From: Thermus antranikianii DSM 12462
GTDB taxonomy: Bacteria > Deinococcota > Deinococci > Deinococcales > Thermaceae
Direction of reading: 5' to 3'
Assembly (NCBI RefSeq): GCF_000423905.1
Contig: NZ_AUIW01000002.1
Coordinates: 1 to 64,000, forward strand
Length of the DNA stretch: 64,000 nt
Shown here: piece by piece, positions 1 to 64,000 of the stretch
Numbering within the stretch: the first letter of the stretch is position 1
Layout: the number at the start of each line of letters is the position of its first letter
Made by a program: the position numbers and the translations under genes
Notes under the pieces: generated by a model
The model's database searches: none
Told to the model about the DNA's origin: nothing
Seen by the model: only the letters and a program-made list of their open reading frames with translations

Positions 1-259
1 TGGGGCGGCGGGACTTGGGCTTTAGTCCGGCTAGCCCCTTCTCCCTCAAGGCCCTTTCCCAGCGGTAGTAGGTGGCCCGGCTGATGCCCAAAAGCTCCTG
101 AATCTCCTCCCACCTCCTCTTGCCCTCCCGCAGGGCTTTCACCAACTTCACCTTGCGCAGGCGTTCCTGGACATCCGGGTCGCCTGCCCCGGCCTCGGCC
201 AGTCTTGCCCCTTGGCTAGCTCCTTTCCATATCGCTCGGCCAACCGTGGTAAGCTGCAT
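1..259 (-). CDS. IS transposase, N-terminal helix-turn-helix part (runs off window)
   Basis: The first 86 codons of a minus-strand gene are present; the rest lies outside the window. Residues about 33-75 form a helix-turn-helix of the kind that begins IS3/IS481/IS630-type transposases, with LLGISRATYYRWERAL as the recognition-helix stretch, followed by a basic LKPKSRRP segment. This part would bind the element's ends. The ATG at 259 is preceded by GGAGG about 7 nt upstream. It sits directly beside a truncated YqhA gene, which suggests this is the edge of an inserted element. The IS family cannot be fixed without the catalytic domain. A helix-turn-helix regulator is a less likely alternative. 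Confidence 0.6.
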   Translation of the reverse strand, partial: MQLTTVGRAIWKGASQGARLAEAGAGDPDVQERLRKVKLVKALREGKRRWEEIQELLGISRATYYRWERALREKGLAGLKPKSRRP

Positions 260-260
260 A

Positions 261-292
261 TGGGGAACCTCCTCTCTCGGGTCGGTTCCCCA
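261..292. repeat. Inverted repeat over the transposase ribosome-binding site
   Basis: TGGGGAACC at 261-269 is repeated exactly inverted at 284-292, with 14 bases between. The left arm and loop hold the Shine-Dalgarno of the transposase, so the hairpin could hide the start site in read-through transcripts. On the plus strand it is followed by TCTTTTT, so it could also act as a terminator. It may equally be part of the element's terminal inverted repeat. Confidence 0.5.
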
Positions 293-314
293 TCTTTTTA
301 TCCCATTCAGCGTC

Positions 315-584
315 TCACATGTGTCTGTCCGGGTTCAGGGGGAGGTCCAGCTTGCGGATGAAAAGCTCGAAGAGACCTAGGCTGAAAATCAGGAACACCG
401 CGGCCAAAAGGGCCAGGTCCACGGCGGCCACCAGGGTGGGGAGGGCTTCTTCCAAGGGCCTCCCCAAGGCCCTGAGGGCTTCCCTCAGGGCGTGCCAGGC
501 GAAGTAAAAGGCCCCCAGGAGCAGCCCCAGCACGGGCATGAGCATGAGCCAACGCACCAGGTGGGCCAGGTGTTCCAGGCGCAC
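315..584 (-). pseudogene. UPF0114/YqhA-family membrane protein, 3' truncated
   Basis: An 89-residue product with two hydrophobic helices (about 10-32 and 52-76). The second contains the family-typical stretch ALLAAVFLIFSLGLFELFI. UPF0114 proteins normally run to about 160 residues with further membrane helices. Here the frame ends soon after LDLPLNPDRHM, close to the inverted repeat and transposase start at 259-292. I read this as loss of the 3' half by insertion of the mobile element. The start is a GTG at 584; the lacI stop is 10 bases upstream, so the gene may be translated from lacI read-through. Its function is unknown in general and probably lost here. Confidence 0.6.
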
Positions 585-593
585 GGGCCCATT

Positions 594-1628
594 CTAAGGC
601 AAGTAGGGAACCGCAGGAGAGGTGCGGGTGGAAGCCCGTTCGATCAGGAGAGGTTCAAACCGGACCGCCCGAGGAGGGCCTGCATAACCCTGCATCCTCT
701 CCAGGAGAAGCTGCGCCGCCCGGGCGCCCATGGCCTCCACGGGCTGGGCGATGGTGGAAAGCCCCACCTCCTCGGTGAAGGGATGGCCGTCGAAGCCCAA
801 GACCCGCACCTCCTTGCCCACGGTAAGCCCAAGCCTTTCCGCCTCCTCCAAAACGCCCAGGGCCACCTGGTCGGCCCCGGCGAAGACGTTGAGGGGCGGG
901 GAGGCCTTCTCCAGGAAGTAGCGGAGGGCGAGCCTCCCCCCTTCCTGGGAAAGCCGGGTGGTGTATAGGTGCTCCTCGGGAAAGGGGCGGCCTGCCGCCT
1001 TGAGGGCTTCCCGGAAGCCGGCCAGGCGCTCGGCGAAGACCGTGTGGTGGAAGGCCCGGTCGGGTTCCTCCTCCACCTTCACGGCGAAGATGGGGCCGGG
1101 GAAGCGCGCCAGGTACTCCCCGGCCAGCTGACCCCCCAGGAAGTTGTCCAGGTAAACGGAGTCGTACCGGGGGTTCTTGGCGTCCACCAATACCACGGGG
1201 CGGTCGGTGGGAAGACGGCTTCCTTCGAAGTGCTCGCTGAGGTCATAGGAGGCGAGGATGAGGCCGTCGGTGAGGAAGGCCAGAGTGGAGCTCTCCAAGT
1301 ACCGCCTGAGCCGGGCCTGGGAGAGGATGGGGAAGAGGGCCAGGTCGTAGCGCTTTTCCAGGAGGACGCCTTCGATCCCCTCCACCAGCCTTCGGTAAAA
1401 CTCCGTGGCCACGAAGGGAAGGAGGACGGAGACCGTGTAGCTTCTTCCTCCCGCGATGCGCCGGGCGTGGGGGTTGGGGGTGTAGCCCAGCTCCTCCATG
1501 GCCTTCAACACCCGGGCTCGCGTTTCTGGCCGTACTGACTTGTGGTTGTTGAGTACCCGGCTCACCGTGCCCAGGCCGACCCCGGCCCGGGCGGCCACCT
1601 CGAGGATGGTGGGTTTCTTCTTGCTCAT
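594..1628 (-). CDS. LacI-family transcriptional regulator
   Basis: A 344-residue repressor. Residues 5-25 are the LacI helix-turn-helix (ILEVAARAGVGLGTVSRVLN), followed by the hinge-helix region ending ARVLKAMEELGYTPN. Residues about 60-335 are a periplasmic-binding-protein-like ligand domain with LGFDGHPFTE near the end. Such proteins bind a sugar or sugar derivative and release operator DNA. The start MSKKKPTILEV is chosen over an upstream in-frame ATG because the helix-turn-helix normally begins within the first few residues. Two palindromes between its promoter and start suggest autoregulation. No sugar genes lie beside it in the window, so the effector cannot be named. Confidence 0.9.
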   Translation of the reverse strand: MSKKKPTILEVAARAGVGLGTVSRVLNNHKSVRPETRARVLKAMEELGYTPNPHARRIAGGRSYTVSVLLPFVATEFYRRLVEGIEGVLLEKRYDLALFPILSQARLRRYLESSTLAFLTDGLILASYDLSEHFEGSRLPTDRPVVLVDAKNPRYDSVYLDNFLGGQLAGEYLARFPGPIFAVKVEEEPDRAFHHTVFAERLAGFREALKAAGRPFPEEHLYTTRLSQEGGRLALRYFLEKASPPLNVFAGADQVALGVLEEAERLGLTVGKEVRVLGFDGHPFTEEVGLSTIAQPVEAMGARAAQLLLERMQGYAGPPRAVRFEPLLIERASTRTSPAVPYLP

Positions 1629-1651
1629 AGCCTGGTTCCCCGCTCTCAGTG

Positions 1652-1708
1652 GAAGCGCTTCATGGAAACTTCCATAACCAGGATAGGGCAAGGGGGAGGT
1701 TTTTGCAA
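1652..1708 (-). promoter_or_regulatory. lacI promoter with two palindromic operator candidates
   Basis: On the minus strand a -35 TTGCAA (1703-1708) and -10 TATCCT (1680-1685) are 17 bases apart. Downstream of the -10 lie TGGAAACTTCCA (1663-1674) and GAAGCGCTTC (1652-1661). Both have the palindromic form of LacI-family operators and sit where a bound repressor would block transcription. The plus-strand PlsY-like gene starts only 10 bases beyond the -35 box, so it could be affected too. Confidence 0.55.
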
Positions 1709-1718
1709 GAATGGGGGC

Positions 1719-2252
1719 ATGGCCCACGTGCTTTTGGCGTACCTCCTGGGTTCCTTGGTGGGGGGGCTTCTTTTCTTCCCCGAGGTGCGAGCCAGGGATC
1801 TTCCGGGAGGCTCGGGGGTTTTCCGCCGCAAGGGTCCTTGGGCTGCCTTCTGGGTGGTGCTGTGGGACCTGGGCAAGGGAGCCTTGGCCCTTCTCCTCGT
1901 CCCTTCAGAGTGGCGGGTGTGGGCCGCGGCGGCGGTGGTGGCAGGGCACAACTGGCCCCTTTTCTTCCGCTTCCGGGGCGGGGGTGGGATTGCCCCCTCT
2001 CTGGGCTGCTTCCTGGCCTGGTTTCCCGGGGAAACCCTGGGGGCGGCCCTTTTGGGCCTGGGGGTGGCGGGGATCTACCACCTCCTTTACTGGAAGAGGC
2101 AGCGTAAGGGCATCTATCCCATTCCCTTCGGGGCCATCTTCGGCTACCTGGCGCTTTTGCTCCTGGCCCCTGCAGAGGGACGGCTTGCAGCCCTTCTGGT
2201 GGCCTTGCTGGTGGCCCTTAGGGGTCTGCAAATCCTCTCGGGAAGATGGTAG
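1719..2252 (+). CDS. PlsY-like integral membrane protein (degenerate motifs)
   Basis: A 177-residue membrane protein that resembles glycerol-3-phosphate acyltransferase PlsY, which acylates G3P from acyl-phosphate. The hydrophobic helix layout matches, and AGHNWPLFFRFRGGGGIAP aligns with PlsY motif 2. The motif-1 signature (GSGN.GATN.LR) is reduced to GGSGVFRRKG, and the lysine in GGKG is replaced by glycine, so acyltransferase activity is doubtful. The ATG at 1719 lacks a strong Shine-Dalgarno. It is transcribed divergently from lacI and ends 9 bases before the FAH-family gene. It may be a true enzyme with altered substrate or a relic paralog. Confidence 0.65.
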   Translation: MAHVLLAYLLGSLVGGLLFFPEVRARDLPGGSGVFRRKGPWAAFWVVLWDLGKGALALLLVPSEWRVWAAAAVVAGHNWPLFFRFRGGGGIAPSLGCFLAWFPGETLGAALLGLGVAGIYHLLYWKRQRKGIYPIPFGAIFGYLALLLLAPAEGRLAALLVALLVALRGLQILSGRW

Positions 2253-2261
2253 CTTTAGGGC

Positions 2262-3056
2262 ATGAAGCTTCTACGTTTTAACGAAGGCCGTTGGGGGATA
2301 CTGGAAGGAGAGCTGGTTCTGGAGACGGATGGCCCCGGGGGAAACCCAACGGGGAGGCGGTACGACCTGGCCTCGGTGCGCCTTCTGGTCCCGGCCACGC
2401 CCAGCAAGATCGTGTGCGTGGGGAGAAACTACCGGGAACACATCCGGGAGATGGGGCACGATTTCGGCCAGGACCTTCCCAAGGAACCGGGCCTGTTCCT
2501 GAAGGCCCCCAACGCCCTGGCCCACCCCGGCAACCCGCGGGATCCCTGGAACACGGGGGATGCGGTGCCCTACCCCTTCTTTACCCGGGAGCTCCACTAT
2601 GAGGGGGAACTGGCGGTGGTCATCGGCGACCGCATGCGGAACGTGCCCCCGGAAAAAGCCCTGGATCACGTGCTGGGGTACACCATCGCCGTGGACATCA
2701 CCGCCCGGGACGTTCAGAAGCAGGACCTCCAGTGGGTCCGGGCCAAGAGCGCCGACAAGTTTTTGCCCTTAGGCCCCTGGATCGAAACCGATCTGGATCC
2801 GCAAAACACCTGGGTGCGCACCTATGTGAACGGCGAGCTTCGCCAAGAGGGGCACACCTCCGCCATGATCTTCAGCGTGGCCGAGATCCTCTCCTACATC
2901 TCCAGCTTCATGACCCTGGAGCCCTTGGATGTGGTCCTTACCGGAACCCCCGAGGGCGTGGGGGCCTTAGAGCCGGGGGACAGGCTGGAGGTGGCCATTG
3001 AGGGCATCGGCACCCTGCACACCCGGATCGGCCCTAAGGAGGAGCGCCCATGGTGA
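2262..3056 (+). CDS. Fumarylacetoacetate hydrolase (FAH) family protein
   Basis: A 264-residue protein of the FAH family, which covers hydrolases, decarboxylases and isomerases acting on oxo-acids such as 2-hydroxyhepta-2,4-diene-1,7-dioate. The N-terminal domain (about 1-55) is followed by the catalytic domain: [23 protein letters not shown] with the metal-binding glutamates, [12 protein letters not shown], and the final [13 protein letters not shown] typical of the family. It overlaps the following metallo-hydrolase gene by 7 bases, so the two are probably co-translated. The exact substrate cannot be told from sequence. Confidence 0.9.
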
Positions 3057-3946
3057 AGGTTCTGGACCTCCACTTCCAGGGAGCGGAGAAGGTCATCGCC
3101 AGCTTCCTCCTCCAGTCCAAGGAGGGGCCGGTCCTGATCGAAACGGGGCCGGAAAGCACCTATGCCCGCCTTGAGGCCGCCTTAAAGCAGGAGGGAGTGG
3201 ACCCAAAGGAGGTCCGCCATGTCTTCGTGACCCACATCCACCTGGACCACGCCGGGGCCGCCTGGCGGTTTGCGGAGCTTGGGGCCACGGTGTACGTGCA
3301 CCCCAAGGGGGCCCCGCACCTGGTGGATCCCTCGAGGCTTTTGGCCTCCGCTGGACGCATCTACGGGGCGATGCTGAAACCCCTCTGGGGGGAGCTTAAA
3401 GGGATTCCCCAGGAGCGGGTGCGGGCCCTGGAGGATGGGGAGGTGGTGGACCTCGGGGGGCTTAGGGTCCAGGCCCTGGAAGCCCTGGGCCACGCTTCCC
3501 ACCACCATGCCTACCTGGTGGATGGCCTCCTCTTCACCGGGGACATCGCCGGGGTGCGCATCGCCCCTGGGCCGGTTCTACCCCCTACCCCACCCCCCGA
3601 CATCCACCTGGAAAGCTGGTACGCTTCCCTGGACCGCATCCTGGCCCTCAGGCCCGAGGTCCTCTACCTCACCCACTTCGGTCCTTACCGGGACGTGGAA
3701 GCCCACCTCCTGGCTTTGCGGGAGGTTCTGGAGGAGTGGGCGGGCTGGGTTCTGCACCGGCTTAAGGAGGGGCTTCCCCTGGAAGAGATGACCGAGCGCT
3801 TTGAGGCCTACTGGCGGGAGGGTCTGAGGCGGGCCAGGGTGGAGGAGGAGGGAGTGCGCCTCTACGAGCTCGCCGATCCCCCCTACATGAACCTCCAGGG
3901 TTTGGTGCGTTACTGGCAGAAGCACCACCCGGAGGCCCTGGGATAG
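3050..3946 (+). CDS. Metallo-beta-lactamase-fold hydrolase
   Basis: A 298-residue cytosolic protein with the metal-binding motif THIHLDHAG (His62, His64, Asp66, His67). Later ligands are in [23 protein letters not shown] and LYLTHFG. The pattern is that of the glyoxalase-II-like branch of the MBL superfamily, which hydrolyses thioesters or related esters. The region after residue about 215 is a helical C-terminal part. The gene overlaps the FAH gene and precedes purN by four bases. An acyl-CoA or glutathione-type thioesterase role is possible but not shown. Confidence 0.85.
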
Positions 3947-3950
3947 GCTT

Positions 3951-4841
3951 ATGCTGAGCCCGTTTCCCTTGGGCCGTCCCGCGCGGATGGCGGTTATGGC
4001 CTCGGGCCGGGGCACCAACCTGGAGGCCCTCCTGGAGGCTTTTCCCCCCCAAAACCCCTGGGGGGAGGTGGTGCTGGTTCTCTCCGACAACCCGGAGGCC
4101 TACGCTTTAAAGCGGGCCTCGAGGCGGGGGGTGGAGGCGGTGGCCATCCCCTGGCGGGGGCGGAAGGCGTTTGAAAGGGAGGTCCTGGACCTTTTGCGGG
4201 CCAGGGATGTGGACCTGGTGCTCCTGGCTGGCTTCATGCGCCTCCTCTCCCCGGGTTTTGTGGAGCCCTGGTACGGGCGCCTTTTGAACATCCACCCTTC
4301 CCTCCTCCCCGCCTACCCAGGGCTTCACGTGCACCAGAGGGTCTTGGAGGCGGGGGAAAGGGAAACGGGCTCCACGGTGCACTTCGTGGACCAGGGGATG
4401 GACACCGGGCCCATCGTCCTCCAGGGGCGGGTGCCCGTCCTGCCCGGGGATACCCCGGAAACCCTGGAGAGGCGGGTGCTTTTCCTGGAGCACCGCCTTT
4501 ACCCCAGGGCGGTGCGCCTGGTGCTTTCGGGACTGGCCTTCCCTCCCGGGGAGGGCCTGAAGGCCCTTCTTGGGGAGGCTTGGCCCCGCTTCCAGGGGCT
4601 CACTCCCAGGGAGAAGCCCCTTTATCTCCGGGCCGCGGCCCTGCTTTCCGCCTGGGGCCTGGGGGACCTGGTGCCGGCCGCCCTTATGGGCCAAGGGGGG
4701 GACTGGGGCCGGGGGGCCTTCCTCGCCGCCCACCTCCTGGCGGAGGACCATCCCGCCCTGCGCCGGGAGCTTGCCGAGCTTCCTGAAGAGGTCCGCCTGA
4801 GGGCCGAGGAGGCCTTGAGGCGGGTAGAATCTCCCCTATGA
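3951..4841 (+). CDS. purN: Phosphoribosylglycinamide formyltransferase with C-terminal extension
   Basis: PurN transfers a formyl group from 10-formyl-THF to GAR in purine synthesis. The signature MASGRGTNLEALLEA begins the domain, and the catalytic Asn, His and Asp appear in LLNIHPSLLPAYPG and VHFVDQGMDTGPIV. Usual PurN enzymes end near residue 190-200. This protein continues for about 100 more residues (from GLAFPPGEGLKALLG), a mostly helical segment I do not recognise. It overlaps purD by an ATGA, so the two purine genes are co-expressed. A start at the ATG at 3987 would remove a 12-residue N-terminal extension; 3951 is kept because it has an AGG upstream. Confidence 0.9.
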   Translation: MLSPFPLGRPARMAVMASGRGTNLEALLEAFPPQNPWGEVVLVLSDNPEAYALKRASRRGVEAVAIPWRGRKAFEREVLDLLRARDVDLVLLAGFMRLLSPGFVEPWYGRLLNIHPSLLPAYPGLHVHQRVLEAGERETGSTVHFVDQGMDTGPIVLQGRVPVLPGDTPETLERRVLFLEHRLYPRAVRLVLSGLAFPPGEGLKALLGEAWPRFQGLTPREKPLYLRAAALLSAWGLGDLVPAALMGQGGDWGRGAFLAAHLLAEDHPALRRELAELPEEVRLRAEEALRRVESPL

Positions 4842-6085
4842 AGGTGCTGGTGGTGGGTTCCGGGGGGCGGGAGCACGCCCTCCTTTGGAAGGCGGCGCAA
4901 AGCCCCCTGGTGGATCGGCTCTACGCTGCTCCCGGCAATGCCGGGATGGCGGCTTTGGCGGAGTTGGTTCCCTGGAATGGAGACGTGGAGGCCCTGGCGG
5001 ACTGGGCTTTGGCCGAGGGGATAGACCTCACCCTGGTGGGTCCTGAAGCCCCCTTGGTGGAGGGCATCGCCGATGCCTTCCAGAAGCGGGGCCTTTTGAT
5101 TTTTGGCCCCACCCAGAAGGCCGCCATGATCGAGGGTTCCAAGGCCTTCGCCAAGAGGCTTATGGAGCGCTACGGCATTCCCACGGCCCGGTACCGCGTG
5201 TTCCAGGATGCCCTCCTGGCCCTGGAGTACGTGGAGAGCGTGGGTGTACCCATCGTCATCAAGGACTCCGGCCTGGCGGCGGGCAAGGGGGTGACCGTGG
5301 CCTTTGACCTGCACACCGCCAAGCAGGCTATCCTCAACCTTCTCTCCGGCCCTGAGGGGGGGGAGGTGGTGGTGGAGGAATACCTGGAGGGGGATGAGGC
5401 CACGGTGCTGGCCTTGACCGATGGCGAAACCATCCTGCCCCTCCTGCCCTCCCAGGACCATAAGCGCCTGCTGGACGGGGACCAGGGGCCCATGACCGGG
5501 GGCATGGGGGCGGTGGCCCCTTACCCCATGGAGGCCGCTACCCTCAAGCGGGTGGAGGAGGAGATCCTGAAACCCTTGATCCAGGGCCTGAGGGCGGAAG
5601 GAGTGGTCTATCGGGGGGTAGTCTATGCCGGCTTGATGCTCACCCAGGAAGGCCCCAAGGTGCTGGAGTTCAACGCCCGTTTTGGCGACCCCGAGGCCCA
5701 GGCCCTTTTGCCCCTTTTGCGGAATGACCTGGTGGACTTGGCCCTGAGGGTGGTGGAGGGTCGGCTTAAGGGAACGGAACTGGCCTGGCGGGAGGAGGCT
5801 TCCGCCTGCGTGGTTCTGGCGGCTCCTGGTTACCCGGAAAGCCCGAGGAAGGGGATTCCCCTCCATGTTCCTGAGCCGCCGGAAGGGGTTCTGGTCTTCC
5901 ACGCCGGGACCCGGTGGGAGGGGAACAGCCTGGTGAGCGCCGGGGGGCGGGTTCTGAACGTGGTGGGGTTAGGGAAAACCCTGGAGGAGGCCCTTTCCCG
6001 GGCCTATGGCTTCATTCCCCAGGTGGGCTTCCCTGGGGCCCAGTACCGGAAGGACATAGGCCGCAGGGCCCTCCGCCTGCGTTAG
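4838..6085 (+). CDS. purD: Phosphoribosylamine-glycine ligase
   Basis: A 415-residue GAR synthetase, which joins phosphoribosylamine and glycine using ATP. It begins MKVLVVGSGGREHALLWK, the standard PurD N-domain motif. The ATP-grasp centre is seen in PIVIKDSGLAAGKGVTVA, the loop LPSQDHKRLLDGDQGPMTGG, and VLEFNARFGDPEAQ, which carries the metal-binding Glu and Asn. The length is normal for the family. It is the last gene of the plus-strand run FAH, MBL, purN, purD and is followed by a convergent gene 11 bases away, with no clear terminator between. Confidence 0.95.
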   Translation: MKVLVVGSGGREHALLWKAAQSPLVDRLYAAPGNAGMAALAELVPWNGDVEALADWALAEGIDLTLVGPEAPLVEGIADAFQKRGLLIFGPTQKAAMIEGSKAFAKRLMERYGIPTARYRVFQDALLALEYVESVGVPIVIKDSGLAAGKGVTVAFDLHTAKQAILNLLSGPEGGEVVVEEYLEGDEATVLALTDGETILPLLPSQDHKRLLDGDQGPMTGGMGAVAPYPMEAATLKRVEEEILKPLIQGLRAEGVVYRGVVYAGLMLTQEGPKVLEFNARFGDPEAQALLPLLRNDLVDLALRVVEGRLKGTELAWREEASACVVLAAPGYPESPRKGIPLHVPEPPEGVLVFHAGTRWEGNSLVSAGGRVLNVVGLGKTLEEALSRAYGFIPQVGFPGAQYRKDIGRRALRLR

Positions 6086-6096
6086 GGGCTTCGCGG

Positions 6097-8010
6097 TCAG
6101 TACTTGAGCCTGGCCAGGGGCAATCTGGCGCAGGCCCTGAGCACCTCCCCCAGGGTGCGGTAGCCCTTGGCCCTGAGGAGGGGGACCATTCCTGCGAAGA
6201 CCTCTGCGGTCATGAGGGCATCCCCCAAGGCGGTGTGCCGGCCGATCACGGGCACGCCGAAGCGTTCCGCCAGGGTTTCCAGGCGGTGGTCCTGGAGGTC
6301 GGGGAAGAGCAGGTAGGAAAGGAGCAGGGTATCCACCAAAGGGGGCTGGTCGATCCCCACCCGCCGTAGGAAGGCCATGTCAAAGGCCCCGTTGTGGGCT
6401 AGGAGCACCGTGTCCTCCAGGAACAGGCGAAACCCAGGGAGCACCTCCTCCAGCTTGGGCTTTTCCTTCAGCATTTCCCAGGTGAGGCCGTGGATCTCGG
6501 TGGAGGCCTTGGGAATGGGGCGTCCAGGGTTGACCAGGGCCTCGAAGACCTCGTGGCGGAGCACCTTTTTCCCGAGGATGTGGACCGCCCCTAGGGCGAT
6601 GATGGCGTCCTTTTCCGGATCCAGGCCCGTGGTTTCCAGATCGAAGGCAGTGTACAGGAGGCCCTCCAGGGGAGCCTCTTCCAGTTCCTCGGGGGCGTGG
6701 AGCAGGGAGAGGTCGAAGACCTCGGCCCGGGGGGGAGGTCCTATCTTGGCGGGAAGCCGGGGGGCTTCCCGGGCGGGGAGGAGGAGGTGAAGGTGGGATC
6801 CTGCCCACCAAGCGCTCCCGCCGGACTTCTCCACCGCCTCCTTGAGAAGAGGGGGAAGGTCGGGGTGGGCGCCCCCTGGGCTTATAGGGGGCTTGGGCAG
6901 GGTGAGGGTGAGGTGGAGCAGGTTGCCCTCCCGCCTCCCCTCCAGGAAGGCTTCCTCCTCGTCCCTTAAGGCGGCGGCCAGGCCTCGAGCCAAGGCGTAG
7001 GTGTCCGCCTGGACCAGGAGGTTTCTGGCTTCCCCCTCCAGGGAGAACCCTGGGGAAACCCCTGTCTCCCGCTCCAGGGCCTGGGCCAGGAGGGCTAAAA
7101 GGTCTTCCGCCAATACCTCCGCCGCCTGGGCCGGGGCTTCCCAGGAGGCCACCAGCTGGCCGAGCTCCTCGGCGGTGGCCTTGGCGGTCTTGAGAAGGGG
7201 CTCGAGGGGGGTTCCCCTGGCTTCCTGGTCCAGGGCTTCCGCCAGGGCCTTGAGCCCCGCCAGCTTGTCCTTGAGGCGGTGGAGGAGGGCGGCATCCCAT
7301 CCGCCCTTTTCCCGGGCCTCCTCCAGGAGGACCAAAAACCCTCCCTCCCCCTCCAGGGGCACCACCTGGAGCCAAAGCGGTCCCTCGGGACCCTGGGTTA
7401 AAAACCGCTTCTCCGGCAGGCCCAGGGCGTGGACCATGAGCTCCCGGTCCAAGAGGCCGAAGAGGCTTTTGCCCACCCCTAGGCCCTGCCCCAGAAGCTC
7501 CCGGGCCCCCTGGTTGTAGAGGAGGACCTGGCCCTTGGGGTTGGCCAGCACCACCCCGTGGGGGAGGTGGCCGACGAGGGCGGAAAGCTTCCTCCTCTCC
7601 TCCTCCAGGAGGGATTTGGCCTCGGCGATGCGCGCTGCCACCTCCTTTTCCAAGGCCTCCTTTTCCTGGGCCAGGCGGTTGATGAGGTCCGCCAGGGCCC
7701 TGAGCTCAAAGGGCCCCCGGAGGCGCAGGCGGTGGCCAGGGTTGGCCAGGAGGATCTCCGCCTCCTGGCCCAGGGCCCGGGTGGCGGCCAGGTAGCCCAG
7801 GAAGACCGGGTAGAGGAGGGCGGCCAGCACCAAGGTGAAAAGGAAGCCCACGAAAAGGAGCACGGGTAGCTTCGCCTGAGCCAAGCGGAGAAGTTCCTTT
7901 TTCAGGCTCTCCTCCCCTTGAAGGAGGAGGAAAAGGCCCAGGCCCACGGTCCCCCCCACCAGGAGGAGGCCCAGAAGAAGGGCTCCCAAAAAGCGCAAGG
8001 TTTCCCTCAT
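6097..8010 (-). CDS. PAS / degenerate histidine kinase fused to DEDDh exonuclease
   Basis: A 637-residue membrane protein. Two helices (about 8-30 and 47-72) are followed by a HAMP-like coiled-coil (90-145), a PAS-like domain (145-235) and a dimerisation helix keeping His244 in LLHRLKDKLAGL. Next comes a segment in the place of an ATPase domain (about 300-412) that lacks the N-box Asn and the DxGxG box. Residues 450-620 are a DnaQ-type 3'-5' exonuclease with all catalytic residues: Asp457 and Glu459 in DLETTG, Asp544 in AHNGAFDMAF, and His592 and Asp597 in RHTALGDA. It overlaps the response-regulator gene by ATGA. Sensor-controlled nuclease activity at the membrane is an inference. Confidence 0.85.
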   Translation of the reverse strand: MRETLRFLGALLLGLLLVGGTVGLGLFLLLQGEESLKKELLRLAQAKLPVLLFVGFLFTLVLAALLYPVFLGYLAATRALGQEAEILLANPGHRLRLRGPFELRALADLINRLAQEKEALEKEVAARIAEAKSLLEEERRKLSALVGHLPHGVVLANPKGQVLLYNQGARELLGQGLGVGKSLFGLLDRELMVHALGLPEKRFLTQGPEGPLWLQVVPLEGEGGFLVLLEEAREKGGWDAALLHRLKDKLAGLKALAEALDQEARGTPLEPLLKTAKATAEELGQLVASWEAPAQAAEVLAEDLLALLAQALERETGVSPGFSLEGEARNLLVQADTYALARGLAAALRDEEEAFLEGRREGNLLHLTLTLPKPPISPGGAHPDLPPLLKEAVEKSGGSAWWAGSHLHLLLPAREAPRLPAKIGPPPRAEVFDLSLLHAPEELEEAPLEGLLYTAFDLETTGLDPEKDAIIALGAVHILGKKVLRHEVFEALVNPGRPIPKASTEIHGLTWEMLKEKPKLEEVLPGFRLFLEDTVLLAHNGAFDMAFLRRVGIDQPPLVDTLLLSYLLFPDLQDHRLETLAERFGVPVIGRHTALGDALMTAEVFAGMVPLLRAKGYRTLGEVLRACARLPLARLKY

Positions 8011-8366
8011 CGTCCTCCCGCCAGCTCCTCCACCTGGGAAAGGAAGTCCTGGATGCCAAAGGGCTTGGCCATGAAGGCCTCGGCTCCCAGGGCCAAGGCC
8101 TTGGCCCGGTCCGCCTCCCGCCCTCGGGCGGTGAGGACCAGGACCTTGGGCCTTTGGGATAGGGTCTTGGCCCGCTCCAAAACGGCGAAGCCATCCATGC
8201 CCGGAAGCATGAGGTCCAAGACCATGAGGTCAAAGGCTCCTCGGGATAGGGCCTCGAGGGCTTCCTCCCCCGTGCGGGCCAGAACCACCTCGTGCCCGGC
8301 CTTCTTCAAGAGGAACTCCAAAGGCACCAGGATGCTTTCCTCGTCGTCCACCACCAGGATCCTCAT
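8007..8366 (-). CDS. Single-domain response regulator (receiver only)
   Basis: A 119-residue CheY-like receiver. Asp7 and Asp8 in VVDDEE bind the metal, Asp51 in LMVLDLMLPG is the phosphorylation site, and Thr79 and Lys101 (AKPFG) complete the set. There is no DNA-binding output domain. The start at 8366 is chosen because it begins the receiver strand directly; a longer open frame upstream has no family similarity. The gene lies between a histidine kinase and the PAS-exonuclease gene, so it is the natural phospho-acceptor. Its output must come from protein contacts, perhaps with the exonuclease protein. The kinase frame overlaps its first 137 bases. Confidence 0.93.
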   Translation of the reverse strand: MRILVVDDEESILVPLEFLLKKAGHEVVLARTGEEALEALSRGAFDLMVLDLMLPGMDGFAVLERAKTLSQRPKVLVLTARGREADRAKALALGAEAFMAKPFGIQDFLSQVEELAGGR

Positions 8367-10902
8367 GCTCCACCTCCAGGGGAAGGGTGAAGGCGAAGGT
8401 AGCGCCCTCCCCCTCCTCCAACCAGATCCGTCCCCCCAGGCTTTCCACCAGCCTCCGCGCCAGGAAAAGGCCAAGGCCCGTGCCTCCGGAGAAGCTCTGG
8501 AAGGGTTCGAATACCAAGGCCCTGGCCTGGGGAGGCACTCCTGGACCGTCGTCGGAGACCCGGAAGAGGGCCTCGCGGTTGGTGAGGGTAAGCTCCAGGT
8601 GTACCCGGCTTCGGGCGTGGCGCAGGGCGTTGTGGAGGAGGTTCAAAAGCACCTGGAGGACCCGGTCCCGGTCCGTGAGGGCTTGGACCCCCGCCAGATG
8701 GGACTCCATTGTAATCCCCCTTTCCCGGGCTAAGGGTTCCACCAGGGCCAGGGCTTCCTCGGCTAGGGCCCGAAGGTCCGTGGGGCTGCGGGAGAGGGGC
8801 ACCCCTGCCTGGAGCCGGGTGTAGGCCAGGATCTCCTCCACCAGGCGGGAGAGCCTGGCGGTTTCCTTGACCAGAAGGGACACGAAGCGCCCACGCTCCT
8901 CCTCGGGAAGGTCGGGGTTGGCCTCGAGGATCTCCGCCAGGGCCCGTACGGCGGTGAGGGGGGTTTTGAGCTCGTGGGAAACCGCAGCCAGAAGCTCGTC
9001 CTTGGCCTGGTCCAGGGCCTTCAGGCGCTCGTAAGCCTCGGCGAGCTCCTTCCTGGCCTCCTCGAGGGCCTGGGCGTAGGCCCGAAGCTCCCGGGATTCC
9101 CGGGCTGCTTCCTCCACCTCCTCCCGCAGGGCTTCCGGGGGGGCCTCCCGGGTGACGGAGAGGAGGAGGAGCTTGGCGGTGGCGGGCCCCACGGACCCCG
9201 CCAGCAGGGTTTCCGCAAGTCCCGCTGCTTCCCGGCCCGGGAGGGCCCGGGGGCCTGACCCCGGTCCCCCAGATGGCCTACTCGCTGCTTCCCGGCCCGG
9301 GAGGGCCCGGGCCTGATGGCGGAAGCTTTCCTCCGCCTCCGGCCCCAAGACCCGCCTGAGGAGGGCGGCGAGCTCCTCCACCTCCCCGGTGCGCTCCTCC
9401 TGCAAGGCCTTCCGGCGGGTGAAGAGGGAAACCCCGAGGGTCAGGGCCAGGTTCAGGGTGAGGCTCGCCAAAAACCCGTGGGTCACGGGATCCAGGCCCC
9501 GGATTCCCAAAAGCCCTTCCGGCCTTAAGAGGGGATGGGGGCCTTCCAGAAAGAAGGAGGGGAGCCAGCCCGAGCGGGCCAGGGCGGGAAGGAAGAGGGT
9601 ATAAGCCCAGACGAGGATCCCTCCCAAGAGGCCCGCCAGGGCCCCTTGGGGGGTGGCTCCCCTCCAGAGGAGCCCGAGAAGGCCCGCCGGGGCCAGCTGG
9701 GCCACGGCCACAAAGGAGATGAGGCCCATGGCCACCAGGGCGTAGGCCTCTCCCGCCAGGCGGAAGTAGAGGTAGGCCAGGAGCATCACCGCCAGGATGG
9801 AGATCCTTCGCCAAAGGAGGAGGCTTCCCAGGGCACGGAAGCGGAGGAGGAGGGGGGAGAGGAGGTGGTTGGAAATGAGGATGGAAAGGGCCAGGCTTTC
9901 CACCACCACCATGGCCGTGGCCGCTGAGACCCCGCCCAGGAAGGCCAGAAGGGCCAAAGGAGCGCTCCCAAGCTCCAGGGGCAGGGCCAGCACGTAGAGG
10001 TCCGGGTTCCCTTCAGGCAGGAGAAGCCGGCCCCAAAGGGCCAGGGGAAGGATGGGCAGGTTGATGAGGAAAAGGTACAGGGGGAAGGCCCAGGCTGCCA
10101 GGCGGAGGTGCCGAGGGTCGGTGTTTTCCACCACGCTCACGTGGAACTGCCGGGGCAGGAAGAGAAAGGCGAGGCCAGAAAGGACCACCAGGCTCGCCCA
10201 CTCCAGGTAACCGGTAAGGCCCTCCTGGGGGAGGAGGAGGGGGAGGAGCTCGGGATGGCCTTGGATCCTGGGAAGGGGATTCCCCATCTGCCAAAGCACC
10301 AGCCCCCCCACGAGGAGGAGGGCTAGGAGCTTCACAAAGGACTCAAAGGCCACCGCCAATACCAGGCCCCGGTGTCGTTCCGAGGGATCCAGGCGGCGAG
10401 TTCCGAAGAGGATGGCGAAGAGGGCCAGGAGCAGGGCGGTGGGGAGGGCGATGTCCGTGGGGGGCTCCTCCTCGCCGCTGAGGAAGAGAAAGGCTTGGGC
10501 GATGGCCTTGAGCTGCAGGGCCAGGTAGGGAAGCAGGCCCACCACCAGAAAGGCGGCGGCCAGGGGGCCCAGGAAGCCATGGCCGAAGCGCAGGTAGAGG
10601 AAGTCAGCCCAGGAGGTGAGGCGGTGGGCGCGGGCCAGGGAGAGCAGTTTTTCGTGAAGAAACGGCCAGAGGAGGAGGACCAGGGTAGGCCCTAGGTAGA
10701 TGGGGAGGAAGCTGGCTCCTTCCACGGACGCCCAGCCCACGCTTCCCATAAAGGTCCAGGCGGTGGCGTAGACCGCCAGGGAGAGGGTGTACGCCCAGGG
10801 GCTTTGGACCAAAAAGCGTCCCCGCCCTTCCCCCAGGAGGGCCACCAGGAAGAGGAGGCCCAAGTAGAGGAAAAGGCTCAGGAGGAGAAGGAAGGGGTTC
10901 AT
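8230..10902 (-). CDS. Sodium/solute symporter-like sensor histidine kinase (CrbS/CbrA type)
   Basis: An 890-residue hybrid. Residues about 1-500 carry some 13 membrane helices of the SSS/SLC5 symporter fold, with YATAWTFMGSVGWASVEG near the start as in CbrA/CrbS proteins. A linker and coiled coil lead to HisKA with His643 in VSHELKTPL, then a complete ATPase domain: NLLHNALRHA (N box), SDDGPGVPP (G1) and GGTGLGLFLARRL (G2). CrbS-type kinases in other bacteria control acetyl-CoA synthetase genes, which matches the acs genes nearby. No PAS or STAC domain is evident. About 46 residues after LPLEVEHEDPGGG read across the response-regulator gene and look like a lost stop or frameshift. Confidence 0.9.
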   Translation of the reverse strand: MNPFLLLLSLFLYLGLLFLVALLGEGRGRFLVQSPWAYTLSLAVYATAWTFMGSVGWASVEGASFLPIYLGPTLVLLLWPFLHEKLLSLARAHRLTSWADFLYLRFGHGFLGPLAAAFLVVGLLPYLALQLKAIAQAFLFLSGEEEPPTDIALPTALLLALFAILFGTRRLDPSERHRGLVLAVAFESFVKLLALLLVGGLVLWQMGNPLPRIQGHPELLPLLLPQEGLTGYLEWASLVVLSGLAFLFLPRQFHVSVVENTDPRHLRLAAWAFPLYLFLINLPILPLALWGRLLLPEGNPDLYVLALPLELGSAPLALLAFLGGVSAATAMVVVESLALSILISNHLLSPLLLRFRALGSLLLWRRISILAVMLLAYLYFRLAGEAYALVAMGLISFVAVAQLAPAGLLGLLWRGATPQGALAGLLGGILVWAYTLFLPALARSGWLPSFFLEGPHPLLRPEGLLGIRGLDPVTHGFLASLTLNLALTLGVSLFTRRKALQEERTGEVEELAALLRRVLGPEAEESFRHQARALPGREAASRPSGGPGSGPRALPGREAAGLAETLLAGSVGPATAKLLLLSVTREAPPEALREEVEEAARESRELRAYAQALEEARKELAEAYERLKALDQAKDELLAAVSHELKTPLTAVRALAEILEANPDLPEEERGRFVSLLVKETARLSRLVEEILAYTRLQAGVPLSRSPTDLRALAEEALALVEPLARERGITMESHLAGVQALTDRDRVLQVLLNLLHNALRHARSRVHLELTLTNREALFRVSDDGPGVPPQARALVFEPFQSFSGGTGLGLFLARRLVESLGGRIWLEEGEGATFAFTLPLEVEHEDPGGGRRGKHPGAFGVPLEEGRARGGSGPHGGGSPRGPIPRSL
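9223..9311. repeat. 60-bp spaced direct repeat inside the kinase gene
   Basis: A 29-base sequence at 9223-9251 recurs exactly at 9283-9311, and the following GCCTGA also matches. It encodes ARALPGREAA twice, at about residues 531-560, between the symporter and kinase halves. It looks like a recent in-frame 60-bp duplication that lengthens the linker by 20 residues. Confidence 0.8.
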
Positions 10903-11075
10903 GGTCGGCGGAACAGGAGGTAGGCCAAAAGCACCACCAGGCCCCAGGAGCCGTAGAGGTAGAGGTAAAGGGGGGGAAGCCCCCAGGGCCCCAGGGGGCT
11001 GGGGAAGACCAGGCTTACGGGGAAGAGGAAAAGGAAAAGGGCCAGGAGGAAAAGGGCGAAGGACCTCTCCTTCAT
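10899..11075 (-). CDS. Small membrane protein, 58 residues
   Basis: MKERSFALFL begins a 58-residue protein with two hydrophobic helices (about 6-25 and 33-53) and a basic tail FRRP. Its 3' end overlaps the symporter-kinase start by ATGA, and its start overlaps the end of the CNB-CBS-DUF294 gene, so translation of all three is coupled. I do not recognise the family. The position suggests an accessory of the kinase or of the neighbouring symporter, comparable to the small DUF4212 subunit upstream. Confidence 0.65.
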   Translation of the reverse strand: MKERSFALFLLALFLFLFPVSLVFPSPLGPWGLPPLYLYLYGSWGLVVLLAYLLFRRP

Positions 11076-12820
11076 CGCAGCTGGAAGCGGCTTGCGGTGC
11101 TTTCCTGCATCTCGGCGATGGCCCGGAAACCCTCGAGGGCCTTCCGCCGTTCCCCTGGGGATAGGCTGGACCAAAGCACCCGGTTGCTCACCTCTCCACC
11201 CCGCTCCAGGGCCCGTAGCTGGTGTTTCAGGCGCAGGGCGAAGAAGAAACGGAAGGCCTCCTCGAGGCGTTCCGCTCCCTCTTGGCTTAGGGTGCCTCCC
11301 TCCGCCGCCGCCTTAAGCCTTTCCACCGTGCCCTTGGCCAGGCTTCCCGCCATGAGGGCGTAAAGCCGGGCCAGGGCCACGATGGGGGCGAGGGCGTGGC
11401 GCTTCAGGTCTATAAAGCCCTCCTCGGTACGCACCCTGCCGAAAAGGCCCAAGGGGGGGCGGAAGGCCAGGCTGGCCTGGGCCAGGTGGTAGCGGAACAC
11501 ACCTTTTTGGCTTCCTTCCAGAACCGCTTCCTCCAAGGGCTTCAGGGAAAGGCTTCCTGCGGCGGAGCGGAAATCGAAAAAGATCTGGGTATCCAGGAGG
11601 GCCTGGGGCTCGGGGGCCTCCATCCAGCGGCGGAAGGTGGCCACCCACTCCCCCAGGGGAAGCCGCCAGCGGGTGGCCATGTACCCCCCCTTGCACTCGG
11701 GAATCCCCGCCCGCAAAAGCCCCTCCACTACCCGCTCCGCCAGAGCCTGGAAGTAGGCTTCGTGCCCGGGTTCGGCCAGGACCAGGGCGTTGTCCTGGTC
11801 GGTCAAAAGGGCCTGCTCCCGGCGCCCTTCCGAACCGAAGACCATGAAGCTGTAGGCCACGGGAGGGGGTCCCAGCGCTTCCTCCGCTTCCTTGGCCAGG
11901 CGGCGGATCAGGGCGTCGTTGAGGGAGGCCACCACCCGGCCGATCTCCAGCCCCCCCAGGCCCCGGGCGAAGAGGCCTTCCACCAGGTGGGCCACCTCGA
12001 GGCTGTACCGCTCCAGCTCCAGGCGCTCAATCCGCCGCAGGAGCAGGAGGGGGCTTTGCGCCTGGTGCAGGAGGAGGTCGGTGTGGGTCACCACGCCCAC
12101 CACCCTTTCCCCTTCCGTGAGGGGCAGGTGGTGGATGCCCCGCTCCACCATGGCCGCCACTGCCTCGTAGAGGGGGGTTTCCGCCGGCAGGGCGAAGAGG
12201 GGGGCGGTCTGCACCTCCGCCACCCTTGTGGTGGGGGGACGGCCCTCGGCCAGCACCCGGTTGCGCAGGTCCCGGTCGGTGAGGATGCCCAGGGGTTCCC
12301 CAGCCACCAGGAGGCTGGAGATGCCCTCCTGTCGCATGATGCGGGCCGCCTCCGCCACCGTGGCCGAAGGGGGGATGAAGACGGGCTCCTTGCGCACAAG
12401 CCGCCCCACCGGGGCGAAAAGGGAGAGGTCGGGGGCCGCCTTCAGCCGCACCCGCTCCGCCAGCCCCTGCCCGAAAAAGCGGGCCGCCTCCGGGTGGGCG
12501 AGAAGCCGGTGGAAGGTGGCCTGCGGGAAGACCAAAAGCCGCACCGGCCCCTCCGCCTCCACGCTGAAGGCAGGGGCCTCCCCCGAAAGGAGGGAGGGGA
12601 AGCCGAAGAACTCCCCGGCCTCCAAAACCCCCACCTTTTCCTCCCCGTCCAGAAGGGCCACCTTCCCTTCCAGCACCAGGTAGAGGGCCTCCGCCGGCCT
12701 CCCGCCCTGCTCCAGGAAGCGGGTGCCCGCGGGGTGGGCTTCCTCCTTGGCCTCCTGGAGGAGGGCTTCCCGCTCAGCCTCGGGAAGGGCGCTCAGGGGT
12801 GGGACCGTTCTTGGGTCCAT
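11072..12820 (-). CDS. CNB / CBS-pair / DUF294 nucleotidyltransferase-like protein
   Basis: A 582-residue cytosolic protein with four parts: a cyclic-nucleotide-binding beta barrel (about 15-125), two CBS repeats (about 145-260, each with a TDRD/THTD-like nucleotide loop), a DUF294 nucleotidyltransferase fold with FMVFGSEGRREQALLTDQDN (about 320-350), and a helical DUF294 C-terminal domain. This family is regularly found beside acetate-type sodium symporters (VC_2705 subfamily), as here. It probably senses adenine nucleotides and may modify or bind a partner; the reaction is unknown. The start at 12820 lies 47 bases inside the preceding gene. Confidence 0.88.
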   Translation of the reverse strand: MDPRTVPPLSALPEAEREALLQEAKEEAHPAGTRFLEQGGRPAEALYLVLEGKVALLDGEEKVGVLEAGEFFGFPSLLSGEAPAFSVEAEGPVRLLVFPQATFHRLLAHPEAARFFGQGLAERVRLKAAPDLSLFAPVGRLVRKEPVFIPPSATVAEAARIMRQEGISSLLVAGEPLGILTDRDLRNRVLAEGRPPTTRVAEVQTAPLFALPAETPLYEAVAAMVERGIHHLPLTEGERVVGVVTHTDLLLHQAQSPLLLLRRIERLELERYSLEVAHLVEGLFARGLGGLEIGRVVASLNDALIRRLAKEAEEALGPPPVAYSFMVFGSEGRREQALLTDQDNALVLAEPGHEAYFQALAERVVEGLLRAGIPECKGGYMATRWRLPLGEWVATFRRWMEAPEPQALLDTQIFFDFRSAAGSLSLKPLEEAVLEGSQKGVFRYHLAQASLAFRPPLGLFGRVRTEEGFIDLKRHALAPIVALARLYALMAGSLAKGTVERLKAAAEGGTLSQEGAERLEEAFRFFFALRLKHQLRALERGGEVSNRVLWSSLSPGERRKALEGFRAIAEMQESTASRFQLR

Positions 12821-13145
12821 AGTCCGGGGTAATCCAGGCCAGGAGGGGGATGAGGAAGTGCAGGGCCACCTGGCCTCCCAGGAGGAGGGTAAAGCCCATC
12901 CCCAGCACGAAGGCCGGAGGAAGGAGGACCAGGAGCCGCACCACCCGGCCTATCCCCACCGGGGGCAGGGGCCAGATCCGGTGGTAGATGCGGCCCAGCC
13001 CCACCCCCACCAGGGCCCCCAGGGCCAGCTGGGCCAGGATGCCCGGGGTGGGAAAGGGGAAGCCCAGAAGGTAGTGCCCCCCCAGGTAAAAGGCGAAGAG
13101 GGCGGTCAGGCTGCCCAGGAAAAAGCGAAGGTAGCGTAGGTCCAT
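12774..13145 (-). CDS. Membrane protein of unknown function, 123 residues
   Basis: A protein with about three to four hydrophobic helices (residues 7-28, 33-52, 65-85 and 88-105) and a polar tail ITPDYGPKNGP. No family is recognised. It starts just downstream of the symporter terminator, with TAAAGT at 13151-13156 as a possible -10 box placing the transcript start at or next to the ATG. Its end overlaps the CNB-CBS-DUF294 gene by 47 bases. It is the first gene of the signalling run that continues to the PAS-exonuclease. Confidence 0.65.
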   Translation of the reverse strand: MDLRYLRFFLGSLTALFAFYLGGHYLLGFPFPTPGILAQLALGALVGVGLGRIYHRIWPLPPVGIGRVVRLLVLLPPAFVLGMGFTLLLGGQVALHFLIPLLAWITPDYGPKNGPTPERPSRG

Positions 13146-13167
13146 GCCTCACTTTACCCAAACCGAA

Positions 13168-13187
13168 GGGCCCCCTTGCGGGGGCCC
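13168..13187 (-). terminator. Hairpin terminator after the symporter gene
   Basis: GGGCCCCC (13168-13175) and GGGGGCCC (13180-13187) form an 8-bp stem with a 4-base loop, 6 bases after the symporter stop. The minus-strand flank TTCGGTTT is only moderately T-rich. It probably ends or weakens symporter transcripts before the signalling genes. Confidence 0.65.
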
Positions 13188-13192
13188 CTCGC

Positions 13193-14863
13193 CTAGTGCT
13201 CGGCGGCCGCTCCTGCCCCCTTGGGCACCCGGATCTCGTCCACCAGCTTCTGGATCTCCGCGGGGGGCGGGGGCGTGGCCCGGGAGACCAGGTAGGCCAC
13301 CAGGAAGTTGAGGAGCATGCCCACGGTGCCGATGCCCTCAGGGGAGATGCCGAAGAGGAAGCGGGGCCAGCCCAGGTAGTTGGTGCCCACGATGTAGGTG
13401 GCGGTGAAGACCAGGCCCACCAGCATCCCCGCCACCGCCCCTTGCGTGTTCATCCGGCGGTCAAAGATGCCGAGCAGAATGGCGGGGAAGAAGGTGCTGG
13501 CGGCCAGGCCGAAGGCGAAGGCCACCAGCTGGGCGATGAAGGCCGGGGGGTTGATGCCGAAGGGGGCGGCCAGCACCGTGACCAGGAGGATCACCACCCG
13601 GGCGATGGTGAGCTTGGTGGCCTCGGAGGCCTGGGGGTTGATGATGCGGGTGTAGAGGTCGTGGCTGATGGCGCTGGCCATGACGATGAGGAGGCCTGCC
13701 GCCGTGGAAAGGGCCGCCGCCAGACCCCCAGCCGCCACCAGGCCCACCACGATGGGGGAGAGCTTGGCCACCTCCGGCGTGGAGAGCACGATGATGTCCC
13801 GGTCAATGGTGATCTCGTTGGTGTCCTTGGCCGCGGTGATCTGGTACTTCCCGTCCCCGTTTTTGTCCTCCAGCTTGAGGAGGCCGGTCTTGCTCCACTT
13901 CTGCACCCAGTCAATCCCCTGGACCTCCTCCACGGTCTTGTTGGCCAGGGTGTTCAGGAGGTTGTACTTGGAGAAAACGGCCACGGCAGGAGCGGTGGTG
14001 TAGAGGAGGGCGATGAAGAGCAGGGCCCAGCCGGCGCTCCAGCGGGCGTCGGAGGCCTTGGGCACCGTGTAGAAGCGGATGATCACGTGGGGCAGGCCCG
14101 CGGTGCCCACCATGAGGGTCAGGGTGATGAGGAAGACGTTGAGCAGGTTCAGGTTCTGGAAGGGGGCCACGTACTCCTTGAGGCCCAGCTCCACCTGGAG
14201 CTGGCTGAGGCGCACGGCGAAGTCGGAGAAGGTGAAGGCCAGCTGGGGGATGGGGTTGCCGGTGAGGAAGTTGGACAGGGCGATGCCGGTGATCAGGTAG
14301 GCGATGATGAGCACGGTGTACTGGGCCACCTGGGTCCAGGTGATGCCCTTCATCCCCCCGATCACCGCGATGAAGGCGGTGACGATCACCGCAGCCCAGA
14401 CCCCCGTGGCCACGTCCACCCCCAGGTAGCGGGAGAGCACGATGCCCACGCCCCGGAGCTGGGGCACCGCGTAGGTGAAGGAGACGAAGATGGCGGCGAT
14501 CACCGCCACCACCCGGGCCAGGTTGGAGTAGTACCGGTCCCCCACGAACTCGGGCACCGTGTACTTGCCGTACTTCCGCAGGTAGGGGGCCAGGAGGAGG
14601 GCCAGGAGCACATACCCCCCGGTCCAGCCCATCAGGTAGACCGCCCCGTCGTAGCCCAGGAAGGAGATGAGGCCCGCCATGGAGATGAAGCTGGCGGCAG
14701 ACATCCAGTCGGCGGCGGTGGCGGCCCCGTTGGCTATGGGGGGTACCCCGCGCCCGGCCACGTAGAAGCCGGCGGTTTCCCGCACGCGGGCCCAGTAGCC
14801 GATGCCGAGGTAGAGGGCGAAGGTGGCCAGCACGATGATCCAGGTCCAGACTTCAGCGCTCAT
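13193..14863 (-). CDS. Sodium:solute (acetate-type) symporter, large subunit
   Basis: A 556-residue protein of the SSS family, VC_2705/ActP-like branch, with about 13 membrane helices. The N-terminus has VAGRGVPPIANGAATAADWM and SAASFISMAGL, the conserved cation and substrate region of this branch. A hydrophilic insert near residues 325-350 (LLKLEDKNGDGKYQI) faces one side of the membrane. It imports short carboxylates with Na+. It follows a DUF4212 small subunit by 11 bases, which is the standard two-gene arrangement. Two acs genes upstream would activate the imported acid. Acetate, propionate or a related acid are possible; the substrate is not fixed by sequence. Confidence 0.9.
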   Translation of the reverse strand: MSAEVWTWIIVLATFALYLGIGYWARVRETAGFYVAGRGVPPIANGAATAADWMSAASFISMAGLISFLGYDGAVYLMGWTGGYVLLALLLAPYLRKYGKYTVPEFVGDRYYSNLARVVAVIAAIFVSFTYAVPQLRGVGIVLSRYLGVDVATGVWAAVIVTAFIAVIGGMKGITWTQVAQYTVLIIAYLITGIALSNFLTGNPIPQLAFTFSDFAVRLSQLQVELGLKEYVAPFQNLNLLNVFLITLTLMVGTAGLPHVIIRFYTVPKASDARWSAGWALLFIALLYTTAPAVAVFSKYNLLNTLANKTVEEVQGIDWVQKWSKTGLLKLEDKNGDGKYQITAAKDTNEITIDRDIIVLSTPEVAKLSPIVVGLVAAGGLAAALSTAAGLLIVMASAISHDLYTRIINPQASEATKLTIARVVILLVTVLAAPFGINPPAFIAQLVAFAFGLAASTFFPAILLGIFDRRMNTQGAVAGMLVGLVFTATYIVGTNYLGWPRFLFGISPEGIGTVGMLLNFLVAYLVSRATPPPPAEIQKLVDEIRVPKGAGAAAEH

Positions 14864-14874
14864 GGGCGTTCCTC

Positions 14875-15126
14875 CTAGTCCTCAAAGCCGTACTTCCGGT
14901 CCAGGGCCGCCATGCGGCTGGCGTAGTAGAAGATGAGGATGACGAAGACGTAGATGCTCCCCTGCTGGGCGATCCAAAAGCCCAAGGGGGGCCCGCCGAA
15001 GACCCGGATAGCGTTCAGGGGCTCGGCCAGCAGGATGCCCAGCACATAAGAGGCCAAGGCCCAGATGATGAGGAGGTTTCGGATAAGACTTAGGTTTTCC
15101 TTCCAGTATGCCTCCAGCGCGCTCAT
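14875..15126 (-). CDS. Sodium/solute symporter small subunit (DUF4212)
   Basis: An 83-residue membrane protein with two helices (about 16-37 and 47-70). It has the DUF4212 features YWKENLSLIRNLLIIWALAS at the start and FPW-like GPPLGFWIAQQGSIYVFVIL further on. It partners the large SSS subunit encoded next. The ATG at 15126 has GGGAGGGAG just upstream and is preferred over the longer frame that starts in the 5' leader. Confidence 0.9.
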   Translation of the reverse strand: MSALEAYWKENLSLIRNLLIIWALASYVLGILLAEPLNAIRVFGGPPLGFWIAQQGSIYVFVILIFYYASRMAALDRKYGFED

Positions 15127-15144
15127 AACTCCCTCCCCCGCTCG

Positions 15145-15224
15145 GGAAGCGCTACAGGCGCTTCCTGGCACAGGCTTCCCTCGCGGTTAGCGGCCATCTT
15201 AGGGAAGGATGAGGGGGGTGTCAA
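15145..15224 (-). promoter_or_regulatory. Symporter-operon promoter and leader hairpin
   Basis: On the minus strand TTGACA (15219-15224), a 17-base spacer and TAAGAT (15196-15201) make a near-consensus promoter. The -35 is embedded in TTTCTTGACA, also seen at the two acs-region promoters near 19.8 kb. The leader holds an exact hairpin, GGAAGCGC (15145-15152) with GCGCTTCC (15158-15165), whose arms resemble the LacI-type palindrome at 1652-1661. The rest of the gap between the symporter operon and the upstream terminator (15225-15296) shows nothing recognisable. Confidence 0.75.
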
Positions 15225-15296
15225 GAAACCTTGGCTTTTCAGCCATGCGCAAAAGGGGCGTTTTTGTATGCCCAATCTCCCCGGAAAGGGGGCAAA

Positions 15297-15326
15297 AAGG
15301 GGTGGGGCCCAAGGGCCCCACCCCTT
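15297..15326 (-). terminator. Strong intrinsic terminator of the ACS operon
   Basis: A 14-base inverted repeat (15297-15310 and 15313-15326, centred on AA) gives a long GC stem. On the minus strand it is followed by CCTTTTTGC. It lies 14 bases after the stop of the ACS-like gene. Confidence 0.85.
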
Positions 15327-15340
15327 AAGGTTGGGGAAAC

Positions 15341-17224
15341 CTACTCCTCCAGGGTGGAGAGGTCTCCCGGGTCCTTGCCCAGTTCCCGGGCCTTCAGGAG
15401 GCGCCTGAGGATTTTCCCCGAGCGGGTCTTGGGCAGCTTGTCCAGGAAGACGATCTCGCTGGGGGTGGCGATGGGCCCCAGTTCCCGGCGCACGTGCTGG
15501 ACCAGGCCCTCCTTCAGCTCTTCGGAAGGGGTTTGCCCTAGGCGCAGGACCACAAAGGCCTTGATGGCCTCCCCCTTCAGGGGGTCGGGCACCCCGATCA
15601 CCGCGGCCTCGGCCACTGCCGGGTGGGAGACCAGGGCGCTTTCCACATCCGCGGTGCCGATGCGGTGCCCGGCCACGTTCAAGACGTCGTCCGCCCGGCC
15701 GAGGACGCTGAAGTAGCCCTCCTCGTCCTGGCTCGCCACGTCCCCAGCGGCGTAGACCCCGCCCGGGACCTCGCGCCAGTACTGGAGGTAGCGCTCGTGG
15801 TTGCCCCAGACGGTGCGCATCATGTGGGGGAAGGGGCGCCGGAGGACCAGAAGCCCTCCCTGCCCTGGGGGCACGGGCCTGCCCTCCTCGTCCACCACCC
15901 CCGCCTCCACCCCAGGCAGGGCCACCCCGGCGAAGCCGGGTTTGGCCGGGAACACCAGGGGGGTGCCCAGGGTGGGCCCGCCCAGCTCCGTCTGCCACCA
16001 GTTGTCGGCCACAAAGCCCCGCCGACCCCCATCCACCAGGTGCTGGTAAGCCCAGCGCAGGGCCTCGGGGTTTAAGGGTTCCCCGGCCACGGCGATGAGG
16101 CGCAGGGAGGAAAGGTCGTATCGGGCAGGCCACTCGGGGCCGAACTTCATGAAAAGGCGCACCGCGGTGGGGGCGGTGAACATCACGTTCACCCGGTGGC
16201 GCTCCACCACCTGCCAGAAGGCCCCGGGGTCGGGGTAGTCGGGGGCTCCTTCCCGGAGGAGGCTGGTGACCCCCTCCAGGAGGGGGGCGTAGACGATGTA
16301 GGAGTGGCCCACGATCCAGCCGATGTCGCTGGTGGCCCAGAAGAGGTCGTCGTCCTTTACGTCGAAGAAGGTGCGCAGGTGGTAGGTGGTGCCCACCATG
16401 TATCCCCCGTGGACGTGCACCACCCCTTTGGGTTTCCCCGTGGAGCCGGAGGTGTAAAGGATGAAGAGGGGGTGCTCCGCCTCCACCATCTCTGCCCGGG
16501 CCTCTGGGGGGCTTCCCCAGAGGATTTCCTGGAAGTCGTAATGCCCCTCGGGAAGCTCCGCCTGGAAGGCCCGCTGGAACCAGACCACCTGGAGGGGCAG
16601 GTCCTTGATGGCCTCCTCCACGATGGAGCGGAGGTCCACTCCCTTGCCCCTTCGGTAGCTCACATCCCCGGCGATGAGGAGCTTGGCCCCGGCGTCCAGG
16701 ATGCGTTCCCGCAGGGCGCTCACCCCAAGCCCGGCGTAGACCACGCTGTGGATGGCCCCCAGGTAGGCGGTGGCCAGCATGGCCAGGATGCCCTCGAGGG
16801 TTAAGGGCATGTAGATGACCACCCGGTCCCCCTTCTCTACCCCAAGGCGCCTAAGCCCCGTGGCCAGGCGGCGCACCCGGTCCAAAAGCTCCCCGTAGGT
16901 GAGCTTCTCCTCCCGGCCGTCCTCGGAGAGGTAGAGGAGGGCCACCTTGTTCCTCAGGCCCCTTTCCACATTGCGTTCCAGGGCGTTGTAGACGGCGTTG
17001 GTGGTGCCTCCCAAGAACCAGCGGTGCTCGGGAAGGTTCCACTCGAGGACCTTTTCAAAGGGCTTCTCCCAGTAGAACCTCCGGGCCCATTCCCCCCAGA
17101 AGCCCTCGGGGTCCTCGAGGCTTCGCCGGTACTCTTCAGGGAAATTCTGGAGATTCGCCCTAAGGCGCACCTCCTCCGGGGCCCAAAGCCGTTCCTCCGC
17201 CTTAAGAAGCTTTTGCACCACCAT
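15341..17224 (-). CDS. Acetyl-CoA synthetase-like acyl-CoA ligase
   Basis: A 627-residue AMP-forming ligase of the AcsA type. It shows [20 protein letters not shown] (P-loop), DNWWQTELGG (acyl pocket with the double Trp), [20 protein letters not shown] (hinge region) and [11 protein letters not shown] with Lys604, the lysine usually regulated by acetylation. It activates a short carboxylate to acyl-CoA through acyl-AMP. The canonical acs on the other side of the fusion gene has DTWWQTETG, so this paralog may prefer another acid such as propionate; that is inference. The start MVVQKLL overlaps the fusion gene by 23 bases, so the two are coupled. Confidence 0.9.
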   Translation of the reverse strand: MVVQKLLKAEERLWAPEEVRLRANLQNFPEEYRRSLEDPEGFWGEWARRFYWEKPFEKVLEWNLPEHRWFLGGTTNAVYNALERNVERGLRNKVALLYLSEDGREEKLTYGELLDRVRRLATGLRRLGVEKGDRVVIYMPLTLEGILAMLATAYLGAIHSVVYAGLGVSALRERILDAGAKLLIAGDVSYRRGKGVDLRSIVEEAIKDLPLQVVWFQRAFQAELPEGHYDFQEILWGSPPEARAEMVEAEHPLFILYTSGSTGKPKGVVHVHGGYMVGTTYHLRTFFDVKDDDLFWATSDIGWIVGHSYIVYAPLLEGVTSLLREGAPDYPDPGAFWQVVERHRVNVMFTAPTAVRLFMKFGPEWPARYDLSSLRLIAVAGEPLNPEALRWAYQHLVDGGRRGFVADNWWQTELGGPTLGTPLVFPAKPGFAGVALPGVEAGVVDEEGRPVPPGQGGLLVLRRPFPHMMRTVWGNHERYLQYWREVPGGVYAAGDVASQDEEGYFSVLGRADDVLNVAGHRIGTADVESALVSHPAVAEAAVIGVPDPLKGEAIKAFVVLRLGQTPSEELKEGLVQHVRRELGPIATPSEIVFLDKLPKTRSGKILRRLLKARELGKDPGDLSTLEE

Positions 17225-19733
17225 ATTCCTCCTCCAATACAGAAACATCTCCAGGGTCTAAGCCCAGGAGCTCCGCCTTTAGGAGCCGTCTTAGGATCTT
17301 GCCGCTTCGGGTACGGGGCAGGCGCTCCACGAAAACCACCCGGGGAGGGGGAACCGGTCCCAGGTGCCGCAAAAGGTGGGCTTTGATCTTCTCGGCCAGG
17401 AGGGCCTTGAGCTCCTCGGGCACCTCCTTCTTGGGAACCGCAAAGACCACGATTTCCTCGCCTTCCTCCCCGGGGATCCCGATGGCGGCTGCCTCCGCCA
17501 CCTGGGGGTGGGTGAGGGCGGCCGCCTCCACCTCGGCGGTGCCGAGCCGGGCCTCCCCCACCTTGATGACCTCCTCGGAGCGGCCCAGGATGCGAAAGTA
17601 GCCTTCCTCGTCCCAGGTGGCGAGGTCCCCCGTCCAGTAGAGCCCACCCCGCCAGGGGCTTTCCCCCCCAAGGAGGTCCACCATGTGGGCCGGCCCTGCC
17701 CTCAGGAGCACCAGGTGGCCCTTGGCCCCTGGAGGGAGGACCTGCCCTTCCCCGTCCACCACCCGGGCCTCCACCCCGGGCAAGGGGATGCCCACGAAGC
17801 CCGGCTTGGCGGGGAGGGTGAGGGGGGTGGCCAGGGCAGGGGCCCCCAGCTCGGTCTGCCACCAGTTGTCCAGGGGCCAGGCCAGGTTCTCCCGGGTCCA
17901 GCGCCACACCTCAGGGGCCAGGGCCTCCCCCACGCTCCCCACCAGGCGCAAGGAGGTGGGCCGGGCTTCCCCGTGGCGGCGCAGGGTGCGGAGCACCGTA
18001 GGGGAGGTGAGGAGCACGTCCACCCCGAACCGCCTTAGCCTCTCGTAGAAGGCGGCGGGGTTGGGGTGGTCCGGCCGGTCCTCCACCAGGAGGCTGGTAC
18101 CCCCCAGGAAGAGCGGGGCGTACAGGCCGAAGGAATGCCCCACCACCCAAAAGAGGTCGGCGGTGGTGTGGAAGACCTCTCCCGGTTTCAGGTCAAAGAG
18201 GTAGCGGAGGGCCCAGCTTACCCCCACCATGTACCCTCCGTGGCCGTGGACCACCCCCTTGGGCTTGCCCGTGGAGCCCGAGGTGTGGAGGATGAAGAGG
18301 GGATGCTGGGCGGGAACGGGGACGGCGTCCGCGGGCTTTCCCTCCGAGGCCCTTTCCAGAAACTCCGTGGTGCCCCGGGTGTGCCAGAGCACGGGAAGAT
18401 CCAGGCCCGAAAGGGCTGCCTCCACCACCGGCCTTAAGGGGATGAGCTGGCCCCGGCGGAAGTAGCCGTCGGCGGCCACCAGGAGACGGGCTTGACCCTG
18501 CAGGAGCCGCTCCCTTAAGGCTTCCGGGCCCAGGCCCACGGGCAGGGCCACGTGCACCGCCCCAATCCGTGCCAAGGCCAGGAGGCTCAAGGCGGCCTCC
18601 AGCCCCGTGGGCAGGTAGAGGGCCACCCGGTCCCCCCGCTTTACCCCTAGGGCCTGGAAGACCCCGGCGAGGCGGCTGGAGAGGTCCAAAAGTTCCCGGT
18701 AGGTCCACTTTTCCAGGTGCCCATCCCCATCCAGGGTGATGAGGGCCACCTGCTGGGCCTTTTCGGGCAGGTGGCGGTCTAAGGCGTTTAAGGCGGCGTT
18801 GGTCCGCCCCCCACCGAACCAGGTGTGGGTGGCAGGGTCATAGACCCTTTCCCAAGAGGTTTCCCAGTGGAACTCCCGGGCGAAGCTGCCGAAAAAGCTT
18901 TCGGGATCCTCGAGGCTTGCCTGGTAGGCCCTGGGGTAGTCCCGCAGGTTGGCCCTTTCCTTAAGGGCGCAGGGGGGTTCCACCACCTCCACCTGGAGGC
19001 TCGGTTCCAAGGGAGGGGCCAGGCTGGGGGGCTCGGGGGGGCGCAGGTGGGCGGACACCTGGGCCACCTCAGAAAGGGCCCGGGCCAGGCGGCTGAAGGC
19101 GAAGGGGAAGCGCCGGGCGGGCACCACCACCCCCAAAGCCCCCAGAAGCTGCCCCTCGGGGCCGAAGAGGGGGGCCGCTAGGCCGGAAAGCCCCTGGGCG
19201 TACTCCTCCATCTCCGCCGCCAACCCCGACTCCCGCACCCGGGCCAGCTCCTCCTCCAGGGCCAGGGGGTCGGTGAGGGTATAGGGGGTGCGGGGGCGCA
19301 AGGGGGGAAGGGGCAGGGCCCCGTGGGCCAGGAGGACCTTCCCCAGGGCCAGGGCGTGGGCTTCCTCCGGCAGGCTCTCCCCCAGGGGGTGGGGCTGGCC
19401 CTGCCGGCCCCGGGTTTTGAGCCGGATCCCTTCCGGGGTCAGAAGGGCCAGGTAGCACCGCTCCCGGGTGCGGAGGTAGAGTTCCTCCAGGGCCTCCTCG
19501 AGGGGCGTGGTCTCCAGCCGGAGGGGCTTGGCCTGGCCCAGGCGGTATCCCCGCTCCGTCTTCACGGCGAAGCCCTCCTCCGCCAGGCTGTTGAGAAGGG
19601 CGTAGGCGGTGGAGAGGCTCTTCCCCAGGAGGCGGGCCACCTCCTTTACCCCCACCCCTTCCGGGTGCTCGGCCAGGTAGGCCAGGATGCGCAGGGCCGC
19701 CTGGACCGTGGAAAGGCTCCTCTTCCTGGCCAT
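17202..19733 (-). CDS. IclR-type regulator fused to an acetyl-CoA synthetase-like enzyme
   Basis: An 843-residue single open frame. Residues 5-62 are the IclR winged helix-turn-helix (ALRILAYLAEHPEGVGVKEV, then GKSLSTAYALLNSLAEEGF). Residues about 75-228 are the IclR ligand domain, with GLSGLAAPLFGPEGQLLGAL. A proline-rich linker (about 230-255) leads to a complete AcsA-like ligase: [46 protein letters not shown] and RTRSGKILRR with Lys812. The hinge motif is altered (GRSEEVIKVGEARLG instead of GR.DDV..VAGHRLG), so catalysis may be weakened. It is divergent from acs and upstream of the second ligase. An enzyme-linked regulator of acyl-CoA synthesis is the inferred role. Confidence 0.92.
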   Translation of the reverse strand: MARKRSLSTVQAALRILAYLAEHPEGVGVKEVARLLGKSLSTAYALLNSLAEEGFAVKTERGYRLGQAKPLRLETTPLEEALEELYLRTRERCYLALLTPEGIRLKTRGRQGQPHPLGESLPEEAHALALGKVLLAHGALPLPPLRPRTPYTLTDPLALEEELARVRESGLAAEMEEYAQGLSGLAAPLFGPEGQLLGALGVVVPARRFPFAFSRLARALSEVAQVSAHLRPPEPPSLAPPLEPSLQVEVVEPPCALKERANLRDYPRAYQASLEDPESFFGSFAREFHWETSWERVYDPATHTWFGGGRTNAALNALDRHLPEKAQQVALITLDGDGHLEKWTYRELLDLSSRLAGVFQALGVKRGDRVALYLPTGLEAALSLLALARIGAVHVALPVGLGPEALRERLLQGQARLLVAADGYFRRGQLIPLRPVVEAALSGLDLPVLWHTRGTTEFLERASEGKPADAVPVPAQHPLFILHTSGSTGKPKGVVHGHGGYMVGVSWALRYLFDLKPGEVFHTTADLFWVVGHSFGLYAPLFLGGTSLLVEDRPDHPNPAAFYERLRRFGVDVLLTSPTVLRTLRRHGEARPTSLRLVGSVGEALAPEVWRWTRENLAWPLDNWWQTELGAPALATPLTLPAKPGFVGIPLPGVEARVVDGEGQVLPPGAKGHLVLLRAGPAHMVDLLGGESPWRGGLYWTGDLATWDEEGYFRILGRSEEVIKVGEARLGTAEVEAAALTHPQVAEAAAIGIPGEEGEEIVVFAVPKKEVPEELKALLAEKIKAHLLRHLGPVPPPRVVFVERLPRTRSGKILRRLLKAELLGLDPGDVSVLEEEYGGAKAS

Positions 19734-19742
19734 TCAGGTCCA

Positions 19743-19841
19743 TGTTCCGCGGGTTAAGCTCTCCCTGTCAAGAAAAGGGGAGTTTGGCAAATGGTGAAAA
19801 ACCCCCTTTTTCTTGACCCCACCCGGGGGCCAGCCTATCCT
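19743..19841. promoter_or_regulatory. Divergent promoters with inverted operator-like arms
   Basis: The plus promoter for acs has TTGACC (19813-19818), 17 bases, then TATCCT (19836-19841). A minus promoter for the fusion gene uses TTGACA (complement of 19766-19771) with a weak -10 near 19742-19748. Both -35 boxes sit in mirror-image arms, TCAAGAAAAGGGG (19768-19780) and CCCCCTTTTTCTTGA (19802-19816), about 21 bases apart. That is the layout expected for a repressor or activator controlling both directions, plausibly the IclR domain encoded next door. Confidence 0.65.
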
Positions 19842-19861
19842 TAGAGGCCAAGGGAGGGTAT

Positions 19862-21808
19862 ATGGACCGGATCGAAGGCGTTCTCAAGGAGGAGCGGGTC
19901 TTCTATCCCAGCGAGGAGTTCCGGAGCAGGGCCCACATCAAGAGCGAGGAGGAGTACCAGCGCCTGTACGAGGAAAGCCTAAAAGACCCCGAGGGCTTCT
20001 GGGGACGGGTGGCCTCCGAGCTCCACTGGTTCGAACCTTGGCAGAAGGTTTTGGAGGGGGACCTGCCCCACGCCAAGTGGTTCGTGGGGGGTAAGACCAA
20101 CCTGTCCTATAACGCCCTGGACCGGCATGTCCAAACCTGGCGGCGCAACAAGGCGGCCCTCATCTGGGAGGGGGAGCCAGGGGAGGAGAGGGTCTTGACC
20201 TACCACGACCTTTGGCGGGAGGTGCAGAAGTTCGCCAACGTCCTCAAGCGCCTGGGCGTCAAGAAGGGGGACCGGGTCACCATCTACCTTCCCATGGTTC
20301 CCGAGGCCGCCATCGCCATGCTGGCCTGCACCCGCATCGGGGCGGTGCACTCCGTGGTCTTCGGGGGCTTCTCCAGCGGGGCCCTGGCCGACCGCATCAA
20401 GGACGCCGAGGCCAAGGTGCTGATTACCGCCGACGGGGGCTACCGCCGCGGCCAGGTGGTGCCCCTGAAGCAGAACGCGGACGAGGCCCTGAAGGAGACC
20501 ACCAGCGTGGAGCACGTGGTGGTGGTGCGCCGCACCGGGGAGGAGGTCCCCTGGACCCCGGGCCGGGACCACTGGTGGCACGAGCTCATGGAGGCGGCCT
20601 CCGACCGCTGTGAACCCGAACCCATGGAGGCGGAAGATCCCCTCTTCATCCTTTACACCTCCGGCTCCACGGGGAAGCCCAAGGGGGTCCTGCACACCAC
20701 GGGCGGCTACATGACCTACGTCTACCTCACCACCAAGCTGGTCTTTGACCTCAAGGACGAGGACGTCTACTGGTGCACCGCCGACGTGGGCTGGATCACC
20801 GGCCACTCCTATGTGGTCTATGGGCCCCTTTTGAACGGGGCCACCACGGTGATGTACGAGGGAGCCCCCAACTGGCCCGAGCCCGACCGCTTCTGGCAGA
20901 TCGTGGACAAGTACGGGGTGAACATCCTCTACACCGCTCCCACCGCCATCCGGGCCTTCATGAAGTGGGGCGAGGGTTGGCCCCTCAAGCACCGGCTGGA
21001 TTCCTTGCGCCTTTTGGGCACCGTAGGGGAGCCCATCAACCCCGAGGCCTGGCTCTGGTACTACCAGGTGATCGGGAAGGGCCGTTGCCCCATCGTGGAC
21101 ACCTGGTGGCAGACGGAAACCGGGGGCATCATGATCACCACCCTGCCCGGGGCGCATCCCATGAAGCCTGGGCATGCGGGAAAGCCCTTCTTCGGGGTGA
21201 AGCCGGAGATCCTGGACTCCGAGCACAAGCCGGTGGAGAATCCCAACGAGGGCGGGCACCTTTGCATCACCCGTCCCTGGCCCAGCATGCTCCGCACCGT
21301 CTGGGGGGATCCCAACCGCTTCCTGCAGCAGTACTTCAGCCAGCACCCCGGCAACTACTTCACCGGGGATGGGGCCCGTCGGGATAAGGATGGCTACTAC
21401 CTGATCCTGGGCCGGGTGGACGACGTCCTGAACGTGGCCGGGCACCGGCTTGGCACCATGGAGATCGAGTCCGCCTTGGTTTCCCATCCCGCGGTGGCTG
21501 AGGCGGCGGTGGTGGGCCGGCCCGACCCCTTGAAGGGGGAGGCCATCGTGGCCTTCGTGACCCTGAAGGAAGGGCATGCTCCCTCCGATGCCTTGCGGGA
21601 CGAGCTCAAGGCCCACGTGGCCAAGGTGATCGGGCCCATTGCCCGCCCGGACGAGGTGCGCTTCACGGATGCCCTGCCCAAGACCCGCTCCGGCAAGATC
21701 ATGCGCCGCCTCTTGAGGCAGATCGCCGCCGGGGAGCAGGAGATCAAGGGGGATATCTCCACCCTCGAGGACCGCTCGGTGGTGGAGCGCCTAAGGCAAG
21801 GGGCCTAG
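19862..21808 (+). CDS. acs: Acetate-CoA ligase (acetyl-CoA synthetase)
   Basis: A 648-residue canonical AMP-forming AcsA that makes acetyl-CoA from acetate, ATP and CoA. All family blocks are intact: [80 protein letters not shown] and [13 protein letters not shown] with the regulatory Lys612. The ATG has AGGGAGG 5 bases upstream. It is transcribed alone, divergently from the IclR-ACS fusion, and ends in a terminator. Control through the shared intergenic region is likely. Confidence 0.96.
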
Positions 21809-21824
21809 CCCTGGGAAAAGGGGA

Positions 21825-21851
21825 GGGGCCGGGGAAACCCGGCCCCTTGTT
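21825..21851 (+). terminator. Intrinsic terminator of acs
   Basis: GGGGCCGGG (21825-21833), loop GAAA and CCCGGCCCC (21838-21846) form a 9-bp stem followed by TTGTT. It lies 16 bases after the acs stop codon. Confidence 0.85.
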
Positions 21852-21858
21852 ATGCCAC

Positions 21859-21892
21859 CCCACCCTGGCTCTCGCCAGCGTGGGGGCCCCGG
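21859..21892 (+). repeat. Dispersed hairpin repeat, copy A
   Basis: CCCACCCTGGC, a 4-base loop and GCCAGCGTGGG (one mismatch) are followed by GGGCCCCGG. The same hairpin plus tail is found at 46527-46559. The rest of 21893-21969 shows nothing recognisable. Confidence 0.55.
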
Positions 21893-21969
21893 CAGATCCC
21901 TGGCCCGGGCCATTGCTTCGGATTTCCGCAGGGTGCGGCGTGGCAGGAAAGATGTGGGTTTGGGCTGGG

Positions 21970-22356
21970 CTACCCCGCCGGGCTTTTGTGCACGTGCACC
22001 ACCTTCCAGCCCTCGGGAAAGCGCACCGCCACCCGGCTTTCGTTCACCGCCCGGTGCTTTAGCCCCCCTTCTTCCTCCACGGTGAGGAGCAGGGTGTAGG
22101 TGAAGATGGCCACGTCCCCGTAGCGCTGAAGGCGCTTTTCCAGGAGGTCCAGGCGGTGAGGCCTTCCCGAGGTGGCCCAGTTGTGCTCGATCATGAATCG
22201 GTGGAAGGCCAGGCCATCCAGGCGGTGGGGGGTCACAAACCACTCGTAAAGGGAAAGGTCGGGATGGGTGGTGGCCTCGTAGGTGGCCCAATCCCCTTGG
22301 TAGATGCTGGCCAGGTGCCTTTCCAAAAACTCCCAAAGCTCGGCTTCGGTTTCCAT
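21970..22356 (-). CDS. NTF2-like / SnoaL-type protein
   Basis: A 128-residue cone-shaped-fold protein of the DUF4440/CaMKII-association-domain kind. The start LWEFLERHLASIYQGDWATY and the end ESRVAVRFPEGWKVVHVHKS are typical of the NTF2 superfamily. Such proteins are small enzymes or ligand binders; the function here is unknown. It starts 3 bases after the methylmalonyl-CoA mutase stop, so the two form an operon and it may act on an acyl-CoA or a product of it. Confidence 0.75.
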   Translation of the reverse strand: METEAELWEFLERHLASIYQGDWATYEATTHPDLSLYEWFVTPHRLDGLAFHRFMIEHNWATSGRPHRLDLLEKRLQRYGDVAIFTYTLLLTVEEEGGLKHRAVNESRVAVRFPEGWKVVHVHKSPAG

Positions 22357-22359
22357 GCC

Positions 22360-23904
22360 TTACCTCCCGGGCTGGTACTCCCCCCACTCCTCCCTTAGCA
22401 CCCCGCAGACCTCTCCCAGGGTGGCCCGGCGGCGGAAGGCCTCCAGCACGTAGGGGAAAAGGTTCTCGCTTCCCCGGGCCGCCTGGCGGAGGTTTTCCAG
22501 GCCAAGCCGAACGCTTTCCCCATCCCGCTGGGCCTTGAAGGCGGCCAGTTCCCGCTTGCGCTTCTCATGCAACTCGGGGTCGATGCGCTGCACAGGGGTG
22601 GGCTCGTTCAGGGGGCTATGGGGATCGGCGAAGCGGTTCACCCCCACGATGATCCGCTTGCCCTCCTCCACTTCCTTCTGGAACTGCCAAGCGGACTCCT
22701 CAATGGCTCGCTGGAAATACCCTGCCTCCACCGCGGCCACCGCTCCTCCTAGGGCGTCGATCTCCCGGATCAGCCTTTCCGCTTCCTTCTCCAGCTGGTC
22801 CGTGAGGTGCTCCACGTAGAAGCTTCCCCCCAAGGGGTCTATGGCCCGGGTGACCCCGCTTTCAAAGGCCAGGATCTGCTGGGTGCGCAAGGCGAGGAGG
22901 GCGCTTTTTTCCGTGGGGAGGCCCAGGGCTTCGTCGTAGGCGTTGGTGTGGAGGCTCTGGGTGCCGCCCAGCACCGCCGCTAGGGCCTGGTAGGCGGTGC
23001 GCACCACGTTGTTTAAGGGTTCCTGGGCGGTGAGGGTGGAGCCTCCCGTTTGCGTGTGGAAGCGGAGCATCCAGCTTCTCGGGTCCTTGGCCCCGAACTC
23101 CTCCCGCATGATGCGCGCCCAAAGCCTCCTGGCGGCCCGGAACTTGGCGGCTTCCTCAAAGATGTCCCCGTGGGCGGCGAAGAAGAAGGAGAGCCTAGGA
23201 GCGAACTCGTCCACCTTAAGGCCCCGTTCCAGGGCGGCCTTCACGTAGGCCTTGCCATCCGCCAGGGTGAAGGCGATCTCCTGGGCGGCGGTGGAGCCCG
23301 CCTCGCGGATGTGGTAGCCGGAGATGGAGATGGTGTTGAAGCGGGGCACATGCCGGGCGCAGAACTCAAAGATATCGGTCACCAGGCGCATGGAGGGGCC
23401 CGGAGGGTAGATGTAGGTGCCGCGGGCGAAGTACTCCTTGAGGATGTCGTTCTGCACGGTGCCCGACACCTTGTCCCAGGAAACCCCCTGCTCCTCCGCC
23501 ACCAGAAGGTAGAGGGCCAGGAGCATCATGGCGGGAGCATTGATGGTCATGCTGGTGGAGACCCGGTCCAGGGGGATGCCGTCGAAGAGCTTTCGCATGT
23601 CCTCGAGGGTGGCGATGGACACCCCCACCCGGCCCACCTCCCCCACGCTCATGGGATGGTCGGGATCCAGGCCCAGCTGGGTGGGGAGGTCAAAGGCCAC
23701 GCTCAGGCCCGTCTGGCCCTGGGACAGGAGGTATCGGTAGCGGGCGTTGGACTCCTCCGCGGTGGAGAAGCCCGCGTACTGCCGCATGGTCCAGAGCCTG
23801 TCCAGGTACATCCGGGGGTAGATGCCCCGGGTAAAGGGGTACTCCCCGGGGCGGCCAAGCCTTTCCCGGTAGCCTTCGGGTAGGGACTCAAAGAGACCTT
23901 CCAT
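22360..23904 (-). CDS. Methylmalonyl-CoA mutase large subunit (catalytic barrel only)
   Basis: A 514-residue protein of the acyl-CoA mutase large-subunit family. [47 protein letters not shown] and [15 protein letters not shown] are the family blocks of the substrate barrel. There is no cobalamin-binding DxHxxG domain in this protein, so a separate small subunit must be encoded elsewhere. The enzyme interconverts methylmalonyl-CoA (or a related branched acyl-CoA) and succinyl-CoA. Its nearness to three acyl-CoA synthetase genes fits propionate or branched-acid use. It is preceded by a small membrane-protein gene and followed by the NTF2-like gene. Confidence 0.93.
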
Positions 23905-23913
23905 GCCTTAGTT

Positions 23914-24051
23914 TTACAGGAAAACGCGGACCAGGAGGAGGAAGAGGAATAGCGCCCCGAACACCAGGAAAAGGGGCGGCAACAGGAGGCTGTAGACCGC
24001 CAGCACGAGGGCCAGGAAGTCCTTCCAGTCGGGTGGGATGCCGTCCTTCAT
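23914..24051 (-). CDS. Small membrane protein, 45 residues
   Basis: A short frame, MKDGIPPDWKDFLALVLAVY followed by a long hydrophobic stretch ending LLLVRVFL. It has one or two membrane helices and ends 9 bases before the mutase start, so it is first in that operon. I do not recognise the family. The regular hydrophobic pattern and coupling to the mutase support it as real, but it is short. Confidence 0.5.
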   Translation of the reverse strand: MKDGIPPDWKDFLALVLAVYSLLLPPLFLVFGALFLFLLLVRVFL

Positions 24052-24154
24052 CCTTCCCTAGCATATTCTTCCTCGAGGCCCAAGGCTACCCTTGGTTTCG
24101 GCATCCATGGCTTCACCGGTACATAGCTACGCCATTTTTTGCTAGCATTGGGCC

Positions 24155-24463
24155 ATGGCCCTGTCCAAGAACACCCGCAAGGTGCTCAAGGTGCTGGCCC
24201 GGCGCGGGGCACCGGAGGTGCTCTTCGCCTTAAGCCGGGGAACCTCCCGCTTCTCCGACCTGGAGTCCTTCCTGGGCCTTTCCCCCCGCACCTTGGCGGA
24301 GCGGCTTCGGGAGCTTAACCTCTTGGGTTTCGTGCAGCGGCAGGCCTATCCCGAAGTGCCCCCCCGGGTAGAATACCTCTTGACCCCGCGGGGAAAGCGG
24401 GTTTTGGAATTCCTGAGCGAATTGGACAAGATATTGGATATGGTGCAGGAGGGAAAGCGGTGA
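24155..24463 (+). CDS. HxlR-type winged-helix regulator
   Basis: A 102-residue DNA-binding protein. The helix pair FSDLESFLGLSPRTLAERLR and the wing QAYPEVPPRVEYLLTPRGK are typical of HxlR/MarR-like regulators. A -10-like TAGCAT at 24143-24148 puts the transcript start at the ATG, so the mRNA may be leaderless. The gene overlaps minD by GTGA and so is co-expressed with the Min genes. The signal and targets are unknown. In the gap before it, CCAAGG and CCTTGG near 24080-24095 form a small palindrome. Confidence 0.85.
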   Translation: MALSKNTRKVLKVLARRGAPEVLFALSRGTSRFSDLESFLGLSPRTLAERLRELNLLGFVQRQAYPEVPPRVEYLLTPRGKRVLEFLSELDKILDMVQEGKR

Positions 24464-25263
24464 AAGCGAAAGCCATTGTGGTGACATCGGGTAAGGGTGG
24501 CGTGGGAAAGACCACCACCACCGCCAACCTGGGGGCGGCCTTGGCCAAACTGGGGGAAAAGGTGGCGGTGGTGGACGTGGATGTGGGCCTCAGGAACCTG
24601 GATGTGGTCATGGGCCTCGAGGGGCGGGTGGTCTTCGACTTGATCGACGTGCTGGAGGGGCGGGCCAAGGTGCGCCAGGCCTTGATCCGGGATAAGCGCA
24701 TAGAAAATCTTTTTCTGCTTCCGGCTTCCCAGACCAAGGACAAGGAGGCCCTGGACCCCGCAAAGTTCCGGGAGCTGGTCCAGCAGCTTTTGACGGAGGA
24801 GGGGTTTGACCGGGTGCTCATAGACTCCCCCGCCGGCATCGAGAAGGGCTTCCAGACCGCCGCCACCCCGGCGGAAGGAGCCTTGGTGGTGGTGAACCCG
24901 GAGGTTTCCAGCGTGCGCGACGCCGACCGCATCATCGGCCTCCTCGAGGCCCGGGAGATCCGGGAGAACTTCCTCATCATCAACCGCTTGCGGCCCAAGA
25001 TGGTGGCCCGGGGGGATATGCTCTCCGTGGAGGACGTGGTGGAGATCCTGGGGCTTAAGCCCATCGGCATCATCCCGGAGGACGAGCAGGTGCTCATCTC
25101 CACCAACCAGGGCGAGCCTCTGGTGCTAAAGGGTACAAGCCCCGCTGCCGTCGCCTACATGGACACCGCCCGCCGCCTTAAGGGCGAGGAGGTGCCCTTC
25201 CGCAACCTGGAGGAGGCCCAGGGGCTTTTGTCGGTGATCCGCAGGCTCTTCGGAGGTCGCTGA
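24460..25263 (+). CDS. minD: Septum site-determining ATPase MinD
   Basis: A 267-residue ParA/MinD ATPase. VTSGKGGVGKTTTTANLG is the deviant Walker A, VDVDVGLRNLDVVMGLEG follows, and FDRVLIDSPAGIEKG is the Walker B and switch region. The C-terminus VIRRLFGG is short and basic, as in the membrane-targeting helix. MinD restricts division to midcell with MinC and MinE. The GTG start at 24460 overlaps the HxlR stop. minC is not in its usual place directly upstream. Confidence 0.96.
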   Translation: MKAKAIVVTSGKGGVGKTTTTANLGAALAKLGEKVAVVDVDVGLRNLDVVMGLEGRVVFDLIDVLEGRAKVRQALIRDKRIENLFLLPASQTKDKEALDPAKFRELVQQLLTEEGFDRVLIDSPAGIEKGFQTAATPAEGALVVVNPEVSSVRDADRIIGLLEAREIRENFLIINRLRPKMVARGDMLSVEDVVEILGLKPIGIIPEDEQVLISTNQGEPLVLKGTSPAAVAYMDTARRLKGEEVPFRNLEEAQGLLSVIRRLFGGR

Positions 25264-25484
25264 TGTGGTGGCGCAAGCGGAGCAAGGAGAAGGCCAAGGA
25301 GAGGTTAAAGCTGGTCCTGGCCTACGACCGGGCCAAGCTTTCCCCGGGCCTGGTGGAGAGCTTGAAACGGGACCTCCTGGAGGTGTTGCGCCGCTACTTC
25401 CCCGCCCAGGAGGAGGGGCTCAGCGTGGCCCTGGAGGAGCGGGGGGAGAAGATGGTCCTGATCGCCGATATCCCCTTGCGGTAG
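25263..25484 (+). CDS. minE: Cell division topological specificity factor MinE
   Basis: A 73-residue protein of usual MinE length. SKEKAKERLKLVLAYDRAKL is the MinD-binding helix, and LKRDLLEVLRRYF is part of the dimerisation domain. MinE drives MinD off the membrane. Its ATG overlaps the minD stop (TGATG), showing translational coupling. Confidence 0.94.
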   Translation: MWWRKRSKEKAKERLKLVLAYDRAKLSPGLVESLKRDLLEVLRRYFPAQEEGLSVALEERGEKMVLIADIPLR

Positions 25485-25491
25485 CTCCCCC

Positions 25492-26571
25492 ATGGTTCTA
25501 AGGCGTCCGAACCTTCTGGCCTACGACTGGGGTTTAATCCTCCTGACCCTGGCCATAACCGTTTTGGGTTTGTTTAACCTCCGAAGCGCTGCCCCCGACC
25601 CAGCCCTCCTGAACCGCCAGCTTGCGGCCTTCCTCCTGGGCCTCCTCCTGGCGGTGGGGGTGCAGTTCTTCTCTCGCCGCACCGTCTTCGCCCTGGCCTA
25701 CCCCCTTTACGCCCTTTCCCTTCTCCTTTTGGTGGCCGTCTTGGCCTTTGGCCGGGAGATCAACGGGGCCAAGGCCTGGTTTGTGCTGGGCCCCTTGCAG
25801 TTCCAGCCCCTGGAGCTGGCCAAGCTGGGCTTGATCCTGGCCTTGGCCCGGCTCCTCGAGGGCCGGGAGGTGCGGCGGGTGGGGGATTATTTTCTGCCCG
25901 GGCTCCTGACGGCCCCCGTGGTCCTCCTCCTCCTCCTTCAGCCGGACCTGGGAGGGGGCCTGGTGGTGCTCTTTGGCGCCTTTGCCGTTTTGTTCGTGCG
26001 GGGCTTGCCTTGGAAGCATATCTTGGTGGGCCTTCTCGCCCTGGCCGTCTTGGTGCCCACTGTGGTCTGGCCCAACCTCAAGCCCTACCAGCGGGAGCGG
26101 GTCCTCATCGTCTTGGATCCCTACCGGGATCCCCTGGGCCAGGGCTTCCAGGTGATCCAGTCCACCATCGCCATCGGCTCGGGAGGGCTCTTCGGCAAGG
26201 GGTATGGCCAGGGTACCCAGACCCAGCTGGGCTTCGTTCCCTTCCGACACACGGACTTCGTCTTCGCCGTCTTTGCCGAGGAGTGGGGGTTTGTGGGCTC
26301 CGTGGCCCTCCTTGGGCTTTACGCCCTCCTTTTGGTGCGCCTTCTTAGCATGGCCCTGGAGTGTCCCCGCCTCTCCGACCGCCTGTTCCTGGCCGGGGTA
26401 GGGGGGATGCTGGGCTTCCAGGTGCTGGTGAACCTGGGGGTGGCGTTGGGGGTGATGCCGGTGACCGGGCTGACCCTTCCCCTTTTTTCCTATGGGGGTT
26501 CCAGCCTCATAGCCACCCTGCTCTCCTTGGGCCTGGTCCTCTTGGTGCACCGGGACCGGGCGGCTCCCTAA
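25492..26571 (+). CDS. rodA: Rod-shape SEDS glycosyltransferase RodA/FtsW family
   Basis: A 359-residue membrane protein with about ten helices. The family motifs are FGREINGAKAWFVLGPLQFQ, PDLGGGLVVLFGAF and the C-terminal LTLPLFSYGGSSLIATLLS. RodA polymerises peptidoglycan glycan strands during elongation. The position directly after minDE favours RodA over FtsW. It begins 7 bases after minE. Confidence 0.9.
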   Translation: MVLRRPNLLAYDWGLILLTLAITVLGLFNLRSAAPDPALLNRQLAAFLLGLLLAVGVQFFSRRTVFALAYPLYALSLLLLVAVLAFGREINGAKAWFVLGPLQFQPLELAKLGLILALARLLEGREVRRVGDYFLPGLLTAPVVLLLLLQPDLGGGLVVLFGAFAVLFVRGLPWKHILVGLLALAVLVPTVVWPNLKPYQRERVLIVLDPYRDPLGQGFQVIQSTIAIGSGGLFGKGYGQGTQTQLGFVPFRHTDFVFAVFAEEWGFVGSVALLGLYALLLVRLLSMALECPRLSDRLFLAGVGGMLGFQVLVNLGVALGVMPVTGLTLPLFSYGGSSLIATLLSLGLVLLVHRDRAAP

Positions 26572-26575
26572 AGGC

Positions 26576-27682
26576 TTGAGCCTGGGGGCCACTCCCCCTA
26601 AACTGGGCCCCGTGGCCGGGGAAGTGCTGGTTCGCCTCTTGGGGGTGCGCAAGGGTTTCGGCGGGGTGGTGGCCCTGGATGGCGTGGACCTCGAGGTCAA
26701 GCAGGGGGAGTTCTTCAGCCTTTTGGGGCCTTCGGGATGCGGAAAGACCACCCTCCTCAGGCTTCTCGCCGGGTTTGACACCCCGGATGCGGGGCGGATC
26801 GAGATCGCTGGGAAGGACATGACCGGGGTTCCCCCCTATGCCCGCCCCGTGAACACCGTCTTTCAGAACTACGCCCTCTTCCCCCACATGACCGTGGAGG
26901 GGAACGTGGCCTTTGGCCTCCGCATGAAGGGGCTTCCCGCGGGAGAGATTCGCAAAAAAGTGGCCTGGGCCCTGGAGCTGGTGGATCTCCTGGGCCTGGA
27001 GAAACGCTACCCCCGGGAGCTCTCCGGCGGGCAGAAGCAGCGGGTGGCCTTGGCCCGGGCCTTGGTGCTGGAGCCAGAGGTGCTCCTTTTGGACGAGCCC
27101 CTTTCCGCCTTGGACCTGAAGCTTCGCCAGGAGCTAAGGGTGGAGCTCATGCAACTTCAGCGAAGGCTTGGCACCACCTTCATCTTCGTCACCCATGACC
27201 AGGAAGAGGCCCTGGTCATGTCCGACCGGATCGCGGTGATGCGCTCGGGGAGGATTGAGCAGGTGGGCCTTCCCGACGAGGTCTACGAGCGGCCCAAAAA
27301 CCGCTTCGTGGCGGATTTCCTCGGCCGTTCCAACTTCCTCCCTGCAAGGCCCCACCCAGGAGGGGCGGAAACCCCCCTTGGGGTTTTGCGCCTGAAGGAG
27401 CCCCTTTCGCGGGAAGCCCACCTGGTGATCCGGCCGGAGAAGATCCGCCTTTACCCGGTGGGTAACGGGGCTCCCGCCCGGGAAAACCTGGTGCGGGCCA
27501 GGGTGGAGGAGATCGTCTACACGGGAGCGGAGAACCAGTACTACCTGCGGGCGGGGGAGGTGCGGCTTTTGGCCTATACCCTGAACCAGGACCTGCAGGA
27601 GCCTGGGGCCGAGGAGTTCGCCTACGGGGAGGAGGTGTTCTGCTACCTTCCCCCGGAGAACCTGGTGGTGGTCCATGAATGA
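26576..27682 (+). CDS. potA: Spermidine/putrescine ABC transporter ATP-binding protein
   Basis: A 368-residue ATPase. It has LLGPSGCGKTTLLRLLAG (Walker A), LSGGQKQRVALARALVLEPE (signature), LLLDEPLSALD (Walker B) and the TOBE domain in the last 120 residues (HLVIRPEKIRLYP). It powers polyamine uptake with PotBCD, whose genes follow with overlaps. The start is uncertain: TTG at 26576 has AAAGG close upstream, while GTG at 26612 or 26624 would give a shorter N-terminus nearer the usual PotA beginning. Confidence 0.93.
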   Translation: MSLGATPPKLGPVAGEVLVRLLGVRKGFGGVVALDGVDLEVKQGEFFSLLGPSGCGKTTLLRLLAGFDTPDAGRIEIAGKDMTGVPPYARPVNTVFQNYALFPHMTVEGNVAFGLRMKGLPAGEIRKKVAWALELVDLLGLEKRYPRELSGGQKQRVALARALVLEPEVLLLDEPLSALDLKLRQELRVELMQLQRRLGTTFIFVTHDQEEALVMSDRIAVMRSGRIEQVGLPDEVYERPKNRFVADFLGRSNFLPARPHPGGAETPLGVLRLKEPLSREAHLVIRPEKIRLYPVGNGAPARENLVRARVEEIVYTGAENQYYLRAGEVRLLAYTLNQDLQEPGAEEFAYGEEVFCYLPPENLVVVHE

Positions 27683-28559
27683 GGCGGCTACTCCCTGGCA
27701 GCGCGCCTTCCGGGTCCTGGTTACCGTGGGCCCTGGGGGCCTTTGGCTTTTGGTCTTCGTCCTTCTTCCTACCCTTCTGGTGCTTCTGGCCTCCCTCCTC
27801 ACCCGGGGGCCTTATGGGGAGCTCACCGGGCCCTGGGGCTTCCACAACTACGCCAAGCTCCTCCACCCCGTTTACCTCGAGGCCTTCGCCCAAAGCCTTC
27901 TCGTGGGGGTCCTGGCCACCCTGATCTCCGCTTTGCTGGGTTATCCCCTGGCCTTCTACATCGCCCGCCATCCCCGGCGGGACCTCCTCCTTTTCCTTCT
28001 CCTCCTTCCCTTTCTCACCAACTTCCTCATCCGGGTCTACGCCTGGCTGGTGCTGTTGCAACGGGAAGGCCTGGTGAACGCCTTTCTTGGGGCCTTCGGC
28101 CTGGGGCCCTTGGTCCTTTATCCCTCCTTCCTCGCCGTGCTCTTGGCCACGGTGTACACCTTCCTGCCCTTTTTCGTCCTGCCCGTGTACGCCAGCGTGG
28201 AGCGCCTGGACTGGCAGCTACTGGAGGCGGCCTACGACCTGGGGGCCAGGCCCGTTAAGGCTTTCTTGCATGCGGTCTTGCCCCAGACCTACCCCGGGCT
28301 TTTTGCGGGAAGCGTCTTGGTCTTCATCCCCGCCATGGGTACCTTCGTGGTGGCGGACCTCCTGGGGGCGGGGCGGGTGGTTCTGATCGGGAACCTCATC
28401 CAGCAGCAGTTCGGCATCACCCGGGACTGGGCCTTTGGGGCTGCTCTCAGCGTGTTCCTGATGGGGTTTGTGCTCCTTTCCCTTTACCTCTACGCCCGTT
28501 TGCAGGGGGAAAGGGGCCTCGGTCACGGGCGGAGCCCGTATCTGGAGGACCTGGTATGA
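27675..28559 (+). CDS. potB: Spermidine/putrescine ABC transporter permease PotB
   Basis: A 294-residue inner-membrane permease with six helices and the coupling motif EAAYDLGARPVKAFLHAVLP, which contacts the ATPase. It overlaps potA by 8 bases and potC by ATGA. Together with PotC it forms the channel for polyamines. Confidence 0.93.
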   Translation: MNEAATPWQRAFRVLVTVGPGGLWLLVFVLLPTLLVLLASLLTRGPYGELTGPWGFHNYAKLLHPVYLEAFAQSLLVGVLATLISALLGYPLAFYIARHPRRDLLLFLLLLPFLTNFLIRVYAWLVLLQREGLVNAFLGAFGLGPLVLYPSFLAVLLATVYTFLPFFVLPVYASVERLDWQLLEAAYDLGARPVKAFLHAVLPQTYPGLFAGSVLVFIPAMGTFVVADLLGAGRVVLIGNLIQQQFGITRDWAFGAALSVFLMGFVLLSLYLYARLQGERGLGHGRSPYLEDLV

Positions 28560-29335
28560 GAAGGCTTCTTGCCCTTCATGCCCTTTTGGTCTACCTCTTC
28601 CTCTACCTGCCCATCCTGGTCATCGTGGCCCTCTCCTTCAACGAAAGCCGCCGGGGGGTGCGCTTCACCGGCTTCACCCTGGACTGGTACCGGGCCCTTT
28701 TCCAAGATCCCAGGGTGCTGGAGTATTTCCTGAACACCCTCCTGGTGGCCTTCGTCTCCACCCTGGTGGCCACGGTATTGGGGACGCTTTTGGCCGTGGG
28801 CCTTGTGCGTTACCGCTTTCCCGGCAAAGGCTTCCTCTCCTACCTCCTCTACATCCCCGTGGTGGTGCCCGATGTGGTCATGGGGGTGTCCCTTCTCCTC
28901 CTCTTCGCCCTGGCCCGGGAGGTTTTGGGGTTTCCCCGCCTTTCCCTCCTCACGGTGATCCTGGGGCACATCACCTTCCAGGTGGCCTTCGTGACCCTGG
29001 TGGTGCGCTCCCGCCTTCTTCTCCTGGACCCAGCCCTGGAGGAGGCCGCCCGCGACCTGGGGGCCCGGGGCTGGCAGACCTTCTGGCACGTGACCCTGCC
29101 CCTGGCCTGGCCTGGGGTGATGGCGGGGGCGCTTCTCGCCCTCACCCTTTCCCTGGACGACTTCGTGGTCACCTTCTTCACCGCTGGCCCCGGGGCCACC
29201 ACCCTACCCCTTTACATCTATTCCAGTGTGAAGCTGGGGGTAAGCCCCAAGGTGCACGCCCTTTCCACCTTGATCATCGGCCTTAGCGCCTTCTTCCTGG
29301 CCTTGGGGTATGCTTTAACCCGGAGGAGGGTATGA
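28556..29335 (+). CDS. potC: Spermidine/putrescine ABC transporter permease PotC
   Basis: A 259-residue permease with six helices and the coupling motif EEAARDLGARGWQTFWHVTL. It carries LSLDDFVVTFFTAGPGATTL near the end, a PotC-typical block. It overlaps potB and potD by ATGA, so the operon is fully coupled. Confidence 0.94.
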   Translation: MRRLLALHALLVYLFLYLPILVIVALSFNESRRGVRFTGFTLDWYRALFQDPRVLEYFLNTLLVAFVSTLVATVLGTLLAVGLVRYRFPGKGFLSYLLYIPVVVPDVVMGVSLLLLFALAREVLGFPRLSLLTVILGHITFQVAFVTLVVRSRLLLLDPALEEAARDLGARGWQTFWHVTLPLAWPGVMAGALLALTLSLDDFVVTFFTAGPGATTLPLYIYSSVKLGVSPKVHALSTLIIGLSAFFLALGYALTRRRV

Positions 29336-30390
29336 AGCGTTGGGGAATTCTGCTTTTGGTTCTGGCCCTGGTGGTCGTGGGGTTCCTCCTTGTGCGGCCG
29401 AAGCCGGCTTCCCAGGCTGGAGGGACCCTGTACTTTCTGAACTGGGCGGATTACATCCCGGAGGACCTCCTTAAAAAGTTTGAGGCGGAAACCGGGGCTA
29501 AGGTGGTCTTGGATACCTTTGAGTCCCCCGAGGCCATGCTGGCCAAGCTGAAGGCGGGGGCGGACCGGGAGTTCTCCCTGGTGGTGGCCCCTGACTACTA
29601 CGTGCTCCAGATGGCCCGGGAAGGGCTCATCGCTCCCCTGGAGAAGGGGAGGCTTGGGAACCTTGCCAACCTGGATCCCTTCTTCCTGGACCCTCCCTAT
29701 GACCCTGGCCTCCAGTACTCCGTCCCCTACCTCTGGGGAACCACGGGCCTGGCCTACCGGGAGGATTTGGTGAAGGGTCCGGTGGATTCCTTCGCCGTTT
29801 TCTTTGACCCTGCCAGGCAGGTGGGGCCCTTCCTCCTTCTGGACGAGATGCGGGAGACCATCGGGGCGGCCTTGAAGTACCTGGGCTACTCGGTGAACAC
29901 CACGGATCCCAAGGCCCTGGAGAAGGCCAAGGAGCTTCTCCTCGAGGCCAAGGGCCGCTCTGTGGGCTTTGCTGGAGGCCTGGAGGCCTTGAACCGCATC
30001 CTGGGCGGGGATGCCGCCCTGGCCTTGGCCTACTCCGGGGATGTGCTCCAGGCCAGGCAGGAGGATGAGAGGCTTCACTATGTCATTCCCAAGGAAGGCG
30101 GCACCCTGTGGACCGACGCCATGGTGGTCCTGAAGCGGGGGCCCAGCCAGGATCTGGCCTACCGCTTCATCAACTTTTTGCTGGAACCGGAAAACGCCGC
30201 TGCCTTGGCGGAGTACACCCGCTACGCCACCCCCGTGGCCAAGGCCCTTCCCCTTCTTCCTGAGGAGATGCGCCGGGACCCCACGGTCTTTCCCCCGGAG
30301 GAGGTGCGGGCCAAGCTTGAGTACCTCAAGGACTTGGGACCGGATATCGCCCTTTATGACCAGATCTGGACCCAGGTGAAGGCCCGCTAA
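29332..30390 (+). CDS. potD: Polyamine-binding protein PotD
   Basis: A 352-residue extracellular binding protein. LYFLNWADYIPEDLLKKFE is the family start, PYLWGTTGLAYRED lies in the binding cleft, and DAMVVLKRGPSQDLAYRFIN is near the end. The N-terminal helix (about 5-22) is not followed by a lipobox cysteine or a clear signal-peptidase site, so the protein may stay membrane-anchored. It delivers putrescine, spermidine or the longer Thermus polyamines to PotBC; the preference is unknown. Confidence 0.92.
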   Translation: MKRWGILLLVLALVVVGFLLVRPKPASQAGGTLYFLNWADYIPEDLLKKFEAETGAKVVLDTFESPEAMLAKLKAGADREFSLVVAPDYYVLQMAREGLIAPLEKGRLGNLANLDPFFLDPPYDPGLQYSVPYLWGTTGLAYREDLVKGPVDSFAVFFDPARQVGPFLLLDEMRETIGAALKYLGYSVNTTDPKALEKAKELLLEAKGRSVGFAGGLEALNRILGGDAALALAYSGDVLQARQEDERLHYVIPKEGGTLWTDAMVVLKRGPSQDLAYRFINFLLEPENAAALAEYTRYATPVAKALPLLPEEMRRDPTVFPPEEVRAKLEYLKDLGPDIALYDQIWTQVKAR

Positions 30391-30425
30391 AGGCCATATG
30401 GGTCAAGGCCCCCTATACTGGTTTC

Positions 30426-30814
30426 ATGAAGCGGTTTTTGCCCCTCCTTTTTCTCGTGGGCTTGGGGGCGGCCCTGGCCCAGGGGACGGAGGGGCTTTGG
30501 GCCAAAACCTGCGCCGTCTGCCATGGGGAGAAGGCCCAGGGGGTGCGGCCCTACCCCGGCCTTCAGGGGGTGGGCCCCTTCTTCGCCACCCCGGAGGGGA
30601 GGCGGTACCTGGTCCTGGTGGTCCTCTACGGCAAGAAGGGGGAGGCCGGGCTCATGCCCGGTTTTGCCCAGCTCAAGGACGAGGAGCTTGCCGCTCTATT
30701 GAACCACCTGAAGGCCCTTCTCCAGGCCAAGGGGGATCCCTTCACCCCGGAGGAGATACGCAAGGGGCGAGGCTTGAACCTCACCCCCGATGGGGTCAAG
30801 CGGCCGGGGAAACC

Positions 30815-30818
<4 letters not shown>
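30426..30818 (+). CDS. Small periplasmic c-type cytochrome
   Basis: A 130-residue protein with a signal peptide (FLPLLFLVGLGAALAQ, cleavage after about residue 19). It has one haem-binding site, CAVCH (Cys29, Cys32, His33), and a likely axial Met77 in LMPGF. Class I monohaem cytochromes carry electrons to terminal oxidases. The last 25 residues extend beyond the usual fold. It is 36 bases after potD and overlaps the convergent ilvD stop by 4 bases. Confidence 0.88.
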
Positions 30819-32481
<1,663 letters not shown>

Positions 32482-32485
<4 letters not shown>

Positions 32486-33216
32486 GCGTCCCTCCAGGAT
32501 GCGATCTTTCCATGAAACTGGCGCGCCCTCGGCAGGAGGCGCACCAGGGCTTTGGCTGCCTCCTTTGGGCTTAGGAGGCGGCCTTCCTCCTTGTACCCGC
32601 GGAAAACCTGGTGCAGCACGGGGGCGGCGCTCCCCTGGGCCTCGCGGGCCTGGCGTTGCATCTCGGTTTCCACCACCCCGGGCCGGTAGATGAAGCAGGG
32701 GACCTCGGGTACCTCCGCGGCCAGCTGTCTGGCCAGGTGCTCTTCCGCGGCCTTGGCCACCGCATAGGCCCCGATGCCGGGAAGGTTGGATTCAGCCGCC
32801 CCGGACCCCACATAGACCACCACCCCTTCCCCCTTTTGCCGGAGGAGGGGATAGGCGAAGCGGGCGAGTTGGTAGCCGGCGATGAGGTTGGCCTCGAGGA
32901 CCTCCAGGAAGAGACCCTCGGCGATCTCGTAGAGGAAGGGCCCCGGGTGGAGGACCCCGGCGTTGTGGATGTAGCCGTAAAACCCCCCTAGGCCCTCGGC
33001 CTTTTTCACCAGCTCCTCGGCCACTTGGGCTTGTCCAGCGCTTCCCGCCACCGCTTCCGCCCTGGCCCCTAGGGCGCGAACCTCCTCGACCACCTCCTTT
33101 AAGGGCCCTTCCGAGCGGGCGTTCAACACCAGGTCGTAGCCCGCCTGGGCCAGCTCCAGGGCCAGGGCCCGGCCGATCCCGCGGCTTGCCCCGGTGAGGA
33201 TCAGGGTTCTTCTCAT
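32482..33216 (-). CDS. Short-chain dehydrogenase/reductase
   Basis: A 244-residue SDR. TGASRGIGRALALELAQAG is the cofactor loop, IHNAGVL the NAG motif, and YVGSGAAESNLPGIGAYAVA holds the catalytic Ser and Tyr with Lys in AKAAEEH. NADP(H) is likely from the Ala-Arg-Ser following strand 2. It resembles sepiapterin-reductase or YhxC-like SDRs; the substrate is unknown. Overlaps on both sides place it in the leu-ilvD operon. Confidence 0.9.
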
Positions 33217-33746
33217 AGGAGTTCTCCCAGGGGGATTTCTACCCCCATAAAGGCCAGGGTGTCCCTGGGTTCCAGGATTCTGACCTCCTTATAGCCTCCC
33301 TCCCTGGGCTCCCTATGCACCAGAACCCGCCTGCCTTCCAGGTCCACCACCCAGACCTCGGGCACGCCCCCTTGGGCGTAAAGGGGGACCTTCACCTCCA
33401 GGTCGTAGCGGAAGGAGGTTTCCGCCACTTCCACCACCAATAATGCGTCTTCTGCCGTGGGTAACCCCTCCTCGTAGAAGTCGGACCGGGGTTGCAGGAG
33501 GGCGAGATCGGGGTAGAGCTCCGAGTCCCGCACCACCAGGGGGTTTTGCACGAAGAGGATGGCCTTGTGGGGCACGAGGGGGCTAAAGAGGGCGGTGAGC
33601 CTGGCCACTTTGGCGGCGTGGCGTTTTCCAATGGGGCTCATTTCCAGAAGTTCTCCTTCCACCAGTTCCAGCCTTAGGTCCTCGGGAAAAACCCCGGCCT
33701 CCACCATGCGGTGGAATTCTTCCAGGGAGATCCGGTGGCGGGTCAT
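33213..33746 (-). CDS. Uma2-family (DUF820) endonuclease-like protein
   Basis: A 177-residue protein with the PD-(D/E)XK pattern of Uma2 proteins. RLELVEGELLEMSPIGKRH is the first block, YPDLALLQP carries Asp, LVVEVAETS the Glu, and DLEVKVPLYAQGGVPEVWVV the Lys. Function is unproven; the family is common in thermophiles and cyanobacteria. The start at 33746 is chosen because the upstream frame runs antisense-like into the next Uma2 gene. It overlaps that gene by ATGA. Confidence 0.85.
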   Translation of the reverse strand: MTRHRISLEEFHRMVEAGVFPEDLRLELVEGELLEMSPIGKRHAAKVARLTALFSPLVPHKAILFVQNPLVVRDSELYPDLALLQPRSDFYEEGLPTAEDALLVVEVAETSFRYDLEVKVPLYAQGGVPEVWVVDLEGRRVLVHREPREGGYKEVRILEPRDTLAFMGVEIPLGELL

Positions 33747-34282
33747 GGCAGGACCTCCTTCACCGGGATTTTGAGCCCCAAAGCCTCCAGCTCGCCTTCC
33801 TCGAGGGTTTGCCGCTCGCCGTAGCCTTCTCCGCTGGGCTTGCGGAAGACGTGCACCCGGTCCCGTACCAGGTCCACCACCCACACCTCGGGGATCCCTG
33901 CCTTGGCGTAGAGGGGGAGTTTCACGGTGAGGTCGTAGTCCAAGGAGGTGTCCGCCACCTCTATTACCAGCAGGGCATCCTCGGCTTCCGGTACCTTGTC
34001 CCGGTAGAAGTTTTCCCGGTAGGAGAGGAGTGCGAGATCGGGCTGGGGTTCGCTTTCCGGGGAAAGCCTTAGCGGGTCCTGGACCTGCAAAAGGGCTTTC
34101 CTTGCCTGTTGCAAGGGAAACAGAAGGTCCATAAGGCGCTTGACGGCTGCCATGTGGCGTTTGCCTACCGGGCTCATGGTGACGATCTCCCCCTCCACGA
34201 GCTCCACCCGGGCGTCCTCGGGGAGGATGCCTGCCTCGGCCATGCGGTGGAACTCCTCGGCGGTGAAGCGGTAGCGGAGCAT
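33743..34282 (-). CDS. Uma2-family (DUF820) endonuclease-like protein
   Basis: A 179-residue paralog of the next gene: VELVEGEIVTMSPVGKRH, PQPDLALLSY, LLVIEVADTSLDYDLTVKLP and IPEVWVVDLVRDRV. Both catalytic acids and the Lys are present. Tandem overlapping Uma2 copies inside an amino-acid operon suggest duplication in place. It starts 5 bases after the leuB stop, so it is expressed with the leucine genes. Confidence 0.85.
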   Translation of the reverse strand: MLRYRFTAEEFHRMAEAGILPEDARVELVEGEIVTMSPVGKRHMAAVKRLMDLLFPLQQARKALLQVQDPLRLSPESEPQPDLALLSYRENFYRDKVPEAEDALLVIEVADTSLDYDLTVKLPLYAKAGIPEVWVVDLVRDRVHVFRKPSGEGYGERQTLEEGELEALGLKIPVKEVLP

Positions 34283-34287
34283 TTTCC

Positions 34288-35927
<1,640 letters not shown>

Positions 35928-35930
35928 GGC

Positions 35931-37343
35931 TTACCTCCCGATCCCGAACACTTCCCGGGCGTCGGCGATCTCGCCCGTCACCGCCGCCGCCGCTACCATG
36001 AGGGGGCTCATGAGCACCGTGCGCCCCCTGGGGCTTCCCATCCTGCCCTTGTAGTTGCGGTTGGAGGAGCTGGCGGCCAGCTCATCCCCTTGCAGGCGGT
36101 CGGGGTTCATGGCCAGGCACATGGAGCACCCCGGGTACCGCCACTCAAACCCCGCCTCCCGGAAGATCTCGGCAATCCCTTCCTCCTCCGCCTTCTTGGC
36201 CACCCACTCCGAGCCCGGCACCACCAGGGCCCGCACGCCCTTCTTCACCTTGTGGCCCTTGAGGTAGCGGGCCACCTCGCGGAGGTCGGAAAGGCGGGCG
36301 TTGGTGCAGCTGCCGATGAAGGCTACCTGGATGGGCACCCCCTTGATGGGCTGGCCGGGCTTAAAGCCCATGTAGGCCAGGGCTTCCTCGGCCGCGGGGC
36401 GCTCCTCGGGGGAGAGTTCTTCTAAAAGGGGGATCCGCCCATCTATGGGCACCGCCTGCCCGGGGTTGATGCCCCAGGTGACCGTGGGGGGAATCTCCTC
36501 CGCCCGGAAGGTGACCACGTCGTCATAGTGGGCGTCGGGATCGGAGGCGAAGCTTTTCCAGCGCCGTTTGGCCTCCTCCCACTCCGCTCCCTTGGGGCTG
36601 TAGGGGCGGCCCTCGAGGTAGGCGAAGGTGGTCTCGTCGGGGTTCACGTAGCCGATGCGGGCCCCGCCTTCAATGGACATGTTGCAAAGGGTCATGCGGC
36701 TTTCCATGTCCATGGCCTCCACGGTGCTTCCCCCGTACTCGTAGGCGTAGCCCAACCCTCCCTTCACCCCCAGGTGGCGGATGATGTGGAGGATCACGTC
36801 CTTGGCGTAGACTCCGGGGGAGAGCTTCCCTTCGATGTTGATGCGCCGCACCTTCAGCTTCTGGGCCGCCAGGGTCTGGGTGGCGAGGACGTCCCGCACC
36901 TGACTGGTGCCGATGCCAAAGGCCACGGCCCCGAAGGCCCCGTGGGTGGAGGTGTGGGAATCCCCGCAGGCGATGGTCATGCCGGGCTGGGTCAGGCCCA
37001 GCTGGGGGCCGATCACGTGCACGATGCCCTGGTTCCCGCTTCCCAGGTCGAAGAAGGTGATGCCGTGCTCCCGGGTGTTCTGCCGGAGGGCCTCCAGCAT
37101 GCTTTGGGCCAAAGGATCCTGGAAGGGCTCGGTGCGGTCGTGGGTGGGGACGATGTGGTCCACGGTGGCGAAGGTGCGGTGGGGGTAGCGTACCTTGAGG
37201 CCGAGGTCCCTCAGCATCCCGAAGGCCTGAGGGCTGGTGACCTCGTGCAGGAGGTGCAGGTCGATGAAAAGCTGGCTTTGCCCGCTTCGGAGCTTCCTGA
37301 CCTCATGCGCCTCCCAGACTTTCTCGTAAAGCGTCTTTCCCAT
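35931..37343 (-). CDS. leuC: 3-isopropylmalate dehydratase large subunit
   Basis: A 470-residue aconitase-family protein. [17 protein letters not shown] is the active-site block. The [4Fe-4S] cysteines lie in [13 protein letters not shown] and [13 protein letters not shown]. It is the first structural gene of the leucine operon. The start [13 protein letters not shown] has GGGGAGGGAG just upstream, immediately after the attenuator hairpin. Confidence 0.97.
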
Positions 37344-37358
37344 GCTCCCTCCCCTTGC

Positions 37359-37387
37359 AAAAATCCCCCGGGTTTTGGGCCCGGGGG
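37359..37387 (-). terminator. Leucine-operon attenuator terminator
   Basis: On the minus strand CCCCCGGG and CCCGGGGG form an 8-bp stem (37365-37372 with 37380-37387, 7-base loop), followed by ATTTTTGC. It stands between the leader peptide and leuC. Its 3' part, GGGCCCGG at 37377-37384 on the plus strand, is complementary to 37410-37417 in the leader, giving an alternative antiterminator pairing. Confidence 0.8.
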
Positions 37388-37404
37388 AAGGCAACAGGGC
37401 TTCC

Positions 37405-37452
37405 CTAAGCCGGGCCCGCCCGGCCTAGGTCTAGCAGGAAGCCCCGCCGCAT
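37405..37452 (-). CDS. leu leader peptide (attenuation)
   Basis: A 15-residue frame, [15 protein letters not shown], with three Leu codons in four positions (CTG CTA GAC CTA). Two are CTA, a codon that is uncommon in this GC-rich genome. It precedes a terminator hairpin and leuC. A ribosome stalled at the Leu codons would free 37410-37417 to pair with the terminator and let transcription proceed. Upstream, GGGCTTCC (37397-37404) can pair with GGAAGCCC (37437-37444) across the peptide. This is classical leucine attenuation by architecture; expression is not shown. Confidence 0.75.
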
Positions 37453-37460
37453 TGTCCTAT

Positions 37461-37489
37461 AGCCTACGCTTCCTTTGCCTTAGGGTCAA
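37461..37489 (-). promoter_or_regulatory. leu operon promoter
   Basis: On the minus strand TTGACC (37484-37489) and TAGGCT (37461-37466) are 17 bases apart. The predicted transcript start near 37454 is almost at the leader-peptide ATG (37452), so the leader would be read as a near-leaderless message. Confidence 0.6.
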
Positions 37490-37512
37490 GGGCTATGCTA
37501 GCCTGAAGGCAG

Positions 37513-38181
37513 ATGACCACCGAGGAGCGGCTTTACAAGCTGGAGGGGATCGTGGAAGGGGTGATGGCCACCCTTCCGGAGCGGATCACTTCCCTGGAAA
37601 ACCGCATGGACCTGCTGCGCCAGGAGCTGAAGGGCGACCTGGCGGCTCTCCGCCAGGAGCTCAAGGTCGACGTGACCTCTCTGGAGCGCAAGTTGCAGGA
37701 AGGGATGGCCTCTTTGCGCCAGGAGTTTAAGGCGGACATCGCCTCCCTGGAGAGCAGGTTGCAGGAGCAAGTGGCCTCCCTGCGTCAGGAGTTTAAGGCC
37801 GACTCGGCCTCTTTGCGTCAGGAGCTTAAGGCCGGCATGGCCTCCCTGGAGAGCAGGTTGCAGGAAGGGATGGCCTCTTTGCGCCAGGAGTTTAAGGCCG
37901 ATTCGGCTTCTTTGCACCAGGAGCTTAAGGCCGACATGGCTTCCCTGGAAGGCAGGTTGCAGGAGCAAATGGTCTCCTTGCGTCAGGAGTTTAAGGCCGA
38001 CTCGGCCTCTTTGCGCCAGGAGCTCAAGGCCGACATGGCTTCCTTGCGCCAGGAGCTCAGGGCCGATATGGCTTCCTTGCGCCAGGAGCTCAAAGGGGAT
38101 ATCAATACCGCCCTAAACCGCCTCATGCTCTACTTCAGCGCCCTGGCGGTAATCCTGGCCCTCCTCACCCTTTGGCGCTAG
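37513..38181 (+). CDS. Hendecad-repeat coiled-coil protein with C-terminal membrane anchor
   Basis: A 222-residue protein. From about residue 34 to 198 it is built of about fifteen 11-residue units such as SLRQELKADMA, SLRQEFKADSA and SLESRLQEGMA, often in groups of three (33 residues, 99 bp). The 3-4-4 spacing of hydrophobic residues predicts a long, nearly straight right-handed coiled coil. The last 20 residues (LMLYFSALAVILALLTLW) form one membrane helix. No enzyme domain is visible. It could be a membrane-tethered rod or spacer. It is divergent from the leu operon and 45 bases upstream of the tRNA gene. The exact start among nearby ATGs is fairly clear at 37513. Confidence 0.8.
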   Translation: MTTEERLYKLEGIVEGVMATLPERITSLENRMDLLRQELKGDLAALRQELKVDVTSLERKLQEGMASLRQEFKADIASLESRLQEQVASLRQEFKADSASLRQELKAGMASLESRLQEGMASLRQEFKADSASLHQELKADMASLEGRLQEQMVSLRQEFKADSASLRQELKADMASLRQELRADMASLRQELKGDINTALNRLMLYFSALAVILALLTLWR

Positions 38182-38184
38182 GGC

Positions 38185-38213
38185 TTGACGGGAAAAGGGC
38201 CCTTCCGTACAAT
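38185..38213 (+). promoter_or_regulatory. tRNA-Leu promoter
   Basis: TTGACG (38185-38190), 17 bases and TACAAT (38208-38213). The tRNA begins 13 bases after the -10 box. Confidence 0.8.
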
Positions 38214-38226
38214 GACCCTTGCGTCT

Positions 38227-38313
38227 GCCGGGGTGGCGGAATTGGTAGACGCGCATGATTCAGGGTCATGTGCCCGCAAGGGCGTGCGGGTTCAAGTCCC
38301 GCCCCCGGCACCA
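38227..38313 (+). tRNA. tRNA-Leu (CAG)
   Basis: An 87-base class II tRNA with the CCA end encoded. The acceptor arms GCCGGGG and CCCCGGC pair. The D-arm has GGCGGAATTGGTAGACGC, the anticodon loop is TTCAGGG (anticodon CAG), there is a long variable arm as in Leu tRNAs, and the T-arm is CGGGTTCAAGTCCCG. It has its own promoter and terminator. Confidence 0.96.
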
Positions 38314-38315
38314 GA

Positions 38316-38335
38316 AGGCCCCCGCGAGGGGGCCT
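38316..38335 (+). terminator. tRNA-Leu terminator
   Basis: AGGCCCCC, loop GCGA and GGGGGCCT form an 8-bp stem 2 bases after the CCA end, followed by AAGCTTTT. Confidence 0.85.
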
Positions 38336-38357
38336 AAGCTTTTGCTACACTTAGGCC

Positions 38358-39371
38358 ATGAAGCGGGTGCTTTCCGGCATCCAGCCCTCGGGGGAGATCC
38401 ACATCGGCAACTACCTGGGGGCCATCAAGCAGTGGGTGGAGCTGGGGGAGAGGTTGGGCCGGGAGGCCTTCTTCTGCATCGTGGACTACCATGCCCTCAC
38501 CAACCCCCTGGCCTACGATCCCTCCACCTTGGCCCAGCGTACTTTTGAGGCGGCTCTGGTGAACATAGCGGCGGGCCTCAACCCGGAGAAGGTCACCCTC
38601 TTTGTCCAATCGCATGTGCCCGAGCACACGGAGCTCTCCTGGGTCTTCACCACCATCACCCCCCTGGGGGACCTCACCCGCATGACCCAGTTCAAGGACA
38701 AGGCCGCCAAGCAGGAGGCGGTCTGGAGCGGGCTTCTCATGTACCCCGTTTTGCAGGCGGCGGACATCCTCATCTACAAGGCGGACACCGTCCCTGTGGG
38801 GGAGGACCAGGTGCAGCACATCGAGCTCACCCGGGAGATCGCCCGCCGCTTCAACGCCCTTTTCGGGGAGACCTTCCCCGAGCCCGAGGCCCTTCTTAAC
38901 CCCGAGGCCCCAAGGGTGCCGGGCATAGACGGCAAGGCCAAGATGAGCAAGTCCTTAGGGAACACCATCGGTCTTTTGGAGGACGAAGGGAGCATCTGGG
39001 AGAAGATCCGCCACCTTCCCGACGATCCCCAGCGCATCCGCCTCTCCGACCCCGGGGAGCCGGGGCGCACCATCGTCTTCACTTACCTCTCCTACTTCGC
39101 CCCCAAGGAGCTGGTGGAGGCCTTGAAGGAGGAGTACCGGAAGGCTGGGATCGGTACCCTCACGGTGAAGAGGATCCTCTTTGAGGAGATGATGAAGGTC
39201 CTCCGCCCCATCCGGGAGCGGGCCGAGGAGCTGAAAAAGGACCCCGACTACGTGATGGATGCCCTTTTGGAAGGGGCCAGGCGGGCCCGGGCGGTGGCCC
39301 AGGCCACCATGGAGGAGGTGCGGGAGAAGGTGGGGCTTCTTCTCCCTACAAAGCGCCCGGTGCGCTCGTGA
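38358..39371 (+). CDS. trpS: Tryptophan-tRNA ligase
   Basis: A 337-residue class I synthetase. PSGEIHIGNYLGAIKQW carries the HIGN motif and DGKAKMSKSLGNTIGL the KMSKS motif. A -10-like TACACT (38346-38351) lies 6 bases before the ATG, so the message may be leaderless. The gene overlaps the next (scpA) by 4 bases. Confidence 0.97.
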   Translation: MKRVLSGIQPSGEIHIGNYLGAIKQWVELGERLGREAFFCIVDYHALTNPLAYDPSTLAQRTFEAALVNIAAGLNPEKVTLFVQSHVPEHTELSWVFTTITPLGDLTRMTQFKDKAAKQEAVWSGLLMYPVLQAADILIYKADTVPVGEDQVQHIELTREIARRFNALFGETFPEPEALLNPEAPRVPGIDGKAKMSKSLGNTIGLLEDEGSIWEKIRHLPDDPQRIRLSDPGEPGRTIVFTYLSYFAPKELVEALKEEYRKAGIGTLTVKRILFEEMMKVLRPIRERAEELKKDPDYVMDALLEGARRARAVAQATMEEVREKVGLLLPTKRPVRS

Positions 39372-40099
39372 TCCGCTTGGAGTTTCCGGGGTTTTCCGGC
39401 ACGCCCCAGGAGCTGAGGGAGGCCCTTAGACGGGGGCGCATTTCCCCCAGGGCCTTGCCCGTGCTTTTCATCGTGGAGCAGGCTCTTTCCCAGGTTCCCG
39501 AGGACCTGAGGGCAAGAAGCGAGCTCCTTCCCATCCTGGCGGAGCTTCTTGTCCTGAAGCTTTCCCCGGAAAGGGCCTTTACCCCCAGGGAGGAAGGGGA
39601 GGAGGCACCCCTGGTGCGGGTTCTTTTGGACCTTTCGGATACCGTGGCCTTTTTGGAGGAGCGGCTTAGAAAGCGCTCCCGGCTGATTCCCGTTCCCCCT
39701 CCTCCCTTGCCCAGGCCTGCCCTGCGGCTTCCCCCCAGGGTCCTGGCTGAGGCGGCAAGGCCCTTCAGGAGGGCGATCCTGGCCTTAACCCGAGAGAGCT
39801 TTGGCCTCGTGGAGGCCTGGGCTCGGCTTCAGGGCTTCTTGAAAGGACGCCTTCCCTTCCACCTTCTTCCCTTAAGAACCTGGGAGGAGAAGACCATGGG
39901 CTTTGCCGCCCTTTTGGAGGCGTTTCGCCTTGGGCGGGTGCGGCTTGAGCAGGAGGAGAACTTTGGTCCCCTTTGGGTAGAGGCGGCCCAAGGTGGATTC
40001 GGAGGGCTATCCGGGCAAGGAAGCAGTGATCCAGCTGCAGAGGCGATGGACAATTTTCCTGAAGCGTTCAGGGGAAATCTCGCCAAGCTTGCCCAGTAA
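39368..40099 (+). CDS. scpA: Segregation and condensation protein ScpA-like, altered C-terminus
   Basis: A 243-residue divergent ScpA, the kleisin of the SMC-ScpAB chromosome complex. The start IRLEFPGFSGTPQELREALR, the block LPILAELLVLKLSPER and the winged-helix-like C-terminal part up to EENFGPLWVEAA fit the family. From about residue 214 on, the frame runs antisense through a decayed toxin gene, so the last 30 residues (LSGQGSSDPAAEAMDNFPEA and onward) are probably not native. It overlaps trpS. No scpB follows. Confidence 0.75.
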   Translation: MIRLEFPGFSGTPQELREALRRGRISPRALPVLFIVEQALSQVPEDLRARSELLPILAELLVLKLSPERAFTPREEGEEAPLVRVLLDLSDTVAFLEERLRKRSRLIPVPPPPLPRPALRLPPRVLAEAARPFRRAILALTRESFGLVEAWARLQGFLKGRLPFHLLPLRTWEEKTMGFAALLEAFRLGRVRLEQEENFGPLWVEAAQGGFGGLSGQGSSDPAAEAMDNFPEAFRGNLAKLAQ

Positions 40100-40132
40100 G
40101 AGCTTTTCTTCCACGCTACCGGGTTTTACCAT
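40007..40132 (-). pseudogene. MazF/PemK-like toxin remnant
   Basis: A 41-codon frame starting at the ATG that overlaps the antitoxin stop. It opens MVKPGSV, like the start of MazF/PemK toxins (MVKPGDVV). It then passes directly to EEKLLLGKLGEISPERFRKI, which looks like the C-terminal helix of the same family (KLG.LSPE). The middle of the toxin is missing, consistent with an internal deletion. It lies antisense to the 3' end of scpA. Confidence 0.5.
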
Positions 40133-40320
40133 CGCTCCTTTAGATCTGACTCGGAGTAATCCTCTTCAGGAAGATCCCGCAGCGCTTGTTGGATGGAGAA
40201 GTGTTGCCAGGCCTGTTCGTCAGAGCGCCGCTTAGCCAGGAGAAATCGAGCGAAATCCGCCACCTCCTCCTGAAGCTCCTCCGGCAGTTGCTTTATGAGA
40301 GATAGTAGCTCGTCTTTCAC
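40126..40320 (-). CDS. DUF2281-type antitoxin
   Basis: A 64-residue acidic helical protein: LLSLIKQLPEELQEEVADFA followed by RFLLAKRR, the usual DUF2281 layout, then a tail to DLKERW. Such proteins are antitoxins of MazF-, RelE- or PIN-type toxins. A -10-like TATAAG (40329-40334) puts the transcript start near 40322, so the GTG at 40320 is preferred over the GTG at 40326. Its toxin partner downstream is broken, so this is probably an orphan. Confidence 0.7.
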   Translation of the reverse strand: MKDELLSLIKQLPEELQEEVADFARFLLAKRRSDEQAWQHFSIQQALRDLPEEDYSESDLKERW

Positions 40321-40369
40321 CTGCACGGCTTATAGTGTACCATGTTCCCTACGGATAGAATGGGAACCG

Positions 40370-40948
40370 ATGGCCCAAGCGGCGAAGCCCCTTAAGTTTT
40401 TCACCGCCGCGGAATACCTGGCCTGGGAAGAGGCCCAGCCCGAACGGCACGAGCTGGTGGAGGGGGTGCCCTACGCTATGGCTGGGGACAGCCGGGTGCA
40501 CAACCTCCTGGTGGGCAACCTCTACGCCCTGCTGAGGCCCCACGCCCGCGCGCGGGGATGCCGCCTTTACACCGAGACCGTCAAGCTTAGGATCGGGGAG
40601 AACACCTTTTACTATCCCGACCTCATGCTGGTTTGCGTCGGTGCTCCTCCTCACACCCATTATGAGGAGAGCCCTTGCCTTTTGGTGGAAGTGGTTTCCG
40701 ATAGCACGGAAGGCATTGACCGCCGGGAGAAGCTTTGGCGATACCTAAAGCTGCCAAGCCTCCAGGCCTACCTCCTGGTGGATAACCGCCAGCCCCGGGT
40801 AGAGGCCTATTTCCGGGGGCCAGAGGGTTGGCTGTACCAGGCCTTGGGGCCTGAGATGGGGGAGGGAGGCTTGGGGGTTCCCTGCCTGGGCGTGGGGCTT
40901 TCCCTGGAGGAGATCTACGAGGGGGTGGAGCTTAAGGCCACCTCTTAG
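40370..40948 (+). CDS. Uma2-family (DUF820) endonuclease-like protein
   Basis: A 192-residue Uma2 protein: HELVEGVPYAMAGDSRVHNL, YYPDLMLVC, SPCLLVEVVSDSTEGIDRRE and KLPSLQAYLLVDNRQPRVEA. The PD-(D/E)XK acids and Lys are present. It belongs to a different subgroup from the two copies in the leu operon. TAGAAT at 40356-40361 suggests a transcript starting next to the ATG at 40370. Its role is unknown; a mobile-element or DNA-processing link is only inferred. The gap 40949-41076 shows nothing recognisable. Confidence 0.85.
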   Translation: MAQAAKPLKFFTAAEYLAWEEAQPERHELVEGVPYAMAGDSRVHNLLVGNLYALLRPHARARGCRLYTETVKLRIGENTFYYPDLMLVCVGAPPHTHYEESPCLLVEVVSDSTEGIDRREKLWRYLKLPSLQAYLLVDNRQPRVEAYFRGPEGWLYQALGPEMGEGGLGVPCLGVGLSLEEIYEGVELKATS

Positions 40949-41076
40949 GCCGGGTGCTGGGGTTGAGTTTCTACCCACGCCGACGGGGACTCATCGCGGG
41001 TAAGCTGAGCCTGGATGTGAGCCCTCTGTTATCGGTGGAGGTGGAGACCGGGTAGGTCCAGTTACATAGAAAAGGT

Positions 41077-41105
41077 ATGCAGGGGAAACCCAAATTCCCC
41101 TGCAT
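41077..41105 (-). terminator. Terminator of pilA4
   Basis: ATGCAGGGGAA (41077-41087) and TTCCCCTGCAT (41095-41105) form an exact 11-bp stem with a 7-base loop. On the minus strand it is followed by ACCTTTTC. It lies about 50 bases after the pilin stop. Confidence 0.8.
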
Positions 41106-41153
41106 GAACCTTAAACTAACTAAGCCACCATGGATGTTTGCAGAAAACGTAAA

Positions 41154-41519
41154 CTATTGCACCGTGACACCCTCTGCTTTCCCCTCCACAGTGAACGTTT
41201 TCGAGCCATTTGGGTGTTTGACCGTAACAGTAAACGTGGCCTGGTTACTGACGGGAAGACCTGTGATGGTCATGCCATCACACGACTTGGGGTCCATGTC
41301 TTCCACGTCGGTCAGATCGAAAGAGTAGTTTAAGTCGGTGGCGCTCGTACGGAGCGATTCTGCAGTCAAGGCGATCGCACGGGCGCACTGTAAAGCAGCA
41401 GCGTCAAAGGCACGCTTACGTGCGCCAAGCAGATTCGGGATCAGAACGGCAGCCAGAATAGCGATGATGGCGATGACGATCAAGAGCTCAATCAGGGTAA
41501 AGCCTTTTGCGTTACGCAT
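41154..41519 (-). CDS. pilA4: Type IV major pilin PilA4
   Basis: A 121-residue prepilin. MRNAKG is the leader, cut before Phe, followed by FTLIELLIVIAIIAILAAVL with the conserved Glu5. The globular part has two cysteines (CARAIAL and KSCDG) likely joined by a disulfide. It is the main subunit of pili for twitching and DNA uptake in Thermus. It has its own promoter and terminator, separate from the minor pilin operon upstream. Base composition is lower in GC than flanking genes. Confidence 0.9.
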   Translation of the reverse strand: MRNAKGFTLIELLIVIAIIAILAAVLIPNLLGARKRAFDAAALQCARAIALTAESLRTSATDLNYSFDLTDVEDMDPKSCDGMTITGLPVSNQATFTVTVKHPNGSKTFTVEGKAEGVTVQ

Positions 41520-41656
41520 AGGTTTCTTACCTCCTTAAGGTTTCCCGCGCTCTTATGGTATTGCGCGGCCATGAGTGCCTGTTGCCGACCTGCCTGCTTA
41601 ACCACCCAACCAATTGCTTCCTTCGTTAACGCTCCTCTCACCCCCCTTCACCCTGC

Positions 41657-41703
41657 ATTCTCTGGGGCCTTGCTCCGGCTGTCAACCCCCCCTTTTGGGG
41701 GGG
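41657..41703 (-). promoter_or_regulatory. pilA4 promoter behind a hairpin
   Basis: On the minus strand a C7-A4-G7 hairpin (41686-41703) runs directly into TTGACA (41680-41685), then 17 bases and GAGAAT (41657-41662). The hairpin probably insulates pilA4 from the comZ operon, while the promoter drives pilA4 with a leader of about 130 bases. A longer gap sequence (41520-41656) shows no gene. Confidence 0.65.
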
Positions 41704-41755
41704 TACAGCCTCAGGATGGGGGAGGGGTGTGAAAGGGGTGTGAAAACCCCATGTT

Positions 41756-43243
41756 TCACCGCCGGAAGGTTACCCTGGGAGCAGGGCCTCCATCCGTTTC
41801 AATCTGGGGAAGGTCAGAGTTCTCCGCATTGGAGTTTCGGATAGAAAACTGCCCGCCCCCGTTTCTGATGGTGCCCCCGATGCTTACAGCACCGCCGATA
41901 AAGGTTCCCGTGCCGTTGAAGGTGATTTGTCCACCTGCCCACATGAAGGCGTGGGTATCTGCCCTGCCGTTAAAGGTGATATCCCCCTGGCTGATGATGG
42001 CTAGGGCACGGTTGTTGAGAAGGTTTGCCCGTCCATTGAAGGTAATGGCCTGAATGCTGGCAATAGTGGAGTCCCCTTGGAAGAGGGCTTTGTTGTTTAG
42101 GTTGATATTGCCGTTTGTGAAAAACTTGCTGTTGGTGGCCTGGACATCACCCAGATTCAGACCGCCTTGGGCGGCTACCTTCACGTCCTGAAGATTGGCC
42201 GATCCGTTAACCTGGAAAGTACCTCCCACATAGAAGGTCGCGCTGTTAAGAGTGGTACCGCCCGGCAGGGTGACGTTACCCTGTACGCAAACCCTTAAGC
42301 CGGAGAGCAAGGGAAGAACCTGCCTCAAGAGCGTATTGGTATCGTTTCCCACAGGCGTGACGTTTCTTGCAATGAGAAACCGAGTTAGTTCTGTGGGTTG
42401 GCCGGGGTCTAAGGAGGTGAACTCGACCTGGCAAAGATTTTTTTGGCGGGCATCGGGGATTACGCTGGACACCCGCACGCCAAGGGCCTGCTCGCTAAGG
42501 TTGTTCACGTTTGGGGTGGTAATCCGGTAGGCCTGGTCCCAGCGCTTGATCTCCCCGGTGATGGCGTCCTGGCACGTAAAGGTTGGATCAGAAGGTTGCT
42601 GGTAGACGGGGCATACCTGGTAGCGGGGCTGGTTGCCTTGGCAAACTACACGGTTAGTCCCTGAAGCGTTGCACTGGGTGTCACCTACCCCGGCTCCACC
42701 CGTGATGGGGGGAGGAGAAACCTGGTTCAAGTTTTTACAGTTCTGCCCGTTCTCGTCACAAACCTGAATTTGGCCAGAGAGATTCGCATATCCCTTGTCG
42801 GCATGCAAGCGGCTTGCGTGGAGATCTACGCCCCCGTTGACCGTGATGCGTCCGCCGCTTATCCACCCATTCCCGAACAGGGGGTTCTGGCGTTGGGTGG
42901 GAATAACTTCTATCCGCACCTCGGCTACGGCCGCGTGCCTTGCCTGCTGAAAGGTGCCGGTGCTTTCTATGCGGTACTTTTCTCCGGGTACGAGGGGTGT
43001 GATGGTACCCGTGTAGCCGTTACCGCTCACGGAACGAGTTTCAGCGAAGTTAGGGTTTACTCGCAGATAGGCCAAGGCGTGGTCGATCCCAGCCTCGGCC
43101 CGCTGGCGGGCTACGGCCTGCTGGGCCAGGTTGCGGCCCGTGGAAAGGTTGGCCTCAGCGAGGTAGCTCATCCCCAGAGCCATCATCAGCACGGCCACCA
43201 TGGCCACGAGGACGCTAACCAGCGCAATCCCTTTTTTCGTCAT
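41756..43243 (-). CDS. comZ: ComZ-like pilus-tip/competence protein
   Basis: A 495-residue PilX-like protein. The N-terminal helix KKGIALVSVLVAMVAVLMMA anchors it in the pilin assembly. The C-terminal part is made of repeated short strands rich in Asn and Gly (FTNGNINLNN, ITFNGRANLLNN, ITFNGRADTHAF), as expected for a beta-solenoid. Thermus ComZ is a DNA-binding pilus-tip protein needed for transformation. It follows the other minor pilin genes with 11 bases between. Codon use is less GC-rich than that of neighbouring housekeeping genes. Confidence 0.82.
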   Translation of the reverse strand: MTKKGIALVSVLVAMVAVLMMALGMSYLAEANLSTGRNLAQQAVARQRAEAGIDHALAYLRVNPNFAETRSVSGNGYTGTITPLVPGEKYRIESTGTFQQARHAAVAEVRIEVIPTQRQNPLFGNGWISGGRITVNGGVDLHASRLHADKGYANLSGQIQVCDENGQNCKNLNQVSPPPITGGAGVGDTQCNASGTNRVVCQGNQPRYQVCPVYQQPSDPTFTCQDAITGEIKRWDQAYRITTPNVNNLSEQALGVRVSSVIPDARQKNLCQVEFTSLDPGQPTELTRFLIARNVTPVGNDTNTLLRQVLPLLSGLRVCVQGNVTLPGGTTLNSATFYVGGTFQVNGSANLQDVKVAAQGGLNLGDVQATNSKFFTNGNINLNNKALFQGDSTIASIQAITFNGRANLLNNRALAIISQGDITFNGRADTHAFMWAGGQITFNGTGTFIGGAVSIGGTIRNGGGQFSIRNSNAENSDLPQIETDGGPAPRVTFRR

Positions 43244-43254
43244 TTCCTCACCTC

Positions 43255-43968
43255 CTACCTCATCAGATTTGGGGTCTGCACCAGCACAAGCCTCTCCGCT
43301 ACCGGCCTGCCATCCCCGCCCGCGGAGGAAGGGAGATCCAGTTGAGCCTTTAGGCTGTTCCCATTAGGAACCGTAGTCCAGGCAATCGTATCCCCTGGAG
43401 TAAAGCCCCTTGCCCCCGTGCGCAAGGGGGACTGAACCAAAAGGTAAAGGGCTAGGGCCTCCACCTTGGGATTGGTGCCTTGAGGGCCGGCGTTCACTGT
43501 GAGATCGGTTGCGGACCAGTTTCCTCCAGATAGGTAGGCGATGCGGAAGTGTAAAACCCCATCCAGTACTGGGTGGGTGGCGGTTGGGGTGCAGGTTACT
43601 CCGGGACAGACACCCCAGTAAAGGGTACCTCCGTCCAGCTTGTACTGGACAGTCCGGACCTGGTTCATGGTGGCGGTGGAGCAGAAGATCTCCATCCCAC
43701 CCTCACAGAAAAAGCGAAGGGTCAGGGTGTTCCCCCCTTGCACGACCAGGGGGTTTCCTGCTTGCATCTGGTATCCCGCCAGGTACACCTCCCGGGCCAG
43801 GACTGTGGCGGTGAGGCTTAAGTCCTCGGCTAAGAGGGCCAGGGCCCTCTGCCCTCTTTCCAGGCGGGAGGAGGATTGGGTAAAGGCCAGCACGGCTCCC
43901 AGGAGAAGCCCAAGGATGGCCAGGGCTACCAGCAGTTCCACAAGGGAGAAGCCATGGTTCCGTTTCAT
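43255..43968 (-). CDS. Minor pilin, PilW-like (PilA3-type)
   Basis: A 237-residue prepilin-like protein. MKRNHG|FSLVELLVALAILGLLL is the cleavage site and helix. The globular part has paired cysteines (FFCEGGMEIFC and GVCPGVTC). In Thermus the corresponding gene before comZ is called pilA3. It overlaps the preceding pilin gene by 4 bases. Confidence 0.83.
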   Translation of the reverse strand: MKRNHGFSLVELLVALAILGLLLGAVLAFTQSSSRLERGQRALALLAEDLSLTATVLAREVYLAGYQMQAGNPLVVQGGNTLTLRFFCEGGMEIFCSTATMNQVRTVQYKLDGGTLYWGVCPGVTCTPTATHPVLDGVLHFRIAYLSGGNWSATDLTVNAGPQGTNPKVEALALYLLVQSPLRTGARGFTPGDTIAWTTVPNGNSLKAQLDLPSSAGGDGRPVAERLVLVQTPNLMR

Positions 43969-44345
43969 GGCACGTACACCACCGTTTCCAAGGTCATTCG
44001 GGGCCTATTTGCGGGTACCTCAAGGGTTATCCGGTAGGCCCTTGGGTTGCTGACACCCGTTGTGCAGTTCAGGGAGGTTCCGTTGAGGGAGCACGGGATG
44101 TACTGGCACGAGGCGCTGGTGCCTCCTAAGGAGAGGGTCTGGGTGCAACGGCCAGGAATGGAGGTGGGGTTTGCCCTCAGTGTCTCCAGGAAGTTTTGCG
44201 CTTCCCGCACCATGGCCTGGGTAATTCGTCCCTGGGCGGAGGCTCGCAGGCTGGTGATCTGCAAACCGGTGAAGGCCAGAAGCACGATGGCGAGCACCCC
44301 GATGGCCAGGATCACTTCTAGAAGGGTAAGTCCTTGGGCACGCAT
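43965..44345 (-). CDS. Minor pilin, PilV-like (PilA2-type)
   Basis: A 126-residue pseudopilin with MRAQG|LTLLEVILAIGVLAIVLL. Its position between a GspH-like and a PilW-like gene and its sequence (QAMVREAQNFLETLRANP) fit PilV. Cysteines in RCTQTL, ASCQYIPC and NCTTG suggest disulfides. It corresponds by position to Thermus pilA2. Confidence 0.8.
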   Translation of the reverse strand: MRAQGLTLLEVILAIGVLAIVLLAFTGLQITSLRASAQGRITQAMVREAQNFLETLRANPTSIPGRCTQTLSLGGTSASCQYIPCSLNGTSLNCTTGVSNPRAYRITLEVPANRPRMTLETVVYVP

Positions 44346-44353
44346 ACTTCACC

Positions 44354-44755
44354 TCAGTGGATGCGCCCACTGGCCTCCAAGGTGAGGGAGCGGGTTCGGT
44401 TCCCCATGGCTAGGGTGAACTCCTTCTTGGTTTCATCACCGGGACGTCCCAGGGCGTTGAGGGTAAAGGAACCTGGGACTGGAGCCTGGAGGGTGGCCCC
44501 GTAGTTTTGAGGACGGAAGCGGGCCAGGGTCTGACTTCCCACCTTCACCAGGAGCTCCCCGTTCGCCATTTCCACGGTGACGGCATCCCCCCGGCGGATG
44601 GCCTCGGTGCGAGCGGTTTGGAGGGCTTTTTGCAGCTCCGTGGCCGCCGCCTGGAGGCGGTATGCAGGAGCAAAGTTGCTGTAGCCCAGGAGACCCACCA
44701 CCGCAAGGATGCCGAGGACCACCAAGAGCTCAAGCAGGGAAAAGCCAGACCTCAT
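44354..44755 (-). CDS. Minor pilin, GspH/FimT-like
   Basis: A 133-residue pseudopilin with the leader MRSG|FSLLELLVVLGILAVVGL and the GspH block LQKALQTARTEAIRRGDAVT. It ends with TRSLTLEASGRIH, as in FimT proteins. It may correspond to Thermus pilA1. It starts 52 bases after the previous pilin gene and 8 bases before the next. Confidence 0.8.
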   Translation of the reverse strand: MRSGFSLLELLVVLGILAVVGLLGYSNFAPAYRLQAAATELQKALQTARTEAIRRGDAVTVEMANGELLVKVGSQTLARFRPQNYGATLQAPVPGSFTLNALGRPGDETKKEFTLAMGNRTRSLTLEASGRIH

Positions 44756-44807
44756 CGCTTCCCACTATGAGGCCAGAGGAGGGGGAGCACATCCCCCGTT
44801 TGGGGGA

Positions 44808-45269
44808 TTAGCACTGGCCTCCTGGAGATTCCCGCACCCGACCTGCCAAGCTGAGACAGAGGGCGGTGGCGTGGCCAGCGGTGCGCACCACCAGCCTGGC
44901 CCCGGTGTTCAGTTGCCCCAGAGCGTTAAAGCGCAGGCCGGGGTGGAAGCCGGAGCGAAGCTCTAGGGTGGAGCTTTGCAGGATTAAGGTGCGCAAGGGA
45001 GCCTCGTTTGGATCACAGTCGCTATTGTGGTTCGTATCCAGGCAGGCTAGGAGGCGGTTTTCCTGCCCATGGGGTTGCACCACGGCCACCATGGTTCCCC
45101 GCCGGATGGCCTCGGTGCGGGCACCTTGGAGGAAGGCACGGGTTTCAGAAACGGCCGCCCGGTGGCGGTAAACGCTGGCTTGAAGGGTGCCGGGGAGGAA
45201 TAGAAAGACCACGCCAAGGAGGGCCAGGACCACCAGGAGTTCCAACAAGGTAAACCCCCGCATCCTCAT
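44808..45269 (-). CDS. Minor pilin, GspH/FimT-like (first gene of operon)
   Basis: A 153-residue pseudopilin: FTLLELLVVLALLGVVFLFL, then the GspH block ETRAFLQGARTEAIRRGTMV, and a cysteine pair (CLDTNHNSDCDP). It is a second GspH-like protein next to the 133-residue one, so the operon carries two. TATACT on the minus strand (45278-45283) lies 8 bases before the ATG, suggesting a near-leaderless transcript. The ATG at 45263 is an alternative start. Confidence 0.8.
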   Translation of the reverse strand: MRMRGFTLLELLVVLALLGVVFLFLPGTLQASVYRHRAAVSETRAFLQGARTEAIRRGTMVAVVQPHGQENRLLACLDTNHNSDCDPNEAPLRTLILQSSTLELRSGFHPGLRFNALGQLNTGARLVVRTAGHATALCLSLAGRVRESPGGQC

Positions 45270-45277
45270 CTGGGGGC

Positions 45278-45323
45278 AGTATACCTGGCGCTACGTCTTT
45301 GCCTGGGCACGAAGAGGTATGAT
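45278..45323. promoter_or_regulatory. Divergent -10 boxes for pilin operon and thiolase
   Basis: The minus-strand -10 TATACT is at 45278-45283 and the plus-strand -10 TATGAT at 45318-45323, each 7-9 bases from its start codon. Clear -35 boxes are not seen. Both transcripts are predicted to be leaderless or nearly so. Confidence 0.5.
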
Positions 45324-45329
45324 GTCCCC

Positions 45330-46520
45330 ATGCCTGAGGTCTATATCGTATCCGCGGTGCGCACCCCTATCGGGAAGTTTGGGGGGGCGCTTAAGGACGT
45401 GAGCCCGGTGGAGCTGGGGGCCCATGCCATGCGGGCAGCCTTGGCCCGGGCGGGGGTGGAGGGGAAGGAGTTGGACCTCTACGTCTTTGGCAACGTGCTG
45501 AGAGCCGGGCACGGGCAGCTCCTTCCCCGGCAGGCGGCCCTGAGGGCGGGCATCCCCAAGGAGGTGGACGGGTACCAGGTGGACATGGTCTGCGCCTCGG
45601 GGATGATGGCGGTCTTAAACGCCTTCCAGTTCCTGCGCACGGGGGAGGCCCACCTGGTCCTCGCCGGGGGGATGGAGTCCATGAGCCAGGCGGGCTTCTA
45701 CCTCTCCCACCGGGCAAGGTGGGGGTACAAGTTCCTCATGGGGGCGCCGGAAGGGCTAGCGGACATCCTCCTTCGGGATGGGCTCTCTGACCCCTTCACG
45801 GGAGAGGCCATGGGGGAGCAGGCGGAGCGCCTGGCCCAGGACCACGGGGTGGGCCGGGAGGAGGTGGACGAGGCCGCTTACCTCTCCCATAAGCGGGCCT
45901 GGGAGGCCACGGAGGGGGGCCTCTTCGCCTGGGAGATCGCCCCCCTGGAGCTCCCCGGGAAGAAGGGCCCGGTGGTGGTGGAAAGGGACGAGGGGATCCG
46001 CCCCGAGACCACCCCGGAGTCCCTCGCCGCCCTCAGGCCCGCCTTCAAGAAGGACGGGATCCTCACCGCGGGGAACTCCAGCCAGATCTCCGACGGGGCG
46101 GCGGCGCTTCTCCTCGCCTCGGAGGAGGCGGTGCGGGCCCACGGGCTTAGACCCATCGCCAAGGTATTGGGCGGGGCCTGGGCCGCCGGGGAACCCTGGC
46201 GCTTCCCCGAGGCCCCCATCCCCGCGGCCAAGCGGCTTCTGGACCGGCTCGGCCTGCGGGTTACGGACTTTGGCCTCTTTGAGAACAACGAGGCCTTCGC
46301 CCTCAATAACGTCCTTTTCCACCGCCTCCTGGGGGTGCCCTACGAGAGGCTCAACGTCTTCGGGGGGGCGGTGGCCCTAGGCCACCCCATTGGGGCAAGC
46401 GGGGCGAGGATCCTGGTCACCCTCCTCAACGCCCTAAGGGTGAAGGAAGAGGAGCGGGGCCTCGCCGCCATCTGCCACGGGACCGGGGGGTCGGTGGCGG
46501 TGGCGGTGGAGCGGGTCTAG
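45330..46520 (+). CDS. Acetyl-CoA acetyltransferase (thiolase)
   Basis: A 396-residue thiolase. The nucleophile Cys lies in VDMVCASGMMAVLNAF. The second part has ENNEAFALNN, ALGHPIGASGARI with the catalytic His, and CHGTGGSVAVAVE, where most bacterial enzymes have C.GGG. The altered last motif suggests a distinct subgroup, possibly with another chain-length choice. It condenses or cleaves acyl-CoA. It is transcribed alone, divergently from the pilin operon, and ends at a hairpin repeat. Confidence 0.9.
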   Translation: MPEVYIVSAVRTPIGKFGGALKDVSPVELGAHAMRAALARAGVEGKELDLYVFGNVLRAGHGQLLPRQAALRAGIPKEVDGYQVDMVCASGMMAVLNAFQFLRTGEAHLVLAGGMESMSQAGFYLSHRARWGYKFLMGAPEGLADILLRDGLSDPFTGEAMGEQAERLAQDHGVGREEVDEAAYLSHKRAWEATEGGLFAWEIAPLELPGKKGPVVVERDEGIRPETTPESLAALRPAFKKDGILTAGNSSQISDGAAALLLASEEAVRAHGLRPIAKVLGGAWAAGEPWRFPEAPIPAAKRLLDRLGLRVTDFGLFENNEAFALNNVLFHRLLGVPYERLNVFGGAVALGHPIGASGARILVTLLNALRVKEEERGLAAICHGTGGSVAVAVERV

Positions 46521-46526
46521 CACCAA

Positions 46527-46559
46527 CCCACCCTGGCGAAGCCAGGGTGGGGGCCCCGG
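46527..46559 (+). repeat. Dispersed hairpin repeat, copy B
   Basis: CCCACCCTGGC, loop GAA and GCCAGGGTGGG form an exact 11-bp stem 7 bases after the thiolase stop, followed by GGGCCCCGG. It matches copy A at 21859-21892. It may act as a terminator or REP-like element. Confidence 0.6.
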
Positions 46560-46621
46560 TGGGGTAAGCCCCAAGCTGGCGCAGTCAAGGGGCGCCGGAT
46601 CGTAAGAAAGGCCCTGGGGAT

Positions 46622-46930
46622 CTAGACCAGGCCGTCTAGGTCGATGGCCTCGAGGTGAAAGGCCTCGAGGGCCACGCTGAAGCCCCCCTGGCTGGCCAGG
46701 AAGCGGGCGGCTTCCCGTAGGGTTTCCTCCACCCAGCCGGGATCGTTTCCCAGGAGGCTCAGGCCCACCACCTCAAAGCCCCAGGCGTCCAGGCCGTAAA
46801 GCCTGGCGGCGGAAACGGGAAAGCGGGCCTTGACCCGTTCCAGGGCGGGCTTGATCAGGGCCCTTTTTTCCTTAAGGCTCCTTGCCGGGGTTTCCAGCCG
46901 GGCGCTGTAGAGGCCGAGGTAGGCTTTCAT
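46622..46930 (-). CDS. DUF503 (YlxP-like) protein
   Basis: A 102-residue protein starting MKAYLGLYSARLETPARSLK, with KEKRALIKPALERVKARFPV, the DUF503 block. YlxP-family proteins are linked to ribosome assembly or translation in other bacteria; the exact role is unknown. Here it follows HepT-MntA on the same strand after a 56-base gap. Confidence 0.85.
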   Translation of the reverse strand: MKAYLGLYSARLETPARSLKEKRALIKPALERVKARFPVSAARLYGLDAWGFEVVGLSLLGNDPGWVEETLREAARFLASQGGFSVALEAFHLEAIDLDGLV

Positions 46931-46986
46931 GGCAGGGACGCCGCCAGCGTCAAGAACAGTTTGCGGTAGGCTGTGCCTTGGTGCAA

Positions 46987-47346
46987 CTATGATCCCTTTT
47001 CCTCTTCCGCCAGGATGGCTTCCAGCTGCTGGATGAGGACAGGTATGTCTTTTTGGGCGATGGCAGCGACGATTTCCATATCTACGTCAAAGTATTCATG
47101 GATAAGCCGGTTGCGCAGGCCAGCGATGCTACGCCAGGGGACATGAGGGTACCGGCCCTGTAACTCAGGGGAAAGGCCCTTGGCTGCTTCCCCTAGGATT
47201 TCCAGAAGGCGGACCACGGCCAAGGCAGTTATGTCCTCGGGGGCCAAGGCTGCGAGGTCTACATGGAGGGACAGCTCCCGGATTCTCTTGGCGGCGTCAA
47301 GCATGTGGAGAAGGCGGGCCTGGTCAGAGAGCCTGGCCTTCCTCAT
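46987..47346 (-). CDS. hepT: HepT-like toxin (DUF86)
   Basis: A 119-residue HEPN-domain protein. The catalytic motif RX4HXY is present as RNRLIHEYF. LHMLDAAKRIRELS and AVVRLLEILGEAAKGLSPEL are family blocks. HepT is an RNase toxin neutralised by MntA, which AMPylates it. It overlaps mntA by 23 bases, the usual gene pairing. All key residues are intact, so the pair is probably active. Confidence 0.88.
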   Translation of the reverse strand: MRKARLSDQARLLHMLDAAKRIRELSLHVDLAALAPEDITALAVVRLLEILGEAAKGLSPELQGRYPHVPWRSIAGLRNRLIHEYFDVDMEIVAAIAQKDIPVLIQQLEAILAEEEKGS

Positions 47347-47635
47347 AGAGGGGTTTGGCCTCCTTTAGGACCTCCTCGCGGAAGTGGCGGCTCAGGCTCT
47401 TCGCCGTATGGAGGTCTACCCGTCTGCCAAAGAGGCGGGAAAGTTCCTCCTCTAAGCGGATAAAGTCTAGGCCGGGCACCTGCCCAGGGTAGAACTCCAC
47501 CAGGAGATCCAGGTCGCTTTGTTCGTCCGCTTCGCCCCGGGCAAAGGAACCGAACACCCAAAGGCGCCGCACGCCGTAGCGGCGGCACACTTGGGCAAGG
47601 GCCTCGAGGCTAGGGCTTAAGACTTCCTGGGCCAC
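47324..47635 (-). CDS. mntA: MntA-like nucleotidyltransferase antitoxin
   Basis: A 103-residue minimal nucleotidyltransferase. WVFGSFARGEADEQSDLDLL carries the GSX10DXD motif, and FGRRVDLHTAKSL has the third Asp. It adds AMP to HepT near the RX4HXY site in characterised pairs, blocking the toxin. It begins 9 bases before the bamA stop region and on the same strand, so it may be read through from bamA. Confidence 0.88.
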   Translation of the reverse strand: MAQEVLSPSLEALAQVCRRYGVRRLWVFGSFARGEADEQSDLDLLVEFYPGQVPGLDFIRLEEELSRLFGRRVDLHTAKSLSRHFREEVLKEAKPLYEEGQAL

Positions 47636-47644
47636 AAGCCCATT

Positions 47645-50107
47645 CTAGAACATGGGCCCGATGCGGAAGTGAAGCCTTCCCGTGGGGCTTTCCGGGCTGA
47701 AGGCGTAGTCCAGGCGCAGGGAGGGAAGAAGGGCCCCGAAGAGGTCCAGGTCCAGCTGGAAGCCCAGGCCCGCCCCCCACTTCACCCCGCCGGTGTTGTC
47801 GGCAAGCCCCAGGTCGGCGAAGAGGATCCCGTAGAGGTTCGTGCCTCCCTGGGGGGAGAGGTTGAAGTTGTAGCGGTACTCCACGCTGGCCGTGGCGAAG
47901 GAAAGCCCTCCGTACTTGCGGTCCTCGTAGCCCCTGAGGAGGAAGGCCTCGGCCCCACCCCCGGAGAGGAAGAAGCGCTCGCTTTCCGGGGGAAAGCCCA
48001 AGAGGGTGCCGGCGGAGAGGCGGAAGGCCAGGGCCTGCCGCTTCTCCTGGTCCAGGCCGTAGTAGGTCTTGCCTGTGGCCACCAGGGGCACGAAGAAGCT
48101 CCGCCCCCCCGTGTCGGGGAAGGAAAGACCGAGGCCGGTGCTGAGGCCCGCCTCGTACCCCTGGGTGCGGAAGCGGGGGTTGTCCACGTCCGTGTAGGTG
48201 ACGCCGGTGTCCAGCCTCAGGGTCCAGCCGGGGGTGGGGAGGAGGCTTTGCGCCAGGGCGGGGTTCTTGTACCCGGTATTGTCGCAGTACTTGGGGTCGC
48301 TGGAGCCAGCGGCGGGGTCGCAGGGGGCGTTGGGATCAAAGACCTCGAGGGCATACGCCGACCGCCTGGCGGAAAGCCCCAGGGATAGGCGCAGGTTTTC
48401 CAACTCCTGGGAGAAGGGACGGGAAAGGGAGAACCCAATGCCGGTGCGCCTTTCCGTGTACTCCCAGCCGGTGTCCGTGCTGCCGTCCAGGAGCTTGTTG
48501 TTGCCGATGGGGGTGGAGAAGAGGCTGAAGGAAAGGCTGGTGCGCACTTCCTTAAGGTCCCAGTAGTCCAGGTAGAGCCAGGGGATGGCGTAGCTGACCG
48601 AGAGGGAGAGGTTGTCCTTAGCGTCGTTCTGGATAAAGGCCAAGTCTGCTCCCACCTGGTGCGCCAGACCAAAGAGGTTGATCTCCTTAAAGGAGACGCT
48701 TCCCGACCACCCCTCCAAGGAGCTCCAGCCCAAGGCGGGTTGGAAGAGCCCGGTGCGGGCCTCCTTCAGGGAGAGGGCCACCACCACCTCATCCTCCTTT
48801 TCTCCAGGGGCCAGGCGCACCCCAGGAGGCTCGGAGAGAAGCCCCGTGGCCATGAGGCGAGCGATACCCTGGCGTAGGGCGGCCACCCTGAAGAGGCTCC
48901 CTGGCTTGGGAAGCTCCCTCAGGATCACCTCCTCCTGGGTGCGGTGGTCCCCCTGCCACTCCAGGCGGTAGCCCCCGATCTTGAGCTCCAGCACTTGCAG
49001 GCGGAAAACGCCTTCCTGGAAGCCAAAGCGCACGTCGGCCACCTCGTAGCCGTTTTCCTGGTAGTAGCTGGCGAGGCGCCGGGCGTCCTCCTGGGCGAGG
49101 GCGGGGGTGTAGACCTCCCCCGGCCTTAGGCGGAGGAGGGCCAGGAGGGTTTCCGTGGGGAAGGCGGTGTTGCCCCTGATCTCCACCCGCTCGATCACCC
49201 CGCCTTCCGGGCCGAGAGCTAGCTCCACCGCCACCCCTTCCCCCTCGGGGGTGAGGTTGAAGTTCACCACCCGGGAAAGCTTTTTGGAAAGCGCCTGTAC
49301 CCCTTCCAGAAGGAGGTCGTAGCGGAGGTAGTCCCCTACCCGTAAGGGAAAGCCGGTGAGGTCCAGGCCTTCCCCTTTTATGCGCACCACCTTAAGCTCC
49401 CGCACCGCCACGGTGAGGAGGCCGTCCTCGAGGCGGCTTCCCTGGGGATCGGGGCCGCTAAAGCGGTAGCCCGCTTTTTCGTAGCGGGCGGCGAGAGCCC
49501 TTAAGGCCTCCTGGTATTTGGCGAAGTCAAAGGGGCCCTTGAGGGGCTCCAGGGTCTTTAGGAGTTCGGCCTCGGGTAGAAGGCTCACCCCTGTAAGGCG
49601 GACCTCCTTCACCTCCGGGCTTTCCTCCACCCGGAAGGTGAGGGCCATCTTGCCCGCCTCCTCCTTGGCCTCCACCTCCACCTTGGGGGAGAAGGGGAAG
49701 CCATTCTGCCGGTAGGCCTCGGCCAGGGCTTTGGCGGCCTCCCCGGCCCGGATGGGGTTATAGGTGGCCTCCGGGCCGATGGCGAAGTTCTGTTCCAGAA
49801 AGCGCAGGAGGGCCTCTTGGGGGAAGGCCTTGCCCTCCACCCTCACCTGGCCGATGGGGGGGTAGGGAGTGAGGCGGACCCAGAGGACATCCCCTTCCAG
49901 CCGGACCTCCACCTGCTGGAAGTAGCCGGTGGCCAGAATGGCCTTCCTGGCCTCCTCGAGGTCCCCTGGCTCATCCCCTGCGCCGAAGGGCAAAGCAGCC
50001 CGGGCCAGGGCCTGGAGGACGGGGTCGCCTCCCTCCACCGCCACCTCGCGGATGGGGGCTGCCAGGGCCAGAAGGCCCAGGAACGCCAGGGCAAAAAGCC
50101 GCTTCAT
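47645..50107 (-). CDS. bamA: Outer-membrane assembly protein BamA/Omp85
   Basis: An 820-residue Omp85 protein. A signal peptide (residues 1-18) is followed by POTRA repeats (about 20-440, for example VRLTGVSLLPEAELLKTLEP and VEIRGNTAFPTETLLALLRL). The beta barrel ends in LRLDYAFSPESPTGRLHFRI and a C-terminal Phe, as outer-membrane proteins do. It inserts barrel proteins into the outer membrane. The start MKRLFALAF is chosen because it begins the signal peptide; a longer frame upstream is not coding. tamB lies 4.5 kb away. Confidence 0.95.
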   Translation of the reverse strand: MKRLFALAFLGLLALAAPIREVAVEGGDPVLQALARAALPFGAGDEPGDLEEARKAILATGYFQQVEVRLEGDVLWVRLTPYPPIGQVRVEGKAFPQEALLRFLEQNFAIGPEATYNPIRAGEAAKALAEAYRQNGFPFSPKVEVEAKEEAGKMALTFRVEESPEVKEVRLTGVSLLPEAELLKTLEPLKGPFDFAKYQEALRALAARYEKAGYRFSGPDPQGSRLEDGLLTVAVRELKVVRIKGEGLDLTGFPLRVGDYLRYDLLLEGVQALSKKLSRVVNFNLTPEGEGVAVELALGPEGGVIERVEIRGNTAFPTETLLALLRLRPGEVYTPALAQEDARRLASYYQENGYEVADVRFGFQEGVFRLQVLELKIGGYRLEWQGDHRTQEEVILRELPKPGSLFRVAALRQGIARLMATGLLSEPPGVRLAPGEKEDEVVVALSLKEARTGLFQPALGWSSLEGWSGSVSFKEINLFGLAHQVGADLAFIQNDAKDNLSLSVSYAIPWLYLDYWDLKEVRTSLSFSLFSTPIGNNKLLDGSTDTGWEYTERRTGIGFSLSRPFSQELENLRLSLGLSARRSAYALEVFDPNAPCDPAAGSSDPKYCDNTGYKNPALAQSLLPTPGWTLRLDTGVTYTDVDNPRFRTQGYEAGLSTGLGLSFPDTGGRSFFVPLVATGKTYYGLDQEKRQALAFRLSAGTLLGFPPESERFFLSGGGAEAFLLRGYEDRKYGGLSFATASVEYRYNFNLSPQGGTNLYGILFADLGLADNTGGVKWGAGLGFQLDLDLFGALLPSLRLDYAFSPESPTGRLHFRIGPMF

Positions 50108-50161
50108 GGCCGAAAGCTTACCAGAGGTGGGTGAAGAGGGCGTGAGAGTAGAATGTTCGTC

Positions 50162-50980
50162 ATGGAAGTCTACGACAAGATCCAGGAGGCCGTGGCCTAC
50201 ATCCGCTCCAAGACCGGGTTTGTGCCGGAGGTGGGGATCGTCCTTGGCTCGGGGCTTGGCCCCTTGGCGGAGGAGGTGGCCAAGGAGGCGGAGATCCCTT
50301 ATGGGGAGATCCCCCACTTTCCCCTTTCCACCGCCCCCGGGCATGCGGGGAGGCTGATTCTAGGGGAGCTTGAAGGCAAGCGGGTTCTGGTCTACCAAGG
50401 CCGGGTCCACTACTACGAGGGCTATAGCGCCGAGGAGGTGGTCTTCCCCGTGCGGGTGGGGTATTTCCTGGGGGCCAAGACCTTCATCCTCACCTCGGCG
50501 GCGGGAGGGCTTAACCCCAGGTTCCAGGCCGGGGGGATCATGCTCCACCTGGACTACATCAACTTCGCCGGGACCAATCCCCTTAGGGGGAAAAACGACG
50601 AGCGCCTGGGCCCCCGCTTCCCCGTGATGTTCGAGGCCTATGACCCGGGTCTCATCGAGCTGGCCCGTAAGGTGGCCAGGAAGCAGGACCTCCACCTCTT
50701 TGAGGGGGTCTACGCCTGGTTCATGGGACCCAGCTTCGCCAGCCGGGCCGAGCTGAAGGTGCTCAGGGATCTTGGGGCCGATGCCATCGGGATGTCCACG
50801 GTTCCCGAGGTTATCGCCTTAAGGCACCTGGGGGCCAGGGTCCTGGGCCTTTCCACCATCACGGACATGGCGGTGCCGGAAAGGGAGCACCACGCCACGG
50901 AGGAGGAGGTCCTGGCGGTGGCGGCCAAGACCGGGCCCATCTTCCGCCGCTTCGTGCGGGGTATCCTGGCCGAGCTTTAG
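50162..50980 (+). CDS. punA: Purine nucleoside phosphorylase
   Basis: A 272-residue trimeric-type PNP that splits inosine and guanosine with phosphate. GIVLGSGLGPLAEEV and GRVHYYEGYSAEEVVFPVRV bind phosphate. AYDPGLIELAR and GPSFASRAELKVLRDLGADA lie in the base pocket, and VIALRHLGARVLGLSTITD near the end is typical. A -10-like TAGAAT spans 50149-50154, so an ATG at 50153 falls inside the promoter; the ATG at 50162 is preferred as a leaderless start. It is divergent from bamA and followed 3 bases later by yggS. Confidence 0.93.
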   Translation: MEVYDKIQEAVAYIRSKTGFVPEVGIVLGSGLGPLAEEVAKEAEIPYGEIPHFPLSTAPGHAGRLILGELEGKRVLVYQGRVHYYEGYSAEEVVFPVRVGYFLGAKTFILTSAAGGLNPRFQAGGIMLHLDYINFAGTNPLRGKNDERLGPRFPVMFEAYDPGLIELARKVARKQDLHLFEGVYAWFMGPSFASRAELKVLRDLGADAIGMSTVPEVIALRHLGARVLGLSTITDMAVPEREHHATEEEVLAVAAKTGPIFRRFVRGILAEL

Positions 50981-50983
50981 GCC

Positions 50984-51619
50984 ATGGGGCTTCCTGAGGT
51001 CCTCGAGGCCATGGAGGCCGCCTGCCGCCGCGCGGGGCGGGATCCCAGGGAGGTGCGCCTGGTGGCGGTAACCAAGGGAAGGAGCGTGGAGGAGATCAGG
51101 GAGAAGGTCCTCCGCTACGGTTCCTTCCCCCTGGGGGAAAGCCGGGTACAGGAGGCCTTGAAGAAGATGGAGCTTCTAGGGGCGGAGTGGCACCTCGTCG
51201 GTCCCTTACAGCGCAATAAGGCCAAGTTCGCCCCCCGGTTTGCCCTCATCCACTCCCTGGACTCCCTTCGCCTGGCGGAGGCCCTGGATCGGGTGGGGGA
51301 GAAGCAGGGGGTAAAGCTTAGGGTTCTGGTGGAGGTGAACCTGGGCCGGGAGCCCCAGAAGCACGGGTTTTTGGAGGAGGAACTGCCCGAGGCCCTGGCC
51401 CGGGTGCGGGAGATGGCGCACCTGGAGGTCCTGGGCCTCATGACCGTGCCCCCGATGGGCCCTGAGGCCGTGGTCCGCCCCATCTTCCGGAGGCTTTCGG
51501 AGCTCGCCGACCGCTATGGCCTTCCCGAGCGCTCCATGGGCATGTCGGACGATTTCCCCATCGCCATCGAGGAGGGGGCCACCATGGTGCGGGTGGGCCG
51601 TGCGCTTTTTGTAGACTGA
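50984..51619 (+). CDS. yggS: YggS-family pyridoxal-phosphate homeostasis protein
   Basis: A 211-residue PLP-binding barrel. VAVTKGRSVEEIREKV has the PLP lysine, LPLGESRVQEALKK-like sequence follows, LVGPLQRNKAK is the family hallmark, and SMGMSDDFPIAIEEGATMVR binds the phosphate. It keeps free PLP in balance. It sits between punA and divIVA, a common position near cell-division genes. Confidence 0.94.
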   Translation: MGLPEVLEAMEAACRRAGRDPREVRLVAVTKGRSVEEIREKVLRYGSFPLGESRVQEALKKMELLGAEWHLVGPLQRNKAKFAPRFALIHSLDSLRLAEALDRVGEKQGVKLRVLVEVNLGREPQKHGFLEEELPEALARVREMAHLEVLGLMTVPPMGPEAVVRPIFRRLSELADRYGLPERSMGMSDDFPIAIEEGATMVRVGRALFVD

Positions 51620-51626
51620 GGTGCAC

Positions 51627-52079
51627 ATGGACCTAACTCCCTTGGATGTTCGCTACCAGGAGTTTCCCACCGGGCTTCGCGGCTACCGGAAGGAGGCGGT
51701 GAGGAGCTATTTGGCCCGGGTGGCCGAGGTCATGGAGGGCCTCATCCAGGAGAATGAGGGACTTAAGGAAAGGCTTAGGGCGCTGGAGGAGGAAGTGGCC
51801 CGCCTGAAGGAGGCGGAAGGGGAGTTAAAGCGGGCGGTGGTGGCGGCGGAGCGCATCGCCCGCGAGCTCAAGGCCCAGGCGGAACGGGAGGCGGAGCTGA
51901 TCAGGAAGGAGGCCCTGGCGGCCAAGGACCAGGTGCTCAAGGAGGCGGCGGAGGAGCTTAAGCGCTTGAAGGGGGAGGTGGAGCGGGCTAAGCAGGAGAA
52001 GGCCCTTTTCGTGGCGCAACTCAAGGCCCTTTTGCAGGGGTACCTGGACTCCTTGAGGCATCTGGAGGGGGGTTCCTGA
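51627..52079 (+). CDS. divIVA: DivIVA-like coiled-coil protein
   Basis: A 150-residue protein. LTPLDVRYQEFPTGLRGYRK is the DivIVA N-terminal membrane-binding motif, and the rest is one long coiled coil. DivIVA marks curved membranes and recruits division or growth proteins. The ATG at 51627 has TGAGGTG close upstream and is preferred over GTG 51621. Its 3' end overlaps the convergent DUF218 gene by 59 bases. Confidence 0.88.
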   Translation: MDLTPLDVRYQEFPTGLRGYRKEAVRSYLARVAEVMEGLIQENEGLKERLRALEEEVARLKEAEGELKRAVVAAERIARELKAQAEREAELIRKEALAAKDQVLKEAAEELKRLKGEVERAKQEKALFVAQLKALLQGYLDSLRHLEGGS

Positions 52080-52605
52080 GGCCGTGCCCTCCGGGGAGGG
52101 GTTTCAGGCCCAGGTAGAGCCAAAGGCGGTAAAGGGCCTCCTTCAGCCAGTACCCCAGGGGGTAGGGTCCCTCCACCGGGTGGCCCTCCGCCTTTAGGCC
52201 CAGAAGCCGGGCCAGGAAAAGGGCCCGGGGCAGGTGGGGGGCATCGGTGACCAGGAGGATGCGCCCGGAAAGGTGGGGCTTGAGGAAGAGGAGGTTCTCG
52301 TAGGTGGTCTGGCTTTGGGTTTCGCAAAGGAGGGCTTCCCGGGGTATGCCCTTACTCCTAAGGTAGCGGCAGCCCACCTCTCCTTCGCTGTAACGGTCCC
52401 CGGGGAGCCTGCCCCCCGCCACCGCCACCCTGGGGGCAAGGCCCCTTTGGTAGAGGGCCAAGGCCGCCTCGAGGCGCCTTTCCAGGGCGGGGGAGGGCTT
52501 GCCCCCGTACTGGGCCGCCCCCAGGACCACGATCCAGCCGTAGGCCGGTTGGGCCATGGCCGGGACCAGGAGGAGGGCCAAAACGAGCCAGCGCACCTTT
52601 TTCAA
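52021..52605 (-). CDS. YdcF/ElyC-like DUF218 protein
   Basis: A 194-residue protein with an N-terminal signal or anchor (WLVLALLLVPAMA). DUF218 motifs are YGWIVVLGAAQYGGKPSPAL, YSEGEVGCRYL and LVTDAPHLPRALFLARLLGL. Family members are envelope proteins, some linked to peptidoglycan or LPS-like carriers. The last 20 or so residues (GLRNPPPDASRSPG) run over the end of divIVA and may be a read-through tail. Confidence 0.8.
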   Translation of the reverse strand: MKKVRWLVLALLLVPAMAQPAYGWIVVLGAAQYGGKPSPALERRLEAALALYQRGLAPRVAVAGGRLPGDRYSEGEVGCRYLRSKGIPREALLCETQSQTTYENLLFLKPHLSGRILLVTDAPHLPRALFLARLLGLKAEGHPVEGPYPLGYWLKEALYRLWLYLGLKPLPGGHGLRNPPPDASRSPGTPAKGP

Positions 52606-52644
52606 TCTAGGGCCAGGGGCGGGTTTTGGTATACTGGAGGAGCA

Positions 52645-54303
52645 TTGGAGAAGATCTTCGGCAAGACCGAGGGACTCAAGAAGAGCGAGCTAAAGAGGCT
52701 TTCCAACCTGTACCGCAGGCGGATTCCCCCGGAGAGGGTCCTCACCCCCGAATTGGCCCAGGCCTTGGCCGGGCTCTCCCAAGAGATTGGGAGGCCTATA
52801 AGCCTTCTCTTGGACCGGGAGGGGCGGGTGGTGCGGGTGGGGGTGGGGGATGCCAAGGACCTGCCCATCCCCGAGGGGACCCGGGGGGAAAGGAGGCTAT
52901 CGGGCTTTCGGCTCCTCCACACCCACCTGGCCAAAGGAGGGCTTTCCCGTCCCGACCTTTCGGTGCTTTTCCTGAACCGGCTGGACAGTTTAGCGGCCTT
53001 GGAGGTGGAGGGGGGAAGGCCCACCACCTTGCACCTGGCCTTCCTCTCCCCGCCCAAGGCCTTGGAGGAGGACTGGCGTATCCTTCCTCCCAAGCCCTAC
53101 TTCCAGTACCTGGATTTTGACCACAAGGCGGAGGTGGAGGCCCTGGAGGAGGAGATGGCCCGCCAGGCCCGGGTGCGGGAGCTGGTGGATGGAAGCGGGG
53201 AGCGGGCCATCCTGGTGGGGGTGGACCGGGGGGAAGGTCCCGAGGCCGAGGTTTATTTGGCGGAACTCGCGGAACTCACCCGCACTGCCGGTGGGGTGCC
53301 GGTCAAGAAGGTGCTGGTCTTCCGTCCCCACCTGGACCCCCGGTACCTGGTGGGGCTAGGCAAGCTGGAGGAGCTGAAGAGCCTGGCCTACCACGAAAAC
53401 GCCTCCACCCTCATCTTCGGCCTGGAGCTCACCCCCACCCAGGCCCGGGAGATCGAGAAGGTCACGGGCCTTAAGGTCCTGGACCGGACCCAGCTCATCC
53501 TGGACATCTTCGCCTTGCACGCCAAAACCCCCGAGGCCCAGACCCAGGTGGAGCTGGCCCAGCTAAGGTACCTTCTCCCCCGCCTGGTGGGGAAGGGGAA
53601 GGAGCTGAGCCGCCTGGGAGGTGGGATCGGCACCCGGGGGCCCGGGGAAACTAAGCTGGAGGTGGACAGGAGAAGGCTTCAGGAAAGGATCGCCCACCTA
53701 AGCCACAAGCTCCAGGAGTTCACCCGGCGCCGGGAGGAGGCCAGGCGGCAAAGGAAGCGCCGGGGTATGCCCCTCATCGCCGTGGTGGGCTACACCAACG
53801 CCGGCAAGACCACCCTCCTCCAGGTTTTGGCCCGGGGCGGGGAGCCGGGGGAGGACAAGCTCTTCGCCACCCTAAGGCCCCTCACCCGCCGGGGCTTCCT
53901 GCCGGGGGTGGGGGAGGTGCTCTTCACGGACACCGTGGGCTTCATTCGGCAGATGCCCAAGGAGCTCCTCACCGCCTTCCGGGCCACCCTCGAGGAGGTG
54001 CGGGAGGCCGATCTTCTCATCCACGTCCTGGATGCCTCGGAGGAAGGGGCCATGGGGCGGTACCGGGTGGTGGAGGAGCTTCTGGCGGAGCTGGGGGTGG
54101 AGGCCCCCCGGGTCCTGGCCCTCTCCAAGGTGGACCGGGCGGCCCCCTACGACCTCTTCTACCTTCAGGAGAGGCTGGGTGGGGTGCCGGTTTCCGCCTT
54201 GAAGGGTACGGGGGTGCCGGAGCTGAGGAAAGCCCTGGCGGAGGCCCTCCTAAGGGTGGGGGTGCGGCCCCAGCCGTGGGCCCAGGCTCCTCAGTACACG
54301 TAA
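52645..54303 (+). CDS. hflX: Ribosome-associated GTPase HflX (long form)
   Basis: A 552-residue GTPase. The N-terminal part (1-140) is an extension not found in the 426-residue E. coli protein. The HflX domain has [20 protein letters not shown] and [20 protein letters not shown]. The G domain has [25 protein letters not shown] and LALSKVD. HflX splits stalled ribosomes after heat stress. The TTG start at 52645 has GGAGG 4 bases upstream, and a TATACT -10 box lies at 52630-52635. A much longer open frame upstream is not coding. Confidence 0.92.
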
Positions 54304-54557
54304 AACCCCTTTAGGCCGGTTTCCTCGGCCCACTGGACCTCCACCTCCTCCACCCGGCTCAGGCGGGGTCCCTGCTTGAGGTAGTGGAGGAAGGTGAGGA
54401 GGTCTTCCTCAGGGCCTTCCGCCACCACCTCCACCCGGCCGTCGGGGAGGTTCTCCGCATAGCCGGAAAGCCCGAGCTCCAGGGCCTTCTTCTGGGCGAA
54501 GGCCCGGTACCCCACTCCCTGTACCCTTCCCTTGACCAAGGCCACCAGGCGCGGCAT
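54291..54557 (-). CDS. acyP: Acylphosphatase
   Basis: An 88-residue enzyme that hydrolyses acyl-phosphates. [20 protein letters not shown] carries the catalytic Arg, and [20 protein letters not shown] the catalytic Asn. Length is standard. The 3' end overlaps convergent hflX by 13 bases. Confidence 0.95.
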
Positions 54558-54604
54558 GGTGGCATTTTAGCCTCCTTGCCACGCGGTTTTCATCTCCGGT
54601 GCCT

Positions 54605-57600
54605 ATGCTAAGAGGGATGCGGCGGGGGCTTCTCCTCCTCCTGGGGTTCGCCCTGGCCCTTCTCCTTTTGGCCTGGCCTCCCCTTTTGCGGCTTGCCGTG
54701 GAGCGGGGGCTTGCCCTTTCGGGCTTCCAGGGGCAGGTGGGGGAGGTGAGGGGCCACCTTCTCTTTGGCCTCCGCCTGAAGGGGGTGGCCCTGAGGGGGG
54801 AGGGCGTGGCCCTCGAGGCCCGGGAGGTGAGTCTGGGCTATGACCTTCTCGGGCTTTTGCGCAAGGAGCTTCCCCTTTCCGTGGCCCTACGGGGTGCGAG
54901 GCTCAAGCCCACCTGGGAGGCCTTGATCCCGGAAAAACCCGGACCGCCCCCCAGCGTTCGGGTGGTCTACCGGCAGTTCCTCCTGGAGGAGGTCCAGGTG
55001 GAGCTTCCCAAGGGGAAGAGGCTTTTCCTGCCTCCCCTGCGCCTCACCTTGGCCGGGGAAAACCCCTATGCCTTTATCGCCCGGCTTCCCGGGGGAAGCT
55101 TCCAGGGGGAGGCGCGGGCCTTGGCCCGGGATCTTTCCGCCTGGGAGGTGCGCTATAGGGGTGAGGTGGCAGGGCTTTCCTTCTTCTACCCGGGGCTTAA
55201 GGGGGGAAGGCTTTCCGGGGTTTTTCGCCTTCTGCCCACGGGTGTGGAAGGGGAAAGCCATGTGGAGGAAGGGGTGGTGGAGCTTTTGGGCTTCCTCCTC
55301 ACCCGTGTGGAGGGGCCCATCCGCCTAGAGGAGGATCGGGTGGAGGCGGAGCTAAGGGGGGTGGGCCTCGAGGGGCCCCTTTCCGCCAGGATCCAGGTGG
55401 ACTTGAAGGCGGAGCGCTACCGCTTTTTCCTCACGGGCCGGCCCCGGCTTCCCGCCCTGGCCCGGCACTACCGCCTTGCCCTGCCGGTGGAGGGGGATGG
55501 GGAGCTTCGGCTTGAGGGGGAGGGCTGGGACCGGATCCGGGTGAAGGGGAGGTTTTGGGGGGAGGGGCGGTTTCTCTCCGAGCCCTTCCGCCACCGGGGA
55601 ACCCTTTCCTTCGACCGGGTCTTCTCCCTGAAGGCGGAGGCAGAGGGAAGGCTTTTTGACCGCACCTACCGGCTGGGCTTTGGCCTGGTGGGCCAGGACT
55701 ACCGGGCGAGCCTGGAGGATTCCTTGGGAAGCAGGGTCGTCCTTGAGGGCCAGGGGAACCGCACGGAAGCCCGGGGCCAGGTGGCCTGGCCTAGGCCCCT
55801 GGAGGGATGGGCCCAGGTGGCCTTTGAAAGTGAGGGAAGCCAGTGGCAGGCCCGGGTGCAAAGCCCCGGGGTGCGCCTTCCCTTCTTCCGACCCCTGGAT
55901 CTTTCGGGGGAGGTGGCAGGGAATGGGGAGCAAGTGGCGGGCCAGCTTGGACCCTTGGCCCTCCGGGGAACCTGGAGTCACCTTCTTCTGGCCCTTAGCC
56001 CCACGCCCCTGGCGGTGGGGAGCCTTGAGGGGGAGGGAAGGCTGATCTCGGGGAGGCTCGAGGCTTCCTTGCACTACACCTCCCCCTATGCGGCCTTCCC
56101 CTTGCAAGTGGGGCAGGCAAAGGGGGCCTTCCGCTTCCGAAGCCCCTATGGGGAGGGGGAGTACCGGGGTGGGGCCCTGGCCCTTCGCCTGCGGGACCTG
56201 CCCATCCGCGCCCTGGACGAGTTCCGCCTTTCCGGGCAAGCCCTGTACCGGGATGGCGAGCTTTCGGGGAGGCTTGCCCTGAAGGGCCGTTACCTGGAGG
56301 TGGAAGGGAACCTGCGCCGCTTGGGGATGGAGGTCCAGGGAAGGCTCATGACCCCTTGGGGAAGCCTCCCCTTTGCCGGGGCGTACGACCCGAAGCCGGG
56401 CCTCACCTTGAAGGCCCAGGACCTCCTCCTGCGTTATCAAGGGGGCTTAAGCCTGAGGGGAAGGGCGCGGCTGGGACCCCTGGTCCTTGGGGCGGACCTC
56501 TTCTATGATGGAGGCTTCCAGGGCTGGGCCCGGGTGGAAACCCCTTGGCTGGCGGGGGTTTTCCGGGGGGAGGGCGGGAGGCTGGTCCTGGCGGGGCTAA
56601 AGGGGTACGCCCAGGGGGAAGGGGAGGTCTACCCGGATTTGCGGATTGCGGGCAGGCTCCTCCCCCCCTTGCCGGAGGGCCTCGAGGTGCCTCCTTTGGC
56701 CTTCCGTCTGGACCGGAAAGGTTTGGAGGTGCTGGGGGTGGGGAGGCTGGAGTTCACCGGGCGGTATCCCTTTCACCTGGTCCTTCCTTGGAGGTACCGA
56801 GGGCTTTCCGGCCGTTTCCAGGCTGAGGGTAGCCTGGAAGGAGGCCATCTTAGCCTTTCCTCTCCCTATGGCCGCGTGGAGGCTCAGGGAGGCTGGCGGG
56901 ATCTAAGGGTAAGGGGGCAGGGGGAGGTTCCCTATGCGGGTCCGGTGCGGATGGCAGGAAGGCTGGACCTCCTGGGGCTTGCCTACCAGGCCCAGGCCCA
57001 CCTGGAGAAGCTGGACCTAAGGCTCGGCCTGGTGGGGCGGGGGGCGGTCTTCCGCTTCCAGGGCCAGGCTCCGGGCCTTCGCCTCCTGGGGGGGTACGAG
57101 GAGGGTCCAAGCTTTTTGCTCCAGGCGGAGGCCTTTGACCTCTCCCCTTGGGGGCTTCCCGTACGGGCCAGCGGCACCTGGGGCACCCGGGGAGGGAGGC
57201 TTAGGCTGGAAAGCCCCTACGGGGAGGCTCTTTTGACCGGGGAGGAGCTTCTTTCCGCCCGGGCAAGGCTTTCTGGGCCCTTCTTCCAGGGAGAGGGCCA
57301 GGTTTCCCCGGAAGGGCTTTCCTTAGCCGTGCGGGGAGAGTACGAGAAAAGCGGGCTAGGAGTGCGCCTAGAGGCGGAAGGGGAAGGGCCCTGGCGGGCC
57401 TTCCGCCTGGAGCTTTCCGGGGAGGCTCGGCTTCCCTACTTTGGCGCCCTGCCCCTTTCGGGCCAGGTGTGGACCGAGGGGGGAGGTCTTCGCTACCGGT
57501 TGCAAGGTCCCTTGTCCCTCGAGGGGGAGGGACTTAGCTATCAGGGTAGCCTGGCCTTGCCCTTTGCTGTCCTGGGAAAGGAGGGAAGGATTGCGGGGAG

Positions 57601-60600
57601 TTTCCAGGGCCAGGGGCTTCACGTGACGGGGAAGGGGGAAGGGAACTTTGCCGGCCTGCCCTTCACCCTCCAGGGGGGATACCAGGGTAAGCCCTTCCTG
57701 GCCCTAAGGTGGGAGGGCGGCGAGGCGGCGCTAACGGGGGAGGAGGTGAGGTTTTCCCTGGGGGAGGTGGCCCCCTTGGCCCGGGCCCTGGGCCTTTCCC
57801 TTGCGGGAAGGGCGGGGGGGAGGCTGACCCTTTCCGGCGAAGGGGAGGCCTGGGCGCGGGTGCGCTATGGGGCGGAATCCCTGGCCCTGGACTACCGGGA
57901 AGGGATTCTCCGCCTCCTCCTCAGCGATCGGGATGCGGGCCTGGCCTGGGCTCCCAAGGAAGGGAGGCTCTGGGGGCTAGGGGGGGTGTCCGGGGAGGGC
58001 AGGCTCCGCCTGGGGCCCGGGCTTCAGGGGGAGGTGGAGGGGAGTTTCCGCTACGGTCCCTTGAGGCTTGGGCTTAGGGGTCCCTTGGAGGGCCTGGCCC
58101 TGGAGGCCCGCTACCAGCGGGAGGGGCTTGGGTGGACGGAGCTTGCGGGCCGGGTAAACCTCTTGGCCTTGAGGGGGGAGGGTACCCTGCGCCATGCCTC
58201 CCCTTACGGGGAAGGGGAGGTGGCGTGGGCCTTTGAGGGAAGCCGCTACCGGGGGGAGGGAAGGTTTAGAAGCCTCCGCTACCTGGAGCAGGAAGGGCCC
58301 TTGCGCCTGAAGGGGGAGGGAACCCGGGCGGAGGTTTCCTGGGAGGCGCCCTTGGCCTTGGTGGCCCGGTACGACGGGGCCTGGCACCTTTCGGCGATGG
58401 GCGAGGGTAAGGTGGAGGGAATGGCCCTTCGCGTGGATCTTTCCTGGGGCCCGGAGGGGTATCGGGGAAGGCTTTGGGCGGAGGGGCATGGGCTTCTCCT
58501 AGAGGGGGAGGGGGAAGGGCCTTTGCACCTTACCCTAAAGGGCAAGGACCTTCCGGGGGAGGTGGCGGTGGAAGCGACCCTGGAGGACCTTTTCCTTTCC
58601 GGGAGGGCCCAATACCGCCTGGAGCTGGGCCAGGCCCGGCTGGAAGCCCAGGGTAGTTTTCAGGCGGGGTGGCCTGGGCTTCCCCTGGGGCAGCCCTTGG
58701 GCCACCTCGAGGGCCTGGGAAGCCTCTTGGGGAACGGGGAGGTTTTGCCCTTCCGCTTTGCCTACCGCTACCGGGGCGGGCCCTTAGGGGTGGAGGCCCT
58801 TTCCCTGGTGGGGGAGGCGGAGGGTTTCCGCTTGAGGCTTGCGGAGGGGCATCTGGTCCTGGACTTGGACCGGGACCTCGCCCCCTTTGGCCTTCCCGTG
58901 CGGGTTAAGGCGGAGGCGGACGGGCCCTGGCAGGAGGCCCTTAAGGTAAGCCTGGAGCGTCCGGAGGGACGGCTATCCGGGAAGGCGTGGCTCTGGCCTC
59001 TGCGGGCGGAGCTTTTGGGGGAGGTGCTTGGGGAGAAGGTGGGGGTGAGGTACCGGGATGGGGAGGTGGTGGGGAGCTTCCAGGGGCCGGGGCTTATGGG
59101 GGAAGCCCGCTACCGGAAGGGGCTTTCCGGCCTCCTCACCCTCCGCTACCCCCTGCCCCAGGGGGGGCTTGCCGGAAGGGTGGACCTCGGGGCGGGCTTG
59201 TTCCAGCTCCAGGGGGAGGGGGCCTGGCAGGGCCTATGGGAGGGAGGGTTCTGCCTGCCTTTGCCCTTGGGGAGGTGCCCGGGCCTCGAGGCCTGGGTTT
59301 CAGGGAGCTTGGCGTACCAGGGTGTGGCCTTCCAGGGCCAGTACCGCTACCTGGCGGAGAAGGGGTACCGGGGAAGGGTTACGGGGGAGGGCAGGCTTTC
59401 CACTCCCTATGGGGTGGTCCTGGCCCGGGGAGAGGGGCTGGGCCTGGATCTTTTAGGAGAGGGGCTCCCCCTTTCCGGGCGGCTGGATCTTTCCCCCTTC
59501 CGCCTGGCCTACCGCTACGCCGGGGCCCTGCCCCGGGGCCTGGGGGAGCTTTGGGCCGAAGGGGTTTATCCCGGGGAGTGGCTTAAGGGCCAGTACCGCT
59601 ACGGGGAGGTGGCGCTTTCCCTTAAGGGGCTTGAGGGCTTCCGGGTGGGGGTTTCCGGGGCGGGGGTTTCCGGCGAGGTGGGGCCTAAGGGCGTGGCCTT
59701 CCAGTTTGAGGGGTTCCGCTATGGTCCCTTGACCCTTTCCGGCAGGGTGGAGGGTCCCTGGCGGGAAGTGGGGTTGAACCTGGTCCTCCTGGCCTGGGGC
59801 CGGAGGGCTGAGGTGGAAGGGCGGTACGGAAGGGAAGGGCTCACCCTGGGGTTCCACGGGGACCTCGAGGGGCAGGTGGCCTGGCAGGAGGCCTGGAAGG
59901 GAAAGGTGGCCTTTAAGGAGGGAAGCCTGGAGCTTTCCGGCAAACAGGTTCCCGAAATCCAGGGGGAGGTTTTGGGGGAAAGGGTGCGCCTGGCCTGGCC
60001 TCTTCTAGAGGTGGGGGGAGTGCGCCTGGACCTGGCGGCCCGCCAGGCGGAAGGGGAGGGCAGGATCCTTAAGGCCCTGTTGCCCGGGGGCCTTGGGGTT
60101 TTGGGGCAGGGGGAAAGGCTTCTTCTGGACTACCGGGTGCCCGGGGTGGGTCTGCCCCTGGAGGGAGGCTTGAACCTGAAGGATCTGTCCCTGATCCTGA
60201 CCAGCCCCCAAGGGGAAGGAGCCTTGGCCTATGCCGGGGGCAAGGTGGAGGGGGCCTTGGCCTTGGACCTTTCCGGCTTCCGCTTGCGCCTGGAAGGGGA
60301 GAAGGACCGGGTGCGCCTCTTGGGGGAGCATCCTGCCTTTTCCTGGTGGGCGGCGGGGGCGGGGAGGCTTCAGGGAGAGGTGGATCTTGGAGGGGCCTAC
60401 AGGGTTTCCTACCGGGCGGGGGAACAGGCCCTGGAGGTGGAGGGGAGGCTTTTGGAAGCCAGGCTCCGGGCGGAGGGTCCCTACCTTGCTGGCGAGCTTG
60501 CCTATCCTCCTGCCGGGGAGGTTCGGGTGGACCTTCCCCTTCCCCCCCTGGAAAGCCGCTTCCGGGGCCGGGTTTTCGGGGAAGGATACCAGGTGGAGGG

Positions 60601-62701
60601 GGCCCTGGAGGGAGCGGTGGGCCGGATCGCCGCCAAAGGAAGGCTTCTTCCCCTTAGCGGCAGGCTTCGCCTGGAGGGGGCGGCCTTGGAGGATTTCGCC
60701 GGCCGCTACGCTCCTTATCTGAAGGGGGTGGTTTCCGGGGAGCTGGCCCTGGAGGGTACCCGGGCCCAAGGCCGGCTGGAGGGGGAGGCGGAGGTGGCGG
60801 GAAGCCGCCTGCCCTTCCTCTTCGCGGGAGCTTTGGGGCCTGGGTTGGTGCAGGGGGAGGGGCAGCTTGGGCAAAGTCCCTTTCAAGTGGCCCTCGAGGG
60901 GGATCGGCTGGACCTTTCCGCTTCCCTCCGGGGTTTTCCCCTCCATCTCCTCCTCATGGCGGTGGCGGGGCCCTTGGAGGGGGAGGCCTACTGGACGGGG
61001 GCGGTGCGGCTCCGCCTTCCCCTTTCCCACCCCTTGCGGGGCGAGGGGGTCCTGGTGGGGGAGGCCTTGCGCTTCGTGGGGGCCGGGGATGAGCTTAAGG
61101 GCCAGGCGGTCCTTCGCCTGGAGGGGGGCAGGGTCCTGGTGGACCGGCTCCGCCTTTTGGGCCGGGGAAGCTGGGAGGGCGGGGGGTATTGGAGCCCGGA
61201 GGGGAGCGACCTCTACCTGAGCCTTAAGGACACGGTCTTCACCCCGGTGCTCCAGGTGGTGCCTCCCTTAAAGCCCTACCGGCCCGAGGGTTCGGGAAGC
61301 CTCCTCCTGAGGCTTAAGGGGGAGGGCTTCCAGGTGGAGTTCAAGGACTTTCGCTTCCGCTTAGGGCCGGTGGCGGGGTACCTTCCCCAGGGGCTACTCT
61401 CCTTGAACGGGGGGGCGCGGGCGGAGGGGGAGCTCACCCTTTTGGCTCCTTTCCCCGGGAAGGCCAGGCTGGGCCTCGAGGGCAGATTGGAGGAATTTCA
61501 GGTTAGCGCCAAGGGCGTGGTTACCCTGCCCGGGCTCAAGGAGGAAACCCCGGCGGAGGTGGCCTTCCGCTACCCGGCCTACGGGGTGGAGATCCGCCTG
61601 GGGGAGGCTCAGGCCCAGGGAACCCTCTTTCCCTTGCGCCTTGCCGGCTACGGCCGGCTTCCCCTTTACTATCCCCGGTACTACCTGCAAGAGGGCCTTC
61701 TGGACGTGAAGAGCTTCTTCCTCTACGAGGAGAAGGGCACCTACCACCTCACGGGCAACGCCGAGGTCCTGAGGGCAAGGCTGGCCTTGCCGGAGGCAAG
61801 GGCCAAGGAGCTGACCCAGGAGGGGGTAGAGCTGGGGGGAAGCGGGGCGGGGAAGCCCACCCCCGTGCCCCTGGTCTTCGAGGGGGTGCGGGTGTATGCG
61901 GAAAGGGGCGTCCTGGTGCAGGAAAGCCTGGCCCAGGGGGAGCTCAAAGGGGAGGTGTTTCTGGGAGGAAGCTACGCCGACCCCTACCTGTCCGGACAGG
62001 TGGAAGCCCTGTGGGGTAACTTCCGCCTCTGGGATTCCCTCTTTACCCTGGATCCCACGGGGAGCTTCCTGCGCTTTTTCCCGGACCGGGACATCCTCCC
62101 CGAGTTCCGCCTTAAGGCCCAGGCGGAGACCCGGGGCCACAAGGTCTTCCTGGAGGCTAAGGGGGAGTTTTTGCGGGAAAACGGCCGGGTGAAGGTGCGC
62201 CTCGAGCCCCACTTCACCTCGGATCCCGCCCTCACCGAGCCCGAGATCTACGCCCTCCTTGCCCTGGGTACCCCCGACGTCACCCGGCTGGCGGAGACCC
62301 TCCCCCAGGTGGCCCTGGGGGCTGCTTTGGAGAACCTGGTGCTGGGCCAGCTGGAGCGGGAGCTCGCCCGTTCCTTGGGCCTTGACCGCTTCCAGGTGCA
62401 GCTTCCCCTTCTCCAGGGGGGAGACCTGGAGGAAACCCGCTTTTCCGTGGGCAAGTACCTGAGCCCTGAGCTCTTCTTGGGCTACGAGCTGGACCTCAGA
62501 GGGGAGCAGACCCTGAGCGCCCAGTACCGCCGGGACGGCCTCACCTTTTCCCTGGGCTCCACCTTCCTGCCGGGGGATGGCAGGCTTGCCCGCTTCACCT
62601 TTACCCTGGGGTACGACCTCACCCCGGCTTTGGGCTTGAGCTTTAGCCTCGAGGCGGCGGACACCACCCGCTTTGGCGTGGGTGCCCTTTACCGGTGGTA
62701 G
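54605..62701 (+). CDS. tamB: TamB/AsmA-like giant envelope protein
   Basis: About 2,700 residues in one frame. An N-terminal anchor helix (LLLLLGFALALLLLAWPPLL) is followed by an AsmA-like start and then some 2,200 residues of repeated short beta strands of the form GEG.Y.G or LEVEG.L, as in beta-groove lipid-bridge proteins. The last 400 residues are the TamB domain (VFLGGSYADPYLSGQVEALW, FRLKAQAETRGHKVFLEAKG) and end in an outer-membrane-like strand with terminal Trp. E. coli TamB has about 1,259 residues. It probably spans the wide Thermus periplasm and moves lipids or assembles barrels with Omp85. Starts at GTG 54599 and ATG 54617 are also possible. Confidence 0.88.
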   Translation: MLRGMRRGLLLLLGFALALLLLAWPPLLRLAVERGLALSGFQGQVGEVRGHLLFGLRLKGVALRGEGVALEAREVSLGYDLLGLLRKELPLSVALRGARLKPTWEALIPEKPGPPPSVRVVYRQFLLEEVQVELPKGKRLFLPPLRLTLAGENPYAFIARLPGGSFQGEARALARDLSAWEVRYRGEVAGLSFFYPGLKGGRLSGVFRLLPTGVEGESHVEEGVVELLGFLLTRVEGPIRLEEDRVEAELRGVGLEGPLSARIQVDLKAERYRFFLTGRPRLPALARHYRLALPVEGDGELRLEGEGWDRIRVKGRFWGEGRFLSEPFRHRGTLSFDRVFSLKAEAEGRLFDRTYRLGFGLVGQDYRASLEDSLGSRVVLEGQGNRTEARGQVAWPRPLEGWAQVAFESEGSQWQARVQSPGVRLPFFRPLDLSGEVAGNGEQVAGQLGPLALRGTWSHLLLALSPTPLAVGSLEGEGRLISGRLEASLHYTSPYAAFPLQVGQAKGAFRFRSPYGEGEYRGGALALRLRDLPIRALDEFRLSGQALYRDGELSGRLALKGRYLEVEGNLRRLGMEVQGRLMTPWGSLPFAGAYDPKPGLTLKAQDLLLRYQGGLSLRGRARLGPLVLGADLFYDGGFQGWARVETPWLAGVFRGEGGRLVLAGLKGYAQGEGEVYPDLRIAGRLLPPLPEGLEVPPLAFRLDRKGLEVLGVGRLEFTGRYPFHLVLPWRYRGLSGRFQAEGSLEGGHLSLSSPYGRVEAQGGWRDLRVRGQGEVPYAGPVRMAGRLDLLGLAYQAQAHLEKLDLRLGLVGRGAVFRFQGQAPGLRLLGGYEEGPSFLLQAEAFDLSPWGLPVRASGTWGTRGGRLRLESPYGEALLTGEELLSARARLSGPFFQGEGQVSPEGLSLAVRGEYEKSGLGVRLEAEGEGPWRAFRLELSGEARLPYFGALPLSGQVWTEGGGLRYRLQGPLSLEGEGLSYQGSLALPFAVLGKEGRIAGSFQGQGLHVTGKGEGNFAGLPFTLQGGYQGKPFLALRWEGGEAALTGEEVRFSLGEVAPLARALGLSLAGRAGGRLTLSGEGEAWARVRYGAESLALDYREGILRLLLSDRDAGLAWAPKEGRLWGLGGVSGEGRLRLGPGLQGEVEGSFRYGPLRLGLRGPLEGLALEARYQREGLGWTELAGRVNLLALRGEGTLRHASPYGEGEVAWAFEGSRYRGEGRFRSLRYLEQEGPLRLKGEGTRAEVSWEAPLALVARYDGAWHLSAMGEGKVEGMALRVDLSWGPEGYRGRLWAEGHGLLLEGEGEGPLHLTLKGKDLPGEVAVEATLEDLFLSGRAQYRLELGQARLEAQGSFQAGWPGLPLGQPLGHLEGLGSLLGNGEVLPFRFAYRYRGGPLGVEALSLVGEAEGFRLRLAEGHLVLDLDRDLAPFGLPVRVKAEADGPWQEALKVSLERPEGRLSGKAWLWPLRAELLGEVLGEKVGVRYRDGEVVGSFQGPGLMGEARYRKGLSGLLTLRYPLPQGGLAGRVDLGAGLFQLQGEGAWQGLWEGGFCLPLPLGRCPGLEAWVSGSLAYQGVAFQGQYRYLAEKGYRGRVTGEGRLSTPYGVVLARGEGLGLDLLGEGLPLSGRLDLSPFRLAYRYAGALPRGLGELWAEGVYPGEWLKGQYRYGEVALSLKGLEGFRVGVSGAGVSGEVGPKGVAFQFEGFRYGPLTLSGRVEGPWREVGLNLVLLAWGRRAEVEGRYGREGLTLGFHGDLEGQVAWQEAWKGKVAFKEGSLELSGKQVPEIQGEVLGERVRLAWPLLEVGGVRLDLAARQAEGEGRILKALLPGGLGVLGQGERLLLDYRVPGVGLPLEGGLNLKDLSLILTSPQGEGALAYAGGKVEGALALDLSGFRLRLEGEKDRVRLLGEHPAFSWWAAGAGRLQGEVDLGGAYRVSYRAGEQALEVEGRLLEARLRAEGPYLAGELAYPPAGEVRVDLPLPPLESRFRGRVFGEGYQVEGALEGAVGRIAAKGRLLPLSGRLRLEGAALEDFAGRYAPYLKGVVSGELALEGTRAQGRLEGEAEVAGSRLPFLFAGALGPGLVQGEGQLGQSPFQVALEGDRLDLSASLRGFPLHLLLMAVAGPLEGEAYWTGAVRLRLPLSHPLRGEGVLVGEALRFVGAGDELKGQAVLRLEGGRVLVDRLRLLGRGSWEGGGYWSPEGSDLYLSLKDTVFTPVLQVVPPLKPYRPEGSGSLLLRLKGEGFQVEFKDFRFRLGPVAGYLPQGLLSLNGGARAEGELTLLAPFPGKARLGLEGRLEEFQVSAKGVVTLPGLKEETPAEVAFRYPAYGVEIRLGEAQAQGTLFPLRLAGYGRLPLYYPRYYLQEGLLDVKSFFLYEEKGTYHLTGNAEVLRARLALPEARAKELTQEGVELGGSGAGKPTPVPLVFEGVRVYAERGVLVQESLAQGELKGEVFLGGSYADPYLSGQVEALWGNFRLWDSLFTLDPTGSFLRFFPDRDILPEFRLKAQAETRGHKVFLEAKGEFLRENGRVKVRLEPHFTSDPALTEPEIYALLALGTPDVTRLAETLPQVALGAALENLVLGQLERELARSLGLDRFQVQLPLLQGGDLEETRFSVGKYLSPELFLGYELDLRGEQTLSAQYRRDGLTFSLGSTFLPGDGRLARFTFTLGYDLTPALGLSFSLEAADTTRFGVGALYRW

Positions 62702-62713
62702 CATGGCCCAGGT

Positions 62714-63745
62714 ATGCGCGCTTTAGCCAAGCTGGCCCCGGAAGAGGGCCTAACCCTGGTGGAACGCCCCGTGCCCGAGCCGGGCCCCGGGGAGATCCTG
62801 GTGCGGGTGGAGGCTGCCAGCATCTGCGGCACCGACCTCCACATCTGGCGGTGGGACCATTGGGCAAGGGGCCGGATCAGGCCTCCCCTCATCACCGGCC
62901 ACGAGTTCAGCGGGGTGGTGGAACGGGTGGGCCCCGGGGTCAAAAGGCCCCAGGTGGGGGACCACGTGAGCCTGGAAAGCCATGTTGTTTGCCATGCCTG
63001 CCCCGCCTGCCGCACGGGCAACTACCATGTTTGCCTCAACACCCAGATCCTGGGGGTGGACCGGGACGGCGGGTTTGCCGAGTACGTGGTGGTGCCGGCG
63101 GAAAACGCCTGGGTGAACCCCAAGGACCTGCCCTTTGAGGTGGGGGCCATCCTGGAGCCCTTCGGCAATGCGGTGCACACGGTGTACGCGGGAAGCGGGG
63201 TTTCCGGGAAAAGCGTCCTCATCACTGGGGCGGGGCCCATCGGCTTAATGGCGGCCATGGTGGCCCGGGCCAGCGGGGCCGGGCCTATCCTGGTATCCGA
63301 CCCCAACCCCTACCGCCTGAACTTCGCCAGGCCCTACGCCGACCGGCTCGTGAACCCCCTGGAGGAGGATCTCCTTTCCGTGGTGGAGGAGGTGACGGGA
63401 AGCGGGGTGGAGGTCCTCCTGGAGTTTTCCGGGAATGAGGTGGCCATCCACCAGGGGCTTAAGGCCTTGATCCCGGGGGGGGAGGCCAGGATCCTGGGCA
63501 TTCCCTCGGACCCCATTCGCTTTGACCTGGCCGGGGAGTTGGTCATGCGGGGGATCACCGCCTACGGCATCGCGGGAAGAAGGCTCTGGCAGACCTGGAT
63601 GCAGGGCACCGCCTTGGTCTACTCGGGCCGGGTGGACCTTACCCCCCTCATCACCCACCGCCTGCCCATGAGCCAGTACCGGGAGGCCTTTGGCCTCTTG
63701 GCCTCGGGGCAGGCGGTAAAGGTGATCCTGGACCCCAAGGCCTAG
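62714..63745 (+). CDS. tdh: L-threonine 3-dehydrogenase
   Basis: A 343-residue zinc alcohol-dehydrogenase-family enzyme. [14 protein letters not shown] carries the catalytic Cys, [14 protein letters not shown] the zinc ligands, and [15 protein letters not shown] the structural zinc. [20 protein letters not shown] is the NAD site. It oxidises threonine to 2-amino-3-ketobutyrate. It starts 12 bases after tamB, probably in the same transcript. Confidence 0.95.
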
Positions 63746-63804
63746 GTCCCGGCGCCCTTTAGGATGTGGGGGAGCCCACCTTGGGCGCTGGATCTGTGTG
63801 CTAG

Positions 63805-63826
63805 GCTCACCCCCAAGGGGGTGAGC
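63805..63826. promoter_or_regulatory. Perfect 22-base palindrome over the next start codon
   Basis: GCTCACCCCC, AA, GGGGGTGAGC: two exact 10-base arms. The right arm contains the GTG start (63821-63823) and the GGGG that would bind ribosomes. It could be a protein operator or an RNA hairpin that hides the start. Confidence 0.6.
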
Positions 63827-64000
63827 GTGGTTTCCCGCAGGCGGGTGCTCCTGGGCCTTTTGGGGCTTTCCTTGGTTCGGGCGCAAGGAATTCGGGTGGA
63901 GGAGGTGGTGGGGGGCCTCGAGGTGCCCTGGGCCTTGGCCTTTTTACCCGACGGGAGCTTCCTGGTCTCCGAACGGCCGGGGCGGATCCTCTGGGTGCAG
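63821..64000 (+). CDS. PQQ-dependent sugar dehydrogenase family protein, N-terminal part
   Basis: The first 60 codons, continuing beyond the window. [19 protein letters not shown] is a signal with a twin-Arg-like start. [20 protein letters not shown] and [15 protein letters not shown] are the first blade of the soluble aldose dehydrogenase (PQQ, Asd/GdhB) propeller. It oxidises sugars in the periplasm with PQQ. The GTG at 63821 is in a palindrome; GTG at 63827 is the alternative. Confidence 0.78.

Follow-up and report, generated by a model that had tools for sequence, protein, structure and literature searches.

Among the described systems closest to the one reported here, CrbS/CrbR (MxtR/ErdR) likewise relies on an SLC5-STAC histidine kinase, CrbS, which controls acetate genes, and both actP and a DUF294 protein belong to the CrbS/R regulon (PMC5715377). 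CrbS is, however, a hybrid kinase with a C-terminal receiver (PMC5715377) and acts via a LuxR-type DNA-binding regulator, whereas in our locus the kinase is non-hybrid, the receiver is the product of a separate gene, and a predicted pseudokinase-nuclease comes next. A preliminary description of this DNA had drawn a contrast with CrbS/CrbR on the grounds that the regulator there binds DNA; the contrast stands inasmuch as no cognate LuxR-type DNA-binding regulator lies next door in our locus, but it is inexact, because CrbS already carries a receiver of its own. The CbrX-CbrA/CbrB system of Pseudomonas shares with our locus a two-helix peptide of about 58 residues whose gene overlaps, and is translationally coupled to, that of an SLC5-STAC kinase, and CbrX binds the SLC5 domain of CbrA (PMC13022988). 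CbrB, however, is a sigma-54 activator and that system includes no nuclease, while ours does. What DivK-DivL of Caulobacter has in common with our locus is a single-domain receiver paired with a pseudo-histidine kinase that bears a PAS domain; replacement of the acceptor His, seen in DivL (PMC4211667), has its counterpart in receiver-linked relatives of our protein outside the Thermaceae. In DivL, Tyr550 stands in place of the His and R553, at position +3, is required for DivK binding; lineages without DivK, in fact, are often without the DHp-CA core of DivL as well (PMC4211667). DivL, on the other hand, retains its N and G boxes and controls the kinase CckA without an enzymatic domain of its own, while the pseudokinase predicted here carries an exonuclease. 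HK853 and RR468 of Thermotoga maritima, a cognate pair, are the nearest solved relatives of our kinase core and of our receiver (the lone receiver RR468 itself as well as RR468 mutants), but they come without an SLC5 module, and we know of no nuclease partner for them. To our knowledge, no nuclease output has been established for a two-component system, and few cases are known in which a lone receiver is read by a pseudo-histidine kinase, DivL-DivK among them. A search of the open-access literature found no published PAS-exonuclease or receiver-nuclease system.

The window analyzed here is a stretch of 64,000 nucleotides from Thermus antranikianii DSM 12462 (contig NZ_AUIW01000002.1, positions 1 to 64,000). 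Within it, we show by sequence comparison that, adjoining a putative cluster for the uptake and activation of a carboxylate, a set of coupled genes encodes an intact kinase with a CbrX-like partner, an intact receiver, and a protein in which transmembrane helices, a PAS domain, a pseudokinase core and an exonuclease are predicted to follow one another. Six minus-strand genes occupy positions 6097-13145, and their open reading frames and domain matches agree with what the preliminary description had read there: a 123-aa membrane protein of no recognized family (12774..13145), whose place between the symporter and DUF294 genes is conserved in the Thermaceae; a 582-aa CNB-2xCBS-DUF294 nucleotidyltransferase-DUF294_C protein (11072..12820) with an intact GS...DQD catalytic motif, whose residues are invariant in 10 relatives; a two-helix membrane protein of 58 aa (10899..11075); an SLC5-STAC-type histidine kinase (8230..10902); a single-domain response regulator, or REC, of 119 aa (8007..8366); and a 637-aa protein referred to here as PAS-EXO (6097..8010). 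Consecutive genes overlap by 47, 4, 4, 137 and 4 nt, with the 4-nt overlap recurring at three joins and the 3' end of the kinase frame responsible for the 137 nt shared with REC, and translational coupling is therefore likely.

The run extends further 5' of these six genes, which the preliminary description had missed. Still on the minus strand lie the large subunit of a sodium/solute symporter (13193..14863), its small DUF4212 partner (14875..15126; PF13937, 4.7e-34), the acetyl-CoA-synthetase-like (ACS-like) gene acs1 (15341..17248; Pfam ACAS_N, AMP-binding and AMP-binding_C), and an 843-aa in-frame fusion of an IclR regulator to an ACS-like enzyme (17202..19733; HTH_IclR 3.7e-13, IclR_C 6.6e-16, AMP-binding 1.4e-71), while a divergent acetyl-CoA synthetase gene, acs3, lies on the plus strand (19862..21808) and is syntenic in relatives. 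With TIGR03648 scoring above its cut-off (798 bits against 320.75) and the DUF4212 partner present, the symporter belongs to the VC_2705 family. The fusion gene is conserved in Thermaceae, and its product is a candidate local DNA-binding regulator. This genomic setting points to acetate, or a short carboxylate like it, as the compound that is taken up and activated. At its 3' end the run is convergent with purD, whose product finds its best solved match in the PurD structure 2ip4 (E 2.7e-237), the T. thermophilus enzyme, in keeping with the genus Thermus.

The SLC5-STAC kinase looks active, since its H, N, G1 and G2 boxes (SHELKTP, NLLHNALRHA, DDGPGVP and GGTGLGLF) are all intact. Residues 9-538 have the histidine kinase 10ed_A as best PDB match (5.9e-70), the Pfam SSF match is weak (0.016), and a putative STAC four-helix linker, read by eye, lies between residues ~525 and ~620. 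The 58-aa protein, relatives of which are conserved 5' of other SLC5-HK genes, resembles CbrX in size, hairpin form, position and overlap with the kinase gene, and is by analogy a CbrX-like kinase partner. As for the receiver, it matches Pfam Response_reg (3.5e-26), lacks an output domain, as already described, and keeps all of the D/D/D/T/K phosphorylation motifs (DDE, VLDLMLP, LTAR and KPFG).

In Pfam, the PAS-EXO of the window matches PAS and RNase_T (2.4e-33) only. An AF2 model based on a 45-row alignment (pLDDT 84, pTM 0.40), in which the domains are reliable and, given the pTM, their mutual arrangement is not, shows in order two transmembrane helices, a long signalling helix, the PAS domain (residues 150-231), an antiparallel helix pair, an alpha/beta domain and the nuclease. 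The helix pair (240-264 and 270-289) appears from model and alignment to be a DHp-like hairpin (residues ~240-289; 7144..7293, minus strand), in which the phospho-acceptor position is taken by His244, with Arg245 and Lys247 following at +1 and +3, and the alpha/beta domain a CA-like one (residues ~297-415; 6766..7122, minus strand), in whose sequence no N-box, G-box or GxG motif is found. Foldseek relates the non-nuclease part to WalK, VicK, ThkA and NifL and the nuclease part to DnaQ/PolC exonucleases, and taken with the AF2 model indicates that a kinase-like DHp-CA fold is kept; Pfam HisKA is detectable in 7 of 47 PAS-EXO relatives and HATPase_c in none of the 47. The nuclease domain (residues ~452-637; 6100..6657, minus strand) has the same catalytic core and the same five active-site residues (D457, E459, D544, H592 and D597) as the DnaQ/PolC-type DEDDh exonucleases, and these residues, spread over three Exo motifs, are invariant in 45 relatives; unlike DnaQ/PolC, it is predicted to be anchored in the membrane and joined to a sensor core that resembles a kinase. 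By motif and model, PAS-EXO is a pseudo-histidine kinase (two transmembrane helices, PAS, DHp and a degenerate CA domain) fused to what reads as an intact DEDDh exonuclease. The degenerate kinase core between PAS and nuclease had gone unnoticed in the preliminary description. Such a dead core within the nuclease protein is where a receiver would naturally dock.

In the pathway that we propose, the SLC5 module would sense a carboxylate, probably acetate, which is suggested as ligand because of the three ACS-like genes and the VC_2705-type symporter; the kinase would phosphorylate the lone receiver; and the phosphorylated receiver would dock on the dead DHp bundle of PAS-EXO, as DivK does on DivL, without passing any phosphate on. 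Docking, together with the PAS input, would turn the membrane-bound exonuclease on or off, and this enzyme might work with the adjoining DUF294 nucleotidyltransferase. A two-component pathway of this kind, in which a kinase acts through a lone receiver whose DivL-style docking on a pseudokinase gates a membrane-tethered nuclease, is on balance the probable reading of the sequence and of the analogy with DivL. More tentative, and possible rather than probable, is the wider proposal of a widespread new class of two-component systems, composed of a transporter-type kinase, a lone receiver, dead-kinase docking and a membrane 3'-5' exonuclease, which would link carboxylate sensing directly, with no transcription factor in between, to the processing of nucleotides or nucleic acids. 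Copies of the module are found in Proteobacteria, Chloroflexota, Nitrospirota and Thermaceae, with culturable hosts that include Paracoccus denitrificans and Thermus, and if our reading is true it would offer a first concrete clue as to why DUF294 nucleotidyltransferases and DnaQ-like nucleases are found beside acetate symporters, including PA3232-PA3235 of Pseudomonas.

A scan of genome contigs yielded at least 80 PAS-EXO loci beyond the Thermaceae and their phylum, in Proteobacteria, Desulfuromonadales, Chloroflexota and Nitrospirota; loci were selected by PAS-EXO itself and the best 80 taken, so that all frequencies given here are conditional on its presence. Plasmids of Paracoccus, Cupriavidus, Shinella and Limimaricola carry additional PAS-EXO loci, and a kinase search of plasmids at 1e-60 returned a single match. 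The notion that the lone receiver might be peculiar to the strain or the genus was rejected, as the same gene order is conserved in Paracoccus, Burkholderiales, Rhodocyclales, Colwellia, a Chloroflexota MAG and others. One locus of P. denitrificans PD1222 reads DUF294, 81-aa protein, kinase, receiver and exonuclease (PDEN_RS25395-25415), and a second, with no kinase, reads acs, DUF4212, symporter, DUF294, hypothetical protein, receiver and exonuclease. Among the matches listed, a receiver lies directly 5' of PAS-EXO in at least 61 loci, 58 of them outside the Thermaceae, most commonly with a 4-nt overlap, and it is a single-domain receiver in that fewer than 15 residues follow the receiver domain in 60 of the 61 (18 in the remaining one). 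The kinase is directly 5' of the receiver in about 40 of these 61 listed loci and not in about 21, a figure that counts L081 solely since its genes overlap; in 13 of the latter no SLC5-kinase is present in the fetched stretch, some being short contigs. Because of these ~21 loci, receiver and exonuclease make up the more constant pair, and the idea that the receiver merely follows the kinase was rejected.

This pairing bears on an alternative that gives the lone receiver the part of an intermediate or phosphate sink, like the cis receiver of hybrid CrbS, makes transcription by a distant NarL/LuxR-type DNA-binding regulator the real output, and treats the nuclease as a mere co-regulated neighbor. 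CrbS and RpuS are in fact hybrid kinases, each with a LuxR-type regulator as partner (PMC5715377, PMC9100948); the genome, with 16 receivers in all, encodes at least two regulators of NarL/LuxR type that have no kinase gene beside them (C9:78350 and C1:200261); and the cluster itself includes the IclR-ACS fusion. When gene order changes, however, the receiver stays by the nuclease and not by the kinase, and a map of named families shows neither histidine phosphotransfer proteins nor DNA-binding regulators as recurrent genes of the mapped loci. We consider this alternative unlikely.

Closer relatives were covered by the survey of gene order in other Thermus genomes that the preliminary description had called for, and the complete block was found in the same order in 24 of 27. 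Concern that the order might not be conserved outside this strain is thus dispelled, both for the genus and, as seen above, for other phyla. The block is fragmentary in one Thermus genome (G020), and two (G005 and G013) have a reduced version consisting of an ActP-type symporter, a DUF294 protein without CNB domain and a short nuclease, with kinase, receiver and small proteins all missing. Across the phylum the SLC5 kinase is present in 25 of 111 genomes (the 24 Thermus and G058), and these are exactly the 25 with a DHp-bearing PAS-EXO; in the sister genome G071 both kinase and receiver are missing, and the DHp hairpin is gone from PAS-EXO. Other Thermaceae genera have acs, DUF4212, symporter, membrane protein and DUF294, then an unrelated short DnaQ-like protein. 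Homology of all nucleases at this position was rejected, since in the nuclease-domain tree, many deep forks of which are weak, these short proteins sit on a very long branch, whereas those of G005 and G013, which look truncated, group within the Thermaceae PAS-EXO clade.

The reduced block of G005 and G013 bears on one part of the preliminary description. Its wiring from kinase through lone receiver to nuclease gains from the conservation of the receiver-nuclease pair across phyla and from the dead kinase core, but nucleic-acid turnover as the output is not supported, because there the nuclease stays beside DUF294 and symporter with neither kinase nor receiver, and it may therefore act on a nucleotidyl tag or on a small nucleotide. 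A second alternative builds on this point: instead of acting on bulk nucleic acid, the nuclease would take off a nucleotidyl tag, or break down a small nucleotide, that the CNB-CBS-DUF294 protein makes or senses, the two acting as eraser and writer to tune the symporter or ACS, and kinase, receiver and pseudokinase would be a later layer of control. Symporter, DUF294 and exonuclease are kept without kinase or receiver in Limimaricola and Shinella as well as in G005/G013, an unrelated DnaQ-like protein occupies the same place in other genera, and DUF294 is found in 30 of 45 full-length PAS-EXO loci. A Pol-beta-type motif is intact in the DUF294 protein, whose C-terminal domain is a member of the GlnD/GlnE/HEPN-type clan (PMC3710099); PA3232-PA3235 of the P. 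aeruginosa actP cluster rise together on propionate (PMC9765439), and the DUF294 protein of the CrbS/R regulon is Pflu5625 (PMC5715377). Weighing against it, no substrate or modified target is known, and 11 of the 45 full-length loci have no DUF294, symporter or ACS nearby. DnaQ-type enzymes, moreover, are typically nucleic-acid exonucleases. We regard this alternative, too, as improbable. The persistence of DUF294 and nuclease without two-component genes, together with the Pseudomonas expression data, indicates that the nuclease has been linked to DUF294 for no less time than to the receiver.

Residues at the dead acceptor speak to the docking step of the pathway that we favor. Among the listed matches, the acceptor position of 57 REC-linked PAS-EXO outside the Thermaceae is occupied by E in 43, R in 4, D in 3, A and Q in 2 each, and M, S and I in 1 each, so that a phospho-His is found in none of the 57. 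Arg at +3, on the contrary, is present in 56 of the 57 REC-linked proteins, whereas only 12 of the 23 that lack an adjacent receiver have it (Fisher p 1.3e-6, a value that ignores phylogeny). Arg or Lys at +3 is common among HisKA domains generally, and its conservation therefore partly reflects ancestry. Thermaceae PAS-EXO depart from this pattern, with His in 19 of 22, Phe in 2 and Arg in 1 at the acceptor position, the acidic residue at +1 lost, and Lys or Arg kept at +3; as most Thermus proteins keep the His, phosphotransfer to it is conceivable there.

Co-loss of DHp and kinase was counted in genomes whose PAS-EXO is without an adjacent receiver, which were searched for the SLC5-kinase; DHp was called kept or degraded by our own classification from the alignment, and plasmid loci and Desulfuromonadales-type loci, the latter from genomes with a different SLC5-containing kinase, were left out. 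Where the DHp is kept, a related SLC5-kinase is encoded elsewhere in 7 of 9 genomes, and the second locus of L105, L112, L119 and L148 is again kinase, receiver and PAS-EXO; L121 and L124, both MAGs, keep the DHp without a receiver, and no SLC5-kinase was found on searching them. Where the DHp is deleted or degraded (L116, L117, L125, L163, G071, G005 and G013), the kinase is present in 0 of 7 (Fisher p 0.003; counting G005/G013 once gives 0.007). Grouping of these genes without any direct wiring, solely through joint induction during acetate growth, would fit the varying operon partners around the core and the exchange of the symporter-to-DUF294 block between species independently of the kinase half, but it is very unlikely, because the pattern of pseudokinase degeneration, the loss of DHp with the kinase and the receiver-nuclease adjacency without kinase all point to specific contact. 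Outside the Thermaceae, presence versus absence of the DHp also goes with receiver adjacency (57/0 with an adjacent receiver against 20/3 without, p 0.02, weakly significant), a comparison than which the residue-level and genome-level tests are more telling.

Judging from sequence comparison, the operon seems to be a mosaic of two parts, at 11072-15126 and 6097-10902, in which the symporter-DUF294 block was apparently swapped between species. The genes within the former part that encode the symporter, the DUF4212 protein and a 123-aa membrane protein are 99-100% identical to those of the genome G012, and that for the CNB-CBS-DUF294 nucleotidyltransferase is 95% identical, whereas the nearest relatives of the PAS-exonuclease and the histidine kinase (6097-10902) reside in G023 and G022. 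The G022 symporter, in fact, shares only 44% identity with that of the window. The 123-aa membrane protein gene (12774-13145, minus strand) keeps its position between symporter and DUF294 across the Thermaceae, and neither Pfam nor NCBIfam assigns its product to a family. In loci L056 (genome G013) and L058 (G005), the DUF294 proteins have lost the cyclic-nucleotide-binding domain; kinase and receiver are also lost in these genomes, and an ActP-type symporter takes the place of the usual one.

The kinase reading frame extends 137 nt into the receiver gene, in a different frame (8230-8366, minus strand). Because the kinase stop lies shortly past the receiver start in several relatives, this long overlap seems to have arisen locally, when a stop codon was lost. 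The kinase linker also carries an insertion of about 20 residues (RALPGREAASRPSGGPGSGP, 9223-9308) that includes a short tandem duplication; it occurs once in the genome and is missing in relatives. In two relatives, L051 (G007, about 2370) and L053 (G003, about 2350), the PAS-exonuclease reading frame is interrupted after the CA-like part and before the exonuclease, each time by a different small indel. Either the protein was split in two independently in each case, or C-rich runs were misread.

Upstream of the symporter, an IclR-family regulator and an acetyl-CoA-synthetase-like enzyme are fused in frame (17202-19733, minus strand; 843 aa), a type of fusion that is not known to have been described before. 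A transcription factor is here joined to the enzyme of a pathway that may be under its control. The fusion is kept throughout the Thermaceae and is also present, in identical order, in G035, a genome of another family.

Follow-up and report, generated by a model that had tools for sequence, protein, structure and literature searches.

A family of membrane-anchored DEDDh exonucleases with a dead histidine-kinase body, proposed to be gated by a lone receiver

In a 64,000-nt stretch of the Thermus antranikianii DSM 12462 genome (contig NZ_AUIW01000002.1; hereafter the window), we found a gene whose product joins a histidine-kinase-derived pseudokinase body to a DEDDh exonuclease. Judged by its motifs, the kinase part is dead and the nuclease is intact, and the protein belongs with the DEDDh exonucleases, not with the histidine kinases. 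The gene occupies exactly the interval given in the original prediction (6097-8010), and its coding strand is the minus strand (Table 1). Proteobacteria, Chloroflexota and Deinococcota all have full-length relatives, so that this is a family and not an oddity. The domain make-up, the dead ATP site, the intact nuclease residues, the conserved gene cassette and the co-occurrence of the DHp hairpin with a lone receiver can be read directly from the sequences. We propose, with a probability of roughly 55%, that the symporter-histidine kinase of the same operon phosphorylates the lone receiver, and that this receiver docks on the dead DHp hairpin and gates the nuclease.

Table 1. Features of the exonuclease gene and its neighbourhood in the window (residue numbers refer to the 637-aa protein).
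Feature	Position	Strand	Evidence
Pseudo-histidine-kinase / DEDDh exonuclease, 637 aa	6097..8010	minus (ATG 8010, stop 6097)	ORF list, Pfam, full-length orthologs
First membrane helix, residues 4-33	7912..8001	minus	hydropathy; helix 2-30 in model
Second membrane helix, residues 40-78	7777..7893	minus	hydropathy; helix 48-89 in model
PAS domain, residues 141-231	7318..7590	minus	Pfam, family scan, model
Degenerate DHp hairpin (240-290), putative docking site of the receiver	7141..7293	minus	model helices 240-263, 270-290; profile match to neighbouring kinase core
His244, phospho-acceptor register, unconserved in family	7279..7281	minus	alignment columns
ATPase-like (CA) fold lacking the ATP motifs (297-415)	6766..7122	minus	model, fold match, motif counts
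Conserved linker, residues 426-437; R428, D433, L436 invariant in 66 rows	6700..6735	minus	alignment
DEDDh exonuclease domain, residues 452-610 (D457 E459 D544 H592 D597)	6181..6657	minus	Pfam, residues, fold
Receiver-only response regulator, 119 aa	8007..8366	minus	Pfam; ATGA overlap with exonuclease start
Symporter-histidine kinase (CrbS-like), intact HisKA + HATPase_c	8230..10902	minus	Pfam
Small two-helix membrane protein	10899..11075	minus	ORF; similar small protein in Paracoccus cassettes
cNMP-CBS-DUF294 nucleotidyltransferase	11072..12820	minus	Pfam; catalytic pattern
Small protein	12774..13145	minus	ORF
ActP-like SSF symporter	13193..14863	minus	ORF, similarity

Hydropathy bears out the two membrane helices that had been predicted, with hydrophobic stretches at residues 4-33 and 40-78. 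The predicted PAS domain scores below threshold in the window protein itself (Pfam PAS_8 at residues 141-182, 18 bits where 21.8 are required), but PAS_4 was matched at E<=0.01 in 27/70 family members and the AlphaFold model has a PAS-like order of strands and helices at residues 152-231, so that this assignment stands as well. PAS residues L164, Y165, N166, G178, G180 and S182 are invariant in a 66-row alignment. At the other end of the protein, Pfam RNase_T covers residues 455-605 with an E-value of 2.4e-33, and the same domain was matched in all 70 family members scanned. The catalytic residues D457, E459, D544, H592 and D597 are each present in 106/106 family proteins, in agreement with the claim of an exonuclease with all five catalytic residues; its activity is predicted from these residues. 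The nearest solved fold is that of PolC (9qpc; Z 23.9, 191 residues, 2.1 Å), and DnaQ was also matched (2gui; Z 20.8, 159 residues, 1.6 Å). These proofreading exonucleases share the DEDDh fold and residues with the Thermus protein, whereas the latter carries a membrane-anchored signalling body and has no polymerase domain. We also considered an anti-phage function but set it aside: PADLOC matched the DEDDh domain only (Cas-associated DEDDh and PDC-S48 models) and found nothing in the two partner proteins tested.

Next, we analyzed the region between the PAS domain and the exonuclease. In the window protein, the Pfam HisKA match at residues 240-288 was non-significant (E=0.12) and there was no HATPase_c match. 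A motif count over the family proteins gave 0/106 for DxGxG, 0/106 for an NLLxNA-type N-box and 0/106 for GxGLGL. The symporter-kinases of these loci served as a control and showed the phospho-His in 76/76 rows and the N-box Asn in 75/76 (the window's own kinase being counted twice among these rows). The loss of the N-box Asn and of DxGxG, originally noticed in this one protein, is shared by all 106 family proteins, set against neighbouring kinases that retain the N-box Asn almost without exception.

A full-length AlphaFold model was built from the 66-row alignment (mean pLDDT 83, pTM 0.41). It has a helical hairpin at residues 240-263 and 270-290, then an ATPase-like order of strands and helices up to residue 415, and then the exonuclease. 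Because a fold search with this model returned, among the matches listed, only those to the exonuclease domain, residues 232-424 were folded separately (pLDDT 88.4, pTM 0.65). This yielded 186 Foldseek matches at E<=0.001, and those listed were histidine kinases or their kin, such as phytochromes and CheA. DivL (4q20) was level with the best aligner match, over the CA-like part (Z 11.6, 120 residues, 2.8 Å). When the sequence profile of the dead region was compared with the PDB, 5c93 gave an E-value of 4.3e-8 and DivL 4q20 one of 1.8e-5, and other histidine kinases (5c93, 4u7n) outscored DivL. The kinase core of the operon's own neighbour was compared with this profile as well, and was matched with 99.4-99.7% probability. 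Structure prediction of residues 240-420, which had been suggested as a check, thus gave a kinase-like fold and not its absence (232-424 alone, pLDDT 88), and the scaffold that had been described as reused is both real and, without its ATP motifs, dead. The presence of the DHp hairpin and CA fold of histidine kinases speaks for descent, not for activity.

The original prediction had also pointed to His244 in the dimer helix. The stretch around this residue, LLHRLKDKLAGLKAL, lines up with HELKTPLTAVRAL of the kinase encoded next to it, and in the profile comparison the proteobacterial TEGSRASL stands opposite THELRTPL of the neighbouring kinases. In the MAFFT alignment with the Proteobacteria, His244 is followed by a gap of 4 residues, which would set it against an unrelated His/Gln column (51 His and 43 Gln of 106). 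We rejected this gapped reading in favour of the ungapped one because TEGSRASL fits THELRTPL gap-free and Thermus then has a linker shorter by one heptad. Within the genus Thermus the phospho-acceptor position is His in 19/21 rows and Phe in 2/21. In 85 rows from outside the genus it is Glu (64), Asp (8), Gln (7) or another residue (6) and never His, and in a further 33 it is Glu (24), Asp (3) or another residue (6), again never His, so that His was found in 0/118 rows outside the genus (one locus being common to the two sets). Given these column counts, the exact phospho-acceptor register of His244 is genuine, but the residue is no feature of the family.

These counts bear directly on the proposal that the body is a receptor for a phosphate donor. 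A phosphorelay in which the receiver hands its phosphoryl group to His244 would agree with the exact H-box register and with the retention of His in most Thermus rows. However, the position is mostly Glu or Asp outside the genus, it is Phe in the two remaining Thermus rows, and it is Arg in a member of the window's own taxonomic family (G060) although the cassette there is intact. Histidine-kinase phosphatases need Thr or Asn at H+4, and the alignment has one of these at that position in 0/106 family proteins, which further speaks against the receptor role. Since His244 is no family feature, a phosphorelay role of the family is judged from the alignments to be unlikely; one confined to Thermus is conceivable. 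The H+4 count also bears on the idea that the pseudokinase regulates the receiver, as phosphatase, sink or scaffold, with the nuclease as a passive passenger. Receivers are common targets of histidine kinases, and the DHp is kept together with the receiver. However, apart from the H+4 residue, the receiver has no output domain and the nuclease residues are invariant, and we regard this explanation as quite unlikely.

In the window, the exonuclease is the last gene of an operon of overlapping genes, transcribed in the order DUF294 nucleotidyltransferase, small membrane protein, symporter-kinase, receiver and exonuclease. Overlaps of 4 nt join DUF294 to the small membrane protein, the latter to the kinase, and the receiver to the exonuclease. 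The symporter-kinase ORF has a low-complexity tail and shares 137 nt (8230-8366, minus) with the receiver gene; overlapping kinase/receiver ORFs were also seen in other Thermus loci, for example L042 to L044. The symporter-kinase matches HisKA (5.6e-16) and HATPase_c (3.3e-25) in Pfam, and SSF weakly (E 0.016). The nucleotidyltransferase pattern GS..R.[EQ]..[DN].D was found in 68/68 DUF294 copies checked. A sigma-70 scan of positions 5900-15200 gave no promoter-like site where 0.5 was expected, and is hence uninformative; the count of terminator-like sites in the same interval (6, against 8.7 in shuffles) is uninformative as well.

We then determined how widely the protein and its cassette are conserved. 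The family was found in 41/299 evenly drawn proteobacterial genomes and, at E<=1e-60, in 27/111 Deinococcota genomes, namely 25 Thermus and two others of the same taxonomic family; two genomes of the genus Thermus (G003, G013) have no member at this threshold. A translated search of plasmids identified co-linear relatives in Cupriavidus and Paracoccus; in Paracoccus, the five-gene order is the same at three loci, and DUF294, receiver and exonuclease are retained at a fourth. The best 80 loci of a genome-contig scan, mainly from Beta- and Gammaproteobacteria with three from Chloroflexota, were then compared. A receiver-only ORF adjoins the exonuclease in 67 of these 80, and a symporter-kinase lies upstream in 64. 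The cassette is shared by three phyla. Among the 69 loci with at least 4 kb of upstream sequence, 58 have both receiver and symporter-kinase, one has the receiver only and 10 have neither; the genomes of these 10 and of L098 (11/11) all hold a second family copy in a receiver and symporter-kinase cassette. The receivers are lone: 80/80 rows, the window's own being counted twice, have the phospho-Asp and at most 6 residues beyond the domain, with no output domain. An open-access literature search found no paper on the fusion or the cassette, which is weak evidence of absence given that subscription papers were mostly outside its scope.

This conservation has to be weighed against the idea that the protein is a housekeeping or repair DEDDh exonuclease with a non-functional sensor-kinase relic. 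Its closest solved folds are indeed those of replicative proofreading exonucleases, and in two Thermus genomes the frame is broken within the body at different sites. On the other hand, the full-length architecture is kept at 32-38% identity outside the Thermus genus, and at least one of the DUF294, ActP, Acs and symporter-kinase genes lies nearby in 70/80 of the best loci. We consider a relic very unlikely. The two broken genes (L031 and L032, in genomes G010 and G024) have body and nuclease separated, and the breaks fall in a variable loop of the CA-like region; sequencing error, decay and deliberate splitting are all possible.

Some loci have a different arrangement. In a divergent second subfamily (L157, L158 and L159), the C-terminus reads QANF in place of ARLKY and the symporter-kinase lies downstream of the exonuclease, not upstream, with the receiver still adjacent. 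At three receiver-less loci a protein of 172-174 aa is encoded between DUF294 and the exonuclease (L161 4664-5182, L162 4665-5186, L164 4377-4901); the one copy scanned had no Pfam match. ORFs similar to it were found in L197 and L200-L204, and beside a receiver in L193.

If the lone receiver acts on the dead DHp, the two are expected to be gained and lost together. In the 41 loci from the 299 evenly drawn proteobacterial genomes, a DHp match by profile (12 bits or more) was found in 31/31 with an adjacent receiver and was absent (1 bit or less) in 9/10 without one. The exception, L166, has a weak DHp match (31 bits, against a reference-set median of 95.6). Whole-genome searches of the 10 genomes with receiver-less loci found generic receivers only, at 36-44% identity, and L166, in genome G393, has the DHp with no orthologous receiver found; the positive controls reached 56-66% identity in 3/4 cases, while the fourth (G385) reached only 42%. 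In a pooled set of 128 rows, 101 have both, 15 have neither and 12 are discordant. Eleven of the discordant rows have a DHp without an adjacent receiver, and 10 of these come from genomes that hold another family copy within a receiver cassette; the remaining discordant row (L163) has a receiver and no DHp match by profile, yet a stretch of normal length remains there. The claim that the scaffold could be a conformational switch for the nuclease fits with this co-occurrence and with the neighbouring lone receiver.

Relatives without the DHp were also found. In G075, of the window's taxonomic family, the DHp is lost while membrane helices, PAS, CA-like domain and exonuclease are kept; in G003 and G013 only the exonuclease is present and the whole body is absent; none of these three genomes contains a symporter-kinase or an orthologous receiver. 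The relatives in Ruegeria and Limimaricola combine membrane helices and the exonuclease with a PAS-like region of low score, and have no DHp/CA match and no receiver, and a Rhizobium relative likewise has neither DHp match nor receiver. DHp-less relatives retain the exonuclease together with the PAS-like region, so that nuclease action is possible without DHp input. It is possible, though not likely, that the nuclease is gated by a ligand or membrane state which the PAS/membrane part senses on its own, with the receiver acting elsewhere. The relatives in these three genera, which keep membrane helices, PAS-like region and exonuclease, agree with this, as do the PAS columns among the invariant ones. 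However, it leaves unexplained both the joint presence and loss of DHp and lone receiver and the 4-nt receiver/exonuclease overlap in the Thermus window.

Shared ancestry weakens the case made by the co-occurrence of DHp and receiver. In the exonuclease tree, the DHp state changes at least 6 times. Of the 3 supported independent contrasts, 2.9 were concordant on average (median p 0.25), and with so few of them such tree-corrected tests cannot reach significance. When four regions were set against receiver identity in a mirror-tree comparison, given the kinase, the DHp correlated least (partial rho 0.38, against 0.55 for PAS, 0.70 for CA and 0.54 for the exonuclease). The similarity of the two DHp surfaces within a locus did not rise above the permutation level (z 1.1 and 1.2, with 0.3 and -2.2 in the controls). 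Neither of these covariation tests supported the docking proposal.

In the docking mechanism that we favour, the symporter-histidine kinase would sense a small carboxylate, by analogy acetate or pyruvate, and would pass a phosphoryl group to the receiver-only regulator. The regulator, having no output domain, would bind the dead DHp hairpin in its phosphorylated or unphosphorylated form, and the DHp/CA body would relay the docked state to the C-terminal exonuclease, with the PAS domain as a second input. The nuclease would in this way be switched on or off at the membrane, and RNA or nucleotide turnover would be adjusted during carboxylate use. The phosphotransfer, the docking, the gating and its sign, and the substrate are steps that we infer from the gene and domain arrangement. 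It is also conceivable, if speculative, that transceptor kinase, lone receiver and pseudokinase-gated membrane exonuclease form a two-component pathway whose output is post-transcriptional or at the level of nucleotides, and in which DUF294 opposes the nuclease: the former would add nucleotides to an RNA, nucleotide or protein target and the latter would remove them, tuning carboxylate uptake and activation. The retention of the nucleotidyltransferase pattern in every DUF294 copy checked allows for such opposing enzymes.

The closest precedent is DivL/DivK of Caulobacter. DivL has Tyr in place of the His, prefers the phospho-form of DivK without modifying DivK, and passes the DivK signal on by conformational change, as described in PMC5361649. 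According to the same source, DivL and DivK combine a histidine-kinase fold with a replaced phospho-His, a PAS domain, a single-domain partner regulator and a proposed reversed signal flow, and the exonuclease family is alike in these respects. Replacement of the phospho-His is true of the family, while the window protein itself retains His. A further difference is that DivL acts on the kinase CckA, whereas in the exonuclease family the body no longer has ATP motifs and is joined to a nuclease. By this analogy, the mode of action of the protein is probably that of DivL, but with an output of a new kind. PMC5361649 raises the question of whether signal flow is reversed via a pseudokinase in further two-component systems of bacteria; if our reading is true, the family would be a widespread case (41/299 proteobacterial genomes) with a nuclease instead of a kinase as output. 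It would also suggest a role for lone receivers without an obvious target, and the natural variants without the DHp, or without the DHp and CA, could serve as tests. The Pseudomonas putida exonuclease PP_0353 offers a second comparison, and is probably a short form without the body.

PP_0353 is a putative exonuclease in an operon under MxtR/ErdR control, MxtR/ErdR being homologous to CrbS/CrbR; its deletion slowed growth on pyruvate, while growth on acetate was normal, and mRNA degradation is one possibility raised by the authors (PMC9927547). It is an RNase_T protein encoded beside the CBS protein gene PP_0354 in an acetate/pyruvate regulon, and we liken it to the family by its description. 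If true, our reading would suggest a role for the unexplained exonuclease of acetate/pyruvate regulons described there (PMC9927547). In the CrbS/CrbR system, kinases with a symporter domain control acs (PMC5715377). CrbS/CrbR (MxtR/ErdR) and the SLC5/STAC kinases resemble the Thermus locus in the fusion of symporter and kinase near acs, actP and DUF294/CBS genes (PMC5715377, PMC9927547), and the MxtR/ErdR target operons include an RNase_T-family exonuclease (PMC9927547). However, CrbR as described is a transcription activator, whereas the Thermus regulator is a bare receiver of 119 aa with no DNA-binding part, and the Thermus exonuclease differs from that of the CrbS/CrbR system in carrying a pseudokinase body. 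Acetyl-CoA synthetase-like genes also lie on the flanks of the Thermus locus. In addition, an 843-aa ORF in the window (17202-19733, minus) joins an IclR-type regulator to an acetyl-CoA synthetase-like enzyme (HTH_IclR 3.7e-13, IclR_C 6.6e-16, AMP-binding 1.4e-71), and ORFs of similar length with Acs similarity were observed in L034, L035, L044 and L135.
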